Shown here: one piece after another, positions 1 through 64,000 of the stretch
Position numbering within the stretch: the first letter of the stretch is position 1
How the letters are laid out: every line of letters begins with the position of its first letter
Translations under genes and position numbers: made by a program
Notes under the pieces: generated by a model
What the model was told of the DNA's origin: nothing
What the model saw: only the letters and a program-made list of their open reading frames with translations
Database searches by the model: none
NCBI RefSeq assembly: GCF_900169565.1
Contig: NZ_LT828648.1
Span: 1,056,876 to 1,120,875, forward strand
Direction: 5' to 3'
Origin: Nitrospira japonica
Lineage (GTDB): Bacteria; Nitrospirota; Nitrospiria; Nitrospirales; Nitrospiraceae
DNA: 64,000 nt

Positions 1-445
1 CGATCACCACGGACTTGTCCGACAGGTTATTGATCAGCTGGGCATTCGTATCGAGGACGGAATGGGCATCGGCCCTGATTGTGTAGCGATCCAAGTCGAA
101 AAAGATGTCGGTCAGGACAGGGTCGGCATCCCCTACCGCAGCGGCACCTGTCGATGATTCAGGCCGCGGGGAGCTCTGATGTGGTGCTGAGTCAGCCGGC
201 TGTTCCAAGCGGGATGCGGCGACCGAAGAACCGCCGGCCGCACTAGGTGGAGCAGGCTGGTGATCGGGGAACGTCACGATCTTGTCCGGCACAATGTTTT
301 CGACCGGGGCGGCCTTGGCGGAGGCCGGCGATTGCTGCTCGCCGGCTGAGGAAACGGCACGCTTGGCACAGCCGGCAGTCGTGCCGAGCATACCGAGGCA
401 GAGGCATAGACAAACAAGTTTCACTGTCTGGAATCGATCGATCAT
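1..445 (-). CDS. pal: Pal/OmpA-type peptidoglycan-associated lipoprotein (3' end beyond window)
   Basis: The reading frame starts at ATG 445 and runs off the left edge. The N-terminus is a lipoprotein signal: basic start, Leu/Cys-rich core and a TTAGC lipobox placing the lipidated Cys near residue 26. A Pro/Ala/Ser-rich linker follows, then from about residue 110 the start of an OmpA/Pal C-terminal domain (LTDIFFDLDRYTIR, then NAQLINNLSDKSVVI). In Pal this domain binds peptidoglycan and works with TolB and TolA in outer-membrane constriction. The linker is longer than in classical Pal. No tol genes are visible because the window ends. An OmpA-like lipoprotein other than Pal is possible. Confidence 0.8.
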   Translation of the reverse strand, partial: MIDRFQTVKLVCLCLCLGMLGTTAGCAKRAVSSAGEQQSPASAKAAPVENIVPDKIVTFPDHQPAPPSAAGGSSVAASRLEQPADSAPHQSSPRPESSTGAAAVGDADPVLTDIFFDLDRYTIRADAHSVLDTNAQLINNLSDKSVVI

Positions 446-600
446 CGTGCACCCATGCTGTGAGTAAATGAGGAGATTGCCCTTGCTCCAGGCTCACTTA
501 AATAGCATGAGACGGCACGCCTTGGCAAAACCCCTCTGCTCCTCCAGCCGTCAAGGGATACACGACCTTCAGATATCTTCACGAATTGGATGGCTCCGGG

Positions 601-644
601 GGACAGATTGTCCGTGGTGGAGGCCAAAAGGGACAGTTTGTCCC
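601..644. promoter_or_regulatory. Paired GACA-N3-TGTC dyads upstream of the 854 regulator
   Basis: Two inverted repeats, GGACAGATTGTCC (601-613) and GGGACAGTTTGTCCC (630-644), are centred 30 bp apart in the 408-bp gap between pal and the NarL-type gene. The same dyad recurs before sigma-54-like promoters elsewhere in the window, so I read these as activator sites. The rest of this gap holds no convincing gene. Confidence 0.6.
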
Positions 645-700
645 TTCAAGTGGGATCCGACCGTTGCCTGCGCAGTTCTATTGCCACCCAAAAAGATCCC

Positions 701-716
701 TGGATTTACACCCGCA
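701..716 (+). promoter_or_regulatory. Possible sigma-54 promoter for the 854 regulator
   Basis: TGG at 701 and GC at 714-715 are separated by the correct 10 bases, and the element lies 65 bp downstream of the nearest dyad centre. The -12 part reads CCGCA rather than TTGCA, so this is one of the weaker candidates. Confidence 0.3.
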
Positions 717-853
717 TCTCCCTTGGGACGCCCTAGTGCCATTTGCCGATGCTTGGCAAGGGCTTTCACTGGTCCCTTGAGACGAGTCCTGAAGTCTGGG
801 TACACTTCTTTCATACCTTCAACTCGACTCCACACTGTCGAAGCGAGGTGATC

Positions 854-1519
854 ATGGCGGAACCCTATCGCATTCTCTTGGCGGACGATCATGTGTTGGT
901 CGCAGAGGGCATTCAGAAACTGCTCGAGCCGGAGTTTCAATTGGTCGGCATCGTCGCAGACGGTCGCGCGCTCATTGCAGAGGCGGCGAAGCTGCAGCCG
1001 GACATTGTCGTCGTCGATATTTCCCTGCCCTTGCTGAACGGTCTTGACGCGTCGGCACAGCTCAAGAAGCACCAGCCGGACCTCAAGATTATCGTGCTGA
1101 CCATGCATTCGGAGCAAAACTTCGTGACCCAGGCGTTTCGAGTGGGCGCGTCCGGCTACGTACTCAAACAGTCCGTCGGATCGGAATTGGTCCAGGCGAT
1201 CCGCGAGGTCATCAAAGGCCGGACATTCGTGTCGCCGATGGTTGCGCAGAGTCTGGTCGATCAGGCGGTCAACAAGTCCTCGAGCGAGACCTCCGTCGAT
1301 GCAGAGCGCGCCTTCGCGCCGACTCTGAGCTCACGTCAGCGCGAGGTATTGCAGCTCGTGGCTGAGGGTAAGGCGACCAAGGAGATCGCGTCTATCTTGA
1401 ACGTCTCCGTTAAAACGGTCGAGTTCCACAAAACCAGGATCATGAAAGAGTTGCGCTTGAGGACGGCAGCCGAGTTGACGAAGTACGCCATTGCCGCGGG
1501 ATTGACGTCGATCCACTAA
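854..1519 (+). CDS. NarL/FixJ-family response regulator
   Basis: A 221-aa regulator. The receiver (residues 1-120) has the DDH acidic pocket near residue 10, a phospho-acceptor Asp in VVVDISLP, and Lys in YVLKQS. The C-terminal LuxR-type helix-turn-helix (about 155-215) contains LSSRQREVLQLVAEG and the recognition helix KTVEFHKTRIMKEL. I chose ATG 854 because it starts directly at the receiver and follows a GAGGTG; an upstream in-frame ATG at 743 would add non-homologous sequence. It converges with a paralogue at 1604-2329. The cognate kinase is unknown; several HisKA_3 kinases in the window are candidates. Confidence 0.93.
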   Translation: MAEPYRILLADDHVLVAEGIQKLLEPEFQLVGIVADGRALIAEAAKLQPDIVVVDISLPLLNGLDASAQLKKHQPDLKIIVLTMHSEQNFVTQAFRVGASGYVLKQSVGSELVQAIREVIKGRTFVSPMVAQSLVDQAVNKSSSETSVDAERAFAPTLSSRQREVLQLVAEGKATKEIASILNVSVKTVEFHKTRIMKELRLRTAAELTKYAIAAGLTSIH

Positions 1520-1603
1520 CAATACAAAATTACAAATCCGAATCTCGAAAGACGAAATTCGAAGCAGGAAATTCGGGACGGAACCCAGGAACTTGTTTTG
1601 AAC

Positions 1604-2329
1604 TTAGAGCGACGTAATGCCCTGGGCGAGGGCAAACTTGATGAGATCGGAAGTGGTATGCACCCCGAGTTTTCTGGTGATGTTCGCCTTGTGAAACTCC
1701 ACGGTCTTCATTGAAATCTTCAACTCCTGGGCAATCAGCTTCGTAGACCGACCATCCGCCAGCAGCACCAAGATTTCCCGCTGGCGGGCCGTCAGATCGC
1801 TTGAAAATCCCTCGGGTCTGAACCATTCATGCTCCATCGCCTCCCGCACCTCCGGGTCGATCTTCGACGACAGAAACCGCTTGTTGGCCAGGACGCTGTC
1901 GATGGCCGCGCGCAGCTCGTCCGAGGCAGATTGTTTAAGGACGTAGCCCGTGGCTCCGGCCCGGAACGCTTCACTGATCGAGACGGCTTCGGTCAGCATG
2001 GTCACCAGCACGATCTTGACGGAGGGCAACAACTTCTTGAGTTGCCTGGTTGCGACGAATCCGCTCATGCCCGGCATACAGGCATCAAGGAGGATCACGT
2101 CCGGCCGGCACTCTACGGCCTTCCCGATGATGTCTCCCGCGTCCTGGATGGTTCCGACAATGGTGAAATGAGGGTCGAGGAGCTGGCGAATGCTCTCCAG
2201 CACGAGAGGATGATCATCCACCAATAGCACTCTTGCCGTTTTCATGGGCTTGGCGCTTCCCAGTTCCGACGCGACAGGCGACCGTTCCGGTACACCCCCA
2301 TCATCGTACAGTTCTTCCGGTCGTTTCAA
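1604..2329 (-). CDS. NarL/FixJ-family response regulator
   Basis: Receiver (VLLVDDHPLVLESI, phospho-acceptor in VILLDACMPGMSG, conserved Lys in YVLKQS) followed by a LuxR-type HTH (LTARQREILVLLADG, KTVEFHKANITRKL). It is closely related in layout to the regulator at 854-1519. The first good start is TTG 2329, preceded by GGGAGGA at proper spacing; ATG 2245 (MKTARVLLVDD) is the alternative and would give a compact 213-aa protein. The upstream region carries a perfect dyad (2386-2405) of the type also found before other genes here. Confidence 0.92.
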   Translation of the reverse strand: MKRPEELYDDGGVPERSPVASELGSAKPMKTARVLLVDDHPLVLESIRQLLDPHFTIVGTIQDAGDIIGKAVECRPDVILLDACMPGMSGFVATRQLKKLLPSVKIVLVTMLTEAVSISEAFRAGATGYVLKQSASDELRAAIDSVLANKRFLSSKIDPEVREAMEHEWFRPEGFSSDLTARQREILVLLADGRSTKLIAQELKISMKTVEFHKANITRKLGVHTTSDLIKFALAQGITSL

Positions 2330-2379
2330 GACGGGTCCTCCCAGTCTAGATAAGGAGATTATCCCTTACGGGACTGTGT

Positions 2380-2395
2380 GCAGAAACTAGGCCTG
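2380..2395 (-). promoter_or_regulatory. Possible sigma-54 promoter for the 1604-2329 regulator
   Basis: On the minus strand the sequence AGGCCTAGTTTCTGCA has GG and GC 10 bases apart, with TCTGCA at -12. It overlaps the CTAGG dyad at 2386-2405, so the match may come from that palindrome. Confidence 0.35.
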
Positions 2396-2405
2396 CCCCT
2401 AGTTC
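2386..2405. promoter_or_regulatory. Perfect CTAGG-type dyad
   Basis: AACTAGG and CCTAGTT form perfect 7-bp arms around CCTGCC. This is the most symmetrical member of the CTAGGG-N4-TCCCAG family seen in eight intergenic regions. It lies between the divergent NarL-type regulator and the CBS-domain gene, so it could be an autoregulatory operator for either. Confidence 0.55.
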
Positions 2406-2468
2406 TTTCGGGAACCTGGGGAATTTCCGAGTGCCGTGCCACTGTTCCCCGGGAGTACGGTGGAAAAT

Positions 2469-3044
2469 ATGGACAGAATGACATCACGGCGGCGCCGCGG
2501 GGGACTGTACCTGGAGTCTACTGAAGCGGAACAACTGGGGGTTCTCCCCGGTGAAGAACGACGGGTAAAGGACGTCATGGATCGGCATCTCGCGGTCATC
2601 CCCCCAGCATCGGACCTGGCGCAGGCTACGGAGGTCATGCAACAGCGGCAGGTCACGTCTTTGATCGTTGGAGAAGAATCGGCACCGATGGGTCTGCTGA
2701 CCGACCGCGACCTGGCGATGCAGCTCACACGCGCGGAGCCACAGCGGGCCCGGACAGTCGGAGAAGTGATCGCGGGACGACAGACCCTCGTCTGTCATGA
2801 GGACGACATCCTGGGGGATGCATTATCCGCGATGAAGGACCGGCAACTATCTTCGCTGCCCGTCGTGAACGGGCGCGGCATCGTGGTCGGCATGCTCTCG
2901 CCGCTCGAAGTCGCTTCCGCCGCCGTGCCGACGGTCACTCCGGCATGGACCGAGGGAATGCGCCAACCGGAAACCATGAGCGATCAGCGGGGGCAACGGA
3001 AAGGAGGAGACGATGAAGGACGGACAGTTCACCCTGGACATTAA
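2469..3044 (+). CDS. CBS-domain pair protein
   Basis: About 191 aa. An Arg-rich start (MTSRRRRGG) is followed by two CBS repeats: roughly residues 35-90 (VKDVMDRHLAVIPPASDLAQA, GLLTDRDLA) and 95-155 (TVGEVI, LVCHEDDILGDALSAM, LPVVNGRGIVVGMLSPLEV). CBS pairs bind adenine nucleotides and usually regulate a partner. No catalytic domain is attached. ATG 2469 gives the natural start; GTG 2436 adds 11 residues and cannot be excluded. The 3' end overlaps the next gene by 32 bases, suggesting co-expression with the ferritin-like protein. Confidence 0.85.
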   Translation: MDRMTSRRRRGGLYLESTEAEQLGVLPGEERRVKDVMDRHLAVIPPASDLAQATEVMQQRQVTSLIVGEESAPMGLLTDRDLAMQLTRAEPQRARTVGEVIAGRQTLVCHEDDILGDALSAMKDRQLSSLPVVNGRGIVVGMLSPLEVASAAVPTVTPAWTEGMRQPETMSDQRGQRKGGDDEGRTVHPGH

Positions 3045-3546
3045 ATCGATTCGAGAACGGGCGCGTAAACACATCGGGGACGGCGCGGTGACGGCGGGCT
3101 ACAAGGCCAAGGCGCCCGTCGTGCTCAATCTTCTCAATGACGCCCTGGCGACCGAGGTCGTCTGCGTGCTGCGCTACAAGCGGCACTATTTTATGGCGCA
3201 AGGGCTGAGATCGGAGAGCGTCAAGACCGAATTCCTGGAGCATGCCAAGGAAGAGCAGGCGCATGCGGATGCCCTCGCCGAGCGGATCGTGCAATTGGGC
3301 GGAGAGCCGAATTTTTCGCCCGATGGCCTATTGAGCCGCAGCCATTCGGAATATGCCGAAGGTCATTCCTTGGAGGATATGATCAGCGAGGATCTCGTCG
3401 CCGAGCGGATTGCCATCGACAGCTATCGGCAGATGATCGAGTACATCGGTGCGGACGATCCGACGACGCGGCGATTGCTTGAGGAGATTACGGCCAAGGA
3501 AGAAGAGCATGCCGAGGATCTCGCCAGTCTGTTGAACAAGTCTTGA
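3013..3546 (+). CDS. Bacterioferritin-like ferritin
   Basis: A 177-aa four-helix ferritin-like protein. Predicted di-iron ligands fit the bacterioferritin pattern: E48 (ALATEVV), E81 and H84 (EEQAH), E131 (VAERIAI), and E163 to H166 (EEEH). The haem-ligand Met of classical bacterioferritin appears replaced by Tyr/Phe in RHYFMAQG, so haem binding is doubtful. Function inferred: ferroxidase and iron storage or detoxification in the cytoplasm. ATG 3013 follows AAAGGAGGAGACG, an excellent ribosome site lying inside the end of the CBS-domain gene. Confidence 0.88.
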   Translation: MKDGQFTLDIKSIRERARKHIGDGAVTAGYKAKAPVVLNLLNDALATEVVCVLRYKRHYFMAQGLRSESVKTEFLEHAKEEQAHADALAERIVQLGGEPNFSPDGLLSRSHSEYAEGHSLEDMISEDLVAERIAIDSYRQMIEYIGADDPTTRRLLEEITAKEEEHAEDLASLLNKS

Positions 3547-3698
3547 ACCGCCGTGTCGGTTGCGATTCCACGGGCTGAATTCAGGATTTCGATTCCGGAT
3601 GCGATGTGCGCGAGCTGCGCATCCCTTGGCGAGGTGCGTCGCGCTCTTCGCTCCGCCGCCAGCGCGGCTATTCGTACACAGGACCGAGGAGGACGTGC

Positions 3699-5870
3699 AT
3701 GACCAGAATTACCGTGCGACCCGGCCATCCCTACCCGCTCGGAGCCACGTGGGACGGCGAAGGCGTCAATTTCGCCCTGTTTTCGGAGAACGCCACCGGA
3801 GTCGACCTCTGTCTCTTCGATCGGCCCGACCAGGAAAAAGAAACTCACATCATCCGCATGGAAGAGCGCACGAACCAGGTGTGGCACGTCTTTCTTCCAG
3901 AAGCCAGACCCGGACAACTGTACGGCTACCGGGTTCACGGTCCCTATGATCCACTCGCCGGGCACCGGTTCAATCCGAACAAGCTGCTGATCGATCCCTA
4001 TGCCAAGGCGCTCAACGGAGCGCTGCAATGGTCCGATTCGATGTTTGGCTACCGGATCGGCGATGCGGATGCCGACTTGTCATTCGACGAGCGAAACAAC
4101 GCGTCGCAGGTGCCGAAGTCGGTGGTGATCGAAGAGTCCTTCACCTGGGGAGGCGATGCCCCGCTTCGCCGGCCCTGGAGCGAAACGGTAATTTATGAGA
4201 TGCACGTTAAGGGATTCACGATGCGGCATCCGCTGATCCACGAGGCGCTGCGCGGCACGTATGCGGGACTCGCCACGAGGCCGGTGATCGAATATTTGCA
4301 GCGTCTGGGCGTCACGGCCATCGAACTCATGCCCGTGCACGCGTTCGTGGCGGACAAGCATCTGGTCGACAAGGGACTGACCAATTATTGGGGATACAAC
4401 ACGATCGGCTACTTTGCCCCCGATCTGCGGTACGCCGCCCAGCCGGAACTCGGCGTCAATCAATTCAAAACCATGGTAAAGACCCTGCACAGCGCCGGCA
4501 TCGAAGTGATCCTCGATGTGGTGTACAACCATACGGCCGAAGGCAACCAGCTCGGTCCCACCCTTTCATTCCGCGGTATCGACAATGCTGCCTACTATCG
4601 GTTGGTGCCGGACCAGCCGCGCTATTACATGGACTACACCGGCACCGGAAACACACTCAATGTGCGTCACCAACGGACGCTGCAACTGATCATGGACAGT
4701 CTCCGGTATTGGACGCTGGAGATGCACGTGGATGGGTTCCGCTTCGACCTCGCCTCCACGCTCGCCCGCGAACTTCACGACGTGGACCGGCTTGGAGGGT
4801 TCTTCGACATCATCCACCAGGATCCCGTGCTGTCGCAGGTAAAGCTGATCGCCGAGCCGTGGGACATCGGTGAAGGCGGCTACCAGGTTGGAAACTTTCC
4901 CGCCGGATGGGCCGAATGGAACGGAAAGTACCGTGACTCCATCCGTCGCTATTGGAAAGGCGACGGCGGGCAGGTCAGCGAGCTCGGCTACCGGCTGTCC
5001 GGAAGCAGCGATTTGTACGAAGCGAGCGGGCGGCGCCCGTTCGCCAGCATCAATTTCGTGGTCGCTCACGACGGATTCACCCTCCGCGATCTGGTGTCGT
5101 ACAACCAGAAGCACAACGAGGCGAATCTCGAAGGCAATGCGGATGGGTCGGACGACAACCAGAGTTGGAACTGCGGGGTCGAAGGGCCGACGGACGATCC
5201 GTCCATTCGTGAATTGAGAGTCCGCCAGCAGCGCAACATGCTGGCGACTTTGTTGCTGTCGCAAGGGGTTCCGATGCTCTGCGGCGGCGACGAAATCGGG
5301 CGGAGCCAGCAAGGCAACAACAATGCCTATTGCCAGGATAGCGAAATCAGCTGGTTCAATTGGGAAATTGCCAATGAAGAACAGGCGCTGTTCGCATTCA
5401 CCAGTGCGCTGATCATGCTGCGGGCCGCGCATCCGGTCTTCCGGCGGCGCCAGTTTTTCCAAGGGCGCAGCATCTACGGCGCGGACATCAAGGATTTATC
5501 CTGGTTCCGGCCGGACGGTGAGGAAATGACGGAAGCGGATTGGCAGCAGGGTTACGTCCGCTGCCTCGGCGTGCGTCTGGCCGGAGACCGCATCGAGGAA
5601 AAAGACCATCTTGGCAATCCCATTCATGACGACACGTTTCTGATTCTCATGAACGCCCACCACGAACCCATCTCCTTCATGCTGCCCCCCCATCCGGCGA
5701 ACGATCGCTGGCAACTGGTGGTGGATACCACCCAGGAGCTCATTCCCGCACGCGCGCCCCTCGTCACGGAAGGCACGCACTACGACTTGAAAGGCCGATC
5801 CCTCGCCGTGATGCAGATCAGCACGGCACTGCCGATCAAGCATCGTCCGCACCATCCGTCCGCTCTCTGA
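3699..5870 (+). CDS. glgX: Glycogen debranching enzyme GlgX (GH13, isoamylase type)
   Basis: A 723-aa protein that should hydrolyse alpha-1,6 branches of glycogen. It begins with a CBM48-like N-terminal domain ([19 protein letters not shown]), followed by the GH13 barrel with [10 protein letters not shown], the nucleophile Asp in GFRFDLAS, the acid/base Glu in [16 protein letters not shown] and the transition-state Asp in [17 protein letters not shown]. The length is normal for GlgX. ATG 3699 follows GGAGGACGTGC; a longer frame back to 3606 lacks homology. It stands alone here, unlike the cluster at 50-59 kb, but probably acts in the same glycogen turnover. Confidence 0.96.
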
Positions 5871-5950
5871 GCGTCCGGATTTCGTCGTGCATGTCCCAGC
5901 CGTCGCCCTGCAATATTCGGGGAGTTACCTAGAGAATGTCTCTTGGCGTG

Positions 5951-5966
5951 CCGGGGGTTTTCCCAG
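5951..5966. promoter_or_regulatory. CTAGGG-N4-TCCCAG-like box (variant)
   Basis: CCGGGGGTTTTCCCAG matches the recurrent box except for the first three bases. It lies about 100 bp upstream of the CsbD-like gene. Confidence 0.35.
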
Positions 5967-6017
5967 CCGGGTCCACGTCGCCGACAGGATAGAGTGACAG
6001 AGGAAGCAAGACGACCC

Positions 6018-6040
6018 CGCATCCGGCGATGCCGGATGCG
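6018..6040. other. Perfect hairpin in the csbD leader
   Basis: CGCATCCGGC and GCCGGATGCG form 10-bp perfect arms around GAT, ending 22 bases before the CsbD start codon and just before its ribosome site. There is no U-tract, so it is unlikely to be a terminator for glgX. It could shape the mRNA 5' end or be a protein site. Confidence 0.5.
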
Positions 6041-6062
6041 ATAACCGAAACCGGAGGACAGC

Positions 6063-6293
6063 ATGAATGCCGATACTTTCAAAGGGAAATGGGGCCAGTT
6101 CAAGGGCGAGTTGAAGCGGCAATGGGGCAAGTTTACCGACGACGATCTCATGCAAATCGAAGGAAACTACGAGAAGTTTTTGGGGAAAGTTCAGGAACGC
6201 TACGGTGAGCAAAAAGATGAGATTTCCGGGTGGGCCGATACATGGTTTCAAGGACCCAAGCCGGATCAGGTTGAGAAGAAGCCGGTTCGGTAG
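6063..6293 (+). CDS. CsbD-family stress protein
   Basis: A 76-aa hydrophilic protein matching the CsbD family from its first residues (MNADTFKGKWGQFKGELKRQWGKFTDDDL, then the NYEKFLGKVQERYGE segment). CsbD proteins are small, strongly induced general-stress proteins of unknown biochemical role. ATG 6063 follows CCGGAGGACAGC. The gene is monocistronic, with a hairpin and a CTAGGG-like box upstream. Confidence 0.92.
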   Translation: MNADTFKGKWGQFKGELKRQWGKFTDDDLMQIEGNYEKFLGKVQERYGEQKDEISGWADTWFQGPKPDQVEKKPVR

Positions 6294-6475
6294 TTTTTTC
6301 AAGGGGCTCCGTCCACTCGGGCGGATGACGGGCTGTTCCAGCGAGTGGAAATCGGCCTGTTGTCCGTCGGAGGTCGGAGTCGTTGCGGTCATATGATGAC
6401 GGTCGGAATCAACTTCCATTTCTGACGGAACAGGGGTGAGTGCGGCCTTTCCGAAAGAGATAGGGAGGTGTGGGC

Positions 6476-7579
6476 ATGGGGCGAAAGGGGCGATCGTATT
6501 GGCTGGTTTTCGGCGTTGGATTCTTTTGCCTGTTATGGCTGGCGGAGAACCGGGCTTTCGCGTCGGATGAGTACATCGCCGGGTATGCGTCGGCGATGCT
6601 CGAGCATGAGTACAGAGTCACGGACGCCGTCGTCGATGTTGTCAACGGCGAGATCGTCGTCACGGCCAGGACCTTGGGCAACGTCGACCGCGGCAAGGTC
6701 GAGGCCTCGCTTCGACGTATTTCGGGAGTGACCCGCGTGACGCTTCGTACCGGCGATCCCGCATCGGTTCCTCCGAGTCCTGAAGGCGCGCACGTCACCA
6801 TTCCTGAATCGCAATCCAAATGGCTTCCCCGGGGATTATTGTTTTCCCCTCTGCACGCCGATCCACGCTGGCCTCATTTCAGCGCGAGCTACCGGCACTA
6901 TACGCAGGGGCTGGATCTTTCCGGCGTAGCCGCCACCAGTTTCGGCGAGACCTTCGCGATTTACCGAAACAGGTCCTTTTTCGGCGGCGAGTGGGATATC
7001 GGGATCCAAGCCGGCGTCTTCAGTATTTTCAATGTCGATTCAGCCTCCATCGATCTGGTCAATGCCGATTACCGGGTGGGAGTGCTGAGCAGTTATCGAA
7101 ACGGCCGATTTTCCCTCATGGCCCGGATCCAGCACCAGAGCTCCCATCTGGGGGACGAATTCCTGCTCGGTAATCCCGGCGTGACGCGAATCAATTTGAG
7201 TTACGAAGCCGTGGACCTGAAGCTTTCGTACGAGTTCTTCGATTGGTTGCGACTGTACGGGGGCGGCGGCGTCCTGGTCCATCGCGATCCGGATGACCTC
7301 GGCTTGGCGACGACACAGTGGGGCGTGGAGTTGGTTTCACCCCGCACGTTTCTGGACGGCTTGGTTCGTCCCGTGGCCTATGGGGATTTTCAGTGCAATC
7401 AGATGACGAATTGGGGCGTCGGGCAATCGATCATGGCCGGATTACAATTTGAAAATGCTCGTATAGGAGATCGTCGCATCCAAGTGCTGGGCGAATACTA
7501 TGCCGGCCCCTCCCCTGACGGACAATTCTATCGGGAATACGTTTCCTGGTATGGCGTCGGGGTCCACCTATATTTTTGA
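6476..7579 (+). CDS. BON-domain/DUF1207-like envelope protein
   Basis: About 367 aa. A signal peptide (hydrophobic core LVFGVGFFCLLWLAENRAFA, cleaved near ASA/FAS) precedes a short BON-like segment (residues 40-90: VTDAVVDVVNGEIVVTARTLGN, then SGVTRVTLR) that may bind envelope surfaces. The rest (about 110-367) is rich in alternating aromatic and polar strands ending in Phe (YGVGVHLYF), typical of an outer-membrane beta-barrel, and resembles DUF1207. ATG 6476 has GGGAGG 7 bases upstream; GTG 6470 is possible. Function unknown. Confidence 0.75.
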   Translation: MGRKGRSYWLVFGVGFFCLLWLAENRAFASDEYIAGYASAMLEHEYRVTDAVVDVVNGEIVVTARTLGNVDRGKVEASLRRISGVTRVTLRTGDPASVPPSPEGAHVTIPESQSKWLPRGLLFSPLHADPRWPHFSASYRHYTQGLDLSGVAATSFGETFAIYRNRSFFGGEWDIGIQAGVFSIFNVDSASIDLVNADYRVGVLSSYRNGRFSLMARIQHQSSHLGDEFLLGNPGVTRINLSYEAVDLKLSYEFFDWLRLYGGGGVLVHRDPDDLGLATTQWGVELVSPRTFLDGLVRPVAYGDFQCNQMTNWGVGQSIMAGLQFENARIGDRRIQVLGEYYAGPSPDGQFYREYVSWYGVGVHLYF

Positions 7580-7746
7580 TGCATACGAGAGGGCTTCACA
7601 ATCAGACCGAGGGTCGCCGGCCCGACGATCTGGGGCTTTCACGAGTTAAACGGGAAGAGGAGTCCGGCTAGGCTGAGATCAAGTATCCCGCCTTCCGTGT
7701 GGACACGATGCCGGGAGGGGTCACGGATCGGACGAAAGGAGTCCTT

Positions 7747-7914
7747 ATGTTGAGCTGGGCGGTCACATTCTTGGTCGTTGCGATCATTGCGGGGCTGCTT
7801 GGGCTGAGCGGTGTTGCCGGGACTGCCACGCAGATCGCCTATGTCCTGTTCATCGTGTTTCTCATTTTTGCAGCCGTCAGTTTCCTGATGGGGCGCCGGC
7901 CTCCTGTCACGTGA
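7747..7914 (+). CDS. DUF1328 small membrane protein (YtjA-like)
   Basis: A 55-aa protein with two hydrophobic helices ([21 protein letters not shown] and [21 protein letters not shown]), matching the DUF1328/YtjA family. ATG 7747 is preceded by GAAAGGAGTCCTT. Function unknown; in many genomes such genes sit with csbD and other stress genes, as here. Confidence 0.9.
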
Positions 7915-7969
7915 GCACAGGTGGAGGCCCGCGAAGTCATGGAAGATTCCGATATTGCGGAGGCGAGCC

Positions 7970-8380
7970 ATGCATGTACGAATCACCGCGACAGCCGCTG
8001 CTAACCGGTATGGCTTCTCGGCGGCAGGATTGGCTTTTGGCCTCCTGTGCGGGCTGACGGTATGGTTAGGGTCCGGCATCGCTTCGGCTGCGACGTCCGC
8101 ACAAGACCCGAAGCATTTTGTTGTCGACGTCGTGGCGATTTCCGGGGAGGAGTTTGTCGTCAAGGACGAAGCGGGAACCGAGGCCAAGATTCATGTGGGG
8201 ACGGACACGGAGAAGTTCGGGCATATCCAACCCGGGGATAGAATCGATGCCTGGGTACTCCCGAATGGGCACGCCAAAACCATCATGATTCTCCGCAGCG
8301 CGGCATTTCTTCAGTTGGAACGGAATGGCAGTCAACCGGGGGGGTCGTCGGGGACGGCTTCGGAGTCTCCCCGACAATGA
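7970..8380 (+). CDS. Secreted small beta-domain protein
   Basis: 136 aa. A signal peptide (GLAFGLLCGLTVWLGSGIASA) precedes a 70-residue beta-rich domain (FVVDVVAISGEEFVVKDEAG, IHVGTDTEKFGHIQPGDRIDAW) and a Ser/Gly-rich tail. The domain has the 'modify-value, cofactor, offset by a dyad of strands' look of an OB-like fold and resembles the cores of the proteins at 13977 and 30164. ATG 7970 follows GGAGGCGAGCC. Function unknown. Confidence 0.7.
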   Translation: MHVRITATAAANRYGFSAAGLAFGLLCGLTVWLGSGIASAATSAQDPKHFVVDVVAISGEEFVVKDEAGTEAKIHVGTDTEKFGHIQPGDRIDAWVLPNGHAKTIMILRSAAFLQLERNGSQPGGSSGTASESPRQ

Positions 8381-8396
8381 GGAGCGCCCGGCGCGG

Positions 8397-10877
8397 TCAA
8401 CCTTGCGCGTCGGCACCGGGGAAGGGCAGTGCTTCTTGATCGTCCTGCCCTATGACGCCGTCGGCGGCCCTCTTGATGGTGCGGTAGAGGGATTCGGTCA
8501 CGGACTCCTTGGTGAGCAAGGCATAGGCCCCGGCTTCGCTCATGGAATCCCGGACCCGTCTGGATGCATTGACCGAAAGTCCGATTACCATGCTCGGCAG
8601 GCTTCGCGCGATGATCCTCGTGGCTTCGATGCCGTCCATCTTCGGCATGTTGACGTCCATGACGATGACGCGCGGGAGCAGATGTTTGGAGAGTTCGACC
8701 GCTTCCTCTCCGTTTCCCGCTTCCCCCACGACTTCGATGTCCGGATAATCCTTGAGCAGGCTGCGGAGTCCCTCACGGACCAGGGTATGGTCGTCCACCA
8801 GGAGCACACGAATCGGCTGGCGTTGGCCGGTCTCGAGGGCATTGCCATCGCGCGGTAATCGGTTGTCCCGATCGGAGCTGAGTCCGTCGCGGCTCGCCCC
8901 ATCCCGGTGCCCTTCGGCGGACGGGGCCGGTGTTCTGGGCGAGAGCGGAAGCGTGAACGTGGCCAGTGTGCCGGCGCCCGGCGAGGAGTCCAGCGTAAAA
9001 GAGCCCCCCAATGCGTGCATCCGTTCCCGCACGCTGAAGAGACCGAGCTTGTCCTTGGCTTCTTGCTCCAGGACCTGGTCGAAGCCCGCTCCCTTGTCCT
9101 GGACCGTCAGGATCAGATGCCGGTCGTCGCAGTGGAGCGCTACGAAGGCCGCTTCCGTTTTGGCATGCTTCACGACGTTCATCAGCAATTCCCTGGCCGA
9201 CTGAAAGAGCAAGCCGGCTTGATCCGCCGAAAGTGGAGGCGCCTCGGGCGGCGCCTGCACGGCGACGCTCAGGCCGTGGCGGTGAAATTCTTCGCCGAGC
9301 CACGACAGCGCGGCGGACAGCCCGAATTGCTGCAACACGGGAGGGGCCAGCTGTGCGACCAGGGAACGGGTATAGGTCAGGGACTCGTCCAGTACCTGGT
9401 CGGCTTCGACCAGCTGCTCGCGTGGTTCGCCCTGCCCGATCCGTTGAAGCGCTTGTCCGATCTTCATGCGCCCGACGACGAGCAACTGGGCGAGATAATC
9501 GTGCAGTTCGCCGGCCAGCCGCCGCCGTTCCCGCTGTTCGGTCAGGTTCAACTCCGACGTCAGCGCACGCAATCGACGCTGGGATTCCGTCAAGGCCTTC
9601 GTCCGCTCCGCGACCCGCTGTTCCAGATTGAGCGTCAGTCTGAGCAGCGCCGCCTCGGCTTCTTTACGCTCCGTGATGTCCTCCACGACTGCGATGGTCC
9701 GTACCGGTCCTCCCGCCGTGTTGCGGATCAGACGGGCCGACACCCGGACCCATCGTACGTCCCCGTCGTGGCGCAGGTAGCGTTTCTCGCAATGATATTC
9801 GTCGATGTCTCCGCGCAGCAGCCGCTCGACCTGCCGGTCGTCGATGGAACGGTCGTCGGGATGCGTGAGATCGTGGGGCGTCATGCCCATCAAGGCGGCG
9901 GCGGGATATCCGGCGATGTCGCAAAACCGATCGTTCACGCGGATGAATCGGCCGGTGGTGACGCTGACCTGCGCCTGTCCGACGGCGGCCAGCTCGAAGT
10001 TGATCCGGAACTGACCCTCGCTCTGCAACAAGGCCTCTTCCGACAGCTTGCGCTCTGTAATGTCGGAAAACACGCCCACGAAGCGCTGTGCGCGGCCCGG
10101 TCCGTCGTAGAGAAAACGTCCGTATGGCGCGATCCAACGGATCTCGCCGGTGTCCCGACGGATGATGCGATGTTCATGCCGATAGATCGAGCGTCCCTTC
10201 AGCGCCTGCGTGATCTCGGCACCGGCATTTTCCGCATCGGCCGGGTGCACCGCGGCACTCCACAGGGCTTCACCGGCGGCCGGTTCCGGCGGCTGATAGC
10301 CGAGAAGCTCATACGCCCGCTCGTTCCACACCGTCTTGTGCGATGCCATCTCCTGGTCCCACATGCCGAGGCCGGCGCTGTCCAGGGCCATCCGCAGGCG
10401 TTCCTGGTTTTCCAACAGCGCGGACGCCTGGCGGCGGGCCCGCACTAGCAGCAGCGTAATGATCCAGACGAGACTGATGCCGATACTTCGGTTGAGAGCC
10501 GACGTCGACGTGAAGCTTCCGGATTGTGGCAGGAGGAGATTGACGATGATGAGCGCCGTCGTGAGCCCGGCGCCGCGGTAGACGACGCGCGCGTCAAAAG
10601 GACTCAAGCGCGAGAGCAGCCATAAGGGAAAGAGATAGAGGAGCCAGACGGCGCTGCCCAGCGGGAGCATGAGGTCGAGCCATGCAATGCCTGCATAAAG
10701 AGGGCCGATGGCCGAATACGTCCAAAAGCGTCCGACTCTGCTTGTACGGGACTTGTCCATCGGAGGAAACCGGCAGGTTCCTTTCCGGGGCGAGTCTACT
10801 GCTAATCGGGGCGGATAGCGAGTGCCGCCGCCGTGCGGCTGCGCCAAGACGGGCAGCCAAGGCGGCCGCGGAGACAT
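8397..10877 (-). CDS. Membrane PAS-PAS-HisKA_3 hybrid histidine kinase with C-terminal receiver
   Basis: 826 aa. Four or more membrane helices at residues 53-146, PAS domains at about 155-275 and 285-405, a coiled coil, a HisKA_3 domain with phospho-His H459 ([11 protein letters not shown]), a HATPase (LLMNVVKHA, DKGAGFD, LGLFSVRERM) and a receiver at 688-800 with D741. The receiver is of NarL type but has no DNA-binding domain. The start ATG 10877 overlaps the stop of the upstream kinase gene (TAATG), favouring translational coupling; ATG 10760, nearer the membrane helices, is the alternative. Likely partners are the stand-alone NarL regulators. Confidence 0.92.
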   Translation of the reverse strand: MSPRPPWLPVLAQPHGGGTRYPPRLAVDSPRKGTCRFPPMDKSRTSRVGRFWTYSAIGPLYAGIAWLDLMLPLGSAVWLLYLFPLWLLSRLSPFDARVVYRGAGLTTALIIVNLLLPQSGSFTSTSALNRSIGISLVWIITLLLVRARRQASALLENQERLRMALDSAGLGMWDQEMASHKTVWNERAYELLGYQPPEPAAGEALWSAAVHPADAENAGAEITQALKGRSIYRHEHRIIRRDTGEIRWIAPYGRFLYDGPGRAQRFVGVFSDITERKLSEEALLQSEGQFRINFELAAVGQAQVSVTTGRFIRVNDRFCDIAGYPAAALMGMTPHDLTHPDDRSIDDRQVERLLRGDIDEYHCEKRYLRHDGDVRWVRVSARLIRNTAGGPVRTIAVVEDITERKEAEAALLRLTLNLEQRVAERTKALTESQRRLRALTSELNLTEQRERRRLAGELHDYLAQLLVVGRMKIGQALQRIGQGEPREQLVEADQVLDESLTYTRSLVAQLAPPVLQQFGLSAALSWLGEEFHRHGLSVAVQAPPEAPPLSADQAGLLFQSARELLMNVVKHAKTEAAFVALHCDDRHLILTVQDKGAGFDQVLEQEAKDKLGLFSVRERMHALGGSFTLDSSPGAGTLATFTLPLSPRTPAPSAEGHRDGASRDGLSSDRDNRLPRDGNALETGQRQPIRVLLVDDHTLVREGLRSLLKDYPDIEVVGEAGNGEEAVELSKHLLPRVIVMDVNMPKMDGIEATRIIARSLPSMVIGLSVNASRRVRDSMSEAGAYALLTKESVTESLYRTIKRAADGVIGQDDQEALPFPGADAQG

Positions 10878-13795
10878 TACCGGCCCACTACGGCCTCGAT
10901 GGTTTCGTAGAGATGATCCGCTGCGCTTTCCTTCGTCAGAAAAGCCGCGGCTCCCGCCGCTCTCATGGCGCTGACCACATGCTCGGCTTGGTTGACCGAG
11001 AGCCCGACGATCAAGGCGTCCGGCCGATCCGTTCTGATCCGTCTGGTGGCCTCGATGCCGTCGAGCCTCGGCAGGTTGACGTCCATGACGATCAGGTCCG
11101 GGTGGAGCAGTTTGGCCAGCGCCACGGCCTCTTCGCCGTCACCCGCTTCGGCGATGATGGTCAAGTCCGAATAACCGTCCAACACGCTGCGCAATCCCTG
11201 ACGGACCATCGCATGGTCATCCACCAGCAGGACGCGAATGGGAGAGGGGTGGCGCGAAGGATGAGAAGGCGCCGGTTCCCTGCGGAAGGACGGCGAAATC
11301 ACCGCGTCGCCACCGGCGGCGTCGCGTCGCGTCCCGGCAGGCTGCGTCGAAGGCGGCCGATTCAGGGGCACGTCGGCCGACAGGCCCAGTGTCACCGTCG
11401 TGCCGCCGCCCGCCTTGGATTCCAATTCCATCCATCCGCCGAGGGCTTCCATGCGTTCGCGAACGCTGAACAATCCGAACTTGTCGCCCCGCGACTCCAT
11501 GACGGACTCCGGGTCGCAGCCGAACCCTTCGTCCCGGACGACGATCTGCAGCCGCCCTCCGTCGTCCTGCGTCATGCGGACCGCTGCCGCCTTCGTTCCG
11601 GCATGTTTCAGCACGTTGAACAGCAATTCGCGGACGCATTGATAGAGGAGTGCGGTATGGTCTTCCGGCAAGGGCGGTGTCATCGCCGGCACGTCGACCT
11701 CCACGCGCAGGCCTTGATGTTCCATCTGTTCGCCGAGCCAACGCAACCCCGGGGCCAGGCCGAACTGCCGGAGCGTCGGCGGCATGAGTTCGGCCACCAG
11801 CGTCCGCGTATAGGTCAGGCATTGATCGATGAGACGGTCGGCCTCGTCCAGCACGCTGGAGGCCGGCTCCGCCGAGACCATCTTGTCGGCCTGCCGAATC
11901 TTCAGGCGGATGACGACGAGCATCTGCGCCAGATAATCGTGCAGTTCCTCCGCGATGCGTTGTCGCTCGCGCTGTTCCGTCAGCGTCAGGTCGTGCGCCA
12001 AGGCGCGGAGGCGGTCATGGGTGTGCACCAGCTCCTTGGTCCGTTCGCCGATCCGCCGCTCCAACTCGCGCGTCCATTCAAGCCGCTGGGTTTCGGTTTC
12101 CCTCCGTTCGGTCACGTCGAACGCCGCGCCGGCGAACCGCGACGGATGACCAGCGTCGTCGTAATGAATACGGCCGAACGAGGCCAGCCAACGGGTTTCT
12201 CCCGTATCGGCCCGAAGGATGCGATGTTCGCAGCGATAAAAGCCTCGGCTATCCCGGGCGGCGGCCACGGCTTCGCGGACGGCAGACCGGTCGTCCTTGT
12301 GTACCAGGTTCCACCACTGCCGGGCGGACGACGTGCAACCGTCCGACGCATATCCCAACAGCCGCGCATTCTGCCGGTCCCAGACCACCCGGCCTGTCTT
12401 GAGATCCACGTCCCAGGTGCCCATGCCGGCGCCTTCGGTCGCAAAGCGGAGCCGTTCCTCACTTTCGGTGAGCTGGGCAGCCCGCTGGCGGGCTTCCTGA
12501 AGCAGGCGTCGGCGCTCCTTGGCCATCGCCACGGAGTGGGAGACCGCTTCAAGCAGATCGAGCTCGTCGGATTCGAAGGATGAGCGGCGGCTGCTGGCGA
12601 ACGCGAGTGTTCCGAGCAGGCGGTCTCCGACGATGAGAGGAAAACACACGTAGGCATTGGAACCGGTCGCCTGCACCCGGAGTGCCTTGGGATCGGAAAC
12701 GGACTGCAAATGGTCGACGACGATCGGCTGCCGTGAGGCGGCGGACGTGCCGCACAGGGCTTGGCCGAACTTCAGAAGCCGGAGCGGTGCCAGCGCCTGT
12801 TCGGGGATGCCGGCCCAGGTGGACAGCTCGATGGAGTCCAACTCAGGCCGTGCGTCATAGTCCAAGAAGATGTCGAGTTCCAGTGTCGAACGCAACGAGG
12901 CAAAGATCTCGTGCATCACCCGCGCAGGATCGTCCACGCGCAAGAGCCGGTCCATGGCCTCGCTGAGGAGCTGCTGCCGCACGGCATGATTGCGTAATTC
13001 CAATTCTGCCCGCTTCCGCGCGTCGATGTCTTCAACGACGCCGATCAATGATTGAATCCGTCCCCCCGCATCCCATTGGATCGAGAGCGTCAAGGTGGTC
13101 CAAATCGTCCGCCCGTCCGGTTGCAGGAGACGTTGGTCCAAGGAGACTTCCGTGAGCCTTCCCAGAAGCAGTTTGCCGACTTGCGAATCGTGTTCTCTCC
13201 GGTCCGCCGGGTCAGTCAGATCGCGAAGCTCCCGATCCATGAGTTCCCGCTCGGTCCGTCCGGCGATGACGCCCAGTCTCTCGTTGACCCGCAGGAATCG
13301 CCCGTCCGGACCCAACACGCACATGCCGACCGCGGCCTGTTCGAAGAGGCCCCGGAACTGTTCCTCGCTGCGCCGCAGCCGGGCGAGGAGGCCTTCATTT
13401 TCCCGTTGCCGTGCCCGCAGCCGCAGCAGGGATCGCACGCCCGCGAGCAGCTCCTGTTCCTCGATCGGTTCGACCAAATAACCATCCGACCCCATTTCAA
13501 GACCAAGGGCCCGGTCCGATCCGCTGAATTCTGCGGCCGAGACGTGCAAGACCATCGTGTCGGTCAGCTCCGGGCGGTTCTTGATCTGCCGGCAGAGGTC
13601 GAAGCCGCTGATGTCGGGCAGGTCGATGTCGAGCAACACCAGTTCAGGGCGCACGTCCTGGAGCACGCGCAGCACATCCGCTCCGCAGGCCGCGTCGAGC
13701 ACCCGGTAACCGGCGCGTTCGAGCATGCTCCGCCGTTCGTACCGTTGCCCGTTGCGTTCGTTGACGTTGAGGATGGTGGCCTGGACGTCGCTCAT
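10877..13795 (-). CDS. REC-PAS-GAF-PAS-HisKA_3-HATPase-REC hybrid kinase
   Basis: 972 aa, soluble. N-terminal receiver (1-125) with D56 but with N12-E13 where the acidic Asp pair is expected; PAS (145-260), GAF (280-425), PAS (445-565), HisKA_3 with H619 ([11 protein letters not shown]), HATPase, then a NarL-type receiver (about 860-970; [25 protein letters not shown]) without an output domain. The start ATG 13795 begins at the receiver; GTG 13816 is possible. Together with the downstream kinase it forms a two-gene operon, and both proteins share the final kinase-receiver half, suggesting duplication. Confidence 0.92.
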   Translation of the reverse strand: MSDVQATILNVNERNGQRYERRSMLERAGYRVLDAACGADVLRVLQDVRPELVLLDIDLPDISGFDLCRQIKNRPELTDTMVLHVSAAEFSGSDRALGLEMGSDGYLVEPIEEQELLAGVRSLLRLRARQRENEGLLARLRRSEEQFRGLFEQAAVGMCVLGPDGRFLRVNERLGVIAGRTERELMDRELRDLTDPADRREHDSQVGKLLLGRLTEVSLDQRLLQPDGRTIWTTLTLSIQWDAGGRIQSLIGVVEDIDARKRAELELRNHAVRQQLLSEAMDRLLRVDDPARVMHEIFASLRSTLELDIFLDYDARPELDSIELSTWAGIPEQALAPLRLLKFGQALCGTSAASRQPIVVDHLQSVSDPKALRVQATGSNAYVCFPLIVGDRLLGTLAFASSRRSSFESDELDLLEAVSHSVAMAKERRRLLQEARQRAAQLTESEERLRFATEGAGMGTWDVDLKTGRVVWDRQNARLLGYASDGCTSSARQWWNLVHKDDRSAVREAVAAARDSRGFYRCEHRILRADTGETRWLASFGRIHYDDAGHPSRFAGAAFDVTERRETETQRLEWTRELERRIGERTKELVHTHDRLRALAHDLTLTEQRERQRIAEELHDYLAQMLVVIRLKIRQADKMVSAEPASSVLDEADRLIDQCLTYTRTLVAELMPPTLRQFGLAPGLRWLGEQMEHQGLRVEVDVPAMTPPLPEDHTALLYQCVRELLFNVLKHAGTKAAAVRMTQDDGGRLQIVVRDEGFGCDPESVMESRGDKFGLFSVRERMEALGGWMELESKAGGGTTVTLGLSADVPLNRPPSTQPAGTRRDAAGGDAVISPSFRREPAPSHPSRHPSPIRVLLVDDHAMVRQGLRSVLDGYSDLTIIAEAGDGEEAVALAKLLHPDLIVMDVNLPRLDGIEATRRIRTDRPDALIVGLSVNQAEHVVSAMRAAGAAAFLTKESAADHLYETIEAVVGR

Positions 13796-13976
13796 AACGG
13801 ATATGGCTTCACCCACGATGCGTCGGACGCGAATCGCATCCCGCAGCCTAATCTATCGACACGCAGAGGAGAGCGAGTAACAGTAAAAGTCGGCTAGTCT
13901 CTCTGCCTACTGGTGGAATCCCTAGGTCGCGGGGGCTCTAAGTCATCGGGCCATACGTCGGCGAATTCCGACGGCT

Positions 13977-14414
13977 TCATTGTTGAGGAGGGGGGAGATT
14001 ATTCGGCGGCGGCGGCGGCTCATGAACTTCAGCCGGAAGAGCTTCGATGACCTTTACAGCCCGGCCTTCCTCATCCAATTGAATGGTGACGCGGTCTCCG
14101 ATAGACAACCGCTCGAACAAGTCGGGTCTGGTCAGGCGAAAGAAAACAGGTTTGTCGAGATCCGTCGTGAGCGTACCCTTTCCCTCTTTCACGTCCAACA
14201 TGCTGAGCGTGCCGGAAATGGTATGGATGCCCGGAGGCGTGTCCAGTGCCGCATGCGTCCCGCCCGCCGCATAAGCAGACTCACCCGGTGCGATGATCCA
14301 GACGCCTGCGACAAGAATGAGGCAACCGACGGCGCCGAAGACCGTGCGTAGGCGATTTCGCGACCCAGCGGCGATGATCATATCAAGGTCACCGTACGCA
14401 TCCGGCATCCTCAT
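13977..14414 (-). CDS. Secreted proline-tailed small beta-domain protein
   Basis: 145 aa. A signal or anchor segment (VFGAVGCLILVAGVWIIAP, then AYAAGG) precedes a domain beginning GTLSMLDVKEGKGTLTTDL with SIGDRVTIQLDEEGRAVKV, and a C-terminal proline-rich tail (EPPPPPNNLPPPQQ). The core is paralogous to the protein at 30164-30559, which shares the GTLS-LD-GVLTTDL pattern. ATG 14414 overlaps the TGA of the upstream gene (ATGA), implying coupling; ATG 14381 is an alternative. Function unknown; a periplasmic or envelope role is inferred. Confidence 0.7.
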   Translation of the reverse strand: MRMPDAYGDLDMIIAAGSRNRLRTVFGAVGCLILVAGVWIIAPGESAYAAGGTHAALDTPPGIHTISGTLSMLDVKEGKGTLTTDLDKPVFFRLTRPDLFERLSIGDRVTIQLDEEGRAVKVIEALPAEVHEPPPPPNNLPPPQQ

Positions 14415-14683
14415 GCGGCCGGCAGCGTCACGGCGTAGATGCCGCCCTGCTTCGGCAACAAGCGGAGCTCACCCGTACGGCTCAGGCGGTCCACTTCAAG
14501 GAAAACTTGGTTCCAGGTGTACGAAGAACAGGCTTGAACCAGATCCTCCATCTCACACACTTGTGTCCGCCGTACTGTCTCGAAGATGCGATCGGTAATG
14601 TCGGACTTCAATCTCGTCGTCACGGACGCCATGGAGGATACCGCAGGAGATATGACCGAAACCGATGAAGCAGATTGGTCCAT
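14411..14683 (-). CDS. Small winged-helix-like protein
   Basis: 90 aa. The segment from about residue 25 (LKSDITDRIFETVRRTQVC, then YTWNQVFLEVDRLSRTGELRLL, then GGIYAVTLP) has the helix-helix-helix-wing pattern of a winged-helix domain, without other domains. A protein with similar features lies at 60221-60616 next to a sensor kinase. ATG 14683 follows GAGGGAGGACTTAAC. It overlaps the secreted-protein gene by 4 bases. DNA binding is inferred only. Confidence 0.65.
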   Translation of the reverse strand: MDQSASSVSVISPAVSSMASVTTRLKSDITDRIFETVRRTQVCEMEDLVQACSSYTWNQVFLEVDRLSRTGELRLLPKQGGIYAVTLPAA

Positions 14684-14758
14684 GTTAAGTCCTCCCTCTT
14701 CGCGCGCCGAGGGTTATTTTCTAAGGTGTACGCTACGCCGATCATAGGTATAGACCTA

Positions 14759-14774
14759 CTGGGAAGACCCCTAG
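14759..14774. promoter_or_regulatory. CTAGGG-N4-TCCCAG box
   Basis: On the minus strand this reads CTAGGGGTCTTCCCAG, a near-perfect copy of the recurrent box. It sits in the divergent gap between the winged-helix gene and the methyltransferase, beside a second small dyad (TAGGT-ATAG-ACCTA). Confidence 0.55.
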
Positions 14775-14813
14775 CCTGTCGCAGGGCAATTCCATCCGTC
14801 CATGATAGAGTCC

Positions 14814-14829
14814 TGGCGGGATTATTGCT
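14814..14829 (+). promoter_or_regulatory. Sigma-54-like promoter for the methyltransferase
   Basis: TGGCGGGATTATTGCT matches the -24/-12 consensus well (TGGC, N10 spacing, TTGCT). It lies 59 bases before the methyltransferase start. Unlike most sigma-54 candidates here, it has no GACA-N3-TGTC dyad upstream, so another activator may be involved. Confidence 0.55.
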
Positions 14830-14887
14830 GCGTGTCGCAAGAGAGTTTTGATGTCTGCTGGCTCGGATCCATTGAACGGATTACTTG

Positions 14888-15991
14888 ATGAGTCGTCAAT
14901 CGGAAGGGCCTCGTCACCCGCTCTCGCAGGCTGCCCGTTCGGACGCCGATCGCATCTCCGAAACGAGTCTCCATGAACGGCCGAGGCCGTCGGCCGGATG
15001 TCACGTCTGTCATGCCACGCAATGGACCCTCGTCTGTTCGTCCGGTGAAATTTTCTCGCAGCGACGACAGCTGGAACGGTTTTATCGTCGTCGCTGGCAC
15101 GCGCAGCCTTCAGGGACGTCGGAAGATCGATGGATCTTCACGCAGAATTATCTGACCAGTATCGTAGCCTGCCTGGAGTGCGGATTGCTGTATCGCAATC
15201 CCCGCCCTCGCCCCGAAGCCATCACGCGTGCGTACCTGGCCACGCGGAACGATCACGAGAGTGTTCGGACGGAATTCGAGACCCAGGGCCGATGGTTTCG
15301 TTCAAAAGCCGGAATGTTGTGCGGGTATCTGCCGGTTCGGTCCCGTACCGCGCCGCGGGTTCTCGAGATCGGCGGCGGCACGGGCGGATTCCTCGCTGAA
15401 GGACAAGCGCTGGGCTGGGAGATGCTGGACCTCGATCCGGATCACGCGCTGACGGACCTTGGCCGCCGGCGAGGATCGGCAACGCTGCAAAGCACGATCG
15501 AGGACGCAGGATGGTCGGGAGAGACCTTCGATGCGGTCACCATCTGGAACTCCTTTGGCCAGCTCTCCGATCCTCATCCCTTGCTGAACTCCGTCGTTCC
15601 ACTCATACGGAGCGGCGGGATGCTGGTGATCCGAATTCCGAACGGCGCCTGTTTTGAATGGGCGATGGCTCTCCGGGCGAAGCTACCCAAGCCATGGCGA
15701 CGGCCGCTCGATGCCGCGCTGGCATGGAACGACCTCCTGACCTTCCCTTATCTTTATGGGTATTCTCCCGTAGGGCTCACCAGTTTTATGAGCAGCTTCG
15801 GTCTCACGTTGCGTGCCTGCCACGCGGATACCCTGCCGTCCGTTCCCGCCGCTCGTCTGAAATGGTGGGCCGGTTTGGAAGAGCGAATGGTCAAGGGTGG
15901 GTGTCGCACCGCCTGCGCGGTTTCTCGGCAACCGGTCAGAGGAGATTTTCACCTGGCGCCCTGGCTGGATGTCTATTTCGAACGGCCGTAA
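14888..15991 (+). CDS. Class I SAM-dependent methyltransferase with N-terminal zinc-binding cysteines
   Basis: 367 aa. N-terminal cysteine pairs (CHVCHATQW near residue 40, CLECGLLYRNPRP near 95) probably bind zinc. The methyltransferase core follows: motif I VLEIGGGTGGFLAEG (about 155), acidic DLDPD, motif IV region FDAVTIWNSFGQLSDP and GGMLVIRIPNG. This layout occurs in methyltransferases acting on sugars or small metabolites; the substrate is unknown. The start is taken at ATG 14888, next to TTG 14885; the ribosome site is weak. Expression is probably from the sigma-54-like promoter upstream. Confidence 0.88.
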   Translation: MSRQSEGPRHPLSQAARSDADRISETSLHERPRPSAGCHVCHATQWTLVCSSGEIFSQRRQLERFYRRRWHAQPSGTSEDRWIFTQNYLTSIVACLECGLLYRNPRPRPEAITRAYLATRNDHESVRTEFETQGRWFRSKAGMLCGYLPVRSRTAPRVLEIGGGTGGFLAEGQALGWEMLDLDPDHALTDLGRRRGSATLQSTIEDAGWSGETFDAVTIWNSFGQLSDPHPLLNSVVPLIRSGGMLVIRIPNGACFEWAMALRAKLPKPWRRPLDAALAWNDLLTFPYLYGYSPVGLTSFMSSFGLTLRACHADTLPSVPAARLKWWAGLEERMVKGGCRTACAVSRQPVRGDFHLAPWLDVYFERP

Positions 15992-16027
15992 TCCTCGCAC
16001 GAACAGGGTTACGTCCATTGCTCCCTG

Positions 16028-16043
16028 CTAGGGCTTCTCCCAG
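16028..16043. promoter_or_regulatory. CTAGGG-N4-TCCCAG box
   Basis: CTAGGGCTTCTCCCAG is an almost exact copy of the recurrent box. It lies 37 bases after the methyltransferase stop and faces the 3' end of a zinc-ribbon gene, so its target gene is unclear. Confidence 0.45.
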
Positions 16044-16192
16044 TGTACGATTCCCGGCTTTGTGAGTCAGACTGCTTCGTATGGCCGCGAATTCATACTT
16101 CTCTTTCCGGATACCATCGGTCGGCCGAGACAGGATTTAAACTCGGGCGCCGGCCGGTGGAGCGCCGGCGCGTCCGAGCGTGGAGCACGAAT

Positions 16193-16405
16193 TCATGGCT
16201 GTCGGTTGGCTGAAGCCACCCCCGCCATCGCAAACAACGGCGTACGGCCGAGCTTCACGCGGGTTCTGGACGCCGGCTCCCGACGAGGCGTCAGAATTCG
16301 CATGTCGGTAATCGCGCCGCAATTGACGCAGCGAAATCCATCGCATTGCAACGGACCATAGAAGTAGTCGAAAACTTTGAAACCGCCGCATCGTTCACAA
16401 TTCAT
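16193..16405 (-). CDS. Small zinc-ribbon protein
   Basis: 70 aa beginning MNCERCGGFKVFDYFYG with a second cysteine pair CVNCG about 20 residues later, a typical four-Cys zinc ribbon, followed by a basic tail. ATG 16405 follows GAGGAGACTCCAGC, a good ribosome site, which is the main reason to accept this short gene. Function unknown. About 150 bp downstream, GCGCCGGC and GCCGGCGC can pair around 16147-16171 and may act as a terminator. Confidence 0.65.
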   Translation of the reverse strand: MNCERCGGFKVFDYFYGPLQCDGFRCVNCGAITDMRILTPRREPASRTRVKLGRTPLFAMAGVASANRQP

Positions 16406-16601
16406 GCTGGAGTCTCCTCTTCAAAAAGGTGCGGTGCTCGGCAAGGTCCTCGATCGGAGCGGAAGAGTCTGCCGCCGATCGGGCGCTACGCCCTGTATAT
16501 CGGCGGTAAGCACAAAGACTGCCACAAGTATGAATCGACGGAAATTCTGCAACTTACGTCGGATCATCCTGTCGGGTAGTGAATGGTCGAGCCTTCCAGA
16601 G

Positions 16602-16618
16602 CGGGACAACTTGTCCCG
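16602..16618. promoter_or_regulatory. Perfect GGGACAA-N-TTGTCCC operator before the kinase gene
   Basis: CGGGACAA and TTGTCCCG flank a single C, giving a perfect 17-bp palindrome 17 bases before the kinase start codon. It is the most symmetrical copy of the dyad found at the sigma-54 targets. There is no room for a -24/-12 promoter between it and the gene, so autorepression of the kinase/activator operon is the likeliest role. Confidence 0.65.
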
Positions 16619-16635
16619 AGAGAGGGCATAACGTA

Positions 16636-18234
16636 ATGGAGAAATCCGAGCCGGCCCATTCGATATTGTTTTCCGGCACGGCGACGACCGTTGTCCTGTT
16701 GGTCGTGATGACGGTCGCGACGTTTGCGGCGGACCGATATTTCTCGCTCGGCGCGGCGGTATGGGTTCTCTACTTCGTACCGGTCGTCCTGACGACACAG
16801 TTGTTACCGCAGTACACGGGGATCGCCTTGACGGTCGGGGGAAGCCTGCTGCTGGCGGGTTTAATCGATTCGAATGGAGGCCTGTCCTACGAAACGGCGG
16901 TCGCCAGTCGCGGGCTGGGACTTCTTGTGCTGGTCTTTACCGGTCTCTTCCTGTTGCAGCACCGCCGTACCGTGGCAGCGCTGCAGGCCAGCGAGGATCG
17001 GTATCGGCTTCTCCTGGCCGAGCACGCTCGCGCCAGGGCGGAAGCGGCGCTTCAAGCGGTGCAGGAGCGGTTCAAGAGCATTTTCCATTCATCCCACGAC
17101 GCGATTGCCTATGCCACGTTCGAGGGAACCTTCCTGGAGGTCAACGATGCGTTTGTCCGCTTGTCAGGGCAGATGCGTGAGGAGTTGATCGGGCCGGGGC
17201 CGGCGTCTGCCTCCCTCTGGGCGGCTCTGGAGCTTCCGGCCGAGCGGCTGCACCGGCTGCAGGAAACCGGCATCCCTATCTCTTATGAAACGCTGTATCG
17301 TCCGGACGAGCGTGCGCCCGAATACCTGAACGTTCATGCCTTCGCGGTGGCGGCTCCCGACGGCTCGATGTCGGGCCTCGCATTGATGATCCGCAACATC
17401 ACCGCAAGACGGCAGGCGGAAGCGGATTTGCAGCGTGCGGGAGAAGAATTGCGTGCCAAGAACGAAGCCCTTGCGCGCACCAATGAAATCCTTTCGGCCG
17501 TCCAACGGGCCGCCGCCAGGGCGCAGCGGTTGTCGGCCGTGGGGCAGTTCGCCGCTACCGTCGCCCACAAAATCGGCACGCCGTTGACGGCCTTGTCCGG
17601 GCACGTGCAACTGCTCATGGAGGACCTCTCCCTGCCGTCAAAAGTGCGCGGGCGGCTGCAGATGGTAGAAGCGCAAATCGAACGGACTTCGTGCATCATC
17701 CAGGATCTGTTGCTGTACGCGCGCCGCGAACCGCCGGTCCGGACGCGGACCGACGTGAACGAATGCCTTGAGGACTGCGTGTCGTTGTTCAAGACCGAAT
17801 GCGAACGCCTGCACGTCGCCTGCATCACCGAATTGGCGGCCGATCTGCCGCCGGCCGAAGTGGACCGCCAGCAGATACAGGAAACCGTCAACCATCTGAT
17901 CGAGAACGCGCTGCAGGCGATGCCCAACGGAGGATCGCTGTGCTTGCGGACGCGGGCGGCGGAGGGCGCGGCCACCTGGCGCGGATCGGTCCGATCGACT
18001 GGAGTCGCGATTGAGATCGTCGATACGGGCCAGGGCATCAATCCCGATCATCTGACGCAGATTTTCCAGCCGTTTTTCACCACCAAGCAGGCGGGCCGCG
18101 GCACCGGTTTGGGACTGGCTATCGTGCAGGAAACGGTGCGGGCCCACGAAGGGCGCATTACAGTCGAAAGTGAGCCGGGAAAGGGAACCAGCTTCGTGAT
18201 TTTCCTTCCCACGGCGGAACAATGGAGAAACTGA
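16636..18234 (+). CDS. Membrane PAS histidine kinase paired with the NtrC-type activator
   Basis: 532 aa. Membrane helices at residues 15-35, 40-58, 63-78 and 90-108, a PAS domain at about 140-262, a coiled coil, a HisKA dimerisation domain with H311 (VAHKIGTPLTAL) and a HATPase (NHLIENALQAM, DTGQGI, GTGLGLAIV, GKGTSFVIFLP). The residue after the phospho-His is Lys, where His-Glu is usual. ATG 16636 begins the membrane region. The stop overlaps the activator's start (TGATG), so kinase and activator are translated together. The signal is unknown; the N-terminal helices suggest an envelope or membrane cue. Confidence 0.93.
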   Translation: MEKSEPAHSILFSGTATTVVLLVVMTVATFAADRYFSLGAAVWVLYFVPVVLTTQLLPQYTGIALTVGGSLLLAGLIDSNGGLSYETAVASRGLGLLVLVFTGLFLLQHRRTVAALQASEDRYRLLLAEHARARAEAALQAVQERFKSIFHSSHDAIAYATFEGTFLEVNDAFVRLSGQMREELIGPGPASASLWAALELPAERLHRLQETGIPISYETLYRPDERAPEYLNVHAFAVAAPDGSMSGLALMIRNITARRQAEADLQRAGEELRAKNEALARTNEILSAVQRAAARAQRLSAVGQFAATVAHKIGTPLTALSGHVQLLMEDLSLPSKVRGRLQMVEAQIERTSCIIQDLLLYARREPPVRTRTDVNECLEDCVSLFKTECERLHVACITELAADLPPAEVDRQQIQETVNHLIENALQAMPNGGSLCLRTRAAEGAATWRGSVRSTGVAIEIVDTGQGINPDHLTQIFQPFFTTKQAGRGTGLGLAIVQETVRAHEGRITVESEPGKGTSFVIFLPTAEQWRN

Positions 18235-19589
18235 TGGACGTTCATTCTCATGTGCTCGTGGTGGACGATGACGAAGATACCAGGGGGTTGCTGAGCGAGA
18301 TTCTGGCGAAGGAGGGCTACGACGTGGAAACCGCCTCGGACGGCAAGACCGCCCTTGAACGGATCACGGACCGGCCGCCCGACCTCGTGATGTCGGACAT
18401 CCACATGCCGAGCCTGGACGGCATGAGTTTGTTGGAAGAGTTGCGGAGCCGTAACCAGGATGTACCGGTGATCCTGATGACCGCCTTTGGTTCCCTGAAG
18501 ACCGCCGTCGACGGGCTCAGGTCCGGCGCGTTCGACTACCTCAGCAAACCGTTTATCGTCGACGATATCCGGTTGGTGGTTCGGCGCGCGCTGGAGCACA
18601 AGCATCTTTCCCGCCAGAACCAGGCCCTCAAGGAGCAGCTGCGCGATCGCTATCGGTTCGACAACCTGGTCGGCAGCAGCGCCGGCATCGTCTCGGTCTA
18701 CAAGTCGATCGCCCGTGTGGCCCATACCGACAGCACGGTGCTGCTTCAGGGAGAAAGCGGCACGGGAAAGGAATTGATCGCGCGGGCGGTCCATGCGAAC
18801 AGCGCGAGGAGCGCCGGTCCGTTCGTCGCCGTCGACGGCGGGTCGTTGGCGGAGACTCTGCTCGAATCCGAATTGTTCGGACACGAGCGCGGCTCCTTCA
18901 CCGGCGCGGTCGCTTCCAAGAAGGGCCTGCTGGAGAAAGCGCACCAGGGCACGTGCTTCCTGGACGAAGTCGCAGACCTGTCTCCGGTTCTGCAAGGAAA
19001 GCTGTTACGGGTGATCCAGGAGCGGGAGATCCGGCGCGTGGGCAGCAACGCGCCGATGAACATCGACGTCCGCATCATCGCCGCGTCCAAGAAGGACCTG
19101 GATCAGCTTGTCAAAGCCGGCACGTTCCGCGAGGATCTGTATTATCGACTGAACGTGGTGACGATCCAGATTCCGCCGCTTCGGGAACGTGCGGAAGACA
19201 TCCCCTTGCTGACCCAGTATTTCATTCAAATGTACGGGCAAAAGAAGTCCCCGCCGGTCACCGGCATCGCGCCGGAGGCCATGTCGCTGCTCACCCGGTA
19301 TTGGTGGCCGGGCAATATCCGGGAGTTGGAGCATGCGATCGAACGGGCCATCGCCCTGACGCCGCAGTCCGTCATTTTCCCCGAGGATCTGCCGCAGTCG
19401 ATTCAGACCGCCACCGTGCAGGCGGCGGCTCAGGCCCGCGGATGGGTGACACTGGCCGAATTGGAGAAAGACCATATTCTCCGCGTACTGGAGGCGCACA
19501 ACCAGGATCTCGGCCGCGCCGCCGCCATCCTCGGTATCCACCGTAAAACGCTGCTCAGAAAGTTGCGCTATTTCGGGTACCCCTGCTGA
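18234..19589 (+). CDS. NtrC-family sigma-54-dependent response regulator
   Basis: 451 aa. Receiver (1-120; acidic DDD at 11-13, phospho-acceptor D55 in LVMSDIHMP, K105), AAA+ domain (145-375) with Walker A GESGTGKE at 173-180, the sigma-54-contacting GSFTGA loop at 220-225, Walker B CFLDEVADL and the arginine-finger region DLYYRLNVV, then a Fis-type HTH (GRAAAILGIHRKTLLRKL). The intact loop predicts direct sigma-54 activation. The preferred start ATG 18234 has GGAG upstream; ATG 18222 is in frame. Dyads of one type at eight loci in this window are its proposed binding sites. Confidence 0.96.
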   Translation: MDVHSHVLVVDDDEDTRGLLSEILAKEGYDVETASDGKTALERITDRPPDLVMSDIHMPSLDGMSLLEELRSRNQDVPVILMTAFGSLKTAVDGLRSGAFDYLSKPFIVDDIRLVVRRALEHKHLSRQNQALKEQLRDRYRFDNLVGSSAGIVSVYKSIARVAHTDSTVLLQGESGTGKELIARAVHANSARSAGPFVAVDGGSLAETLLESELFGHERGSFTGAVASKKGLLEKAHQGTCFLDEVADLSPVLQGKLLRVIQEREIRRVGSNAPMNIDVRIIAASKKDLDQLVKAGTFREDLYYRLNVVTIQIPPLRERAEDIPLLTQYFIQMYGQKKSPPVTGIAPEAMSLLTRYWWPGNIRELEHAIERAIALTPQSVIFPEDLPQSIQTATVQAAAQARGWVTLAELEKDHILRVLEAHNQDLGRAAAILGIHRKTLLRKLRYFGYPC

Positions 19590-19590
19590 G

Positions 19591-19620
19591 GACAGGTTGT
19601 CGAGGAAAGGACAGGCCGTC
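19591..19620. promoter_or_regulatory. Paired GACA-N3-TGTC activator sites
   Basis: GACAGGTTGTC (19591-19601) and GACAGGCCGTC (19610-19620) are centred 19 bp apart, immediately after the activator gene and 51 bp before the -24 element at 19665. Confidence 0.65.
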
Positions 19621-19664
19621 CTACTTGCCGGTGCAAATCGGGACGATTTTCCATCGAGATCTTA

Positions 19665-19680
19665 AGGCCCGATCCTTGCT
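19665..19680 (+). promoter_or_regulatory. Sigma-54-like promoter for the single-receiver gene
   Basis: AGGCCCGATCCTTGCT has GG and GC separated by 10 bases with CTTGCT at -12, close to consensus. It lies 60 bases upstream of the receiver gene start at 19740. Confidence 0.7.
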
Positions 19681-19739
19681 CATCTACCCCACGGGCGGAT
19701 TGTCATTACATTCATATGTCGTCATGCAGGAGGTGTCAC

Positions 19740-20186
19740 ATGGCGGAAGGGTATGGAAAACGGATTCTTGTGGTCGATGACAATGCCGATGTGCGGTTTA
19801 TTCTGTCCACGGTACTGGAGGCGGCAGGATTCAATGTGTATGGAGCCGGAGACGGGCTCGAGGCCGTCGAATGCTTGAAGCGTCGGCGGTACGACGTCCT
19901 GCTGACGGACTATCGTATGCCCAAGATGGACGGATTGGAGCTCTTGGACATGGTACGAGCGATGTGGCCGGATCTTCCGGTGATCATGGTCACGGGCGAC
20001 AGAGCTTCATTCAAGCATGATCGTCTCGGCGCGGAAGCATTTGCCGTCGTGGACAAGCCGTTCGACCGGGCGCATCTGTTGAGTCTGGTCGCCATCGCCG
20101 CAGCCAAGGGAGCCGGTCCCGGCGTCATTCAACAAGGCCGTCGTCGTCCGGAGGCTGCTCCGATCGCTTCGGCATGGATGGGATGA
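19740..20186 (+). CDS. Single-domain response regulator
   Basis: 148 aa: a receiver only (VVDDNADVR at 11-19, phospho-acceptor D57 in VLLTDYRMPKMDG, T in MVTGDRA, K in VVDKPFD) and a basic C-terminal tail without a known output. ATG 19740 follows GCAGGAGGTGTCAC. It is transcribed downstream of the kinase/activator pair but from its own sigma-54-like promoter with two activator sites, so it may provide feedback, for example as a phosphate sink for the kinase at 16636. Confidence 0.9.
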   Translation: MAEGYGKRILVVDDNADVRFILSTVLEAAGFNVYGAGDGLEAVECLKRRRYDVLLTDYRMPKMDGLELLDMVRAMWPDLPVIMVTGDRASFKHDRLGAEAFAVVDKPFDRAHLLSLVAIAAAKGAGPGVIQQGRRRPEAAPIASAWMG

Positions 20187-20190
20187 CACC

Positions 20191-20703
20191 ATGGCACCGA
20201 GGATCGAAGTCGCGCATTCCGTCATTTCCCGGAGGCCCATGCAGAGCCCGCGGATCAACTGGTTGGAAATGGCGGCAGGATGGGCGCTCGCCGTCGCGTT
20301 GCAGATGGTTTTGCTGTTTCTGGGATTCGGCTTGGGTGCCGGTGCGATCGACTTGCGGTCGGCGGGGGAGGAATTACGCCAGCAACTCGCGTCGGCGCTC
20401 ATGGCTGATCGATCCGCGGTCTCTCCCACGTGGTCGATTCCGGCCGGAGATCAAATAGGCGAGGCCGCATTTGAGCAGACGGGTGCGACCGATGCGGCAC
20501 TGGATCGAAATATGGGGCCCGCCCGCGTCGCCAATGTCTTGCCCGACCTGAGGGCTGAGAAGACGAGTCCTATTCCTTCGATTGGAGGGCAATTGCTCGA
20601 TCACGCGGGCCCCGTCGTATTTTGGCTGGCCATATGGGGGGCGATCACTTGGCTGGCGTCGATCTTCACCAGCGCCCCTCGAACCCCTTCCTCCGTCGAG
20701 TAA
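20191..20703 (+). CDS. Membrane protein of unknown function
   Basis: 170 aa starting 4 bases after the receiver gene, hence probably co-transcribed. A long helix at about residues 28-52 (AAGWALAVALQMVLLFLGFG) and one near the C-terminus (140-160; VFWLAIWGAITWLASIF) flank a polar region of about 85 residues likely outside the cytoplasm. I recognise no family. ATG 20191 is used; ATG 20239, nearer the first helix, is possible. Confidence 0.65.
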   Translation: MAPRIEVAHSVISRRPMQSPRINWLEMAAGWALAVALQMVLLFLGFGLGAGAIDLRSAGEELRQQLASALMADRSAVSPTWSIPAGDQIGEAAFEQTGATDAALDRNMGPARVANVLPDLRAEKTSPIPSIGGQLLDHAGPVVFWLAIWGAITWLASIFTSAPRTPSSVE

Positions 20704-20790
20704 GCCGGACGTTCGCGCGGGTTGAATCTGGTAGACACGTACGGAGATGACGATATACGAGACCACGGTTTCCACGGGAGGAGGATCGGC

Positions 20791-20979
20791 ATGCGCTTGA
20801 TGATCGGATTCATGCTCCTGGGGCTCTTAGCCGTTCTCACGGTGCCGGTTGCCGCCTCGTCCTCAAGGGATGGGCGAACACCCCGCCGGTCCGCGTCGCG
20901 GAAGCGGATCAAGCGGGCAACGCGTTCAAGGCGTCCGGCCTCGAAATCGCGGCTCTCTCGCCGTGAGCCGGCCGCTTGA
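20791..20979 (+). CDS. Small secreted protein, possibly frameshifted
   Basis: The frame as written encodes 62 aa: a clear signal peptide (MRLMIGFMLLGLLAVLTVPVAA) after an excellent GGGAGGATCGGC ribosome site, then an Arg/Ser-rich tail. From about 20868 a different frame reads KGWANTPPVRVAEADQAGN and ends ASGLEIAALSP at 20969, with much higher third-position GC. A one- or two-base indel near 20866 would join the signal peptide to that tail. The downstream 160 bp hold no gene, only a possible hairpin. Confidence 0.5.
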   Translation: MRLMIGFMLLGLLAVLTVPVAASSSRDGRTPRRSASRKRIKRATRSRRPASKSRLSRREPAA

Positions 20980-21137
20980 TGACGCTGGTTCGAAACCCTT
21001 CGGTTCCCCCCTGCGGACCGTTCGCTTCTCCGACATGACTTCGGTTCATCTTCGCCCGTTCGGTGCCGGTTCATGGGGGGCGCGAACGGACGTCTCTCGA
21101 TCATTCCAAAGTCACGCGACAGTCAAGAGCGGATATG

Positions 21138-22175
21138 TCAGGATTGGGCGCCGGAGGCGGGCAGCGTATAACGGGCTTCGATCGCTTGAGCGATCCGGAG
21201 GCGACTCTCCCTCGCGGACAAGGACGGAAGGGATTCGACGTCCCTGACGATCCCGGCCAGATCGGAATCCTTGATCGATCCCTCGATCCAGTTGGAATAG
21301 TCGTGCCGCTGAAGATGGTAGAGCCACGTGGCATCGTCGATGCCGTCAGCCAGCTGGCAGAACAGCATGAGATTTTGCGCTCGCAAATTCAACTCTTCCC
21401 GCGGCCCGCGAAAGTAAAAGCTGCGATCCTGAGGCAGTTCGCCTTCCGCATACTTCCTGAGGTGCCGACGTCTTTCGCCGCGTGACGGTGCGATGCCGAA
21501 TTGCTCCGGCATTCCGCCGGTCCTGACCGGCCATACGACCGCCTCTCCTTGGTCCAGGGTCCAGGAACCGGCCGGCAGCGACAACCCGACTCGTTCCGCA
21601 TAAGCGCCCAGCGTACGTGCCGGGTCCTCGCCCATCGCGACGGCGGCGTCGACCGACCGTAGGACGCCGGATGAGACTTCCTCCGGGTGGACGGTCACGA
21701 AGATCATCCCGGTCATGCGTCCGGTGAGCTCCGAGGCAGGTTCCCATTGCTTCGGCATGAGGTGATGGGCCTCGTCGATCAAAATGCGGTGCGGCCGGCC
21801 GATTTGCGCCTGCCGCTCCTGGATGCGGGGCAACAGATCGGAGAAGAACGCGGGCCGGTCTTTCAAAGGCAGTCCGACAAGATTGACGGCTACCTGCGCC
21901 GTGGGACTGTCGAGTGCCGTCAGGACTTCCTCGATCGAAGGTCCTCGTTGCGGGTTTCCGAAGACGATGACCTGATCGACGGAGGCGTAGTCGCCTTCCG
22001 GATCGATGATGCAGACCTGATAGCCGCAGTCCGACAGCCGTTCCAGCAGACCGTGGGCCAGGCTGGATTTCCCGCTTCCGGAGGTCCCGGCGATCAGGAG
22101 GTTTGAGCCGACAGGTGGAATGCGAAGCTCGGTTCCGTCCGCCCGGAAACCGAGGGGAATATCGCGCCGGGTCAT
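21138..22175 (-). CDS. HerA/DUF87-type ATPase
   Basis: 345 aa. Walker A GTSGSGKSS near residue 30 and Walker B with the HerA/FtsK-like RILIDEAHHLMP near 150 show a P-loop ATPase of the HerA class. The remainder (sensor region FVTVHPEEVS, then a helical C-terminus with QRHDYSNWIEGSIKD) is typical of a family found next to or fused with HAD phosphatases. It starts 25 bp after the HAD gene; no ATG lies closer, and the frame stays open upstream to the HAD stop. The role is unknown; DNA or nucleotide handling is inferred. Confidence 0.82.
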   Translation of the reverse strand: MTRRDIPLGFRADGTELRIPPVGSNLLIAGTSGSGKSSLAHGLLERLSDCGYQVCIIDPEGDYASVDQVIVFGNPQRGPSIEEVLTALDSPTAQVAVNLVGLPLKDRPAFFSDLLPRIQERQAQIGRPHRILIDEAHHLMPKQWEPASELTGRMTGMIFVTVHPEEVSSGVLRSVDAAVAMGEDPARTLGAYAERVGLSLPAGSWTLDQGEAVVWPVRTGGMPEQFGIAPSRGERRRHLRKYAEGELPQDRSFYFRGPREELNLRAQNLMLFCQLADGIDDATWLYHLQRHDYSNWIEGSIKDSDLAGIVRDVESLPSLSARESRLRIAQAIEARYTLPASGAQS

Positions 22176-22200
22176 GGCGGCGGCGTGCTTCGCGGCGTCG

Positions 22201-22857
22201 TCATCCCACGAGGGCGGAGAAAAACCATGCGGTCCCGCGTCCGTTGTCCTCCGGCGTGACCACGTCAGCCGCCTCCCGAAGGGTTGGGACCGCGCCGCTC
22301 ACCGCCACCGCCAGTTCGGCGGCCTGCAGCAGCGCATGGTCATTTTCCGAGTCGCCGATTCCCACCACATTGTGGGCCGAAAGCTGAAGGTCGTCCAAGG
22401 CCGCCTGCAACCCGCTCGCTTTCGTCACACCGGGAGGCAGAATCATGACGGAACCGCGGTTGAACACCACATGATGAGCCAGGCCAAGGTCGCGAATGGT
22501 TTCCAGCGCCGCCACTTCATGCGGCCGAACCGTGGCCAGGATCGCTTCGCCCTGCTGAAACGGGATATCCTTCCGCCGCAGAACCTCGACAAGAGGACCG
22601 GGCACGGCCCCGCCCAGCAGGCGTTGCTCCCGCGTCGCCGGATGATAGAGGAGCGCTCCGTTTTCGGCCACGATTCTGGAGCAGAGGACGGCTTGAGGAA
22701 AAAGGTCCAGGAGTTCCTGGAGCAACCGGCCGGTCACGATGATGAACTTGCGCCCCGAAGAAAGCAGTTGCTCCACCGCCGCAAGGGTGGACGGCGCGAC
22801 TTTCCCGTCCATGGCAAGCGTCCCGTCAAAGTCGATGGCAGCCGCTACGAAACGCAT
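22201..22857 (-). CDS. HAD-superfamily hydrolase (Cof/SPP-like type IIB)
   Basis: 218 aa. Motif I AIDFDGTLAMDG at residues 7-18 with both catalytic Asp, motif II TGR (IIVTGRLLQE), motif III Lys region and motif IV VVGIGDSENDHALL. The cap and the GDSENDH motif fit IIB enzymes acting on sugar phosphates or phosphoglycolate; the substrate is not predictable. ATG 22857 begins directly at the domain; longer upstream sequence is not homologous. It precedes the HerA-like ATPase in an operon, an association also found as a fusion in other bacteria. Confidence 0.87.
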   Translation of the reverse strand: MRFVAAAIDFDGTLAMDGKVAPSTLAAVEQLLSSGRKFIIVTGRLLQELLDLFPQAVLCSRIVAENGALLYHPATREQRLLGGAVPGPLVEVLRRKDIPFQQGEAILATVRPHEVAALETIRDLGLAHHVVFNRGSVMILPPGVTKASGLQAALDDLQLSAHNVVGIGDSENDHALLQAAELAVAVSGAVPTLREAADVVTPEDNGRGTAWFFSALVG

Positions 22858-22997
22858 AGCAAGTCGCTGGTCGGTGGTGTGTGGCGAACATGTCGTCTGC
22901 AATCACCGGCTGTCACGGCAAAGCGGCCGGCAGGAGAGTCCTTGGCCCCTCCTTCCGGCCGCCGAGCGGTTCCGATTACAGAATCAGCACGCCGTCT

Positions 22998-23693
22998 TCA
23001 GTGCTTCTTCTTGGCATCGTTCTCGAAGCCGGGAGCCTGGCCCGGAGGTCCTCCCCGGTCGCCCAGGTTGCCGGCGGCGGAATCCTCGCCCATAGAACCG
23101 CTCGAAGGCGCGACTCGCTGCGTTCCACGCCCGTCGCCAGGCCCGACGTAGGGTTTCGTCTCCTCACGCTTGTGCTCGATTTCTTCCATGTACATGGCTA
23201 GATCGGGCGAGAGATCTTTCGATTCCGAACGGTCCACATTCGGGAGCAACTGCTCCTTCGACATGTTGAGGACGAGCTTGTCGCCTTTCTGTTCGAAGCT
23301 GCTCCATTTCATCGGACGCGCATAACGCGAATCCGTCACCTCGAAGAATACGTACTCGATATCCTGAGTCTTCTCGTCCTTCAGGACTTTCTTGATCGTG
23401 CCGAGCTTTTCTCCCTGCTTGTTCGTCACGGTTTGATTGAGCCATTTACTGTCCGTGATCTCTTTCAGTTTGCCCTGACGAACCGGCGTGGTCGAATATT
23501 CATCAGGAATGCCGGATTTTCCACCTGTCAGATCCGTCTGCTTGTCACGCGGCACACTGTCCGGCGACGGCATCCCCCCGCCGACCTGGGATGACGCATT
23601 CGAGGAATCCGCGCGCACCGGCGTCATGGTGCCGGTACAAACCAATACGGCCGCGGCTGCTCCGATAATGATCGTAACCTTCGCTTGTTTCAT
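22998..23693 (-). CDS. Secreted PRC-barrel-domain protein
   Basis: 231 aa. Signal peptide (VTIIIGAAAAVLVCTGTMTPVRA), a Ser/Gly/Asp-rich linker, a PRC-barrel-like domain at about 78-160 (LNQTVTNKQGEKLGTIKKVL, EYVFFEVTD, PMKWSSFEQKGDKLVL) and a disordered Gly/Pro-rich tail ending KKKH. Periplasmic location is predicted; PRC barrels mediate protein or RNA interactions. ATG 23693 follows AACAGGAGGCATGCA. A sigma-54-like promoter lies at 23794-23809, and it shares activator sites with the divergent ASRT gene. Confidence 0.85.
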   Translation of the reverse strand: MKQAKVTIIIGAAAAVLVCTGTMTPVRADSSNASSQVGGGMPSPDSVPRDKQTDLTGGKSGIPDEYSTTPVRQGKLKEITDSKWLNQTVTNKQGEKLGTIKKVLKDEKTQDIEYVFFEVTDSRYARPMKWSSFEQKGDKLVLNMSKEQLLPNVDRSESKDLSPDLAMYMEEIEHKREETKPYVGPGDGRGTQRVAPSSGSMGEDSAAGNLGDRGGPPGQAPGFENDAKKKH

Positions 23694-23793
23694 TGCATGC
23701 CTCCTGTTAAACGGTGAATGCTCGGAAATTTCCAACTCTGGACGGCGCCATGGCGCCCAGCCGTCGCTCCGGCGTCGCTCACGAGAGCATTTG

Positions 23794-23809
23794 TGCAAGT
23801 CACAGGCCG
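23794..23809 (-). promoter_or_regulatory. Sigma-54-like promoter for the PRC-barrel gene
   Basis: The minus strand reads CGGCCTGTGACTTGCA, with GG and GC 10 bases apart and CTTGCA at -12. It is 100 bp upstream of the start codon and 105 bp from the nearest shared activator site. Confidence 0.65.
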
Positions 23810-23913
23810 CAATCGTCACCCATCCCCCACTCCGCACGAGTTCCGCCATTGTTCCGATAGTTGTGACGACGATGGCGACTCCCCGCCGGTCTTTGAATCG
23901 GAACGCCCGGCAC

Positions 23914-23945
23914 GACAGGTTGTCCGGGAGCCGGGACAGAAGGTC
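23914..23945. promoter_or_regulatory. Paired GACA-N3-TGTC sites between divergent sigma-54-like promoters
   Basis: GACAGGTTGTC (23914-23924) and GACAGAAGGTC (23935-23945) are centred 21 bp apart. They lie roughly midway between the PRC-barrel promoter and the ASRT promoter (about 80-110 bp from each) and could serve both. Confidence 0.65.
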
Positions 23946-24019
23946 TCCATCAACCGATAGTCAGTTGCGCGATTCCGCCTACAATCCTTATCGCGTAGAC
24001 GGCGCAGCTTGACCGATGA

Positions 24020-24035
24020 AGGCACTGGGCTTGCA
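24020..24035 (+). promoter_or_regulatory. Sigma-54-like promoter for the ASRT gene
   Basis: AGGCACTGGGCTTGCA is one of the best matches in the window to the -24/-12 consensus (GGCAC, N10, TTGCA). It lies 81 bases upstream of the ASRT start codon. Confidence 0.75.
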
Positions 24036-24116
24036 GCCGCGAAGACCCATGCTGCCCTCATGGAGCGAGCGACACACGAGCATGAGCACGGAAGACAGGC
24101 CAATAGGAAAGAGATC

Positions 24117-24494
24117 ATGACGAGCATCGGCAAGCGACGATGGGCGGTTGCGGAAGGCTATATTCCTGCCACCAGTACCGGCCCGCATCCGCAGATGACG
24201 AGCCATGAGACGCTCTGTCTGCTCAATGCCGGGAATCGCGATGCGCACGTGCAAGTGACCGTGTTCTACCGCGATCGGGAACCCGTGGGGCCATACCGGA
24301 TTATCGTACCGGCGAGGCGTACCCTCCATTTGCGCCTCAACGATCTGAGCGATCCGGCGCCGATTCCGGTCGATACGGATTTTGCGACCGTGATCGACTC
24401 CGACGTCCCGATCGTCGTACAGCACACGAGGTTGGACTCGCGCCAGGCCGAGAACGCGCTCATGAGCACGGTGGCGTTCGCATGCGACGAATGA
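24117..24494 (+). CDS. Anabaena sensory rhodopsin transducer (ASRT) family protein
   Basis: 125 aa matching the ASRT family along its full length: RRWAVAEGYIPATSTGP, SHETLCLLNAGNRDAHV, FYRDREPVGPYR, VPARRTLHLRLNDL, DPAPIPVDTDFATVI and VPIVVQHTRLDSRQAENAL. In Anabaena the tetrameric beta-sandwich protein binds a sensory rhodopsin and possibly DNA or carbohydrate; most homologues occur without a rhodopsin, as here. ATG 24117 (MTSIGKRRW) follows AGGAAAGAGATC and matches the family start; the longer frame from 24009 overlaps the promoter. Likely sigma-54 controlled. Confidence 0.9.
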   Translation: MTSIGKRRWAVAEGYIPATSTGPHPQMTSHETLCLLNAGNRDAHVQVTVFYRDREPVGPYRIIVPARRTLHLRLNDLSDPAPIPVDTDFATVIDSDVPIVVQHTRLDSRQAENALMSTVAFACDE

Positions 24495-24591
24495 GATCCG
24501 TGGTGAGTCCGCAGAACCTCGCCAGGCGCAACAGACGGGCTGGCTATGTGGTCCGATCGTGATTGAAACACCGGACCGATCGGAGGTATGT

Positions 24592-24774
24592 ATGATCACC
24601 CTGACGACCCTGGTGCTGTTTCTGTGCGCGATGGTGATGGCCCTTTATGCATTTGGTTTCATCAATGCGCCGTCTCGCGGCACGTTCCGCACGTTTCAAT
24701 GGACCTTTTATCTCCTTGCGGTTCTCACGGTGCTGTCGGTGTGGTTTGGAATCACCGATGAACCCTCCTTCTGA
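24592..24774 (+). CDS. Small two-helix membrane protein
   Basis: 60 aa with two hydrophobic segments (LTTLVLFLCAMVMALYAFGF and WTFYLLAVLTVLSVWFGI) separated by a short polar loop. ATG 24592 follows a GGAGG motif at normal spacing. No family recognised. It lies between ASRT and the SDR gene and may be co-transcribed with ASRT. Confidence 0.65.
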   Translation: MITLTTLVLFLCAMVMALYAFGFINAPSRGTFRTFQWTFYLLAVLTVLSVWFGITDEPSF

Positions 24775-24836
24775 CGGTGGCGCGGATCGCTCGCAACGGT
24801 TGCGATGGGAACGTGTGAAAACGTGTGGGTGTAGGG

Positions 24837-25904
24837 ATGACCGGTAACCATCGATCCGAAGTCGTCGTCGTGACCGGCGCGTCGGCCGGCGTCGGCCGGG
24901 CGATCGCCCGCCGCTTCGGCGCTCAAGGCGCATCCGTGGTGCTGCTGGCCCGCGGCTTAGACGGTCTGGAAGGAGCCAGAGCAGACGTCGAGCAGGCCGG
25001 CGGCCGCGCCCTGGTCATCCCAACCGACGTGTCGGACGATCGCCAGGTCGAGGCGGCCGCGGAGCAAGCGGAACGGACCTTCGGCCCCATCGACGTCTGG
25101 ATCAACAATGCCATGGTCTCCGTCTTGTCGCCGGCGCTCGACATGACGTCCGGGGAATATCGGCGCGTCACCGACGTGACCTATCTCGGCTACGTCTTCG
25201 GCACGCTTGCGGCGTTACGCCGCATGGTCCCGCGGGACCGCGGAGTGGTCATCCAGATCGGCTCGGCGCTGGCGTATCGTGCCATTCCGCTGCAATCGGC
25301 CTATTGCGCGGCGAAACACGCCATACAGGGCTTTACCGAATCCCTGCGATCGGAACTCCTGCACGAAGGCAGCCGTGTGCGCCTGACTGCCGTCCAACTT
25401 CCGGCCGTCAATACGCCGCAGTTTTCCTGGATCAGGACGCGCATGCCTCGACATCCCCGCCCCGTGCCGCCGATCTATCAGCCCGAGGTCATCGCGGAGG
25501 CCATCTACTGGGTGTCCCATCATCATCGGCGGGAATTTGCGATAGGATATCCCACCGTCCAAGCGATCGTCGGTGACAAATTCATTCCAGGCCTGTTGGA
25601 TCATTACTTGGCACACGTCGGTTACGAGTCGCAGCAGACCGACGTTCCAGTCGATCCGGACCGGCGCGACAATCTTTACGAACCGCTGCCGGGCGACTAT
25701 GGTGCGAGAGGGCGATTCAGCGAGCAGGCCTGTGACTATAGCGCGCAGGTCTGGGCCAACCGTCATCGCGGTTGGCTGGCGGCTGGAGGGGTCGGCCTTC
25801 TCGCCTGGTGGTGGAGCAGACGCTATGGATCCCGTCGCCGCCAGGCGCAAGGCCGGTCGGCCGCTCGTCTTCGGCGTCCGGTCAAACCGGTTTGGGCGCT
25901 CTAG
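24837..25904 (+). CDS. Short-chain dehydrogenase/reductase with C-terminal membrane anchor
   Basis: About 355 aa. NAD(P)-binding motif TGASAGVGRA near residue 15, NNA in WINNAMVS, catalytic Ser in IGSALAYR and YCAAK (Tyr-x-x-x-Lys) in SAYCAAKHAIQGFTESL. After about residue 240 it carries an extra region and a helix (GWLAAGGVGLLAWWW) followed by an Arg-rich tail, so it may be anchored at the membrane. The substrate is unknown. ATG 24837 is preferred, GTG 24825 is possible. It is 78 bp upstream of the cydA-like gene on the same strand. Confidence 0.9.
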   Translation: MTGNHRSEVVVVTGASAGVGRAIARRFGAQGASVVLLARGLDGLEGARADVEQAGGRALVIPTDVSDDRQVEAAAEQAERTFGPIDVWINNAMVSVLSPALDMTSGEYRRVTDVTYLGYVFGTLAALRRMVPRDRGVVIQIGSALAYRAIPLQSAYCAAKHAIQGFTESLRSELLHEGSRVRLTAVQLPAVNTPQFSWIRTRMPRHPRPVPPIYQPEVIAEAIYWVSHHHRREFAIGYPTVQAIVGDKFIPGLLDHYLAHVGYESQQTDVPVDPDRRDNLYEPLPGDYGARGRFSEQACDYSAQVWANRHRGWLAAGGVGLLAWWWSRRYGSRRRQAQGRSAARLRRPVKPVWAL

Positions 25905-25982
25905 CATGGCACAGCCCGTAGCGACCCTTCGTGAGACACATCTGAACCGGGGCATCTTTTTCCGGCTGTCCGCCGAATCGCC

Positions 25983-27281
25983 ATGACCGACCTTCTTGCC
26001 GCGCGCTCCCAGATGGCGGTGTCCCTGGGTTTTCACATCATCTTTGCCGCCCTCGGCATCGCGATGCCCCTGATGATCTCGATCGCGGAATGGCGGTGGC
26101 TCCGGACCGGGGACGAAGGCTATTTGTCGCTGGCGAAGCGCTGGTCCAAAGGCACCGCGATCCTGTTTGCCGTCGGCGCCGTGTCCGGCACCGTGCTCTC
26201 CTTCGAACTGGGCCTGCTGTGGCCCGCGTTCATGAAACTGAGCGGACCCATGATCGGTCCGCTGTTCGCATTGGAAGGCTTTGCCTTCTTCACCGAGGCG
26301 ATTTTTCTCGGCATCTATCTGTACGGGTGGTCCCTCATTTCTCCCGTCAAGCATTTCATTGCCGGATTGATGGTGGCGGCCAGCGGAGCGGCCTCTGCCG
26401 TGTTCGTCATCGCGGTGAACGCCTGGATGAACGAACCGATCGGATTCACGAAATCCGGTGAGCATCTGACCGAGCTCGAACCGCTGGCCGTTCTGGCCCA
26501 GCCGCTCGCGCGGCATGAAACGATCCACATGCTGCTGGCGGCGTTCGCAGCCACCGGACTCCTCGTCGCGGGGCTTCATGCCATGTGGCTCCTGCGCGAC
26601 AACCGCAGCCTCTTCCATCGACGTGCGTTGGGCATCGCGGTGGCCATGGGCGGCGCCGCCGCCGTGTTGCAGTTGGCAAGCGGGCATCTCATCTCGCTGA
26701 CCGTGGCCGACCGCCAACCGACCAAGCTGGCCGCCATGGAGGCGCACTTCGCCACGGCCGCCGGCGCCGACTTCCTTCTCGGCGGGTTGGCGGACAATGA
26801 GACGGCCTCGGTGCGGTACGCGGTGACGATTCCCAAGGGGCTCAGCCTGCTGGTGCACGGGGATCCGTCGGCGGAAGTGACGGGCCTCGATCGAGTGCCC
26901 AAAGCCGATTGGCCTCCCGTGGCCGTCGTGCATCTCGCGTTTCAGGTGATGGTCTTGTGCGGACTGGTCATGGCCGGCTTGGCGCTGTGGAGCGCGTGGC
27001 GTTGGCGCCGATCTGGCGGCCTGGAGCGGGATACCTGGCTGCTGCGCGGGTTGTGTGTCGCCGCGCCGGCCGGCTTCATCGCCATCGAGGCGGGATGGGT
27101 GGTGACGGAGGTCGGGCGCCAGCCGTGGATCATCGATCAGGTGATGAGGACCTCAGAGGCCGTGACGCCGATGCCGGGCCTGTGGATTCCATTCGCGACG
27201 TTTTCCCTGTTGTATCTCGTGCTCGGGGCCGTGGTGGCTTGGGCGATGTGGCGCCACGTGGCGGCGACCGAGCACGTATGA
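25983..27281 (+). CDS. cydA: Cytochrome bd-type ubiquinol oxidase subunit I
   Basis: 432 aa, the short (CIO-like) form. The N-terminus has the haem-ligand His in SLGFHIIFAALG, followed by nine or so membrane helices; FFTEAIFLGIYLYGW and MNEPIGF are typical of the family, and GWVVTEVGRQPW matches the GRQPW signature. The Q-loop is short, as in cyanide-insensitive oxidases. It should oxidise quinol and reduce O2 to water with high affinity or under stress. The cydB-like gene follows after 57 bp. Confidence 0.94.
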   Translation: MTDLLAARSQMAVSLGFHIIFAALGIAMPLMISIAEWRWLRTGDEGYLSLAKRWSKGTAILFAVGAVSGTVLSFELGLLWPAFMKLSGPMIGPLFALEGFAFFTEAIFLGIYLYGWSLISPVKHFIAGLMVAASGAASAVFVIAVNAWMNEPIGFTKSGEHLTELEPLAVLAQPLARHETIHMLLAAFAATGLLVAGLHAMWLLRDNRSLFHRRALGIAVAMGGAAAVLQLASGHLISLTVADRQPTKLAAMEAHFATAAGADFLLGGLADNETASVRYAVTIPKGLSLLVHGDPSAEVTGLDRVPKADWPPVAVVHLAFQVMVLCGLVMAGLALWSAWRWRRSGGLERDTWLLRGLCVAAPAGFIAIEAGWVVTEVGRQPWIIDQVMRTSEAVTPMPGLWIPFATFSLLYLVLGAVVAWAMWRHVAATEHV

Positions 27282-27338
27282 TCCCGCGCTAGCGGACCGG
27301 TCGATCCTGCGGGATCGGCGAGCGAGTGAGGGTCGTCT

Positions 27339-28346
27339 ATGCTCGAATTATTGCTTGGCGCGGCATTGGTCGGCTCGCTGACCTTCTATCTGCTGCTTGG
27401 CGGAGCCGATTTCGGGGCCGGGATCTGGAGCTTGTTCACCTTCCACCACCGCGGGAAGGCACAGCGGGCGCTCATCGATCAGGCGATCGGTCCCATCTGG
27501 GAAGCAAACCACGTCTGGTTGATCGTGGCGGTGACGATTCTCTTCACCGCATTCCCCGAGGCCTATACCGTGATTGTGGTCGGCCTGCATATTCCGCTCT
27601 CGCTCATGCTCGTCGGCATCGTGCTGCGGGGAACGACGTTCGCGCTGCGTACGCACGATGTCGCTTCCAGGCAGAGTGGCAGCGGTCCGTCTGAGCTCTG
27701 GTGGTATCTCTTCGCCGGTTCAAGCCTCCTGACTCCGGTGCTGCTCGGCATGAGTTTGGGGGCGATCGCGTCCGGACGCTTGCGGGACCGGACGGGCGAA
27801 TCATTCTATGAGACCTTCGTCGCTCCGTGGCTCTCGAGTTTTCCATTCAGCGTCGGCCTCTTGACGGCCTTGTTGGTGGCGTATCTTGCGGCGACCTATT
27901 TGATAGTCGAAAGTCGGGAGGCGGGCCTCAAACATCTGTTTCGCCGCCGTGCCGTCGCGGCCTGGGCGGTGGTCGGTGTGGCTGCGCTCGTGGCGCTCTA
28001 CCTGTCCCGGACCGGCGCTCCGGAAATCTATCGAGGGTTGACGGGTACGGGGATGGGACTCGCGACGCTTGCATTGACGGCGACGGGACAGGCGGTCGCC
28101 CTGCTCTCTCTTCTACGAGGACGCGATCGGATGGCCCGGCTGGGTGCAGCCGCGGTGAGCGTGCTGATGCTGTGGGGATGGGCGCTCTCCCAATTTCCCT
28201 TTCTGGTCGAACCGGATGTGACGATCTACCAGTCGGCCGAACCGGCGACCCTGCGTATCTTGCTCGTCAGCCTTGCGGCCGGCTCGGTCTTGCTGATCCC
28301 TCTCCTTCGTTATCTCTATATGATCTTCAAGAGCAGGGTTCTCTAG
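27339..28346 (+). CDS. cydB: Cytochrome bd-type ubiquinol oxidase subunit II
   Basis: 335 aa with eight or nine membrane helices. The N-terminal GGADFGAGIW and IWEANHVWLIVAVTILFTAFPEAY segments are characteristic of CydB, which pairs with CydA and stabilises the haems. No small cydX-like gene was seen directly after it. ATG 27339 is used; the upstream spacer contains a short GATCC/GGATC repeat. Confidence 0.94.
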   Translation: MLELLLGAALVGSLTFYLLLGGADFGAGIWSLFTFHHRGKAQRALIDQAIGPIWEANHVWLIVAVTILFTAFPEAYTVIVVGLHIPLSLMLVGIVLRGTTFALRTHDVASRQSGSGPSELWWYLFAGSSLLTPVLLGMSLGAIASGRLRDRTGESFYETFVAPWLSSFPFSVGLLTALLVAYLAATYLIVESREAGLKHLFRRRAVAAWAVVGVAALVALYLSRTGAPEIYRGLTGTGMGLATLALTATGQAVALLSLLRGRDRMARLGAAAVSVLMLWGWALSQFPFLVEPDVTIYQSAEPATLRILLVSLAAGSVLLIPLLRYLYMIFKSRVL

Positions 28347-28372
28347 GCAGCCGTTTCGCCCTCCATCTTCGA

Positions 28373-28402
28373 GACAGACTGTCGAAGGAAGGACAGGCTG
28401 TC
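28373..28402. promoter_or_regulatory. Paired GACA-N3-TGTC activator sites
   Basis: GACAGACTGTC (28373-28383) and GACAGGCTGTC (28392-28402), two perfect dyads centred 19 bp apart, lie in the 336-bp gap after the cydB-like gene. A further GACAG half-site follows at about 28404. Confidence 0.68.
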
Positions 28403-28489
28403 GGACAGAATCGCCATCCGGAGCCCACTTGCCGGCGTAAAAGGCCCCTCCATTCCTCATATAAATCGCACTTCTCGCACCGGGCCGGC

Positions 28490-28505
28490 AGGTCTGTTCT
28501 TTGCA
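28490..28505 (+). promoter_or_regulatory. Sigma-54-like promoter for the HAD-like gene
   Basis: AGGTCTGTTCTTTGCA has correct GG-N10-GC spacing and TTTGCA at -12. It is 178 bp upstream of the gene start and 94 bp downstream of the nearest activator site. Confidence 0.62.
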
Positions 28506-28682
28506 AATTACGAGAAACGTCAAAGGTCGGCTCTCACCTGTCGGAGTGTCATGGCTATGACGCCTGGGTCGGAGCGGCGAGTGAAGGCGATGAAATGGCA
28601 TGGCGGTGCTGTGGCGGGTTCCCGGTCATGCCGCGATTCACCAACTGTTCACAATATCCATTCGCAGGAGGAGTTACACGTC

Positions 28683-29285
28683 ATGATTCGTGCCGTATTT
28701 CTGGACCAGGGCGGGGCGCTCGAAAGTCCATGCTATGGCACAGAGCCCTCCCGTCTGATGTCCGATACATTCGAAGGACTGCGGTTGTTGCAGCGCGCCG
28801 GATACGCGGTCGTCGTCGTGACGCATCAAGGCGGCGTGGCAAAAGGATTTCTGGGCGAACCGGACGTACATCGAATGAAGGCATATCTCGAAGCCCGCCT
28901 GATCGAAGAAGATATTCCATTGGGAGGGTTCTATTATTGCCCTCACCACCCCGACGGCAAGGTCCGGAGATATGCGGTTCATTGTTTGTGTCGCAAGCCC
29001 CAACCGGGGCTTCTGATTCGTGCCGCATCCGAATTGAGGGTCGACATGGGTCAATCGTGGATGGTCGGAGCGACTCTCGATGACATCGAGACGGGCCGCT
29101 GGGCCGGTTGCCGCACGGTGTTGCTGACGAACGGCCATGAAACCGAGTGGAATCTAACCGAGCCGCGCTGGCCTGACTATATTGCGGGGACTCTGCTGGA
29201 AGCCTCGCAATTGATCGCACTCTCAAGCCCGCGCGGAGTGACCCAGGTTCCGTTGGATCGATTGAGCCGTCCGCCTCTTCTCTAG
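28683..29285 (+). CDS. GmhB-like HAD protein with altered catalytic motifs
   Basis: 200 aa resembling D,D-heptose 1,7-bisphosphate phosphatases: VVVTHQGGVAKGFLGE, a Cys/His zinc site (CPHHPDGK and CLCRKPQPG) and the MVG-DDIETG region. Motif I, normally D-x-D-G-T, reads FLDQGGAL: D8 is kept but the second Asp is Gly10. In motif IV the Asp of VGD is Ala (VGATLDDI). Catalysis is therefore doubtful although the fold and zinc site look intact. ATG 28683 follows GCAGGAGGAGTTACACGTC. It starts a likely sigma-54-driven operon with the copper protein. Confidence 0.85.
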   Translation: MIRAVFLDQGGALESPCYGTEPSRLMSDTFEGLRLLQRAGYAVVVVTHQGGVAKGFLGEPDVHRMKAYLEARLIEEDIPLGGFYYCPHHPDGKVRRYAVHCLCRKPQPGLLIRAASELRVDMGQSWMVGATLDDIETGRWAGCRTVLLTNGHETEWNLTEPRWPDYIAGTLLEASQLIALSSPRGVTQVPLDRLSRPPLL

Positions 29286-29333
29286 TAGCCGTGAGGACCG
29301 GATCGACCGGCCTCGACGGCGGAAAGGAGTTCC

Positions 29334-29711
29334 ATGCATCAGGACGATAGAATGACTACCGAATCCATGCAGCAGTGCATCGATGCCTGCGTGGCGTGCG
29401 CCCAGATCTGCGACCGCTGTGCGGACGACATGATTGGGATGGCCGGAGGGGGTAAGCATGATCAGCACCTGCAGCAGCTGTGTATCAGGCTATGCCAGGA
29501 TTGCGCTGATATTTGCGCACTCTCGACGCGGTGGATGAGCCGGTTCTCGCCGTCCGCCGAATCATTGTGCCGAGCCTGCTCGGACATCTGCGATCGTTGC
29601 GCCGAAGTCTGCGAACGGCATGCTTCCCATCACCCGTTGTGCCGGACTTGCGCCGAGGAATGTCGTCGCTGTGCGGGAATCTGTCGCGAGATGGCCTCCG
29701 CAGCGGCCTGA
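29334..29711 (+). CDS. Csp-like four-helix copper-storage protein (DUF326)
   Basis: 125 aa with about 17 Cys spaced along helices: CIDACVACAQICDRCADD, CIRLCQDCADICALS, CRACSDICDRCAEVCERH, CRTCAEECRRCAGICREM. This is the Csp3/DUF326 pattern, in which the core of a four-helix bundle binds many Cu(I) ions. No signal peptide is visible, so a cytosolic Csp3-type role in copper storage is inferred. ATG 29334 follows GGAAAGGAGTTCC, 48 bp after the HAD-like gene. Confidence 0.92.
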   Translation: MHQDDRMTTESMQQCIDACVACAQICDRCADDMIGMAGGGKHDQHLQQLCIRLCQDCADICALSTRWMSRFSPSAESLCRACSDICDRCAEVCERHASHHPLCRTCAEECRRCAGICREMASAAA

Positions 29712-29725
29712 AATCCGGGGTCGCC

Positions 29726-29741
29726 GTAGGGGTTTTCCTAG
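29726..29741. promoter_or_regulatory. CTAGGG-N4-TCCCAG box
   Basis: GTAGGGGTTTTCCTAG matches the recurrent box with one change in each arm. It is the likely control element of the proline-rich secreted protein that starts about 77 bases downstream. Confidence 0.5.
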
Positions 29742-29817
29742 TCGTCGTATGAAGCCGCCGTGTCATCATAGGAACAGTGAGTATCGGGAGAGAACGGATT
29801 TGGTTGCAAGAGGCGAT

Positions 29818-30087
29818 ATGATGCGCAGACGAACGGCGGAAGGGGCGGGAATGACGTTGGCGATTTTGTATTGGCTGCTTACCGGGGAATCGGTGGCCGC
29901 GGCATCCTCGGATCCCCAACTTGACCCGAAAGCAGGAGAAACCATGGCGGACCCCCGTCCGGCGCCTGGCACCGGTCCCACGTTTCCGAATCCTCCTGCA
30001 CCGGAACCGCCGACTCCCGTGCCTCCGGCGCCCCCTCCGCCATCGCCACAGCCCAATCCTCCTCCCCAGCCGCGTCCGCAGCCGTAA
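29818..30087 (+). CDS. Secreted proline-rich protein
   Basis: 89 aa: a hydrophobic signal-like segment (MTLAILYWLLTGESVAAA) and a mature part that becomes almost entirely Pro, with repeated PxP units to the C-terminus. No fold is predicted. ATG 29818 follows AGAGGCGAT; ATG 29851 is an alternative. It lies upstream of a secreted small beta-domain protein whose relative at 13977 carries its own proline tail, so the two may belong together at the envelope. Confidence 0.55.
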   Translation: MMRRRTAEGAGMTLAILYWLLTGESVAAASSDPQLDPKAGETMADPRPAPGTGPTFPNPPAPEPPTPVPPAPPPPSPQPNPPPQPRPQP

Positions 30088-30163
30088 CACCGTTCGGAAT
30101 CGATGGGAGAGGCCGGGTTGCCGACTCCTCCGAAATTTCAGAGATTGGGGAAGGAGGTTCCAT

Positions 30164-30559
30164 ATGGTTCGCGCCATGTCCATGTGGGTCGCCGTGACAC
30201 TTGTCGTGGGCGGTTCATTTCTGTCGCTGGAGCCTGTCGGCCAAGCAGAGCCTGCCGACGCGGGACTGCACTTAGTTGCGGGAACCTTGTCGAAGCTGGA
30301 TCTCCCAAACGGCCGGGGGGTTCTGACGACGGATCTGGGGCGTCCGATTTATTTCGACGTGCCGAATGCGTATCTGTTTGAGAACGTCACGGTGGGAGCG
30401 AGAATCGCCATACGTCTGGACCGATACGCCCATGCGATTCGAGTCATGGATACGTCCGTGGCGGATGTCGTCCCGCCGGAGGGCTCCACCCCGGAACAGT
30501 CGTCTGCGGACACCTTCTCATCCGATTCGACCGACACTGGAGGAACGAACCCTCCATGA
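30164..30559 (+). CDS. Secreted small beta-domain protein
   Basis: 131 aa. Signal peptide (AMSMWVAVTLVVGGSFLSL), a domain starting AGTLSKLDLPNGRGVLTTDL with FDVPNAYLFENVTVGARIAIRL, and a disordered Ser/Thr/Asp-rich tail. The core is clearly paralogous to the protein at 13977-14414 (same GTLS-LD-G-LTTDL pattern and length). ATG 30164 follows GGAAGGAGGTTCCAT. Function unknown; envelope location inferred. Confidence 0.75.
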   Translation: MVRAMSMWVAVTLVVGGSFLSLEPVGQAEPADAGLHLVAGTLSKLDLPNGRGVLTTDLGRPIYFDVPNAYLFENVTVGARIAIRLDRYAHAIRVMDTSVADVVPPEGSTPEQSSADTFSSDSTDTGGTNPP

Positions 30560-30564
30560 CGGTC

Positions 30565-31305
30565 TCATTGTTCGGAGGCCGGCGCATGAGTCGAACGCTG
30601 CTCCTCAGGCACCGGTTCGGTTTCCCGGAGGGGCCATTCCACGACGGCCTTGAGAGGCAGATGATCGGACGCGATCGCCGATAAGCGCGTCCGATGAACT
30701 CCCAGCGAAACAAAAGAGGCCGGCGGCTTGATCCAGATTCGGTCCAACGCGAAGACCGGTCTGGCTGAAGGAAACGTCGGCAGCGCGGGCGAACTGGCGA
30801 AGGCCGCCTTGATCCGTCGCAGCGGGAATCCCCACAGCCACCATTCATTGAAATCCCCCATCAGGACGCAGTTCTGTCCGACCCGTTCAAGCAACCATTG
30901 GACTTGAACCCGGCGTTCCTTTGTCTGGAGGCCGAGATGGGTCGCGATCACCTGTATCGTCGCTCCGCTGCACCGTAAGTCCAAATCGATCGCGCCTCGC
31001 GGTTCGCGATGCGGGCGGCTCAGGTCCACCAGACGGATGTCGTCATACTGGCAGCGGGTCAGCACGGCGTTGCCATGGTGGCCCTTGCGCTCGAGCAGCG
31101 TCGGTCCGGCGATGACACGCAGCTTCGATTCCTTTCCCAGCCAGTAGGCCAGTTCGAGCCCGTGTCGCTCGGGCGCGTCGATCTCTTGGATTGCGACGAC
31201 GTCGGCGTCGAGTTCGAGGATGACGTCCCGAATGCGTTCCGGCGCATAGCGCCCGTCTCGCCCGATGCACCCGTGGATGTTATAGGTGGCCAGCGTGAGA
31301 CGCAT
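30565..31305 (-). CDS. Endonuclease/exonuclease/phosphatase (EEP) family protein
   Basis: 246 aa. EEP signatures in order: LATYNIHGCIG at the N-terminus, VAIQEIDAPE (metal-binding Glu), GNAVLTRC, ATHLGLQTKERR, LMGDFNEWW (Asp and Asn) and SDHLPLKAVV (terminal Asp-His). The substrate could be nucleic acid or a phospholipid head group. It directly follows the PLD-DedA gene (7 bp gap), a frequent pairing in bacteria, so a joint membrane-lipid role is plausible. ATG 31305 begins the domain; ATG 31332 is in frame. Confidence 0.9.
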   Translation of the reverse strand: MRLTLATYNIHGCIGRDGRYAPERIRDVILELDADVVAIQEIDAPERHGLELAYWLGKESKLRVIAGPTLLERKGHHGNAVLTRCQYDDIRLVDLSRPHREPRGAIDLDLRCSGATIQVIATHLGLQTKERRVQVQWLLERVGQNCVLMGDFNEWWLWGFPLRRIKAAFASSPALPTFPSARPVFALDRIWIKPPASFVSLGVHRTRLSAIASDHLPLKAVVEWPLRETEPVPEEQRSTHAPASEQ

Positions 31306-31312
31306 GCGCCGG

Positions 31313-33487
31313 TTAGGGCTCCCTGTATCCATGCGTCTGCGCCGACACCCATCTGCTGATGCCCGTGAGAGCCAGGATGAGGAGACCTGCAATGGCGGCA
31401 AGCATACCGAGACTGCCGAGGCCCGGATGGCGGATGGTGTCGAGGACCTGTTCGACGAACAATGCCAGACTCACCAGGCCGGGCAATTCCCCGATCAACG
31501 TGCCGAAAAAGAAATCTCTGAAACGGATGTGCGACGCGCCGGCGACCGCGTTCACGATGGAAAACGGCGCCACCGGAAGGAGCCTGAGGACCACGACGGC
31601 CAGCACGCCTTTGGCGGCGAGTGCCCGGCTCACTTGATAGAGCTTGGATCCGGACAAGTGGTCCATCAGCGTGCGCCCCAGCAAGCGCCCGATGCCGAAC
31701 GTGACGACGGCGCTGAGCGTCATGCCGATCAGCGCGTAGATGAATCCCCACCACGGCCCGAATGTGAGGACGGAGACGGCGATGAGCAGGACCACCGGTA
31801 CGACGAGCAGGCCGCCCGCGACGAATCCCGCGACGGCGGCGACCGGCGCGGCGGGCCCGGCGGCGAGCTCGTTCAGATAGGCGGCTGCGTACCGAACGTC
31901 CAGCCATTCCCGGACCGGCGCCCATTGCCACAGGGCGGCCAGCAGTACCATGACCAACAGGCCGATCACCGCCTTGACGACATGCCGCAGGGCGGGCTTG
32001 CGCCGTTCCATCGGAAAGAGCCGCGCTTCGTACGGAAGCCTGGGATCGACGAATTCGGCGTCTGGCACGATGTCGGCGATATCGTCAGCCCCTGTATCGT
32101 CGAAGCTGTCTAGTGACCGTCCGGCACTGCGAAGCCGCTCCACTGTTCCGATGAGCGAGCCGTCCCGCTGGAACTCCTGCCGCACCGCCTCACGCGTGAC
32201 CCCCAGATGTTCGCCCAGCAGGGCCTCGCGAAATCCGGCGATGCCTCGACGAATCGCCGCCCGTCCTTCGGCTTCGATCGCCAGGTCGCATTCCGTGTCG
32301 ACTCCCATCGAGCGGTTGCTCAGATTTGCGGATCCCACACGGACCAGTTCGTCGTCGATGACGCACACCTTGCTGTGCACATTGATGCCTTCGTGCAAGC
32401 CCGGGATTTTCGGATAGTACAGGCCGAGCCGGTGGAACCGATCGGAAGAGCGCAGACGCTTCACGATCCGGCTGCGGAGGACGTCCATCGTATGTTGCTC
32501 GAGCCAGCCGTCGCTGTTCGGATGGAGGATCATGACGACTTCGGGGCCCATGGGATTTCGCAACAGCTCCATTAGACAATTCGCGATGGTGCGGGACGTC
32601 AGATACTGGGTCTCGATATAGATGTGGCGACGGGCGGCGCGCAGGCTGTCGACGAACAGCGCTTCCACTTCCGTGACGGGCCTCCGGCGGCCGAATTTCG
32701 GATCGGTGCGCGCGATGGCGACGCGGACGTCGGTCAAATCTGGCCGTACTCCTGGCGGCCAGGCCTCGCCCGATCCCGGCGGAGGGAATGGAATCGAGGT
32801 GCCCGATGCCGTCCGCCATCGATCGCGGGCCAGTTCCCCCAGCGCGGCAGCTGCGGATCCGTCCACCATCATTTGCACGTCATGAAACGGTCGGCAGGGC
32901 GGATCCCCGTCCGACGGCCGGCGCGCCGGATGGCCCGGTTCGTGTCCGGCCGTGTCCCAACGGCACGCGGCGAAGTCCATTCCACCGACGAACGCGACCG
33001 TATCATCGACGACGACGATCTTTTGGTGGTGTGAAGCCCCGACCGGATGCGCGCCGTCTCGAAGAAAATGAAGCCGACGGTGTGCCGACAACTTGGAGGG
33101 CAGCCACCACTCCCGTTCGCGCCAATAGATCATATGGAAGTCCCAGGTCAGCACATATACATGCAGTTGTTTTCGCCGAGCCAGGAGATGGTGAAGAAAC
33201 TCACCCAAGCGATCCGGAAACTCGTGGGTCCGGCCGTCGGGAAGCGTGCGGATTCGACTGTCAAAATCCCATCCGAGGATCAGGATGCCATGGCGGGCAC
33301 GAATCGCAGCCTCGCGGAAGGCGGAAAAATACGCGGCGCCATCGACAAGGAAGGATACCCGGTCGGCCCGTTCGACTTTCCAGCAGTTGCGGCCGACATC
33401 GAATTGCGAGTCGGACCACGGGGAATGAGGCACAGTCGGGAAGCGACGGGTCGAACTGTGAGGATCGTCGGCCTGAGAGAGAGTCAT
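31313..33487 (-). CDS. Phospholipase D-like protein fused to a DedA/VTT membrane domain
   Basis: 724 aa. Two PLD HKD motifs (HHQKIVVVDDTVAFVGGMD and HSKVCVIDDELVRVGSANLSNRS) form one active site, as in cardiolipin synthase-like enzymes. The C-terminal 220 residues hold about six helices of a VTT/DedA domain (GGLLVVPVVLLIAVSVLTFG, GFIYALIGMTLSAVVTFGIGRLLG). The protein is probably an inner-membrane phospholipid-modifying enzyme. ATG 33487 is taken, but the sigma-54-like promoter ends only about 15 bases upstream, so translation may be nearly leaderless or begin further in. Confidence 0.93.
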   Translation of the reverse strand: MTLSQADDPHSSTRRFPTVPHSPWSDSQFDVGRNCWKVERADRVSFLVDGAAYFSAFREAAIRARHGILILGWDFDSRIRTLPDGRTHEFPDRLGEFLHHLLARRKQLHVYVLTWDFHMIYWREREWWLPSKLSAHRRLHFLRDGAHPVGASHHQKIVVVDDTVAFVGGMDFAACRWDTAGHEPGHPARRPSDGDPPCRPFHDVQMMVDGSAAAALGELARDRWRTASGTSIPFPPPGSGEAWPPGVRPDLTDVRVAIARTDPKFGRRRPVTEVEALFVDSLRAARRHIYIETQYLTSRTIANCLMELLRNPMGPEVVMILHPNSDGWLEQHTMDVLRSRIVKRLRSSDRFHRLGLYYPKIPGLHEGINVHSKVCVIDDELVRVGSANLSNRSMGVDTECDLAIEAEGRAAIRRGIAGFREALLGEHLGVTREAVRQEFQRDGSLIGTVERLRSAGRSLDSFDDTGADDIADIVPDAEFVDPRLPYEARLFPMERRKPALRHVVKAVIGLLVMVLLAALWQWAPVREWLDVRYAAAYLNELAAGPAAPVAAVAGFVAGGLLVVPVVLLIAVSVLTFGPWWGFIYALIGMTLSAVVTFGIGRLLGRTLMDHLSGSKLYQVSRALAAKGVLAVVVLRLLPVAPFSIVNAVAGASHIRFRDFFFGTLIGELPGLVSLALFVEQVLDTIRHPGLGSLGMLAAIAGLLILALTGISRWVSAQTHGYREP

Positions 33488-33501
33488 GGCGGCGCTGATG
33501 G

Positions 33502-33517
33502 TGCAAAGCGAATGCCC
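33502..33517 (-). promoter_or_regulatory. Sigma-54-like promoter for the PLD-DedA gene
   Basis: The minus strand reads GGGCATTCGCTTTGCA, close to consensus, with GG and GC 10 bases apart and TTTGCA at -12. The predicted transcript start is near 33491, only a few bases before the ATG at 33487. Confidence 0.62.
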
Positions 33518-33569
33518 CGGGCCACAGGCGCCAAGGAAACGGGATGGATCATGCACCCGTGATAAGACA

Positions 33570-33625
33570 GACAGTCTGTCCTTTCGGACCGGCGAACCAG
33601 CCTGTCCCGCGCAGAACATTTTGTC
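33570..33625. promoter_or_regulatory. GACA-N3-TGTC sites between divergent sigma-54-like promoters
   Basis: A perfect dyad GACAGTCTGTC (33570-33580, extended on the left by GACA) and two imperfect copies, ACCAGCCTGTC (33596-33606) and AACATTTTGTC (33615-33625), the last two centred 19 bp apart. They lie between the PLD-DedA promoter (53 bp from the first) and the SDR promoter (132 bp from the last). Confidence 0.55.
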
Positions 33626-33756
33626 CGGCCGGGATTGCGGCGGAGCTGCGAGTTGTCGCTTCAGCGCGAGGCGGCCTGTCGCCGAAGAGGAGGTGGCTGA
33701 AGGCAGTATTGATGGAGAGAGCAGAACGTTCGTCGGCAGCGGACAAGGGTGTGAGC

Positions 33757-33772
33757 CGGTCTGTGTCTTGCA
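33757..33772 (+). promoter_or_regulatory. Sigma-54-like promoter for the SDR gene
   Basis: CGGTCTGTGTCTTGCA has correct GG-N10-GC spacing and CTTGCA at -12. It lies 56 bases upstream of the SDR start codon. Confidence 0.6.
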
Positions 33773-33828
33773 GCCGATGTAACGAACGAATACTCATTCG
33801 GTGAGCGCTTAGGAAGCCCGCTGGAGTC

Positions 33829-34698
33829 ATGGTCATGACAGAGACAAAAAAGATTCAACGGCCGCCTCAGCGCCAAAAAGGTCAGCCCGGGCAAGAGGAC
33901 GAGATGACGCCGCGGCCGGCCAGCGACCGGGAAACTCGCCATGGGAGCGGTAAGCTGCGTGACAAAGTCGTGTTGATTACCGGCGGGGACAGCGGAATTG
34001 GCCGGGCAGCAGCCATCGCCTATGCCCGAGAGGGAGGCGACGTGTCGATCGTGTATCTGAATGAGCACAAAGACGCGGAGGATACCAAGCGCCTCGTCGA
34101 ACAGGAGGGCCGCCGATGTTTGACGATTGCCGGGGACATCGGTGACGAGGCGTTTTGTCGGAGCGCCGTGGAACGGACTGTCAAGGAGTTCGGCCGGCTC
34201 GACGTGCTGGTGAACAACGCAGCGGAACAACATCCTCAGGATCGTCTCGAAGAAATCACGGCCGAGCAGCTTGAGCGCACCTTTCGCACGAACATCTTTT
34301 CATTTTTTTATATGAGCAAGGCGGCGTTGCCGCACTTGAAGGAGGGAAGCGCGATCGTCAACACCACGTCGGTGACGTCCTACAAGGGCAGTGCGCACCT
34401 GCTCGATTACGCCTCGACCAAGGGGGCGATCGTGGCGTTTACCCGCTCCTTGTCGCAAGCGCTGGCGGATCGCAAGATCAGAGTCAATGCCGTCGCTCCC
34501 GGCCCGATCTGGACGCCTCTGATTCCCGCGACGTTTCCGGCGGACAAAGTCGCCACTTTCGGATCCGACGTGCCCATGAAGCGAGCGGGTCAACCGGAGG
34601 AAGTCGCGCCGAGTTTCGTGTTCCTGGCCTCGGAGGATTCCTCGTACATGACAGGACAGGTTCTGCATCCCAATGGGGGCACCATCGTCAACGGATAG
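33829..34698 (+). CDS. SDR-family oxidoreductase (glucose/ribitol dehydrogenase-like)
   Basis: 289 aa. A 40-residue N-terminal extension (Gln/Pro-rich) precedes the SDR fold: VVLITGGDSGIGRAAA, DVLVNNAAEQHP, catalytic TTSVTSYKGSAHLLDYASTKGAIVAFT (in parts: Ser, Tyr, Lys), and a C-terminal MTGQVLHPNGGTIVNG. This matches the YghA/GspA39-like group of stress-associated SDRs. ATG 33829 or ATG 33835 starts it. It is divergent from the PLD-DedA gene and shares activator sites with it. Confidence 0.92.
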   Translation: MVMTETKKIQRPPQRQKGQPGQEDEMTPRPASDRETRHGSGKLRDKVVLITGGDSGIGRAAAIAYAREGGDVSIVYLNEHKDAEDTKRLVEQEGRRCLTIAGDIGDEAFCRSAVERTVKEFGRLDVLVNNAAEQHPQDRLEEITAEQLERTFRTNIFSFFYMSKAALPHLKEGSAIVNTTSVTSYKGSAHLLDYASTKGAIVAFTRSLSQALADRKIRVNAVAPGPIWTPLIPATFPADKVATFGSDVPMKRAGQPEEVAPSFVFLASEDSSYMTGQVLHPNGGTIVNG

Positions 34699-34731
34699 CC
34701 GGAGCCGTCGAGTGCGTCGTTATTCACGACA

Positions 34732-34770
34732 AAGAAGCCAATAAGAAGCCAAATGGAAAGAAGCCAAAAT
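34732..34770 (+). repeat. Three direct repeats before the hemerythrin gene
   Basis: AAGAAGCCAA occurs three times (34732, 34743 and 34758), separated by A/T-rich spacers, directly upstream of the hemerythrin ribosome site. The repeat is A-rich in an otherwise GC-rich genome. Confidence 0.6.
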
Positions 34771-34782
34771 GGAGGAGAAGTC

Positions 34783-35397
34783 ATGGCCAAGCGGATGCCG
34801 AAGCAGTCACCGGACGAGCAACGGAAACCGTCGCAGCCGGTCAATGCGGTTCAGCTGCTGAAAGCGGATCATCGCCACGTTCAAAAATTGTTCGAGCAAT
34901 TCAAAGCGGCTCCGGCCGGGGACAAGGCGTCCCTGGCCGCCCGCCTGTTCGTCTTTCTTGACGTTCACGGCCGGATAGAGGAAGAACTCGTCTACCCCGC
35001 AGTGCGGGCAAGCATGGAATCGTCGGCTTCTATCCAGGCGCATGACGCTTCGGACCAGGGCGACGACGGAGAGGACGCGGAGATGGCCCCGCTCAACGGC
35101 GTGGAACTGGATCTTCCCGAAGAAGATGACGAGGAATCGGATGGGGCGGTCGCGATGGCGTATGAGAGCCATCAGATCATCAGGGATCTCATCCAGCAAC
35201 TCCGTTCCATCGAGACGGATCACGACGATTATCATGAACTGTTCGACGAACTGGAGGAAGTCGTGATCGAACACGTCGCGGAAGAAGAGAACGAAATTCT
35301 TCCGCTGTTGGCCGATACGTCCGACATCCGCGCATTGGGTTCTGAACTGCAGCGACGCAAAGACGAGTTGACGTCGCGCGCATCTCTCGCCGCCTAG
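34783..35397 (+). CDS. Hemerythrin-like protein with acidic insertion
   Basis: 204 aa. HHE-type motifs: LLKADHRHVQKLFEQF, VHGRIEEELVYPAV, YESHQIIRDLIQQL and EHVAEEENEILPLL, giving the His/Glu set of a di-iron four-helix bundle. Between helices 2 and 3 (about residues 85-125) it has an insertion rich in Asp and Glu, absent from the neighbour at 37120. Likely role: O2/NO sensing or iron/redox protection in the cytoplasm. ATG 34783 follows GGAGGAGAAGTC. Confidence 0.88.
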   Translation: MAKRMPKQSPDEQRKPSQPVNAVQLLKADHRHVQKLFEQFKAAPAGDKASLAARLFVFLDVHGRIEEELVYPAVRASMESSASIQAHDASDQGDDGEDAEMAPLNGVELDLPEEDDEESDGAVAMAYESHQIIRDLIQQLRSIETDHDDYHELFDELEEVVIEHVAEEENEILPLLADTSDIRALGSELQRRKDELTSRASLAA

Positions 35398-35430
35398 TGC
35401 GGCGCCGTCTCCGAGAGGAGGAAGGGTCGC

Positions 35431-36186
35431 ATGACCTGCGTCGCACCCGTTCCGTCGGTCGCCCCCAAGTCTCTATCGGCTGCCTCGGCATCCGATGACG
35501 AACGCCCCCATACCTTGTCCGTCGATGTGGGATCGACATGGATCAGGGCGCTCGTACTGGATGGACGGGGGCACCCCGTCAGGCCGTTGCATGAGGTGGG
35601 GTTCGCCAAGACTCCATCGCATCCAACGCCGGAAGCACTCATGGAAACCGTGGCGAGCTTAGGAACACGCGCCGAACCGTTTGGGCGGGCATCCATCGGA
35701 TTTCCCGGCGTGCTGCACGACGGAATCGTCTGCCGCTCGGCGGTGTTTGGACCGGAGTGGATGGAAGTCCCGCTCGCACCTCTCATGGAACTGCGCTTGC
35801 GTTGCCCTGTGAAGGCGGTTCGCGCGATCGATCTGCACGGGTGGGGAGTGATTCATGGGCGCGGTACGGAACTGCTGCTCGCCGTGGGCTCCCGCATGGA
35901 TGTCGCCTTGTTTCGTGACGGAGTTCCGGTTCCGAATATGACGCTGGGAAAATATCGGCCGGACCCCGCTCGATTCGAACTCGACGGACCCGCCGCATGG
36001 ACGAGACGATTCTGGAAAATGGCCGCGGATTTGCGCAAACGATTCCACTACGACCGGCTGTACATAGGCGGTCCTTATGCGGGACGGATGGGAATGATAC
36101 CGTTGCCGTCCGACGTGACGATCACGGCGTCACTGAACGGCCTCCTTGGAGGGGTGGCACCGTGGGATGGTCGGAGATACTGTTAA
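35431..36186 (+). CDS. ROK-family pseudokinase (polyphosphate glucokinase-like)
   Basis: 251 aa. After a 25-residue extension the ROK fold is recognisable: LSVDVGSTWIRALVLD (residues 29-44), SIGFPGVLHDGIVCRSA and GTELLLAVG with FRDGVPVPNMTLGKY. The catalytic Asn-Asp of ROK kinases is replaced by Arg131-Ala132 (VKAVRAIDLHGWG, where VRVANDADVQGLG would be typical), and the GTG phosphate loop reads GSR (153-155). Glucokinase activity is therefore unlikely; a regulatory or sugar-binding role is possible. It lies between a hemerythrin gene and the sites controlling the DksA-like gene. Confidence 0.8.
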   Translation: MTCVAPVPSVAPKSLSAASASDDERPHTLSVDVGSTWIRALVLDGRGHPVRPLHEVGFAKTPSHPTPEALMETVASLGTRAEPFGRASIGFPGVLHDGIVCRSAVFGPEWMEVPLAPLMELRLRCPVKAVRAIDLHGWGVIHGRGTELLLAVGSRMDVALFRDGVPVPNMTLGKYRPDPARFELDGPAAWTRRFWKMAADLRKRFHYDRLYIGGPYAGRMGMIPLPSDVTITASLNGLLGGVAPWDGRRYC

Positions 36187-36261
36187 GAGACCGTTGTCTT
36201 TCGTTGACGCACGGGCCGAGGAAAGGAACGTAGTCGGACGCGCCCCCGTTCGAACCGTTTC

Positions 36262-36300
36262 GTCGCGGACGTGAGAGTTGCCCACTGCTCACCCCGCGAC
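36262..36300 (+). other. Strong two-part hairpin downstream of the ROK gene
   Basis: GTCGCGG pairs with CCGCGAC and inside it GTGAG pairs with CTCAC; the structure is followed by TCTTTT. It could be a terminator, or the body of a small RNA that ends at the terminator at 36337. Confidence 0.55.
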
Positions 36301-36336
36301 TCTTTTGCACCGGCGAGTTCAACGAGAGATGGCGCA

Positions 36337-36368
36337 AGGCAGAGGAGATCCGTCTCCTCTGCCTTTTT
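36337..36368 (+). terminator. Rho-independent terminator
   Basis: AGGCAGAGGAGA and TCTCCTCTGCCT form a perfect 12-bp stem around TCCG, followed by a TTTTT run. It is the clearest intrinsic terminator in the window and ends transcription from the ROK gene or from a small RNA starting in the 150-bp gap before it. Confidence 0.9.
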
Positions 36369-36411
36369 CATAACGTCCGTCCGCAATCGGCGGCGTGCAT
36401 TCCACCCACCT

Positions 36412-36442
36412 GACGGATTGTCCCCGTTCGAGACAACTTGAC
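36412..36442. promoter_or_regulatory. Paired GACA-N3-TGTC-like activator sites
   Basis: GACGGATTGTC (36412-36422) and GACAACTTGAC (36432-36442), each one base from the perfect dyad, are centred 20 bp apart and lie 117 bp upstream of the -24 element at 36553. Confidence 0.55.
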
Positions 36443-36552
36443 CCACACGAGTCGATCTCAAAATGGGACGGGAGCCGTCCGTCTCCGCCTCCACTGCAGG
36501 AAAATCAAACAAAACCCTCGGTCGATCGTGCGGAGGCGTGCGGGGTCTCTCG

Positions 36553-36568
36553 CGGCTCCGGACTTGCA
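36553..36568 (+). promoter_or_regulatory. Sigma-54-like promoter for the DksA-like gene
   Basis: CGGCTCCGGACTTGCA has the correct GG-N10-GC spacing and CTTGCA at -12. It lies 53 bases upstream of the DksA-like start codon. Confidence 0.65.
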
Positions 36569-36621
36569 CGAGGCTATCGAATCATGCTGAACGGTCTCAC
36601 TTTTTCATCCAAGGAGTTGCC

Positions 36622-37035
36622 ATGAACAAGACCACAACGGAAACCGAGCGGCAGTCGGACGTCCTGCGGGCCCTGCTCCTCGAGCGACGTGCGACCTTGC
36701 AACGAGAGATCGATCGGTTGATCGCCCAACATCGGGATCAGCACGGTCATTTTCAAGACAGCTCGGTACTGGATCTCGAAGACATGTCGTTACGGGATGC
36801 CACGGCGGCGCAGCAGATCGCCTTGCTGGAAGCCAGAACGCGGCAGCGGATCCAACTGGATGAAGCTCTGCGGCGCCTGGATGAAGGCACCTATGGCGTC
36901 TGTGAAGACTGCGAGGAGCCGATCTCCGCAGGCAGGCTGCGGGCACTCCCGTTCGCGCGCCGCTGTGTGGCCTGTCAGGAGCAATTCGAGGTGTTCGAGC
37001 GCATCGTGCAGCGCGAGGATCGCGAGGAAGCTTGA
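36622..37035 (+). CDS. DksA/TraR-family C4 zinc-finger protein
   Basis: 137 aa. An N-terminal coiled coil (LLLERRATLQREIDRLIAQH, then LLEARTRQRIQLDEALRRL) and a C-terminal C4 zinc finger (CEDCEEPISAGRLRALPFARRCVACQ) show the DksA/TraR arrangement. Such proteins enter the RNA polymerase secondary channel; short family members can act in stress responses independent of ppGpp. Acidic coiled-coil tip residues are partly present. ATG 36622 follows AAGGAGTTGCC. Sigma-54-like control is inferred from the promoter and sites upstream. Confidence 0.92.
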   Translation: MNKTTTETERQSDVLRALLLERRATLQREIDRLIAQHRDQHGHFQDSSVLDLEDMSLRDATAAQQIALLEARTRQRIQLDEALRRLDEGTYGVCEDCEEPISAGRLRALPFARRCVACQEQFEVFERIVQREDREEA

Positions 37036-37048
37036 GCCGGATCCGTCT

Positions 37049-37067
37049 GCGGAACAGAAGGTTCCGC
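37049..37067. other. Hairpin between the DksA-like and hemerythrin genes
   Basis: GCGGAAC and GTTCCGC form a perfect 7-bp stem around AGAAG, 14 bases after the DksA-like stop. Without a U-tract it is at most a weak or Rho-assisted terminator. Confidence 0.45.
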
Positions 37068-37119
37068 CACTGAGACATGTCGAATCCGAGGCATATGAAA
37101 ATCGATAAGGAGAACGCCC

Positions 37120-37647
37120 ATGCGTCACGATACGTCGGATAAAACCCAGGAACAGGACGTCGAGGAAACGACGGATGTGTTCGAGAGCTTGAAAGCCGAT
37201 CATCGGATGGTCAAAGAGTGGTTCGCCAAATTCGAAGAAGCGGACAAGCCCACCAAGTCGTCCATCGCGGAGGACACACTCGCGGCATTGGAGGTCCATA
37301 CGGCGATCGAGGAGGAACTCGTCTATCCCGCCATCGCCGAGGTGATCGACGACGAGGATGGAATAAAGGAAGCCATCGAGGAACACCACGTCGCCAAGCT
37401 CTTGATCAAGGAACTGCGCCGGATGAAACCGGGCGAGGACGCCTTTGCGACGAAGTTCAAGGTGTTGGGCGAACTCGTGTCGCATCATATCGAAGAGGAG
37501 GAAGGCGAAATGTTTCCCCAGGCCGAGGAGGCCGGCATTGACACGGAATCTTTGTCGCGCGACGTCATGAAGCGAAAGGCGGCGCTGATGCGGCGGCATG
37601 GGGGAGGAAAAAAGTCTTCCGCGCCTCGCCGCCGAAAGGCCGCATGA
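37120..37647 (+). CDS. Hemerythrin-like protein
   Basis: 175 aa with HHE motifs LKADHRMVKEWFAKF, VHTAIEEELVYPAI, EEHHVAKLLIKEL and SHHIEEEEGEMFPQ, which supply the His and Glu ligands of a di-iron site. The C-terminus is basic (GGGKKSSAPRRRKAA). It is a paralogue of the protein at 34783 but lacks its acidic insertion. ATG 37120 follows AAGGAGAACGCCC. Likely part of an oxygen, NO or iron stress response. Confidence 0.9.
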   Translation: MRHDTSDKTQEQDVEETTDVFESLKADHRMVKEWFAKFEEADKPTKSSIAEDTLAALEVHTAIEEELVYPAIAEVIDDEDGIKEAIEEHHVAKLLIKELRRMKPGEDAFATKFKVLGELVSHHIEEEEGEMFPQAEEAGIDTESLSRDVMKRKAALMRRHGGGKKSSAPRRRKAA

Positions 37648-37672
37648 GCGGTCCGGACGGAAGACGGACATC

Positions 37673-38149
37673 GTGATTCATGCCGGGGACATGTTGCTGT
37701 GGGGCCTGCTGGCGACAGGATTGTTGACGACCTTGTTGCGCGCCGGTCAAGCACTGCATCTCACTCGCATGGATCCCACGCTGCTGCTGGGTACGATGGT
37801 CACGCCGGACCGCGACCGGGCCAAGATGATCGGATTCGTGATCCATTTTCTGAACGGCTGGTGGATCGCCCTCGTCTATGTCCTGTTCTTCCATGCATTG
37901 GGGTTCGCGGAATGGTGGTTGGGGGCGCTGCTGGCCGTCGCCCATACGGCGTTTGTCTTATTGGTAGTCCTTCCCAGTTTGCCGGGCATTCATCCCCGCA
38001 TGGCCTCCGACGAGAGTGGGCCCACCCCGACGCGCATGCTCGAACCTCCGGGATTTCTGGCGTTGAACTATGGCGTCCGCACGCCGGCGGCGGTCCTGAT
38101 CGCCCACCTCGTCTACGGTGCCGTGCTGGGCGCCTTCTACAACGTCTGA
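37673..38149 (+). CDS. Membrane protein of unknown function
   Basis: About 158 aa with four hydrophobic helices (LLWGLLATGLLTTLL, GWWIALVYVLFFHALG, LGALLAVAHTAFVLLVVL, AAVLIAHLVYGAVLGAFY). No family assigned with certainty. The start is uncertain: GTG 37673 leaves 25 bases after the hemerythrin stop, ATG 37691 is possible, and a frame open to 37598 would overlap that gene. Its 3' end overlaps the convergent GH15 gene by 13 bases. Confidence 0.7.
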   Translation: MIHAGDMLLWGLLATGLLTTLLRAGQALHLTRMDPTLLLGTMVTPDRDRAKMIGFVIHFLNGWWIALVYVLFFHALGFAEWWLGALLAVAHTAFVLLVVLPSLPGIHPRMASDESGPTPTRMLEPPGFLALNYGVRTPAAVLIAHLVYGAVLGAFYNV

Positions 38150-39948
38150 GCGTCGGTCGCCAAGCCCGCCGTCGCTCGATCCCCCTCGACCATCAATAGC
38201 GCGCGCAGGTGCGCGACATGGGTCAACGCCAGGGGAAAGTTTCCGAGAAATGCCTCGTTATCGTCCTGGATTTCCTCGGGGAATAACCCGACGTCGTTGG
38301 CATACGCGCGCATCTGTGACAGCAGTTCCTCGGCTTCGGCCGTGCGTCCCGCCGCTGCCAGTGCCTCGGCCAGCCAGAAGCTGCAGGCCAGGAACCGGCC
38401 TTCCTTTCCGCCGGAGGCCGCTTCCGGAAGATAGCGATACACGAGCGGACCTCGACTCAGCGCCCGCTGCACCGAGGCGATCGTCGACCGCATGCGGGGA
38501 TCCTGACTATTGATGAAGCCGTAGGTTCCGAAGGTGAGTGCGGACGCGTCCACACTCGTACCGCCCAGCACTTGGACGAAGCTGCGACGGCTGACCGAGT
38601 ACCCGGATCTGAGCACGACGTGCCGGATCGCGTCGCGAGTCCTGCTCCACGTATGGACGGAAGCGGCCAGGCCGAGGCGGGCCGCGAGCCGTTCAAGCCG
38701 CTCGAGCGCGACCCAGCACATGACCTTGGAATGGACATAATGCCGACGGCTGCCGCGGATTTCCCAGATTCCATGGTCCGGTTGCGCCCAGTCCGCCACC
38801 AAGAGGTCTCCGACCCGAACGAGCCAGCGTTTGGTGTCGCGGTCGACCGGATGGCCGCACTCCACGTAGAGGAGCAAGGTATCAAGAACCTCTCCGTAGA
38901 CGTCCAGCTGGGACTGTGCCGCCGCTTCGTTGCCCAGCCGGATCGGCCGGGATCCCCGATAGCCTTCCCATCGGGTCCATACACGCTCCGGAACCGAGGC
39001 TTCTCCGTAGAGGCTGTACAACACTTGGAGGGCCGGGAAGGTCAAGGTCGTCGCGTGGGTCATCCAGTGTGTAAAGGCGACCGCCTCCTGCTCGAAGCCC
39101 AGCCGAAAGAATGCGTGGGCTGTAAAGGAGGCGTCGCGCAGCCAGCAGTACCGGTAGTCCCAATTGAGGTCCCCTCCGATCCGTTCGGGAAGGGACGTCG
39201 TCGGTGCCGCCACGATCGAGCCGGAGGGTGCATGACTGAGCAGTTTGAGCGTGATCGCGCTGCGGACCACGTCATCGCGCGACGGGCCGACGTGCCGGCA
39301 GCGTGCCGCCCAAGCAGTCCAGTACGAGACCGTGTCGTGGATGGCATCCTCGGCCTCGGCCAGTCTGGGATAGACCGCCGGGGCGTCTTCGGCATATACG
39401 ATCCAGAGCGTGACCGATTGTCCGCGCGACAAGCGTACCTGTGCCGACAGCTCACCGGCCTCCACCAGCACGGGAGCATCGACCGCCACACACAGCATGC
39501 GGCCGCCGATGTCGGCGCAGTAACCGGCCTGGCCGCGCCGTTTGAAATCCGGAATCTTCTGCCCGTCGTCCGGCCTCGGCTTGACGACCAGCGCCATCTC
39601 CATCGTCCCGTCCAGGATCTGGAGCCGTCGTAACACCTGTCGCAACGGAAATCGTCCGTCGTCGGAGACCGGCATGAGATCCGTGAGGCATGCCACGCCG
39701 TCGACCGTGTGAAACTCGGTCGTGAGCACGGCGGTATTGGGCCGATAAGACCGGGTGGTGCGGTAAGTAGAGGTTGGGCGGACGGAACAATAGCCGCCCT
39801 CGTGGCGATCCAATAGGCGATTGAAGCAGGAAGGGCTGTCGAAATGAGGCAGGCAAAGCCAATCGATCGATCCGTCGCGGGATACAAGCGCGCCGGTTCG
39901 GCAATCGCCCACCAAGGCATAATCGGAGATGGGCGGATAATTGGTCAA
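38137..39948 (-). CDS. GH15 family glucoamylase-like glycoside hydrolase
   Basis: 603 aa. The N-terminal beta domain begins ISDYALVGDCRTGALVSRDGSIDWLCLPHFDSP, typical of bacterial GH15 proteins. The (alpha/alpha)6 barrel has the general-acid segment DLNWDYRYCWLRDASF and the base-side Glu in QPDHGIWEIRG. These enzymes release glucose from maltodextrins or hydrolyse trehalose; the exact substrate cannot be read from the sequence. ATG 39948 is the family start. It fits the glycogen/trehalose theme of the window. Confidence 0.93.
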   Translation of the reverse strand: MTNYPPISDYALVGDCRTGALVSRDGSIDWLCLPHFDSPSCFNRLLDRHEGGYCSVRPTSTYRTTRSYRPNTAVLTTEFHTVDGVACLTDLMPVSDDGRFPLRQVLRRLQILDGTMEMALVVKPRPDDGQKIPDFKRRGQAGYCADIGGRMLCVAVDAPVLVEAGELSAQVRLSRGQSVTLWIVYAEDAPAVYPRLAEAEDAIHDTVSYWTAWAARCRHVGPSRDDVVRSAITLKLLSHAPSGSIVAAPTTSLPERIGGDLNWDYRYCWLRDASFTAHAFFRLGFEQEAVAFTHWMTHATTLTFPALQVLYSLYGEASVPERVWTRWEGYRGSRPIRLGNEAAAQSQLDVYGEVLDTLLLYVECGHPVDRDTKRWLVRVGDLLVADWAQPDHGIWEIRGSRRHYVHSKVMCWVALERLERLAARLGLAASVHTWSRTRDAIRHVVLRSGYSVSRRSFVQVLGGTSVDASALTFGTYGFINSQDPRMRSTIASVQRALSRGPLVYRYLPEAASGGKEGRFLACSFWLAEALAAAGRTAEAEELLSQMRAYANDVGLFPEEIQDDNEAFLGNFPLALTHVAHLRALLMVEGDRATAGLATDAQTL

Positions 39949-39963
39949 GGATACAGCGTGTGG

Positions 39964-40336
39964 TTATTTCTCGACGGAGAATCCGTCATCCTTCCACCAG
40001 CGCCATCCGCCGTCGAGTTCCATCACGGGAAAACCGCGGCCCGCGAACTCGACGGCTGCCGTGGCAGCCAGGTGGCAGACGATTGAATAGCAGTAGAGCA
40101 CGTTGAGGCAATCCCTGCGTACGTAACCCCTGCGCCGCCGACCATCCCTCCTTGGGCAGGTTTATCGCGCCGGGAATGTGGCCTTCGGCATAGTCGTCTG
40201 CGGCACGGACATCGACGACGTTGACCTCGCCGCTCTTCATCAAGCGTTCCAGTTCGACGGGACCGATGGTAAAGGCCATCTTGGCCTCAAAAAAGTCCTT
40301 GGCTCTTGATAGATCTTGAATCGATGTGAGCGGCAT
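39964..40336 (-). pseudogene. Rhodanese-like gene with apparent frameshift
   Basis: ATG 40336 follows CGGAGGACAGCC and encodes a rhodanese start (VNVVDVRAADDYAEGHIPGAINLPKEGW). At the GGG run (40113-40115) the homology moves to another frame, which reads DCLNVLYCYSIVCHLAATA, then VEFAGRGFPVMELDGGW, and ends at 39964. The active-site Cys loop (CYSIVC) and the C-terminal half are therefore out of frame with the start. One base less in the G run restores a complete protein of about 123 aa. This is a sequencing error, a recent mutation or, less likely, recoding. Confidence 0.75.
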
Positions 40337-40365
40337 GGCTGTCCTCCGAAGAATCGTTGGGATTG

Positions 40366-40889
40366 CTACAGGCGAACCGATCCCAACGGTTCGGCCGATC
40401 GGTGGACGCGACGTCCCCGTACCGTGGATTCGTGATGCGTGATCCCGGTGGAGCTCCGGGCGCCGATCGTCGCCTGGTTGCCGCTATTCGCCGATCCGGG
40501 TGATCGTCGAAGCGTGCCGGATGGGCCGCTCCGATTCGAGCCGGCCGAACTGTGGAATTGCGTCTCCCGCGCTCGGGCGACAGTGAGGACTGTGTCCTCG
40601 CGGCATGGGCGAGCGACAGCAGGACCAGTCCCAATCCGCCGGCGGCGCATAGGAACACGATCGCGCGCCGGCTCAGCGACAATCGTGCGCGGGTTCGCTT
40701 GCCGACTGTCGCAGGCTGCACCCGTTCGCGGTCTCCGTCCGGCACCATTGAGGCCAGATCGATGGAGCGTCTGACGGTGTGATAAGGAAACGAGTCCGCG
40801 TCCCACGGTACCGATTCACTGGAGCCGAATCCATCGGCCCGACGCCTCGAACGTCCTGACCTGGCCATGAGGGTTGAGAAGAGAGTCAT
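40366..40889 (-). CDS. Single-pass membrane protein, probably frameshifted
   Basis: ATG 40889 overlaps the TGA of the upstream nucleotidyltransferase gene (ATGA). The first 95 residues are a basic, disordered N-terminus and a helix (AIVFLCAAGGLGLVLLSLAHA). In this frame the protein runs on to 40287, into the rhodanese gene, with an Arg/Pro-rich tail. A shift just after the helix instead gives REDTVLTVARARETQFH and a Ser/Gly-rich tail ending at 40366, just before the rhodanese ribosome site and with higher third-position GC. I favour the shifted product. No family recognised. Confidence 0.45.
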
Positions 40890-41692
40890 GGTGCGTTCAT
40901 CTCCTGGGTCAATACTTGGGTCATGTGGCGCGTTTCGGCCCACGTCAAGCTGCCGCGGGGAGGGTGCCGCGCGTCTTCGTATCCGCCCGGGTCCATGTCG
41001 ACCAGATACTGGGACCATGAGAGCAGCGTCCCTTGGCACACGCGAGGATCGGAGGGAAGGCTTTGCATGTCGAGCGTAATGCGCCGCAGCATCTCTTGCA
41101 TGAACCACTCGGGAACCCGGAGGCGATGCGCGGGGTAAATGTATCCGAACAGCAATACATGGCTGAACAGGACCCGCCAATGGACGTTGAAACGGCGGAG
41201 CAGCCTGGCCCAGTCCATCAGATGGACTCGCGCACGCAAGAGATGCGCAATGTCTCCGCCGTCATACCGGTGTCGTTCCATCACGAACGCCTTGGACCAC
41301 AACATTTCTTCCGCCGGCACCACCTTGACGCTGTGACCAAGAACGACTGATGGCATGGCGTGCTCGAACCACAGGTCGTCGACCACGCAGAGCCCGTTTC
41401 CGGAATTGAAGATGACGTCGACGCTATACTCCCCCTGCCAAGCTTTGCCCAACCAATGGGTGAACCGCCATTCGGTCTGAAAGCCGGCCCGACCGAGAGC
41501 ATCCATGAGCCGGTGACGGTCCGCCGATCGAACGAAAAGGTCCAAATCCTTGGTACGGCGGACCAACCCGGTATAGCTTTCCAATGCGAAAGCGCCGCCG
41601 ACAAGAAATGGCACCCCGCAGGCCTCAAGGGTGGCCAGCGCCTGCCGGTAGACGTCATGAGCCCGGTCTTCAAGCATTCCGTTGGACTGCAT
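40886..41692 (-). CDS. Nucleotidyltransferase-fold protein
   Basis: 268 aa. The N-terminal half carries the minimal nucleotidyltransferase signature GVPFLVGGAFALESYTG and DLDLFVRSADR (Gly-Gly, then Asp-x-Asp), like MNT/AbiEii-type proteins. The rest is helical with many Trp and Arg and no HEPN domain. It could modify a sugar, antibiotic or toxin partner; no target is visible. ATG 41692 follows GGGAGGACTTTC and overlaps the upstream phosphoesterase by 23 bases, so the two are probably coupled. Confidence 0.85.
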   Translation of the reverse strand: MQSNGMLEDRAHDVYRQALATLEACGVPFLVGGAFALESYTGLVRRTKDLDLFVRSADRHRLMDALGRAGFQTEWRFTHWLGKAWQGEYSVDVIFNSGNGLCVVDDLWFEHAMPSVVLGHSVKVVPAEEMLWSKAFVMERHRYDGGDIAHLLRARVHLMDWARLLRRFNVHWRVLFSHVLLFGYIYPAHRLRVPEWFMQEMLRRITLDMQSLPSDPRVCQGTLLSWSQYLVDMDPGGYEDARHPPRGSLTWAETRHMTQVLTQEMNAP

Positions 41693-42467
41693 GAAAGTCC
41701 TCCCTGCCTGCGTTAGGCGTCTCGGACGAGACAGGCAGCGTGAGAATGCGGACCGCCCGTCCATCGGGAAAATGTCGGCGCAGCAGCGGAAACGCCACGT
41801 TGTAGACCGGCACTCCTCCCATTGTTCGACCCTCCAGGCTCCCGTGATGCGCATGGCCATGAAACAGCACGCTTGCGCCATACCGGTTGACCGGTTCTTC
41901 GAGGCGGCTCGAACCCAAGAACGGAAAGATCTCGGGCGGTTCTCCCCGGACCGTCTCCGCGACCGGCGCGTAATGCGTCACTACGACGCGCGACGGGGCT
42001 CGCAATTTGGCCAACGCCGATTCCAGCTTCAGGGTTTCGTCCACGGACTCGCGGACGAAGTGTTTCAGTATGCTTTCACCCCATGGCTGCAGGGCCCGCT
42101 CCCCGAACCCTCCGCAGAATCCCTTCACGCCGGCGAAGCCGATCCCGTGTACTTCGACCGCCGTGCCGTCGAGGATGGTCACGCCCTGATCCGTCAGTAC
42201 GCGTGACACCTCTTCCTGCTGTCCGGACTCGAATTCATGGTTTCCGAGGACCGCCAGGATCGGCAACGGCCGCAATGCCGCCAGATGCTCTCCCAGCCGG
42301 CGCGCCTCCTCCACCCGCCCGAATTCCGTCAGATCGCCGCAGAGCAATAAGATGTCGGCCTCCTCCGGGAGCCGGTGAAAGAGTCCGCGCAGTTCTTCTT
42401 CGGACGTGCGGGGACAATGGAGGTCTCCCACAGCGGCGATGCGAACCGTACCGTGCTGGGCCCCCAT
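41670..42467 (-). CDS. Calcineurin-like metallophosphoesterase
   Basis: 265 aa with the five metallophosphoesterase motifs: AAVGDLHC (D-x-H), LLCGDLTEFG (GD), VLGNHEFESG (GNHE), VVTHYAP (H) and LFHGHAHHGS (GHxH). A dinuclear metal centre hydrolysing phosphoester bonds is expected; the substrate is unknown. ATG 42467 has GGGGTGAG upstream. It is first in the operon with the nucleotidyltransferase. Confidence 0.92.
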   Translation of the reverse strand: MGAQHGTVRIAAVGDLHCPRTSEEELRGLFHRLPEEADILLLCGDLTEFGRVEEARRLGEHLAALRPLPILAVLGNHEFESGQQEEVSRVLTDQGVTILDGTAVEVHGIGFAGVKGFCGGFGERALQPWGESILKHFVRESVDETLKLESALAKLRAPSRVVVTHYAPVAETVRGEPPEIFPFLGSSRLEEPVNRYGASVLFHGHAHHGSLEGRTMGGVPVYNVAFPLLRRHFPDGRAVRILTLPVSSETPNAGREDFHAVQRNA

Positions 42468-42538
42468 GGACTCACCCCGCCGGCTTTGCCGCGGAGTTCC
42501 CCTTTCTCGTTCGAGGCCGAGCCGACGACGTCATCGAC

Positions 42539-42874
42539 TCATCCCCGATTGTGCGAGGATTCCCTCGCTTCACGAAGCGCTTCTTTACCGCTTTGGGCGT
42601 ACTCCTTCGCGGTCCTGCCCGCTTCCTGCACGGCCTCTTGTCCTTGCTCATAATATTCTCGGCCGCGCTCGACCGCCGTATCCCATGCAGCCCTGCCTTT
42701 TTCCATCGCCTCGTCCTTCGCCCGCGAGGCATAGTTTCGCAGCATGCCGCGCAACTCGGATCCGGTCTGCGGTGCGAATAGCAGCGCTACCCCGGCTCCG
42801 ATCAATGCTCCCGCGATGAAAGCGGACCAACCGGTCGCGTCGTCTTCGTAGTACTCGTAATCGCCATTGCGCAT
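42539..42874 (-). CDS. YtxH-domain stress protein
   Basis: 111 aa. An acidic start (MRNGDYEYYEDD), one glycine-rich helix (WSAFIAGALIGAGVALLFAP) followed by QTGSELRGMLRNYA, then an amphipathic Glu/Lys/Ala region: the usual YtxH layout of a membrane-anchored stress protein. ATG 42874 follows CCAGGAGGATGCG. The sigma-54-like promoter at 42939 and the paired sites at 43018 place it in the proposed regulon. Confidence 0.88.
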   Translation of the reverse strand: MRNGDYEYYEDDATGWSAFIAGALIGAGVALLFAPQTGSELRGMLRNYASRAKDEAMEKGRAAWDTAVERGREYYEQGQEAVQEAGRTAKEYAQSGKEALREARESSHNRG

Positions 42875-42938
42875 CGCATCCTCCTGGTTTGTTGTAGGAC
42901 GGTGTTGGAACACCTACTCACGGATCAGATGAGTCTTG

Positions 42939-42954
42939 TGCAAACCTCAGACCC
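42939..42954 (-). promoter_or_regulatory. Sigma-54-like promoter for the YtxH gene
   Basis: The minus strand reads GGGTCTGAGGTTTGCA: GG and GC are 10 bases apart and -12 is TTTGCA. It lies 64 bases before the YtxH start and 70 bp from the nearer site. Confidence 0.66.
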
Positions 42955-43017
42955 GCGGACGGGGGCAGCATTTCGGAATATTCAGGAGAATGCCGAACCG
43001 AAATCGATGCCGATGAC

Positions 43018-43047
43018 GACAGATTGTCCACCCAGAGATAGAATGTC
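43018..43047. promoter_or_regulatory. Paired GACA-N3-TGTC activator sites
   Basis: GACAGATTGTC (43018-43028, perfect) and GATAGAATGTC (43037-43047, one mismatch) are centred 19 bp apart in the 617-bp gap between the YtxH and GT4 genes. I see no gene in that gap. Confidence 0.62.
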
Positions 43048-43353
43048 CGGCCTTAAACGCCTACCATAGGTGCTGTTTCTAGGTCGAGAATGTGGACTGA
43101 CCAGGGTGCGCTCGCTGCGAGGGCCGTATAGCCGGTAAAAGTCGTGATATTTATCGGCCAACATCATCGGTCTCCGGTTTCTGGGGGTTCGTCAGAGAAA
43201 AGCCGGTATGTCGGCGCATCCACATGCATCACTAGAGTGGGCTTGAGAGTGGGCTTGCCGAATGGGGGCTTAATTTGGCAGGATCATGGGTCGGCATCGA
43301 AATGGGCATCGACGCAGGTCGCGGATCCGGAACGAAGTTGTCGGACCGGTTCG

Positions 43354-43369
43354 CTGGGGCTTTCCCTAG
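43354..43369. promoter_or_regulatory. CTAGGG-N4-TCCCAG box
   Basis: The minus strand reads CTAGGGAAAGCCCCAG, matching the recurrent box. It lies 122 bp upstream of the GT4 start. A tandem GAGTGGGCTTG repeat lies about 110 bp further upstream. Confidence 0.5.
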
Positions 43370-43491
43370 TTCGATCGGTACCCGGCACCTCATACGATGG
43401 GGCTGATCGAGGAAAGACCCTGATCCCACTGGTTCATTGCCGCGAAAATATCACGCCATTAAATAAATAAAAAAGAAGAAAGGATGAGGAC

Positions 43492-44610
43492 ATGAAGATT
43501 GCGCAGATTTCTCCGCTCTGGGAAAGTGTACCGCCAAAACTTTACGGAGGCACCGAACGGATCGTTTCCTATTTGACGGAAGAATTGGTCCGCCAGGGCC
43601 ACGAGGTGACGCTCTTCGCAAGCGGGGATTCCAAGACCAAGGCGAAACTACAGTCCTTCTGTCCCCATGCCTTACGGTTGCATACCGGCCTGGTGAACCG
43701 GGACGCGCCGCTGGTGCTCCAACTCGAACGGGCTCTGGGAGCCGCCTCGGCTGAATTCGACGTCGTGCATTCGCATCTCGACTTCCTGGGATTCCCGATG
43801 AGCCGGCGTGCGCACGTGCCCGTCGTCACGACCATGCACGGGCGACTGGACCTGCCGGAACTCGGCCCGATTTTCCAGGAGTACGCCGAGATGCCGGTGG
43901 TCTCCATTTCCAACGCGCAACGGACTCCCTTGCCCGGTGCGAATTGGGCGGATACCGTCTATCACGGCATTCCGGCCGATCTGTATCGGCCTCACGACCG
44001 GCCCGGTTCCTACCTTGCGTTCCTCGGGCGCATTTCTCCCGAAAAATGCCCGGATCAAGCCATCGAATTGGCCAAGCGCGTCGGTATGCCGCTGCGAATC
44101 GCCGCCAAGGTCGATCCGGCCGACCAAGATTATTTCAAGCAAAAGATCGAACGGTTGCTCAACCATCCGCTGATCGAATATGTGGGCGAGATCAACGATG
44201 CGGAGAAAGATGATTTCCTCGGCCATGCAGCGGCGCTGGTCTGTCCCTACGATTGGCCGGAACCCTTCGGCCTCGTCCTGATCGAAGCCATGGCCTGCGG
44301 AACGCCCGTTCTGGCCTATCGACGCGGATCCATTCCTGAGGTCATCGACCATGAGGTGACGGGATTCGTCTGCGACAACCTGGACGAGATGGTCGCGGCA
44401 GTTCCCCGCATTGCATCGATCGACCGCCGGCGGTGCCGCCAAGTGTTCGAATCGCGTTTTACCGTCGAGCGCATGGTGCACAATTACGTGGCGCTGTACG
44501 AGCGGATGATTGCGCAACCGGTTCGGACGAAGCCGCATGCGCACGTCCGGGCCGGCGAGCATGGGCTGGTGGGGGCTGGAACGACATTGACGAAGACGGA
44601 CGCGGCGTAG
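43492..44610 (+). CDS. Family 4 glycosyltransferase
   Basis: 372 aa with a GT-B fold: acceptor-domain start QISPLWESVPPKLYGGTERI, DVVHSHLDF, VVTTMHGRL, then the donor domain with YLAFLGRISPEKCPDQAI, EYVGEINDAEKDDFLGHA and EPFGLVLIEAMACGTPVLAY (the E-x7-E motif). It transfers a sugar from a nucleotide donor, perhaps for trehalose, glycogen or a cell-surface sugar. ATG 43492 follows AGGATGAGGAC. Confidence 0.93.
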   Translation: MKIAQISPLWESVPPKLYGGTERIVSYLTEELVRQGHEVTLFASGDSKTKAKLQSFCPHALRLHTGLVNRDAPLVLQLERALGAASAEFDVVHSHLDFLGFPMSRRAHVPVVTTMHGRLDLPELGPIFQEYAEMPVVSISNAQRTPLPGANWADTVYHGIPADLYRPHDRPGSYLAFLGRISPEKCPDQAIELAKRVGMPLRIAAKVDPADQDYFKQKIERLLNHPLIEYVGEINDAEKDDFLGHAAALVCPYDWPEPFGLVLIEAMACGTPVLAYRRGSIPEVIDHEVTGFVCDNLDEMVAAVPRIASIDRRRCRQVFESRFTVERMVHNYVALYERMIAQPVRTKPHAHVRAGEHGLVGAGTTLTKTDAA

Positions 44611-44617
44611 CCGCAGC

Positions 44618-44647
44618 TCGCGACGGTGACCCGGGTCACCGTCGCGA
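44618..44647. terminator. 30-bp perfect palindrome between convergent genes
   Basis: Arms TCGCGACGGTGACCC and its exact complement meet at the centre, 44618-44647. It starts just after the GT4 stop and covers the last codons of the convergent ligD gene. The position suggests a bidirectional terminator; there is no long U-tract on either strand. Confidence 0.6.
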
Positions 44648-47230
44648 CAGTCTGGCTTTCATCGCGTTCGTCACCGTCCGCGCGGATTGCGCATAGTCCT
44701 CCCACGGATCGCGCGTCCGATCCTTGAGCCGCTCCTCTATATTCAATACGGTGAAGTGATCCGATTTCAGCCTCGCCGAGTGTAATTCTTCCCAGGCGAT
44801 CGGCATCGACACCGGTGCGCCGGACCTGGCTCTGGGCGAATAGGCGGCGATCGCCGTCGCGCCCCGCCCGTTGCGCAAGTAATCGATGAAGATCTTTCCT
44901 TTCCGCGCCCGCTTCGCCATGACGGATATGAATCGTTGCGGAATCGTGGCCGCCATGTGATCGGCGACCGATTTTGCGAAACCTTTCGCGTCCTCCCAAT
45001 CCATGTTGCGCTGGATTGGCGTGACGACGTGCAAGCCGTGTCCGCCCGTCGTCTTCAGAAAACACGCGAGCCCGAGTTCGGTGAGCAATTCCCTCATCAG
45101 TTGCGCCGCTTCGACGACCCGCGGCCATGGCAATGAAGGATCGGGATCCAGGTCAAAGGTCAAACGGTCGGGCCGGTCCAACCGGTCTCGCGTTGCGCCC
45201 CACGTGTGCAGTTCCAGCGCGTTCATCTGCACGAGGCCCTGCAATGCCTCGAGCGAGTCCGCCGTCATATACATGGCACGGCCGCCGTCTTCCTCGATCG
45301 GAACACGACCGATGCCCGGCGGCATGCGTTCGTTGACGTGTTTCTGATAGAAGCAATCCTGGTAATCGCGCGGACAACGAACAAGGGTCAACGGACGTCC
45401 GCGCAAGTGTGGAAGGATCCGATCCGCTACCAACTCGTAATAGCGAGCCAGGTCCTTCTTGGTCAGGCCGACGTCGGGATACAACACGCGATCGGGATGG
45501 GTCAGCCGGATGGTTTCGGTCGTGCCGCGGACTGCTGCTCGCGCGGCGTTCGGCTCGGGTGAGGCTGGTGACGTCGCCGTGTCTTCCGAAGCGGAACGTT
45601 CCCGCCCGATTGAACGAGGCGCCTTGTCCGTTCGAAGCCCTTGAAAACTGGGTTGCCGGAGCAGGCCGTCCTTGGTCCATTCCGAGAAGCGGACTTCCGC
45701 GACCAGTTCCGGGCTTACCCAGCGGATCCCGTGCGCCTCGCGACCGGTCGGCGGATCGGCGAAAGGCGGCCGCGACTGTTCGAGAGATGTCAATCTGCGT
45801 CGCAGCGTACGCAGGGACGTCATGGAGAATCCGGTTCCGACCCTTCCCGCATAGCGGAGCCGTCCCTGCTCGTAGTAGCCGACCAGCAATGCGCCGAACC
45901 CGGACCGGGACCCGGCCGGCTCCGTAAATCCGCCGATGACGAATTCCTGGCGTCGTTCGCATTTGACCTTGAGCCAGGACCGGCCTCGTCCGGACCGGTA
46001 GACGGAATCCGCTCGCTTGGCGATCAGCCCTTCGAGGCCGCGGCGGCAAGCCTCTTCGAAAGAGGTTTCGCCCTGTCCGGTAATGTGATCGCTGTAGCGC
46101 AAGACTGTCTGGCCGGCGTGCCGCTGGCGTGAGCGGGAGCCGCGTCCCCGTCCCGGCCGCAATGGATCGAGGAGCGCCGCCAGCAGGCGTTTGCGCTCGA
46201 TGAGCGGCGCCGCCCGCAAGTCATAGCCGTCCACGTACGGGATATCGAACAAGCAGTATGCGATCCGGCCGGTGAAATTGGCGTCGAAGGCATTTTGCAG
46301 GGCCTGGAAATCTGTCTTGCCCTCTTCGGTAAAGACGACCACCTCTCCGTCGAGCCAGGCATCGGTCAACCCCAGCGATTCGACAGCCTGTACCTGAACT
46401 GAAAGCTTCTCGGTCCAGTCGTTGCCGTTGCGCGTGAACAGCTGCGCCTTTCCGCGCCGGATCCGGCAGAGGATGCGATAGCCGTCGTACTTGATTTCAT
46501 GAATCCAACCTTCGCCGGACGGCATCGCGTCGACGAGTGTGGCCAACTGGGGCGACAGTCGTTCCGGTAGAGGCGCCTGTCGAGCGCCGGTAAGGTCGCC
46601 TGCTTTCAAAGATGGGACGTGAGATTCGGCGACTTCCTCCAGTTGCCGGCCGCTCTTGACGCTTTCGGTCGATCGTTCGACGATCTCCGCCCGGCTGCCC
46701 CGTTCGGCACTCTCGTCTTTTTCCTTGATGAGCAGCCAGTTATCATTCTCATCCCCTTTCCGATCGGATTTCCCTCGAGGATGCATGCGCACCAACGCCC
46801 ATGCGCCATGCAATTTCCTCCCGTCCAGCCGAAACTTCAGAACTCCTCGGCGGTACCCGTCGTGTGGGTCTCCGATGGGTTGCCAGGTCCCACGATCCCA
46901 GATGAGGACCGTGCCGGCTCCGTACTGTTTCGACGGAATGGTCCCTTCGAACTCGGCATAGTCGAGCGGATGGTCCTCGACATGGACGGCCAATCGCTTC
47001 TGCGAGGGATCGAGACTCGGCCCTTTGGGGACCGCCCAGCTTTTGAGCGTTCCGTCGAGTTCCAGGCGAAAGTCATAGTGCAAACGTGTCGCCGCGTGTT
47101 TTTGAATGACGAAGAGGCGGTCTTCAACGGAGCGTTCCTGAGCCCGTCGTCCGCTCGGCTCCGGAGTCCGTACGAAGTCGCGCTTGAGGCGGTAGCGTTG
47201 AAGCTGCCGGGCGACATTGCCGCGTTTCAT
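44636..47230 (-). CDS. ligD: Multifunctional DNA ligase D (phosphoesterase-ligase-polymerase)
   Basis: 864 aa. Phosphoesterase domain (about 40-190; HYDFRLELDGTLKSWAVPKGPS), ATP-dependent ligase (about 215-510; catalytic Lys in EIKYDGYR, then DGEVVVF, LKVKCERRQEFVIGG) and primase-polymerase domain (about 575-860; DRVLYPDVGLTKKDL, FDLDPDPSLPW, TGGHGLHVVTP). All three NHEJ modules are present. LigD works with Ku, which is not encoded here. ATG 47230 matches the usual start; ATG 47260 would add 10 residues. Its end overlaps the palindrome. Confidence 0.96.
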   Translation of the reverse strand: MKRGNVARQLQRYRLKRDFVRTPEPSGRRAQERSVEDRLFVIQKHAATRLHYDFRLELDGTLKSWAVPKGPSLDPSQKRLAVHVEDHPLDYAEFEGTIPSKQYGAGTVLIWDRGTWQPIGDPHDGYRRGVLKFRLDGRKLHGAWALVRMHPRGKSDRKGDENDNWLLIKEKDESAERGSRAEIVERSTESVKSGRQLEEVAESHVPSLKAGDLTGARQAPLPERLSPQLATLVDAMPSGEGWIHEIKYDGYRILCRIRRGKAQLFTRNGNDWTEKLSVQVQAVESLGLTDAWLDGEVVVFTEEGKTDFQALQNAFDANFTGRIAYCLFDIPYVDGYDLRAAPLIERKRLLAALLDPLRPGRGRGSRSRQRHAGQTVLRYSDHITGQGETSFEEACRRGLEGLIAKRADSVYRSGRGRSWLKVKCERRQEFVIGGFTEPAGSRSGFGALLVGYYEQGRLRYAGRVGTGFSMTSLRTLRRRLTSLEQSRPPFADPPTGREAHGIRWVSPELVAEVRFSEWTKDGLLRQPSFQGLRTDKAPRSIGRERSASEDTATSPASPEPNAARAAVRGTTETIRLTHPDRVLYPDVGLTKKDLARYYELVADRILPHLRGRPLTLVRCPRDYQDCFYQKHVNERMPPGIGRVPIEEDGGRAMYMTADSLEALQGLVQMNALELHTWGATRDRLDRPDRLTFDLDPDPSLPWPRVVEAAQLMRELLTELGLACFLKTTGGHGLHVVTPIQRNMDWEDAKGFAKSVADHMAATIPQRFISVMAKRARKGKIFIDYLRNGRGATAIAAYSPRARSGAPVSMPIAWEELHSARLKSDHFTVLNIEERLKDRTRDPWEDYAQSARTVTNAMKARLSRR

Positions 47231-47321
47231 GACTGGCTGGACTCCTCGGTGATCATCCATGATCCTCCGCCGGGCGTGAGTCTTCCGGACAAGAATTTCA
47301 CAGAAGATTGAACCGGCGATA

Positions 47322-47337
47322 CTAGGGGTTTTTCCAG
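47322..47337. promoter_or_regulatory. CTAGGG-N4-TCCCAG box
   Basis: CTAGGGGTTTTTCCAG matches the recurrent box with one change. It lies 55 bp upstream of the first Crp/Fnr gene and close to the divergent ligD start. Confidence 0.55.
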
Positions 47338-47392
47338 TACAAGGCGTGCGGGATCGTCAGGGATAGTTAAAAATAAGCAGGTCAGGTACTCA

Positions 47393-48157
47393 ATGCCTAC
47401 GCAGACGGATGTGGAAATGGAGCGAATGGACCGAAGTATGGAACAGGATCGGGTGGAAGGCCGCAATGCGATCTTGGGCGCATTGCCGGAGGAGGAATGG
47501 CAGTTGGTTCGCGAGCGCTGCCAGCGGGTGTCCTTTCATGAGGGCAAAATTCTGCAGCCGGCCGGCGCCCCGTGCGAGTGGCTGTTCTTTCCCACCGGCG
47601 CGGCCCTCTCATTGATGGCGGTGACGCAGGAAGGTCTCTCGATCGAAACCGGGCTGATCGGCCAGGAAGGGATGGTTGGCCTTCGCCAGTTGTTTGGGTA
47701 TCAAAACCAGTCGCTCGAATGCATGGTTCAGCATGGGGGAACGGTGTGCCAACTCTCGTTGTCATGGCTGCGTCGGGCGTCATTGCCCGTTTTTCATGAG
47801 CTGGTCCTGCGCTATGCGGGATATCGGTTGGGAGAACTGGCGCAGACCTCAATCTGCAACAGGTTTCACCTGGTACGGCAGCGGTTGAGCCGGTGGTTGT
47901 TGACGGCCGGTGATCGCACCGGCAAACAGGAATTGGAGTTTACACAAGAGATGCTGTCCGCCATGGTCGGTGCCAGGAGGCCGGTCGTCACGTCGTTGAT
48001 CGGGAGAATGCAGAGCGAAGGGCTGATCGAGTATCGGCGGGGGTGCCTGATCATTCAGGATCGGTCCGGACTGGAAACGGCGTCGTGCGAATGTTACGCC
48101 ATCTTGTGCGATGCGTTGGCCGAATATCTCCGGGGTTTGCCCAGCCGTCAATCGTAG
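47393..48157 (+). CDS. Crp/Fnr-family regulator
   Basis: 254 aa. A cNMP-binding-like beta barrel (about 30-130; VSFHEGKILQPAGAPCEWLFFP, GLIGQEGMVGL) and a C-terminal winged helix with ARRPVVTSLIGRMQSEGLI. The family's cAMP-contact residues are not conserved and there is no N-terminal Fe-S Cys cluster, so the ligand is unknown. The same LIGQEGM pattern appears in the next gene. A CTAGGG box lies upstream. Confidence 0.88.
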   Translation: MPTQTDVEMERMDRSMEQDRVEGRNAILGALPEEEWQLVRERCQRVSFHEGKILQPAGAPCEWLFFPTGAALSLMAVTQEGLSIETGLIGQEGMVGLRQLFGYQNQSLECMVQHGGTVCQLSLSWLRRASLPVFHELVLRYAGYRLGELAQTSICNRFHLVRQRLSRWLLTAGDRTGKQELEFTQEMLSAMVGARRPVVTSLIGRMQSEGLIEYRRGCLIIQDRSGLETASCECYAILCDALAEYLRGLPSRQS

Positions 48158-48292
48158 CCACCGGTCATCACTTTTCATCGCCTTGCCATGGTTCAGCAAA
48201 AGAGTTTCTGCGTTCCCCCTATCACGGATCCGCAATCGCCCGGCCATCGTCAGCCATATTACAGACAGGAGTATGCCGGTCAGGTAGTGTGA

Positions 48293-49093
48293 ATGATCCA
48301 CGTGGATTCGATCAACTACACCCAGCCAGACACAGTCGGCGCGGACTCACGGACGGACAATCGCATTCTTGGCTCTCTGGGCCAGACCGATCGTCGGTTA
48401 CTGTGTGCCTCGATGGAACTGGTGTCGCTCGCCCGCGGGACCATCCTCGAAACGACGCATGAGCCGACGGCCTATGCATACTTCCCCGTCCAGGCGGTCC
48501 TCTCGTTGTTTGGCACCATAGGGGACGGGTGTAAGGTCGAGATCGGCATGATCGGGCAGGAAGGCTACCTCGGCATGCCGATTTTTTCCGGTCAGGCCGT
48601 CTACCGCGGTCATGCGATGGTGCAGCATGCCGGAACAGCCTGGCGCATGCCGGCCCACCTGCTGGATCAGGCGTTCCACGTCAGCGAGCCCCTGCGCCGC
48701 CGCCTGTTGACCTATGCGGCCGTCTGCGTATCGCAGTTCACACAAACCGCCGTGTGCCATCGATTCCATTCCCTGGAGCAGCGGTTGTGCCGGTGGCTTC
48801 TGGCCATGCATGACCGGTCCGGCATTTCCGAGATTCGATTGACGCATGAGGAACTCGCCCAGGCGATCGGCGGGCGTCGGCCGACCATCAACGCCATTAC
48901 GAACAATCTCAAGCGGGCCGGGGCCGTGGCCTCGCGCCGTGGGTCCGCCATCATTCTTCAGCGGCAGGAACTCGAACGGCGGACCTGCGAGTGCTACGGC
49001 ATTCTCGCCAGGCATATCCGGGAAGCGCCTCTTGCCCAGATTCCCGATCCATCCCCGGACCGTCCGGCGGGCGAGCCGGGCTCCGACTATTGA
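48293..49093 (+). CDS. Crp/Fnr-family regulator
   Basis: 266 aa, paralogous to the previous protein: a sensor barrel with VQAVLSLFGTIGDGCKVEIGMIGQEGYLGMP (in parts), a long central helix, and a winged helix with EELAQAIGGRRPTINAITNNL. The C-terminus is longer and proline-rich. The ligand is not predictable. It is followed after 20 bp by a receiver gene, suggesting they act together. Confidence 0.87.
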   Translation: MIHVDSINYTQPDTVGADSRTDNRILGSLGQTDRRLLCASMELVSLARGTILETTHEPTAYAYFPVQAVLSLFGTIGDGCKVEIGMIGQEGYLGMPIFSGQAVYRGHAMVQHAGTAWRMPAHLLDQAFHVSEPLRRRLLTYAAVCVSQFTQTAVCHRFHSLEQRLCRWLLAMHDRSGISEIRLTHEELAQAIGGRRPTINAITNNLKRAGAVASRRGSAIILQRQELERRTCECYGILARHIREAPLAQIPDPSPDRPAGEPGSDY

Positions 49094-49113
49094 GACGACT
49101 GCATGAGAGGCAC

Positions 49114-49509
49114 ATGACTGCGCATCCGGTCACGGTGCTGCTGATCGACGAACAGAAGGAGGATCGTGCCTCCCTTCGCCGATGCTTTCTGGACGTCGGG
49201 TCTCATGTCCGGGTGTTCGAGGCTTCCAGCGGGGAAACCGGACTGGATTGGGTCAGGGCCGTGCAGCCGGATTGCATCGTCCTCGAATTGCGGATGCGGG
49301 ACGTGATCGGCATGGAAGTGTTGGGACGCATCCAGGACGAATTGGCCGGAAGGCGGGTCCCCGTCGTCATTTGGACCGTACTGAGCCACGTCGCGCTCCG
49401 CACGACGGCGTCGGCATTGGGCGTCCGCGCGTACATCGAGAAAACCAGGGGAAGTGAGCAGGCCGTGGTCGAAGCGGTACGGGAATGTCTGACGAGCCCG
49501 GCCGGATGA
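49114..49509 (+). CDS. Receiver-domain protein with Glu at the phosphorylation site
   Basis: 131 aa. Receiver fold: LLIDEQKEDRAS (D12, E13), VVIWTVLS (conserved Thr) and AYIEKTRG (conserved Lys). The phospho-acceptor Asp is Glu58 in CIVLELRMRDVIG. Glu there often mimics the phosphorylated state, so the protein may be locked in an active-like form, or be used without phosphorylation. No output domain. ATG 49114 follows GAGAGGCAC. Confidence 0.87.
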   Translation: MTAHPVTVLLIDEQKEDRASLRRCFLDVGSHVRVFEASSGETGLDWVRAVQPDCIVLELRMRDVIGMEVLGRIQDELAGRRVPVVIWTVLSHVALRTTASALGVRAYIEKTRGSEQAVVEAVRECLTSPAG

Positions 49510-49547
49510 CGTGCGCGGCCTGTCGTTCATGATCTCCGTGGTCCGTC

Positions 49548-50825
49548 CTACCCGCGAGGATCTGACGCCGCCAGCCGGCGGCACCATGGAATCATCGTCA
49601 CCGAGAGTCCGGCCGCGATCAACTTGATCGATCCGATGGCCACCAGCGCGGCCACCGCTCCGAAGCCGTCGGCCAGCCAGCCGGACAGGGTCATGCCGAT
49701 CATGGCAAACGCCATGGTGCCGGTATTGAATACCCCGAAGACGCGTCCCAGCAGGTTGCGAGCGGTCCGTTCCTGCAGCGAGGCCGAGATCAGCGGCGTG
49801 ATCAGGCCCGATCCCGCCCCGACTGCCGCGATCAACACCGCCGCCAGGCTCGTCGATCCCGACTGGGGCAACGCCAGCACGGCGACGCCGCCGATCGCAG
49901 CGGCGCCCGCGATGAGCCGCAGGCGCACGCAAACCTCGGGTTGTTTGGCCCAGAACAACCAGAGGGTCGACGCGAAGATCCCCAACCCCAGCGAAGACCA
50001 GAGCCATCCCAGCGTGGTCGGCCCGACGTGCAGCAGTCGGTCCCCGATGAGGGGAAGCAGGGCGACGAACGAGGTCTCTCCCAGAGAGAAGACGGACGCG
50101 ATGATCATGAGCAGAAACAAGAGGCGGCGGCGCACGAAGATGAACGAAACGCCTTCGCGCAGATCTTCGAGGATCTGGGCGACGGCGCGCCGACCCCGCC
50201 GGCTCTGCGCGGCCGACGGCAAGCGGAGCGGCAGCTTGCACAGCGCGGACAGGAAAAACGCCGCGGCGTTCACATAGAGGGCGTTCTGTGCTCCGATCGC
50301 GGCAATGAGCAAGCCGCTCAGTGCGGGGCCCAGCAGCTGGCCGATCGTCATCGCGCTTTGCATGAGGGCGTTGATGCGCGTGAGCTGCTTCTCCTCCACC
50401 ATCAAGGGAAGGGTCGAACTCAAGGCAGGCCCGAAGGCCACGGCAAACATCGCGACGGCGAAGACCAGCGTGTAGAGGCCCGCCAGGCTCAAGAAGCCCC
50501 ATGCATAGAGGGCCGGAATCGACGCGAGCAGGACGGTGCGCGCCAGGTCCAGGACGATCATGAGCGTCCGTTTGGACACGCGATCGACGATGATGCCGAC
50601 GAACGGTCCGAACAACAAGGGCGGCAACGTCTGCAGCACGCCGATCAGCGTCATCTTGAGCGCGGAGCCGGTCAGAGCATAGACGAACCACAGCAACGCG
50701 ACTTTGCTCACACCGTCGCCGATCTGGGAGATGAGCTGGCCCGCGTAGAGCCAGCGCACGTTCGGCTCGCGCAGCATGTGTTGCCGGTCGTCCACCTTGT
50801 GTCTGTCCCTGTGTGAGGTTCGCAT
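49548..50825 (-). CDS. MFS transporter (EntS-like, MFS_3)
   Basis: 425 aa with about 11-12 helices. The start NVRWLYAGQLISQIGDGVSKVALLWFVY and the loop FVGIIVDRVSKRTLMI fit the MFS_3 group (EntS-like exporters). Substrate unknown; siderophore or drug export is possible. ATG 50825 is used; ATG 50777 is an alternative. It lies downstream of the glycogen-enzyme cluster on the same strand but 75 bp away. Confidence 0.9.
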   Translation of the reverse strand: MRTSHRDRHKVDDRQHMLREPNVRWLYAGQLISQIGDGVSKVALLWFVYALTGSALKMTLIGVLQTLPPLLFGPFVGIIVDRVSKRTLMIVLDLARTVLLASIPALYAWGFLSLAGLYTLVFAVAMFAVAFGPALSSTLPLMVEEKQLTRINALMQSAMTIGQLLGPALSGLLIAAIGAQNALYVNAAAFFLSALCKLPLRLPSAAQSRRGRRAVAQILEDLREGVSFIFVRRRLLFLLMIIASVFSLGETSFVALLPLIGDRLLHVGPTTLGWLWSSLGLGIFASTLWLFWAKQPEVCVRLRLIAGAAAIGGVAVLALPQSGSTSLAAVLIAAVGAGSGLITPLISASLQERTARNLLGRVFGVFNTGTMAFAMIGMTLSGWLADGFGAVAALVAIGSIKLIAAGLSVTMIPWCRRLAASDPRG

Positions 50826-50899
50826 GATCCGATGCGAGAGCCGTGAGCCGGCGGCATGGTCGGGCGGCTATCCGGCGTGGCCGGAGTACGGGCGCCCGC

Positions 50900-53044
50900 T
50901 TAGGCAGGGGAATTCAGAATATCGACGGACAGGTCGCCGGCGACGCGGCTCACGTATGTTTCCAGAACGCCGTCCCGATTGCGCTCGAAGCGCAGATCGA
51001 CGGAACCTTTTCCTACCCGCAGACGCCTGATTTCCGCGCGGCGGACGAAGTCGGGAAGACACGGGCGCACGATTTCCAGCCGCTTCTCGAACGCCTTCGG
51101 GGTCAATCCCAGCGAGATTTGGACCAGATACGGCACGGAGGCAGCCGCCCAGGCTTGCGGGTGACAGGCGACCGGATAGCGGACCGGCACACCGTATTCG
51201 CTGCGGGCAAATCCGGTGAACAGTTCGGGCAGCCGGTGGTCTTCGAATTCGATGGCGGCGTCGAGCAATCCGACGAATATGCGCCGGGCCTCCTCATCGA
51301 ATCCATAGCGGCGGAATCCCGCCGCGATCATCGAGTTGTCATGCGGCCATACGGTGCCGAGATGGTAGCCCATCGGGTTGTACCGGCGCTCCTGAAGGGA
51401 CAGCGTTCGGATTCCCCACCCGCTGAACATGTCCGGTTGCATGAGCCGATTCACGACGCGGCCCGCCTGGCGCTCGTCCACGATGCCGGCCCAGAGCGCT
51501 TGCCCCGCATTGGAGGAAATGACGCGGCAGGGCCGGTGGCCCGCTTCCAGCGCCAGGGCGTAGCACCCCTCGTCCTCCATCCAAAAGTCCCGGTTGAACC
51601 GTACGCGCAGGGCCTCTGCCTCCGCGCGCAGGCGTGCCGCTTGCCGCGGCTCGCCGGACCGCTCGAACAATTCGGCGATCGACGCCTTGGCGAGGTACAC
51701 GTACCCTTGCACTTCCGCCAGCGCGATCGGCGGACGGGCGAGCCGCCCTTCGGACGTCATGACCGCGTCGCCGGAATCCTTCCATCCTTGATTGAGCAAT
51801 CCGTTCTTCGTATTGCCGGAGTAACTGACGTAGCCGTCTCCCGCCTCGTCGCCGTAGCGGTCGATCCACTCGAGCGCCCGCTCGACGGAAGACCGGAGTT
51901 CCTGGAAGAGGGCGAGGTCTCCGGTCCATTGCCCGTGCTGGCTGAGAAGAATCAGAAACAGTGGAGTGGCGTCGATTGTGCCATAGTACGGCGTGTGGGG
52001 GATCTTGTTCGTTCTCGCCAATTCCCCGACCCGGAGCTCGTGCAGGATTTTTCCGGGCTGTTCGTCCCGCCATCCATTGACTTCGGCCCCCTGGTACCGG
52101 GCCAGGAGCCGGAGCGTGTGCGCGGGCGTCTCCGGCCAGAAGGCCAGCGCCTGCAGCGATGCGATCAGACTGTCCCGTCCGAACAGCGTAGCGAACCAGG
52201 GGATGCCGGCGGCGAAGAATTCGTCGCCTCCCAGCGAGGTCTTCAGCATCTGCAAATCCATCAGCGAACGGCGCATGACCCGGCTCAGCAGCAGGCTGTC
52301 GCAGTCGAATTCCGTTTCCGGTTTCGTCCACTCGTCGCGGGACGCATGGCTGACAGGCAGATTGACGGAAGAGCGGAAGTGAGCGGCCGGCCGCTTGACG
52401 GGTCTCTCGACTTCATCGATCGCCAGCGCGGTCCGGAGCTGCTTGCTTTCTCCGGGCTTGAACGCGAGGCGGAATTCAACGCCGGCGCCCTTTACGGCCG
52501 TGGGGAGCGGATCGAAGTGAATCGCCAGGCTTCGAAGGACCCCGTCTCCCCCCGAATAGGAAAAGACCAGGCGTTTGTCGATCCACCGGGGCCGCCAGCG
52601 CTTTCCTTCGGACTCCGTGACGATGCCCCGGATGGCGAAAACGTCTTCGAATCCCGCGCGAAAGCGCATCCGCAGGATGAACTCGACCGGCTCGAATCCG
52701 AAATTCTGAATGTCGAGGCGCTCGTGCATGACGCAGGCCTCGGCGTCGATGACGCGTTCCCACTTGAGGCCGATGGTTTCCCGGTCGATGGTTCGACCGT
52801 CGACGGATTGGAACTCGGGCGTGGTCAACTGAAAGACCGCCCGGGCCCCTTCCGAGGAGCGGGCCGCCAGCGGCTCCGGATGCTCGTCCCCCACCATCAG
52901 TTCATAGCCATTGAGATAGCGGCAATCGTGATAATAGAGTCCGAAGCCGTGCTCCCGGGTCAACGGCACGTGGCCTTCCGGCTGCGACAGAAAAAACACA
53001 TTGCCCTGCTTGATGACGACGGCTTTGGCGATGCTGTATGCCAC
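50900..53044 (-). CDS. Amylo-alpha-1,6-glucosidase/glycogen debranching-type protein
   Basis: 714 aa. The N-terminal debranching-enzyme N_bis domain (VVIKQGNVFFLSQPEGHVP, GLYYHDCRYLNGYEL) is followed by an (alpha/alpha)6 barrel with GIPWFATLFGRDSLIASLQAL, YYGTIDATPLFLILL, NQGWKDSGDAV and YHLGTVWPHDNSMIAAGF. This matches the GH133/MGH1-like group acting on branched glucans. The start is GTG 53044, with AGGAC upstream. It is the last glucan gene of the cluster on this strand. Confidence 0.9.
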   Translation of the reverse strand: MAYSIAKAVVIKQGNVFFLSQPEGHVPLTREHGFGLYYHDCRYLNGYELMVGDEHPEPLAARSSEGARAVFQLTTPEFQSVDGRTIDRETIGLKWERVIDAEACVMHERLDIQNFGFEPVEFILRMRFRAGFEDVFAIRGIVTESEGKRWRPRWIDKRLVFSYSGGDGVLRSLAIHFDPLPTAVKGAGVEFRLAFKPGESKQLRTALAIDEVERPVKRPAAHFRSSVNLPVSHASRDEWTKPETEFDCDSLLLSRVMRRSLMDLQMLKTSLGGDEFFAAGIPWFATLFGRDSLIASLQALAFWPETPAHTLRLLARYQGAEVNGWRDEQPGKILHELRVGELARTNKIPHTPYYGTIDATPLFLILLSQHGQWTGDLALFQELRSSVERALEWIDRYGDEAGDGYVSYSGNTKNGLLNQGWKDSGDAVMTSEGRLARPPIALAEVQGYVYLAKASIAELFERSGEPRQAARLRAEAEALRVRFNRDFWMEDEGCYALALEAGHRPCRVISSNAGQALWAGIVDERQAGRVVNRLMQPDMFSGWGIRTLSLQERRYNPMGYHLGTVWPHDNSMIAAGFRRYGFDEEARRIFVGLLDAAIEFEDHRLPELFTGFARSEYGVPVRYPVACHPQAWAAASVPYLVQISLGLTPKAFEKRLEIVRPCLPDFVRRAEIRRLRVGKGSVDLRFERNRDGVLETYVSRVAGDLSVDILNSPA

Positions 53045-53104
53045 GGTATTCTCGTCCTCTCTGTTCTTTGCGTCAGCCCGTTGCGCCGGGAGCCACCGTT
53101 TCGG

Positions 53105-54856
53105 TCAGACCACTTCCCGGATTTTGTTCTCCACGACCGTTCGAATGATGTCCCAGCGGTCCGGCTGCCCTTTGGCCAGTGCCTTCACGAACTGCCAGGC
53201 CTGATCGGTCGTGAGTTTTCCCGGCAGCGGCGGCTCGTTGGGATCGACCTCCGCTTCGACCAAGGCGGGGCCGGGCTGGTCGAACGCTTCCTTCAGGACG
53301 CCGCGCGCCAATCGGGGATCGGCCAGGTGCCACCCCGGAACCCCGCATGCCCGCGCCACTCCCGCGAAGTCGATGGGTTGTAACTGCACACCGTACTGCG
53401 GATTGCCTTCAAACGCCAGCTGTTCCCACTTAATCATGCCGAGTTGGTTGTTCTTGATGACGATCACTTTGACCGGTAGTCGGTATTTGGCGATGGTCGC
53501 CAGCTCGCCCATCAGCATCGTGAGTCCTCCGTCCCCCGCGAAGCAGACCACCTGGCGTCCGGGGAATGCCACCGCTGCGCCGATACTGTAAGCCAATCCG
53601 TTACCCATTGTCGCCAGGGTGCCGGAGGCGGAAAATTCCATGGCGCCGCGGATCAGAATATGCCGGGCCGCCCATGTCGTCACCGTCCCGGTATCGCAAC
53701 AAATGACGGCGTCGTCCTGGAGGAATTCGTTCAGAGTCCGGGCGACGACCTGTGGTTTCATCGGCAGATCGTTGCGGGTGGCCCGCGTCTCCATCAACTC
53801 GTTCCACTGCGCCATGCGCTGCTGCGCCTGTGTCAGAAAGCTGCGGTCGGACTTGTCTTCGATTAAGGGTAACAGTCCCCTCAGGACATCCCAGCAATGT
53901 CCGGTCAATCCGATCTCGACGGGATAGCGCAGGCCGATGCGGGACGGGTCGAGATCGATTTGCACCGCCCTCGCCTGGTTCGGGCGCGGGTAGAATTCGA
54001 GATAAGGAAAGCTGCTGCCGGCAATGAGCAGCCGGTCGCATCCTTCCAGGACCTCCTGAGAAGGCGCCGTTCCCAGCAATCCGATGCCTCCGGTCGTGAG
54101 CGGATGATCGTCCGGCACGACGGCCTTGCCGAGCAGCGCCTTGACGATCGGCGCCCCGAGTTTCTCCGCCACGGCCAGGAGTTCCTTCCGCGCGGTCAGG
54201 CAGCCGCGTCCCGCAAGGATCGCGACCCGCGACCCGCTGTTGAGGAGATCGGCCGCTTTTTGCAGCGCCGACTGCGGCGGCAGCGGCATGGCGTCCGCAT
54301 ACAGATCGCCGCTGTGGCGCGCGACGTTGGCCTTGGACCGCGGTCCCGACGAGGGCCAGTCCTGAATGTCTTTCGGTACCGTGATGTGCGCCACGGTGCG
54401 CCGTGCGATGGCCGTCTTGACCGCCTCGTCGACCACGTTGCAGACGTGGGACGCGCTCATCACCCGTTCGCTGTAGGCCGCGACGTCCCCTAACACCCGC
54501 TCCAAATCCACGTCCTGCTGATAGCGGGTACCGATCAGATCGTGATACGTGTGGCCGGTGATGGCGAGGACCGGTTGACCGTCCGACTTGGCGTCGTACA
54601 GGCCGTTGACGAGGTGGAGGCCGCCGGGACCGGACGTCGCCAGGCAGACGCCCAACCGCCGGGTGAACTTGGCATATCCGCAGGCGGCGAGGGCCGCCGC
54701 CTCTTCATGTCGGACCTGAACGAGTTTGATACGATCCTGGCGACGGCGCAAGGATTCGAACAGGCCGTTGATCCCGTCCCCGGGCAGACCGAAAACGGTA
54801 TCGACTCCCCAGTCGATCAACCGGTCGATGAGCAGGTCCGCGACTGTGTCGGCCAT
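53105..54856 (-). CDS. ThDP-dependent pyruvate dehydrogenase (quinone)/oxidase-like enzyme
   Basis: 583 aa of the PoxB/acetolactate-synthase family. It has VFGLPGDGINGLFE with the catalytic Glu in VRHEEAAALAACGYAK, a central FAD-like domain, and the ThDP motif GDGGLTMLMGELATIAKYRLPVKVIVIKNNQ (in parts). The C-terminal residues do not let me separate quinone-linked PoxB from an oxidase. It would give acetate and CO2 from pyruvate. ATG 54856 follows GGAGCCTC. It lies in the glucan-enzyme cluster. Confidence 0.9.
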   Translation of the reverse strand: MADTVADLLIDRLIDWGVDTVFGLPGDGINGLFESLRRRQDRIKLVQVRHEEAAALAACGYAKFTRRLGVCLATSGPGGLHLVNGLYDAKSDGQPVLAITGHTYHDLIGTRYQQDVDLERVLGDVAAYSERVMSASHVCNVVDEAVKTAIARRTVAHITVPKDIQDWPSSGPRSKANVARHSGDLYADAMPLPPQSALQKAADLLNSGSRVAILAGRGCLTARKELLAVAEKLGAPIVKALLGKAVVPDDHPLTTGGIGLLGTAPSQEVLEGCDRLLIAGSSFPYLEFYPRPNQARAVQIDLDPSRIGLRYPVEIGLTGHCWDVLRGLLPLIEDKSDRSFLTQAQQRMAQWNELMETRATRNDLPMKPQVVARTLNEFLQDDAVICCDTGTVTTWAARHILIRGAMEFSASGTLATMGNGLAYSIGAAVAFPGRQVVCFAGDGGLTMLMGELATIAKYRLPVKVIVIKNNQLGMIKWEQLAFEGNPQYGVQLQPIDFAGVARACGVPGWHLADPRLARGVLKEAFDQPGPALVEAEVDPNEPPLPGKLTTDQAWQFVKALAKGQPDRWDIIRTVVENKIREVV

Positions 54857-54944
54857 GAGGCTCCTTCCGTGCCCGTGGTTTCCGTCCGCCGGACGGCAGC
54901 CTCCCATAATATGGTGCCGTCCATTGATTCGTGCCGGGTTTGAG

Positions 54945-56972
54945 TCATGCGCTCCGTGTCTTGAGGTGGGCTCTCAGGACCTCCGCCACGCTCCAGGCTT
55001 GGGCGATGCACCCGCGCGGCCGATACGGAGGGTCGGCGTCGAAAATTTCGCTGATCGTTCCGATCCCGGCATCTTGAAGATGCGTATGAAACGCGGCAAG
55101 GAGGCCGTGGACCGCCGCCTTGTCGCCTTCGACGAGCAAGCGCGCATCGATATAGTGACCGATGAGCCAGGCCCATACCGTCCCCTGGTGATACGCGGCG
55201 TCGCGCGCGCGCAGGTCGCCGGCGTAGGTCGACTTGTAGTCGGGGTGCGTCCGCGAAAGGGTGCGCAAGCCGAAGGGCGTGAGCAAGTGCTCGGTCACGG
55301 CCTCCACGACCGGCCGCCATCGCTCCCGACGGAGCACCGGGAACCTGAGCGACAGGGAAAGGATCTGGTTCGGGCGCAGACTGGCGTCGTCGCCCTGCTC
55401 GCCGTCGATCACGTCGTACAAGTGCCGGCCCGGTTCGTACCAGAAACGGCGGTGAAAAGAAGCTTCCACCTCGGCAGCCAGGCCGCGCCACGAATCCGGC
55501 GACTCTCCCTGGCGTTCGGCCCAGTCCCCCATCAGCTGCAGCGCGTTATACCAGAGCGCCTGAATCTCGACCGGTTTTCCACGTCGCGGCGTGACCACCC
55601 AGTCATCCACTTTCGCGTCCATCCACGTCAGCTGATAACCCGCCGCACCCGCGTGGAGAAGCCCATCCCGCGGATCGACGCCGATGTGAAAGCGGGTGCC
55701 TTCCCGGTGCCGCTGAAGGATGTCCCGCAGCAGCGGATACAGCAGCGACAGAGTCTCATGATCGTGCGTCACCGAGAGATATCGATCCAGGGCATGGAAA
55801 TACCAGAGGGTCGCATCGGCCGTATGGTACAAGCCCTCACGCGCGCCTTCCGGAAACAGGTTGGGGATCAAGCCATCTTTGACATGCCGCCCGAACGTGC
55901 GAAGGATCGCCTTCGCTTCCTGATGCCGTCCAGTGCACAGCGTCAGCCCTTCCAGGCTGATCATCGTGTCGCGGCCCCAATCGCCGAACCAGTGGTAGCC
56001 GGCGATGACGGTCCGGGCTTCATCGCCCGATGCGTGAGCCAGCATCTGTTCCTGGGGCCTCGCCCCCGGCATGACGATGAATTGGTCCGCTGCCAGCATC
56101 AGCTGTTCGGCGTCATGGTCCGGGTGTCCCTCCTGCGGAGACGGTAGCAGCTTCTCCAGCCGGCGCCGCTCAGTGTCGAAGATCTCCGAGGCGTCCCCTT
56201 CCAGTCCCTCCCAGGGTTCCACGCTGAACAGGATGGCCACCGGGGCCTTCGTCTGAAGATCAACGGAAAAATATCCCGGGCTGAAGAGATCTTCGACATG
56301 GTCCGACCCACGGTCACGATCCACCCGGTAAGAGACGTTCGCACTGACGAGGGCGTCGGCCGTGAAGAGTCCGGGCTCTCGTTGCAGGCGCAGCTTCAAG
56401 GCGGGCATCCCGTCAGGCAGCGCGATCTCGTACCGCCCGTCCATGATCGTCAGGGGGAGGGGCATCGCCGCGTGATTGGACAACGGCGCGTCGTGTAACC
56501 GGCAGGTGATGAAGGGGCGCAGCCGGAGCCGCACCGCCGGTCCCTCACGCAACCTATAATGGAGATAGACCGTGTTTTGCCCGTGAGGCGCGACCACCCG
56601 CTTTTCGACCACCGACCCCTTGATATTGAACGTCCACACCGGAACCTGGCGCTCGCGGTGGAAGGTCTCGAGACAGCGGAGTCCGTCGCTGTCGATGGTG
56701 CCGTCGGCGTATTCCGCCCCGGCCAATAGCCGCGCCTCTCCTCCCTGCTCGATCGTTTCATCCAGGCGCGGAACGATCACGATGCGGCCTCGTCTCGGGA
56801 TATCCGGGATGAACAGGCCGTGGTAGCGGCGGGTCGCGATACCCAGAAGGGACGTCGACGCGTAGCCGCCTATACCGTTCGTCACCAGCCATTCCTTGCC
56901 GAGCCAGGACGATACGTCGTCGTGCGACGATATGGAATGAATCGGTTCATGGGCCGTCATGGTCATAGACAT
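54945..56972 (-). CDS. Glycogen debranching enzyme (amylo-alpha-1,6-glucosidase, GH133-type)
   Basis: 675 aa. N-terminal domain WLVTNGIGGYASTSLLGIATRRYHGLFIP, typical of bacterial GDE_N, then a GDE_C barrel with WFGDWGRDTMISLEGLTL, YHTADATLWYFHAL, YQLTWMDAKVDDWVVTPR and the terminal YHQGTVWAWLIGHYIDA. This is the classical archaeal/bacterial GH133 layout, different from the protein at 50900. ATG 56972 begins the protein; later ATGs at 56966 and 56960 are in frame. It is 30 bp downstream of treZ. Confidence 0.93.
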   Translation of the reverse strand: MSMTMTAHEPIHSISSHDDVSSWLGKEWLVTNGIGGYASTSLLGIATRRYHGLFIPDIPRRGRIVIVPRLDETIEQGGEARLLAGAEYADGTIDSDGLRCLETFHRERQVPVWTFNIKGSVVEKRVVAPHGQNTVYLHYRLREGPAVRLRLRPFITCRLHDAPLSNHAAMPLPLTIMDGRYEIALPDGMPALKLRLQREPGLFTADALVSANVSYRVDRDRGSDHVEDLFSPGYFSVDLQTKAPVAILFSVEPWEGLEGDASEIFDTERRRLEKLLPSPQEGHPDHDAEQLMLAADQFIVMPGARPQEQMLAHASGDEARTVIAGYHWFGDWGRDTMISLEGLTLCTGRHQEAKAILRTFGRHVKDGLIPNLFPEGAREGLYHTADATLWYFHALDRYLSVTHDHETLSLLYPLLRDILQRHREGTRFHIGVDPRDGLLHAGAAGYQLTWMDAKVDDWVVTPRRGKPVEIQALWYNALQLMGDWAERQGESPDSWRGLAAEVEASFHRRFWYEPGRHLYDVIDGEQGDDASLRPNQILSLSLRFPVLRRERWRPVVEAVTEHLLTPFGLRTLSRTHPDYKSTYAGDLRARDAAYHQGTVWAWLIGHYIDARLLVEGDKAAVHGLLAAFHTHLQDAGIGTISEIFDADPPYRPRGCIAQAWSVAEVLRAHLKTRSA

Positions 56973-57002
56973 GTGCGTGGCGTGAATATGGATGATGCGC
57001 GA

Positions 57003-58928
57003 TCAGGGTTGGGACTTCTCCGATTTCGCGGCGAGAAACAGCGTGGCCGTCGCGCTTGGCACCACCCAGCCCTGTTCCGATAACGGATTGACGGTACCGG
57101 ACCCTCCGTAATGCGGATGCTCACTCGACCAGTGCAGCATCCACGACCCGCCCGCGACGGGAGCCAACAGCGGCTCGGGCGCCGGGATGAACGGCAGATC
57201 CTCCCCGAGATTGACGACCAGCAGACGATCCTCGTCGGAATCGGTGAAATAGCGCAGCACCAGCGCCTGTGGACCGAGTACCGCCCCGTCGATGGATCGG
57301 CGATCCTGGCGGGACAGCACGCCGTCCTCCCGGCGCAGGCGCAGCAGGTCCCGATGGAGGCGATACTGCGCGGCGTGGCGCGACCGTTCGGACAGGTCTA
57401 GGCGCGAGCGTTCGAACGTGGCGACGTCTCCGGGATCCGGCATCGCGTTCTTCGCCTCTACCGTGGCATAGGGTGGAAACTCGGACAAGAACGTCTTGCG
57501 CCCGTCGCGGACTTTCTCGGCGAGTTCGGGCACGTGATCGGCAAAAAAGAGGAACGGGGCGGATGCGGCGAATTCCTGGCCCATAAACAACAACGGCGTC
57601 TCCGGGGCGAGCAGAAAGAGCGTGACCAGGGCCCGGTAACGAGCCGGCGACGCGAATGCGTGGACGCGGTCTCCCCGCAAATGGTTCGCGATCTGGTCGT
57701 GATTCTGCAAATAGAAGACGAACCCTTGGGCAGGCTCGTCCTTCACCACGGTTCCCCGGGGCACCCCCTGCCAGGCATACCGCTGACCCTGATACAGGAA
57801 TCCTCGCTTGATTATGGATAACAGCTCCTGCGCGCCCCCCCGGTAATCGGTGTAGTAGGCCTCGCGCCGACCGGACAGAGCCACGCGGCACGTATGATGG
57901 AAGTCGTCGCTCCAAATCCCGTCGAGTCCCCATCCGTTCCGCTCGACCGGATGCAGCGCCTCGATTCGCTGCGACTCGCACTCGGCGATCAGGACGATCG
58001 AGCGTTCGGGCACCGCCGCCCTGGTTCGTTCGGACAGCTCGGCCAGAATGTGACGCGGCCCGTCGTCATAGATGGCATGGATGGCGTCCAGGCGCAGGCC
58101 GTCCAGACGGAACTCGTCGATCCAGTAGCAGGCGTTCTGCAGGACGAAATCCCGCGTACCGTGTGCGTTCGGTCCGTCGAAGTTGACCGCCTGCCCCCAA
58201 TCGTTGGGATGCCGATCCGTGACGTAATCGTCGCTGTACACCGGCAGGTAATTGCCGTCGGGACCGAAATGGTTGTAGACCACGTCCAGAATGACTCCAA
58301 GTCCCCGCTCATGCGCGGCATCCACGAAGCGCTTCAACGCCTCATGGTCGCCGTAGCCCCGGTAGGGAGCAAACAGCGAAACCCCGTCGTACCCCCAATT
58401 GAAGCGGCCGGGGAACTCGGCCAGCGGCATCAGCTCTATCAGGGTGATGCCGCAATGCTTGAGCTCGTCCAGTTGATCCGCTGCCGCATCGAGCGTGCCT
58501 TCCGGCGTGAATGCGCCGACGTGAAGCTCGTACAGTACCTGGCCGCGCAGTGTCATCCCGCGCCAGGCTGACGTGCGCCACGCATACGCCGATGGATCGA
58601 CGATCAATGACGGACCGTGGGGTCCTTCGGGTTGAAATCGCGAGCAGGGATCGGGAAAGCGGTCCCCCCCGTCCACGCAATAGCGGTACAGCATGCCGGC
58701 CGCGGCGTCAGGTGCCGTCCCGGAAAAATATCCCAGCCGGTCTTTCGTCAAGGGCAGGCTTCCGCCCGATTCGAATACCACCTCCACCCGTTCCCGCTTG
58801 GGGGCCCAGACCCGGAATTCGACTCCCGTCTCCTGAACTTGCGCGCCGAGCGTCATGGTCCCCTGCCGATGCCGCTGGTGTCGGGAAGGAGCGACGTCAT
58901 GGGATGATAGCGACCTGGCCGTAGTCAT
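57003..58928 (-). CDS. treZ: Malto-oligosyltrehalose trehalohydrolase
   Basis: 641 aa. A CBM48-like N-terminal domain (GVEFRVWAPKRERVEVVFE) and a GH13 barrel with [18 protein letters not shown], nucleophile Asp in LRLDAIHAI, acid/base Glu in VLIAECESQR and FYLQNHDQIANHLRGDR. TreZ releases trehalose from maltooligosyltrehalose made by TreY; no treY is in the window. ATG 58928 follows GAGGACCATTG; ATG 58856 (MTLGAQVQETG) is nearer the usual family start. It heads the cluster with GDE, PoxB-like and the other debranching protein. Confidence 0.93.
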   Translation of the reverse strand: MTTARSLSSHDVAPSRHQRHRQGTMTLGAQVQETGVEFRVWAPKRERVEVVFESGGSLPLTKDRLGYFSGTAPDAAAGMLYRYCVDGGDRFPDPCSRFQPEGPHGPSLIVDPSAYAWRTSAWRGMTLRGQVLYELHVGAFTPEGTLDAAADQLDELKHCGITLIELMPLAEFPGRFNWGYDGVSLFAPYRGYGDHEALKRFVDAAHERGLGVILDVVYNHFGPDGNYLPVYSDDYVTDRHPNDWGQAVNFDGPNAHGTRDFVLQNACYWIDEFRLDGLRLDAIHAIYDDGPRHILAELSERTRAAVPERSIVLIAECESQRIEALHPVERNGWGLDGIWSDDFHHTCRVALSGRREAYYTDYRGGAQELLSIIKRGFLYQGQRYAWQGVPRGTVVKDEPAQGFVFYLQNHDQIANHLRGDRVHAFASPARYRALVTLFLLAPETPLLFMGQEFAASAPFLFFADHVPELAEKVRDGRKTFLSEFPPYATVEAKNAMPDPGDVATFERSRLDLSERSRHAAQYRLHRDLLRLRREDGVLSRQDRRSIDGAVLGPQALVLRYFTDSDEDRLLVVNLGEDLPFIPAPEPLLAPVAGGSWMLHWSSEHPHYGGSGTVNPLSEQGWVVPSATATLFLAAKSEKSQP

Positions 58929-58986
58929 CAATGGTCCTCAATTTCAGCGTCCTTCACATGTAGCATTTACGGTCCGCATTTCAAGA

Positions 58987-59002
58987 CTGGGGAAGACCCT
59001 AG
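58987..59002. promoter_or_regulatory. CTAGGG-N4-TCCCAG box
   Basis: The minus strand reads CTAGGGTCTTCCCCAG. It sits in the divergent gap between treZ (start 58928) and the lipoprotein (start 59187) and could control either, or both. Confidence 0.52.
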
Positions 59003-59186
59003 CGCCGGATAATGGCCGATTCCTTGCGCGGATTCTGGGATGCGAAGGCCGATTTCACACGACTGAGTTCGTTCGGGATCATGTCGTCATGGCCCAGGGC
59101 TTTTCCCAGGCGCGGGCGGCAATTGCACCTAGTATCTGTACGAGGAGGGCAACGCGACACCGGAAAATCTCTGGGGAGGCATCATC

Positions 59187-59660
59187 ATGGAGCGAGGCAG
59201 ATACAAGGGGCGTGGGTACTGGATCTCGTTGTGGGGGCTCGCGGCCGCCTTGTCCGGCTGCGACGCGACGGTCGAGTTGACGAAAGCTCCCTTCGACGCG
59301 ACCTCCGATTTGACGGACGGAATCTCCAATGCCAGTTCGGAATTCCTCGAGCCGACCAAAGAGTTCTCCTCGAGCACGACGCCGGGTTCCGTCGCCGGCG
59401 TCAACCGGGCCAAAGCCAAGCGAAAGCTCGAAGTCTTCACCCTGTACACCCGGGATAATCTGCGGACGGACATTTCCAAGGGACAGGGGGAATATCTCAG
59501 CTCGCTCGCCTCGATTGCCGGCGTGCCGCAGGATCAGCGCGGCGAGTTCGGCCGGCACATGCAGCAGTCCTACGCCACGTTGTTCGACGAGACGCTCGCC
59601 GCGAAGGAATCCACGGCTCGCCTTGTGGACGCGGCCTGGGTCGCCGGCTACGGGCGCTGA
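59187..59660 (+). CDS. DUF3015-like lipoprotein
   Basis: 157 aa. Signal peptide with lipobox LSGC (Cys near residue 25), then a Ser/Thr-rich linker and a C-terminal helical region (KLEVFTLYTRDNLRTDIS, GQGEYLSSLASIAGVPQ) resembling DUF3015 proteins. Outer-membrane location is likely. ATG 59187 follows GGGAGGCATCATC. Function unknown. Confidence 0.75.
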   Translation: MERGRYKGRGYWISLWGLAAALSGCDATVELTKAPFDATSDLTDGISNASSEFLEPTKEFSSSTTPGSVAGVNRAKAKRKLEVFTLYTRDNLRTDISKGQGEYLSSLASIAGVPQDQRGEFGRHMQQSYATLFDETLAAKESTARLVDAAWVAGYGR

Positions 59661-59663
59661 GGA

Positions 59664-59954
59664 TCAGGGTGGCCCTGACAGCGCTTTCGCGATCTTTGCG
59701 CGGTTCTTATCGAAAATGCCCGCCAAGATCACGCCGTAGGACAGCAGGCGGAACACGTAGACCAGGGGTTCGGATTCCGAGTTGGCCGTGGTGCCGATCA
59801 GGAGCATCCGGCAGACCATCTGAATCGCGAACGCCGCGGCGAAATACAGGAAAAATCGGTCCTGCGTGACGATCCAGTACCGGAGAAAAAACAAACCGGC
59901 TATGAGATCTCCCATCGCGAGCCCGCCGAGCAGAAACACGCCGACATCGTGCAT
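59664..59954 (-). CDS. DUF5985-like membrane protein
   Basis: 96 aa with three hydrophobic helices (GVFLLGGLAMGDLIAGLFFL, FFLYFAAAFAIQMVCRMLLIG, YVFRLLSYGVILAGIFDKN). It resembles the preceding gene's product in size and layout, suggesting a paired DUF5985-like unit. ATG 59954 follows GAGGAGGAATAGCCCCGC. Function unknown. Confidence 0.78.
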   Translation of the reverse strand: MHDVGVFLLGGLAMGDLIAGLFFLRYWIVTQDRFFLYFAAAFAIQMVCRMLLIGTTANSESEPLVYVFRLLSYGVILAGIFDKNRAKIAKALSGPP

Positions 59955-59960
59955 GCGGGG

Positions 59961-60224
59961 CTATTCCTCCTCGAAGATCAATCCGCGAAACAGAACCCCG
60001 AGCGCCAGGAACGCGATCAGATAGCGGGGTATGCTGAGGTCGATCGTCACGGGAAAGACGATCTTGTCGATCATCAGGAGCAGGTTGTTCACCGTCGAGA
60101 CCACGAAGAACATGCCGGTCCACAGCAGGAGTTTGTAGGCGGTTCGCGCGTAGGCCTGGAGCAGCAACCACGCGCACAGAAAGGAGGTCAACGCGCACAG
60201 ACCATAGATCATCATTCCCATCAT
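59961..60224 (-). CDS. DUF5985-like membrane protein
   Basis: 87 aa with three hydrophobic helices (GLCALTSFLCAWLLLQAY, LLLWTGMFFVVSTVNNLLLM, YLIAFLALGVLFRGLIFEE). The start ATG 60224 overlaps the stop of the winged-helix gene (ATGA), and the next gene follows after 6 bp, so the three are one operon. Confidence 0.78.
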   Translation of the reverse strand: MMGMMIYGLCALTSFLCAWLLLQAYARTAYKLLLWTGMFFVVSTVNNLLLMIDKIVFPVTIDLSIPRYLIAFLALGVLFRGLIFEEE

Positions 60225-60616
60225 GGATCCTGTGTCTCCGGAAGTTCGAAGGCGCGGGAGAATTCTTTGATGCGGCTCTTGGATTTGTCATGCACGAGGT
60301 TCGACACGGGCACGAGATGCTTCGTATAGTAATAGGCGAGCCGGTCGACCATTTCGCGCAAGTCTCCCGACTGCGGCCGGTACCGCCAGCGTCGACCCGG
60401 GGCGTCGTCCTGTGAGATCAACAACTCGGCGGCCTCCAGCCTGATCAGCACCGCGCGTCCCTGTTCGGCTCCCAGATACAAACGCTGGGCGGCGGCCGCG
60501 TCTTCCCACCACGTGTCCGGGCTGTTCCGCAACAAGAGCAATGCTTCCAATTCGGCGATCGAGTCGATGCGATCGAGGACGAACCGTCTGATGTCGGGCG
60601 GAATGATCGAATCCAT
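60221..60616 (-). CDS. Small winged-helix-like protein
   Basis: 131 aa. Helical start (IRRFVLDRIDSIAELEALLLL) with RLYLGAEQGRAVLIRLEAAELL and RRWRYRPQSGDLREMVDRLAYYY, which fit a helix-wing unit between helices. A role as regulator or adaptor beside the kinase is inferred. ATG 60616 (MDSIIPPD) has GGAG upstream; ATG 60631 is possible. Confidence 0.65.
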   Translation of the reverse strand: MDSIIPPDIRRFVLDRIDSIAELEALLLLRNSPDTWWEDAAAAQRLYLGAEQGRAVLIRLEAAELLISQDDAPGRRWRYRPQSGDLREMVDRLAYYYTKHLVPVSNLVHDKSKSRIKEFSRAFELPETQDP

Positions 60617-60620
60617 CGGA

Positions 60621-63071
60621 TCACTCCGCATGGGGAAATGTCTGTGAAGCCGGCTGGGAAGGCGACACTTCGTCGGCCGGCATCGGGGATTCCGTCCCGG
60701 GTGTCGGCCGCTGCCCGAGGCTGGCGGCGAGGATCGTCTGCTTCAATTGGTCGGAGACCGACCCCTTCGTGAGATAGGCGAAGGCCCCCGCGTCTTTCAG
60801 CGCGTCGCGGTGATGGGCGCTCGTATGCATCGAAAGTCCGATGACCACGGTCGATGGCAGGCGTTTTTTGAGGCGTCTCGTCGCCTCGACGCCGTCCATT
60901 TTGGGCATGTTGATGTCCATGATGACGACTTCGGGGCGCAGCGTCTCGGCGATGGCGAGGGCTTCCTCTCCGTCGGCCGCTTCGCCGACCACCGTCATGT
61001 CGGTGCCGTCCTCCAGAAGGCCTTTCAGTCCCTGCCGCATCAAGGCATGGTCGTCCACCAGCAACACGCGGATGGGAGGCCGGACGGGGGAACGCGTCTG
61101 CAGCGGATCCGCCGCGGCACGATCCGTCTCGGGCGACCGGCGTAGTATGGTTTCCGGCCCGCTGTCCGGATGCTCGATCCACGCGTCCCGGTCGTGCGGT
61201 TCCGTCCGTTCGCGCAAGGGGAGCGTAATGGCGGCGACCGTTCCCGTCTCCGGCGTGGAGGCGATGGTGAACCATCCCCCCAGGGCCTTCATCCGCTCCT
61301 GGATGCTGAACAGACCGAACCGCGCCGACTGTTCGAGTTCGGTGGAATCGTCCTTCGACGGCTCTTGGCCCGCCGAGTCGAGGCCCTTGCCTTCATCCCG
61401 TACCTCGATGCGCAGGATGCCCTCGGCGACCGTCAGGCGGACGGTCGCGCGATCGACGCGCGCATGCTTGGACACATTGATCAGCAGTTCCCGGACCGAT
61501 TGAAAGAGAAGAATGGCCTCGTCTTCGGCAAGCGGCAGGGGGTCGGCTGCCTGGATCTCCACGTCCACGGTCAACTGATGCTTGTGCATTTGCTCGGCCA
61601 GCCATCTAATGGCCGAAGGCAGGCCGAATTCATGCAGGACCATGGGGGTCAGCTGCGCGACCAACGACCGGGTATAGCTGAGCGCCTGTTGGAGCACTTC
61701 CGCGGCTTGGTCCAGCCACCCCTCCGTTTCCGAATTGCCCTGCTTGGGGCGCGCTTGCGACACCTTGAGATGCGCGCAGACCAGCAGCTGGGCCAGGTAG
61801 TCGTGGAGCTCGGTCGCCACCCGCCGCCGTTCCCGTTGTTCCGTGACGGTCAATTCGGACGCGAGCGCGCGCAGCAGATCCTGGGAGGTTACCAGTTCTC
61901 TGGTCCGTTCCGCGACCCGCTGTTCCAATTCTTCGGCCAGCCGGCAGACTTTCTCGTGAATGGTGTGACGGTCGGTCACGTCGCGGTTCGCTTCCAGCAC
62001 CAGCACGTCCTCCGGACCGTCCGGGATGGGGACCATGCGCGTTTCGACGACGACGGTCCTGCCATCCTTCGTCCGCTGTCGGACTTCCCCGTACCAATGA
62101 CCGGCTTCGAGCAGCCGCCGGTCGAAGTCTGCCGGGGGGCAAGGCAGCGCGGACTCGAGCAGACGATGCACGGACCGTCCCGTCGCCTCCGCGACCGTCC
62201 ACCCGTAGAGTTCGGTCGCGCCGCGGTTCCAATACAGGATGCCGCCCCCCATCCGCCAGACGATGACGGCCTCGTGCGTTTGTTCGAGGAGGTCGGCCCG
62301 CCAACGGAGTTCCGCTTCGGCGCGCTTCCGCTCCGACACATCGCGCAGAATGCCCATGTAACAGGCTTCCCCGGCGATGGACGAGCGGCTCACGGCGACT
62401 TCGAGCGGAAATTCCGCTCCCTGCCGCCGCTGTCCCGTCACGTCGCGGCGAAGGCCGTCTCGCGGAGCCCGGCGACTGTCGATCCGGTCGGGTTCAGGCT
62501 CGCGACGCTCGAACCAGGCCGGGATCAGCATCGTCACCTTGCGACCCAGGAGATCCTCGCGGCGATAACCGAACATCCGTTCAGTGGCGGCGTTGCAGGA
62601 GAGAATGACGCCTGCGGCATCGAGCGTGATGATGCCGTCCGTCGCCGTTTCGACCAGCGTACGATACCGCTCTTCGCTTTCACGAAGGGACTTCTCCGCT
62701 TCGTGTTTGTAGAGCACGATCTCGATCTGGGTGGTGATGTCGCGTTCGTCGAAGGGTTTGAGAATGTAGCCGAACGGCTCCGTCATGCTGGCCCGTTGCA
62801 GCGTGCTCGCATCGGAATGGGCCGTCAAATAGATGACGGGGATGCTGCGTGCCTCCCGGATCCGCTCCGCGGTTTCGATGCCGTCCATCTGGCCGGCCAG
62901 CCGGATATCCATCAGCACCAGGTCCGGCAGTTGCGCGGCCGCGGTTTCGAGGGCGTCCTCCCCGTCCGCGGCGATGCCGACGACTCGATAGCCCGCCCGC
63001 TCGAGCTTGCCGGCCAGGTCCGCCGCCACGACCGCTTCGTCTTCAACGATGAGAATGTTGCCCTTTGGCAT
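60621..63071 (-). CDS. REC-PAS-PAS-HisKA_3-HATPase-REC hybrid kinase
   Basis: 816 aa, soluble. Receiver with D55 ([13 protein letters not shown]) and K105, PAS domains at about 130-255 and 260-370, HisKA_3 with H423 ([11 protein letters not shown]), HATPase ([29 protein letters not shown]), then a NarL-type receiver with D719 ([13 protein letters not shown]) and no output domain. It is the third protein of this kinase-receiver type here, after those at 8397 and 10877. It overlaps the upstream kinase by 29 bases. Confidence 0.93.
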
Positions 63072-64000
63072 CTTCGACCGCCTTGGTTTCTGACGAGGGA
63101 CCTCGGGAGCCCGCCGGGAGATTGAATTGCAATTCGAACGTAGTGCCGGATCCGTTGCGGAGCGCGATGTCCGCGTTGAGTTGCCGGCTCAACATCCGGA
63201 TGAGCCGCAATCCCAGCGAACCCGCCGCCTGCCAGTCGAGCCCTTCCGGAAGTCCGCGGCCGTCGTCATGGAACACGAGCCTCACCGCGTGGCTCTCGGT
63301 ACAGATCAACTGAATCACGATGGCGCCTGATTCCCTGCCGACGAACGCGTGTTTCAGACTGTTGGTCGCCAATTCGTTCAGAATCAGGCCGCACGGGATC
63401 GCCATGTCCACGGGAAGCAGCACGGGATCGAGCTCCATGCGCAAGCGGACCTTGGACGAGGTCGCCCCGTGGGCCAGAAAGAGCTCGTCCATGACGTTGC
63501 GAATGTACGCGCCGAGTTCGGCATGGGCCAGATCGGGCGATTGGTACAGCTTCTCGTGGACCAGCGCCATGGACCGCACCCGGTCTCGCGCGTCCTTGAA
63601 GAGGGCGCGGACGACCGGATCGGTGAGCCGGTCGGCTTGCAGGTCGATGAGGCTCGAGATCACCTGCAGGTTATTCTTGACCCGATGATGGATTTCCTTG
63701 AGCAGGATTTCCTTTTCGTGGAGCGACGCCTTCAACTGCTTCAACCGTTCCTCGATCTCCGCTTCCATGGCGCGGTTCATCGTTGCCAGCGCGCGCGTCT
63801 TTCGGAAGAGGTCCACGAAGACGCCGACCTTCGACTTGAGAATGAGGGGATTGACCGGCTTGCTCAGATAGTCCACGGCGCCGGCGCCGTAGCCTTGCAG
63901 GATGTCCGCGTCCTCCCGGTAGTAGGCCGTCAGAAACAGGATGGGAACGTGTTGAGTCCGTTTCCGCTGTTTGATCAGCTGGGCCAGTTCGTAGCCGCTC
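63043..64000 (-). CDS. REC-HisKA_2 histidine kinase (N-terminus beyond window)
   Basis: The C-terminal 319 residues are visible. The end of a receiver ([37 protein letters not shown]) is followed by a coiled coil, a HisKA_2 domain with phospho-His in [20 protein letters not shown] and a HWE-like HATPase ([32 protein letters not shown]). The receiver's phospho-acceptor lies outside. It is the first visible gene of the minus-strand sensory operon. Confidence 0.93.

Follow-up and report, generated by a model that had tools for sequence, protein, structure and literature searches.

The stretch of DNA analysed here (the window; G000:C1:1056876-1120875, 64 kb) is part of the 4.08 Mb genome of Nitrospira japonica, which belongs to the same family as N. 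moscoviensis. Within it, two genes diverge from a common spacer. The ASRT gene lies on the plus strand (24117-24494) behind the ribosome-binding site AGGAAAGAG, and its 125-aa product matched PF07100 over the full length of the profile in the Pfam search (positions 1-119 of 119, E 2.4e-55). The gene on the minus strand (22998-23693), with an AGGAGG site upstream, encodes a 231-aa PRC-barrel protein (PF05239, E 2.5e-7) with a signal-peptide-like N-terminus. Using a sigma-54 weight matrix built from the known consensus and not trained on the host's phylum, we found a predicted -24/-12 promoter towards ASRT (AGGCACTGGGCTTGCA, 24020-24035, plus strand) that ranked first among the approximately 128,000 positions on both strands of the window, and a second one towards the PRC-barrel gene (CGGCCTGTGACTTGCA, 23794-23809, minus strand) that ranked tenth at 10.6 bits, its -24 half (CGGCCT) being weak. 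The GG-N10-GC core was present within the -24/-12 consensus, and RpoN is encoded in the N. japonica genome. Plain counting of sigma-54-like sites with up to three mismatches gave no excess in the window (78 versus 92 expected from shuffles), so that the weaker, PRC-side site is not provable by sequence alone, and the analysis turned to the weighted score and to conservation.

Between the two predicted promoters lie two putative activator dyads of the GACA-N3-TGTC type, GACAGGTTGTC at 23914-23924 and GACAGAAGGTC at 23935-23945, the second following 21 bp after the first; the stretch between them (23921-23938) reads TGTC-N10-GACA. A pattern for the dyad pair matched once in the window against 0 expected, although it was derived from these very loci, and a generic listing of inverted repeats in the window did not single the dyads out. 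The first-pass annotation had described two divergent sigma-54-like promoters flanking one pair of dyads at 80-110 bp, and this arrangement was recovered: both sites lie at the two ends of the interval, and the measured distances are close to those proposed, with 104 bp from the end of the minus-strand promoter to dyad 1 and 74 bp from dyad 2 to the start of the plus-strand promoter.

The same arrangement is conserved in relatives. A strong rightward sigma-54 site, a GACA-N3-TGTC dyad matching dyad 1 and a leftward sigma-54 site (CGGCCTATGACTTGCA at locus L004) precede ASRT in nine Nitrospiraceae genomes, namely the window genome, G006 (L003/L004), N. moscoviensis (G054; L005/L063), G103, G105, G115, G055, G057 and G104, even though the orthologous spacers of the other eight share only 37-47% identity with the one in the window. 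Gene order is also shared, since the series kinase-activator-response regulator-HerA-HAD-PRC-ASRT is common, in whole or in part, to N. moscoviensis, G115, G055 and G057. Sigma-54 control as a general trait of ASRT genes was rejected, the module being absent from 19 of the 28 ASRT-bearing genomes of the family. At L008, L132, L134 and L135, where ASRT occurs without a PRC-barrel gene and activator nearby, the dyad and promoters are absent, and the ASRT loci examined in other phyla had no such promoters except for isolated moderate matches. Two further observations concern the ASRT genes themselves. Pyxidicoccus, of another phylum, carries ASRT copies (L006, L007) that are 73-77% identical to that of the window and lack a strong sigma-54 promoter; their similarity could possibly reflect horizontal transfer. 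G104 carries two copies, one elsewhere without the module (L056/L132) and one within it (L072/L073/L133), and the match of the latter is split into two pieces in differing reading frames, perhaps through a frameshift.

The combination of dyads and promoter recurs across the window. The motif GACAANTTGTC, with one mismatch allowed, had 8 matches where 1.36 were expected; dyad pairs numbered 8 against 1.1 in resampled sequence, and a suitably spaced sigma-54 site accompanied 7 of the pairs, where 0.05 were expected. A dyad pair at 19591-19620, directly 3' of the activator gene discussed below, is followed by the second-ranked sigma-54 site of the window (19665-19680, plus strand), which points towards the gene of a single-domain response regulator (19716-20186, plus strand), a proposed regulon member with a like module in several relatives. 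The dyad GACAACTTGTC (16605-16615), upstream of the kinase gene, is kept together with its sigma-54 site (16509-16524, minus strand) in several relatives, the site pointing towards a small Cys-rich gene (about 16193-16405, minus strand). Two perfect dyads (28373-28402) lie upstream of a HAD-hydrolase gene (about 28683-29285), with a sigma-54 site towards it at 28490-28505 on the plus strand. Dyads at 33570-33626, between a PLD-type gene (minus strand) and a short-chain dehydrogenase gene (plus strand), are accompanied by a site towards the PLD-type gene (33502-33517, minus strand), and an equivalent module is found in N. moscoviensis. The latter also has a module at its YtxH gene; in the window, a dyad pair at 43018-43047 lies upstream of the YtxH gene (about 42539-42874, minus strand), with a weak sigma-54 site towards it at 42939-42954 (minus strand). 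In addition, the perfect dyads GGGACAGATTGTCC and GGGACAGTTTGTCCC lie 30 bp apart at 602-642, between a secreted-protein gene (minus strand) and a NarL-type response regulator gene (plus strand), with no clear sigma-54 site on the side where one would be expected, and a dyad pair in the region 36412-36568 is followed by the sigma-54-like site CGGCTCCGGACTTGCA at 36553.

Genome-wide pattern searches extended this picture. In N. japonica the combined pattern had 29 matches, compared to 11 for the reversed control, and in N. moscoviensis it had 31 compared to 0. Of the 13 genomic N. japonica modules with a credible promoter, 6 fall in the window, which makes up 1.6% of the genome (P ~2e-8, a rough value because the modules were chosen partly by eye). 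Two modules outside the window lie about 640 bp apart (G000:C1:792486 and 793127; L098, L099) and point towards a gene for a CsbD-like secreted protein and the Ku gene; from their orientation, the DNA-repair protein Ku may be sigma-54-controlled.

The genes beside these modules point to a role for the putative regulon. In N. japonica, the predicted targets comprise ASRT, the PRC-barrel protein, the single-domain response regulator, the small Cys-rich protein, the HAD hydrolase, the PLD-type protein, YtxH, Ku, an MFS transporter, a DUF4403 lipoprotein, a glyoxalase-family protein, a small secreted protein and the secreted CsbD-like small protein, the last recognized by eye as it had no Pfam hit. 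The modules of N. moscoviensis share with these ASRT, PRC-barrel, response regulator, PLD-type, YtxH and DUF4403 genes, and further targets there are two hemerythrins, ribosomal S30AE, BON, DUF2382, DUF326, DUF6335, DUF4383 and a complex I subunit. A broad set of stress-type genes is thus found beside one control element, as in a general stress regulon: the CsbD, hemerythrin, BON and PRC-barrel families rise under stress in Nostoc (PMC7660261), and a PRC-barrel gene is under EcfG in Sphingomonas (PMC6599016). The stress role, like the inducing signal, is something that we infer. Alternatively, the regulon could serve one particular condition, for example low oxygen, nitrogen or biofilm growth. 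In both the window and N. moscoviensis, ASRT precedes a cytochrome bd operon, the complex I subunit gene has its module in N. moscoviensis, and sigma-54 has been linked to the cell exterior by Francke et al. (PMC3162934), all of which would suit such a role; against it stands the similarity of the Ku, S30AE, hemerythrin, YtxH, BON, PRC-barrel and CsbD-like members to genes whose expression rises in general stress responses (PMC7660261, PMC6599016), and we consider a condition-specific regulon rather unlikely. In N. moscoviensis, expression of the two cydAB copies is weak during steady nitrite-fed growth (PMC6606698), which fits inducible control and does not prove it. An RpoS-like protein reached 329.6 bits where the cut-off is 378.7, so that a sigma-S-like factor cannot be claimed to be absent.

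A candidate for the protein that binds the dyads is encoded close by. The product of 18222-19589 (plus strand) combines a receiver (PF00072), a sigma-54 activation AAA+ domain (PF00158) and a Fis-type HTH (PF02954), as in the NtrC family, with the Walker A motif GESGTGKE at residue 177 and GSFTGA at residue 224 instead of the usual GAFTGA. It is preceded on the same strand by the gene of a histidine kinase with a hydrophobic N-terminus (16636-18234), its proposed partner, which is syntenic in N. moscoviensis; the activator orthologue of that species is 90% identical. Among named families AtoC (NCBIfam NF008469) scored highest, and yet the activator could not be assigned to it (514.9 bits versus an equivalog cut-off of 714); ZraR (436.7 versus 760) and GlrR/QseF (362.9 versus 763), likewise judged by NCBIfam equivalog cut-offs, the PEP-CTERM response regulator PrsR (373.8 versus 502.6 for TIGR02915) and NtrC itself, with a score under its curated cut-off, were also rejected.

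The number of modules follows this protein across genomes. In a comparison spanning 175 genomes, whose relatedness means that P values overstate their independence, those with an activator orthologue of at least 75% identity had 12.1 pattern matches per genome against 1.3 for the control, those with an orthologue of 60-74% had 5.3 against 1.9, and those without an orthologue 1.8 against 1.3. Furthermore, in the DNA flanking 30 activator orthologues GACA-N3-TGTC was the most widespread of 256 such palindromes, occurring at 22 of these loci compared to 11 for the runner-up, and among the matches listed, most activator-bearing genomes had one within a few kb of the activator gene. In the syntenic cluster of N. 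moscoviensis and others, modules stand beside the kinase/activator genes, the response regulator gene, the ASRT/PRC pair and, where sampled, the PLD gene. G003, G019 and G150, with activator orthologues of 69-72%, had few or no modules. The promoters and dyads might be real and the activator a different NtrC-family protein, perhaps one of like specificity; the first genome search returned 117 activator-like candidates in N. japonica, and a modest pattern excess occurs in certain genomes that have no match reaching the activator cut-off (G063, G144 and G155 have 5-8 pattern matches). Nonetheless, such a substitution is improbable, given how module number tracks the presence and closeness of the 18222-19589 orthologue, the specific enrichment of the dyad in the activator-gene flanks and the matches lying near that gene.

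A similarly small chance attaches to the proposal that the dyads serve the ASRT promoter alone, while the PRC-barrel gene has a sigma-70 promoter of its own and the sigma-54-like site facing it is fortuitous. The rank of ten and the weak -24 half of that site would agree with this, but the 16-mer at 23794 tops conservation in the aligned spacers, the dyad at about 23910 being the next distinct element, and its GG and TTGCA are retained in nearly all of the nine loci. Moreover, in some relatives the first gene behind the leftward promoter encodes a different secreted protein, PRC-like by eye, or else a small secreted one, with the PRC-barrel orthologue coming next, and further bidirectional modules are present in N. 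moscoviensis. That all of these sites are what GC-rich DNA would yield by chance, as the unenriched three-mismatch count might suggest, is contradicted by the conservation, the module excess and the association with the activator to the point of being practically negligible.

We regard the predicted bidirectional sigma-54 control region between ASRT and the PRC-barrel gene as confirmed at the sequence level. The proposal of a shared activator site for the two genes draws strong support from conservation, the association of activator and site, and module recurrence, and their predicted co-regulation is well supported by the comparative evidence. It is very probable that the 18222-19589 activator, together with the 16636-18234 kinase, would bind the dyads and, with RpoN, drive the two promoters within a stress/envelope-type regulon. 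By analogy with the established behaviour of the NtrC family, the kinase would phosphorylate the NtrC/AtoC-type regulator, and phosphorylated dimers would bind the two dyads at 23914-23945 and assemble into an ATPase ring, which through DNA looping would activate RpoN-RNA polymerase at both divergent promoters, so that a single dyad pair could serve both sides. The ASRT-side promoter would then transcribe ASRT and perhaps downstream genes too, and the opposite one the gene of the secreted PRC-barrel protein. A like module would control about a dozen other units in N. japonica, whose products are similar to proteins of general stress and envelope protection.

The suggestion that ASRT acts with the PRC-barrel protein in a response outside light sensing fared unevenly. 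A role of ASRT outside light sensing is plausible, but a partnership finds no support beyond shared control, which does not mark the two as partners because the co-regulated units, these two included, number roughly one to two dozen. Rhodopsin (PF01036) had no match in N. japonica or among 396 genomes from its phylum, although the control genomes gave no match either, and ASRT in rhodopsin-less bacteria had already been noted by De Souza et al. (PMC2739507). As with the Anabaena sensory rhodopsin transducer described there, the N. japonica ASRT is a full-length PF07100 member, but it lies in a putatively activator-controlled region with a PRC-barrel gene.

Several known systems resemble the proposed one in part. 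In Salmonella, zraP and zraSR are transcribed from divergent sigma-54 promoters under one activator, ZraR (PMC4987338). Common to both systems are a two-component NtrC-family activator, divergent sigma-54 promoters, which are proposed here from sequence, and a product that is periplasmic and tied to envelope stress; however, neither of the divergent N. japonica genes is a two-component pair, the proposed regulon is much wider and the activator falls under the ZraR cut-off. The half-sites TGTC and GACA are identical to those of the GlrR box, TGTC-N10-GACA (PMC4987338, PMC8745638), a resemblance and not a membership, since the basic N. japonica dyad is GACA-N3-TGTC, its putative targets are many protein genes, whereas the GlrR targets given in PMC4987338 are the small RNAs glmY and glmZ, and the score again lies under the cut-off. 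AtoC has the same domain order as the N. japonica activator, but no acetoacetate genes are among the identified targets. The EcfG and sigma-B general stress regulons include similar target families, such as PRC-barrel (PMC6599016) and CsbD with others (PMC7660261), and use an alternative sigma factor directly, in contrast to the sigma-54 and activator proposed here.

No description of such a regulon was found in the open-access literature, and the predicted sigma-54 regulon of Nitrospira-type bacteria appears to be undescribed. Tentatively, and somewhat less probably than not, sigma-54 together with a single dedicated two-component activator could run the general stress response of these bacteria, with ASRT in the regulon as a small-molecule sensor and not a light transducer. 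ASRT, for its part, gains a testable regulatory setting among stress-type genes, and for an apparently undescribed regulon of nitrite oxidisers a concrete candidate binding site can now be given, along with a candidate activator by name and a list of putative targets.
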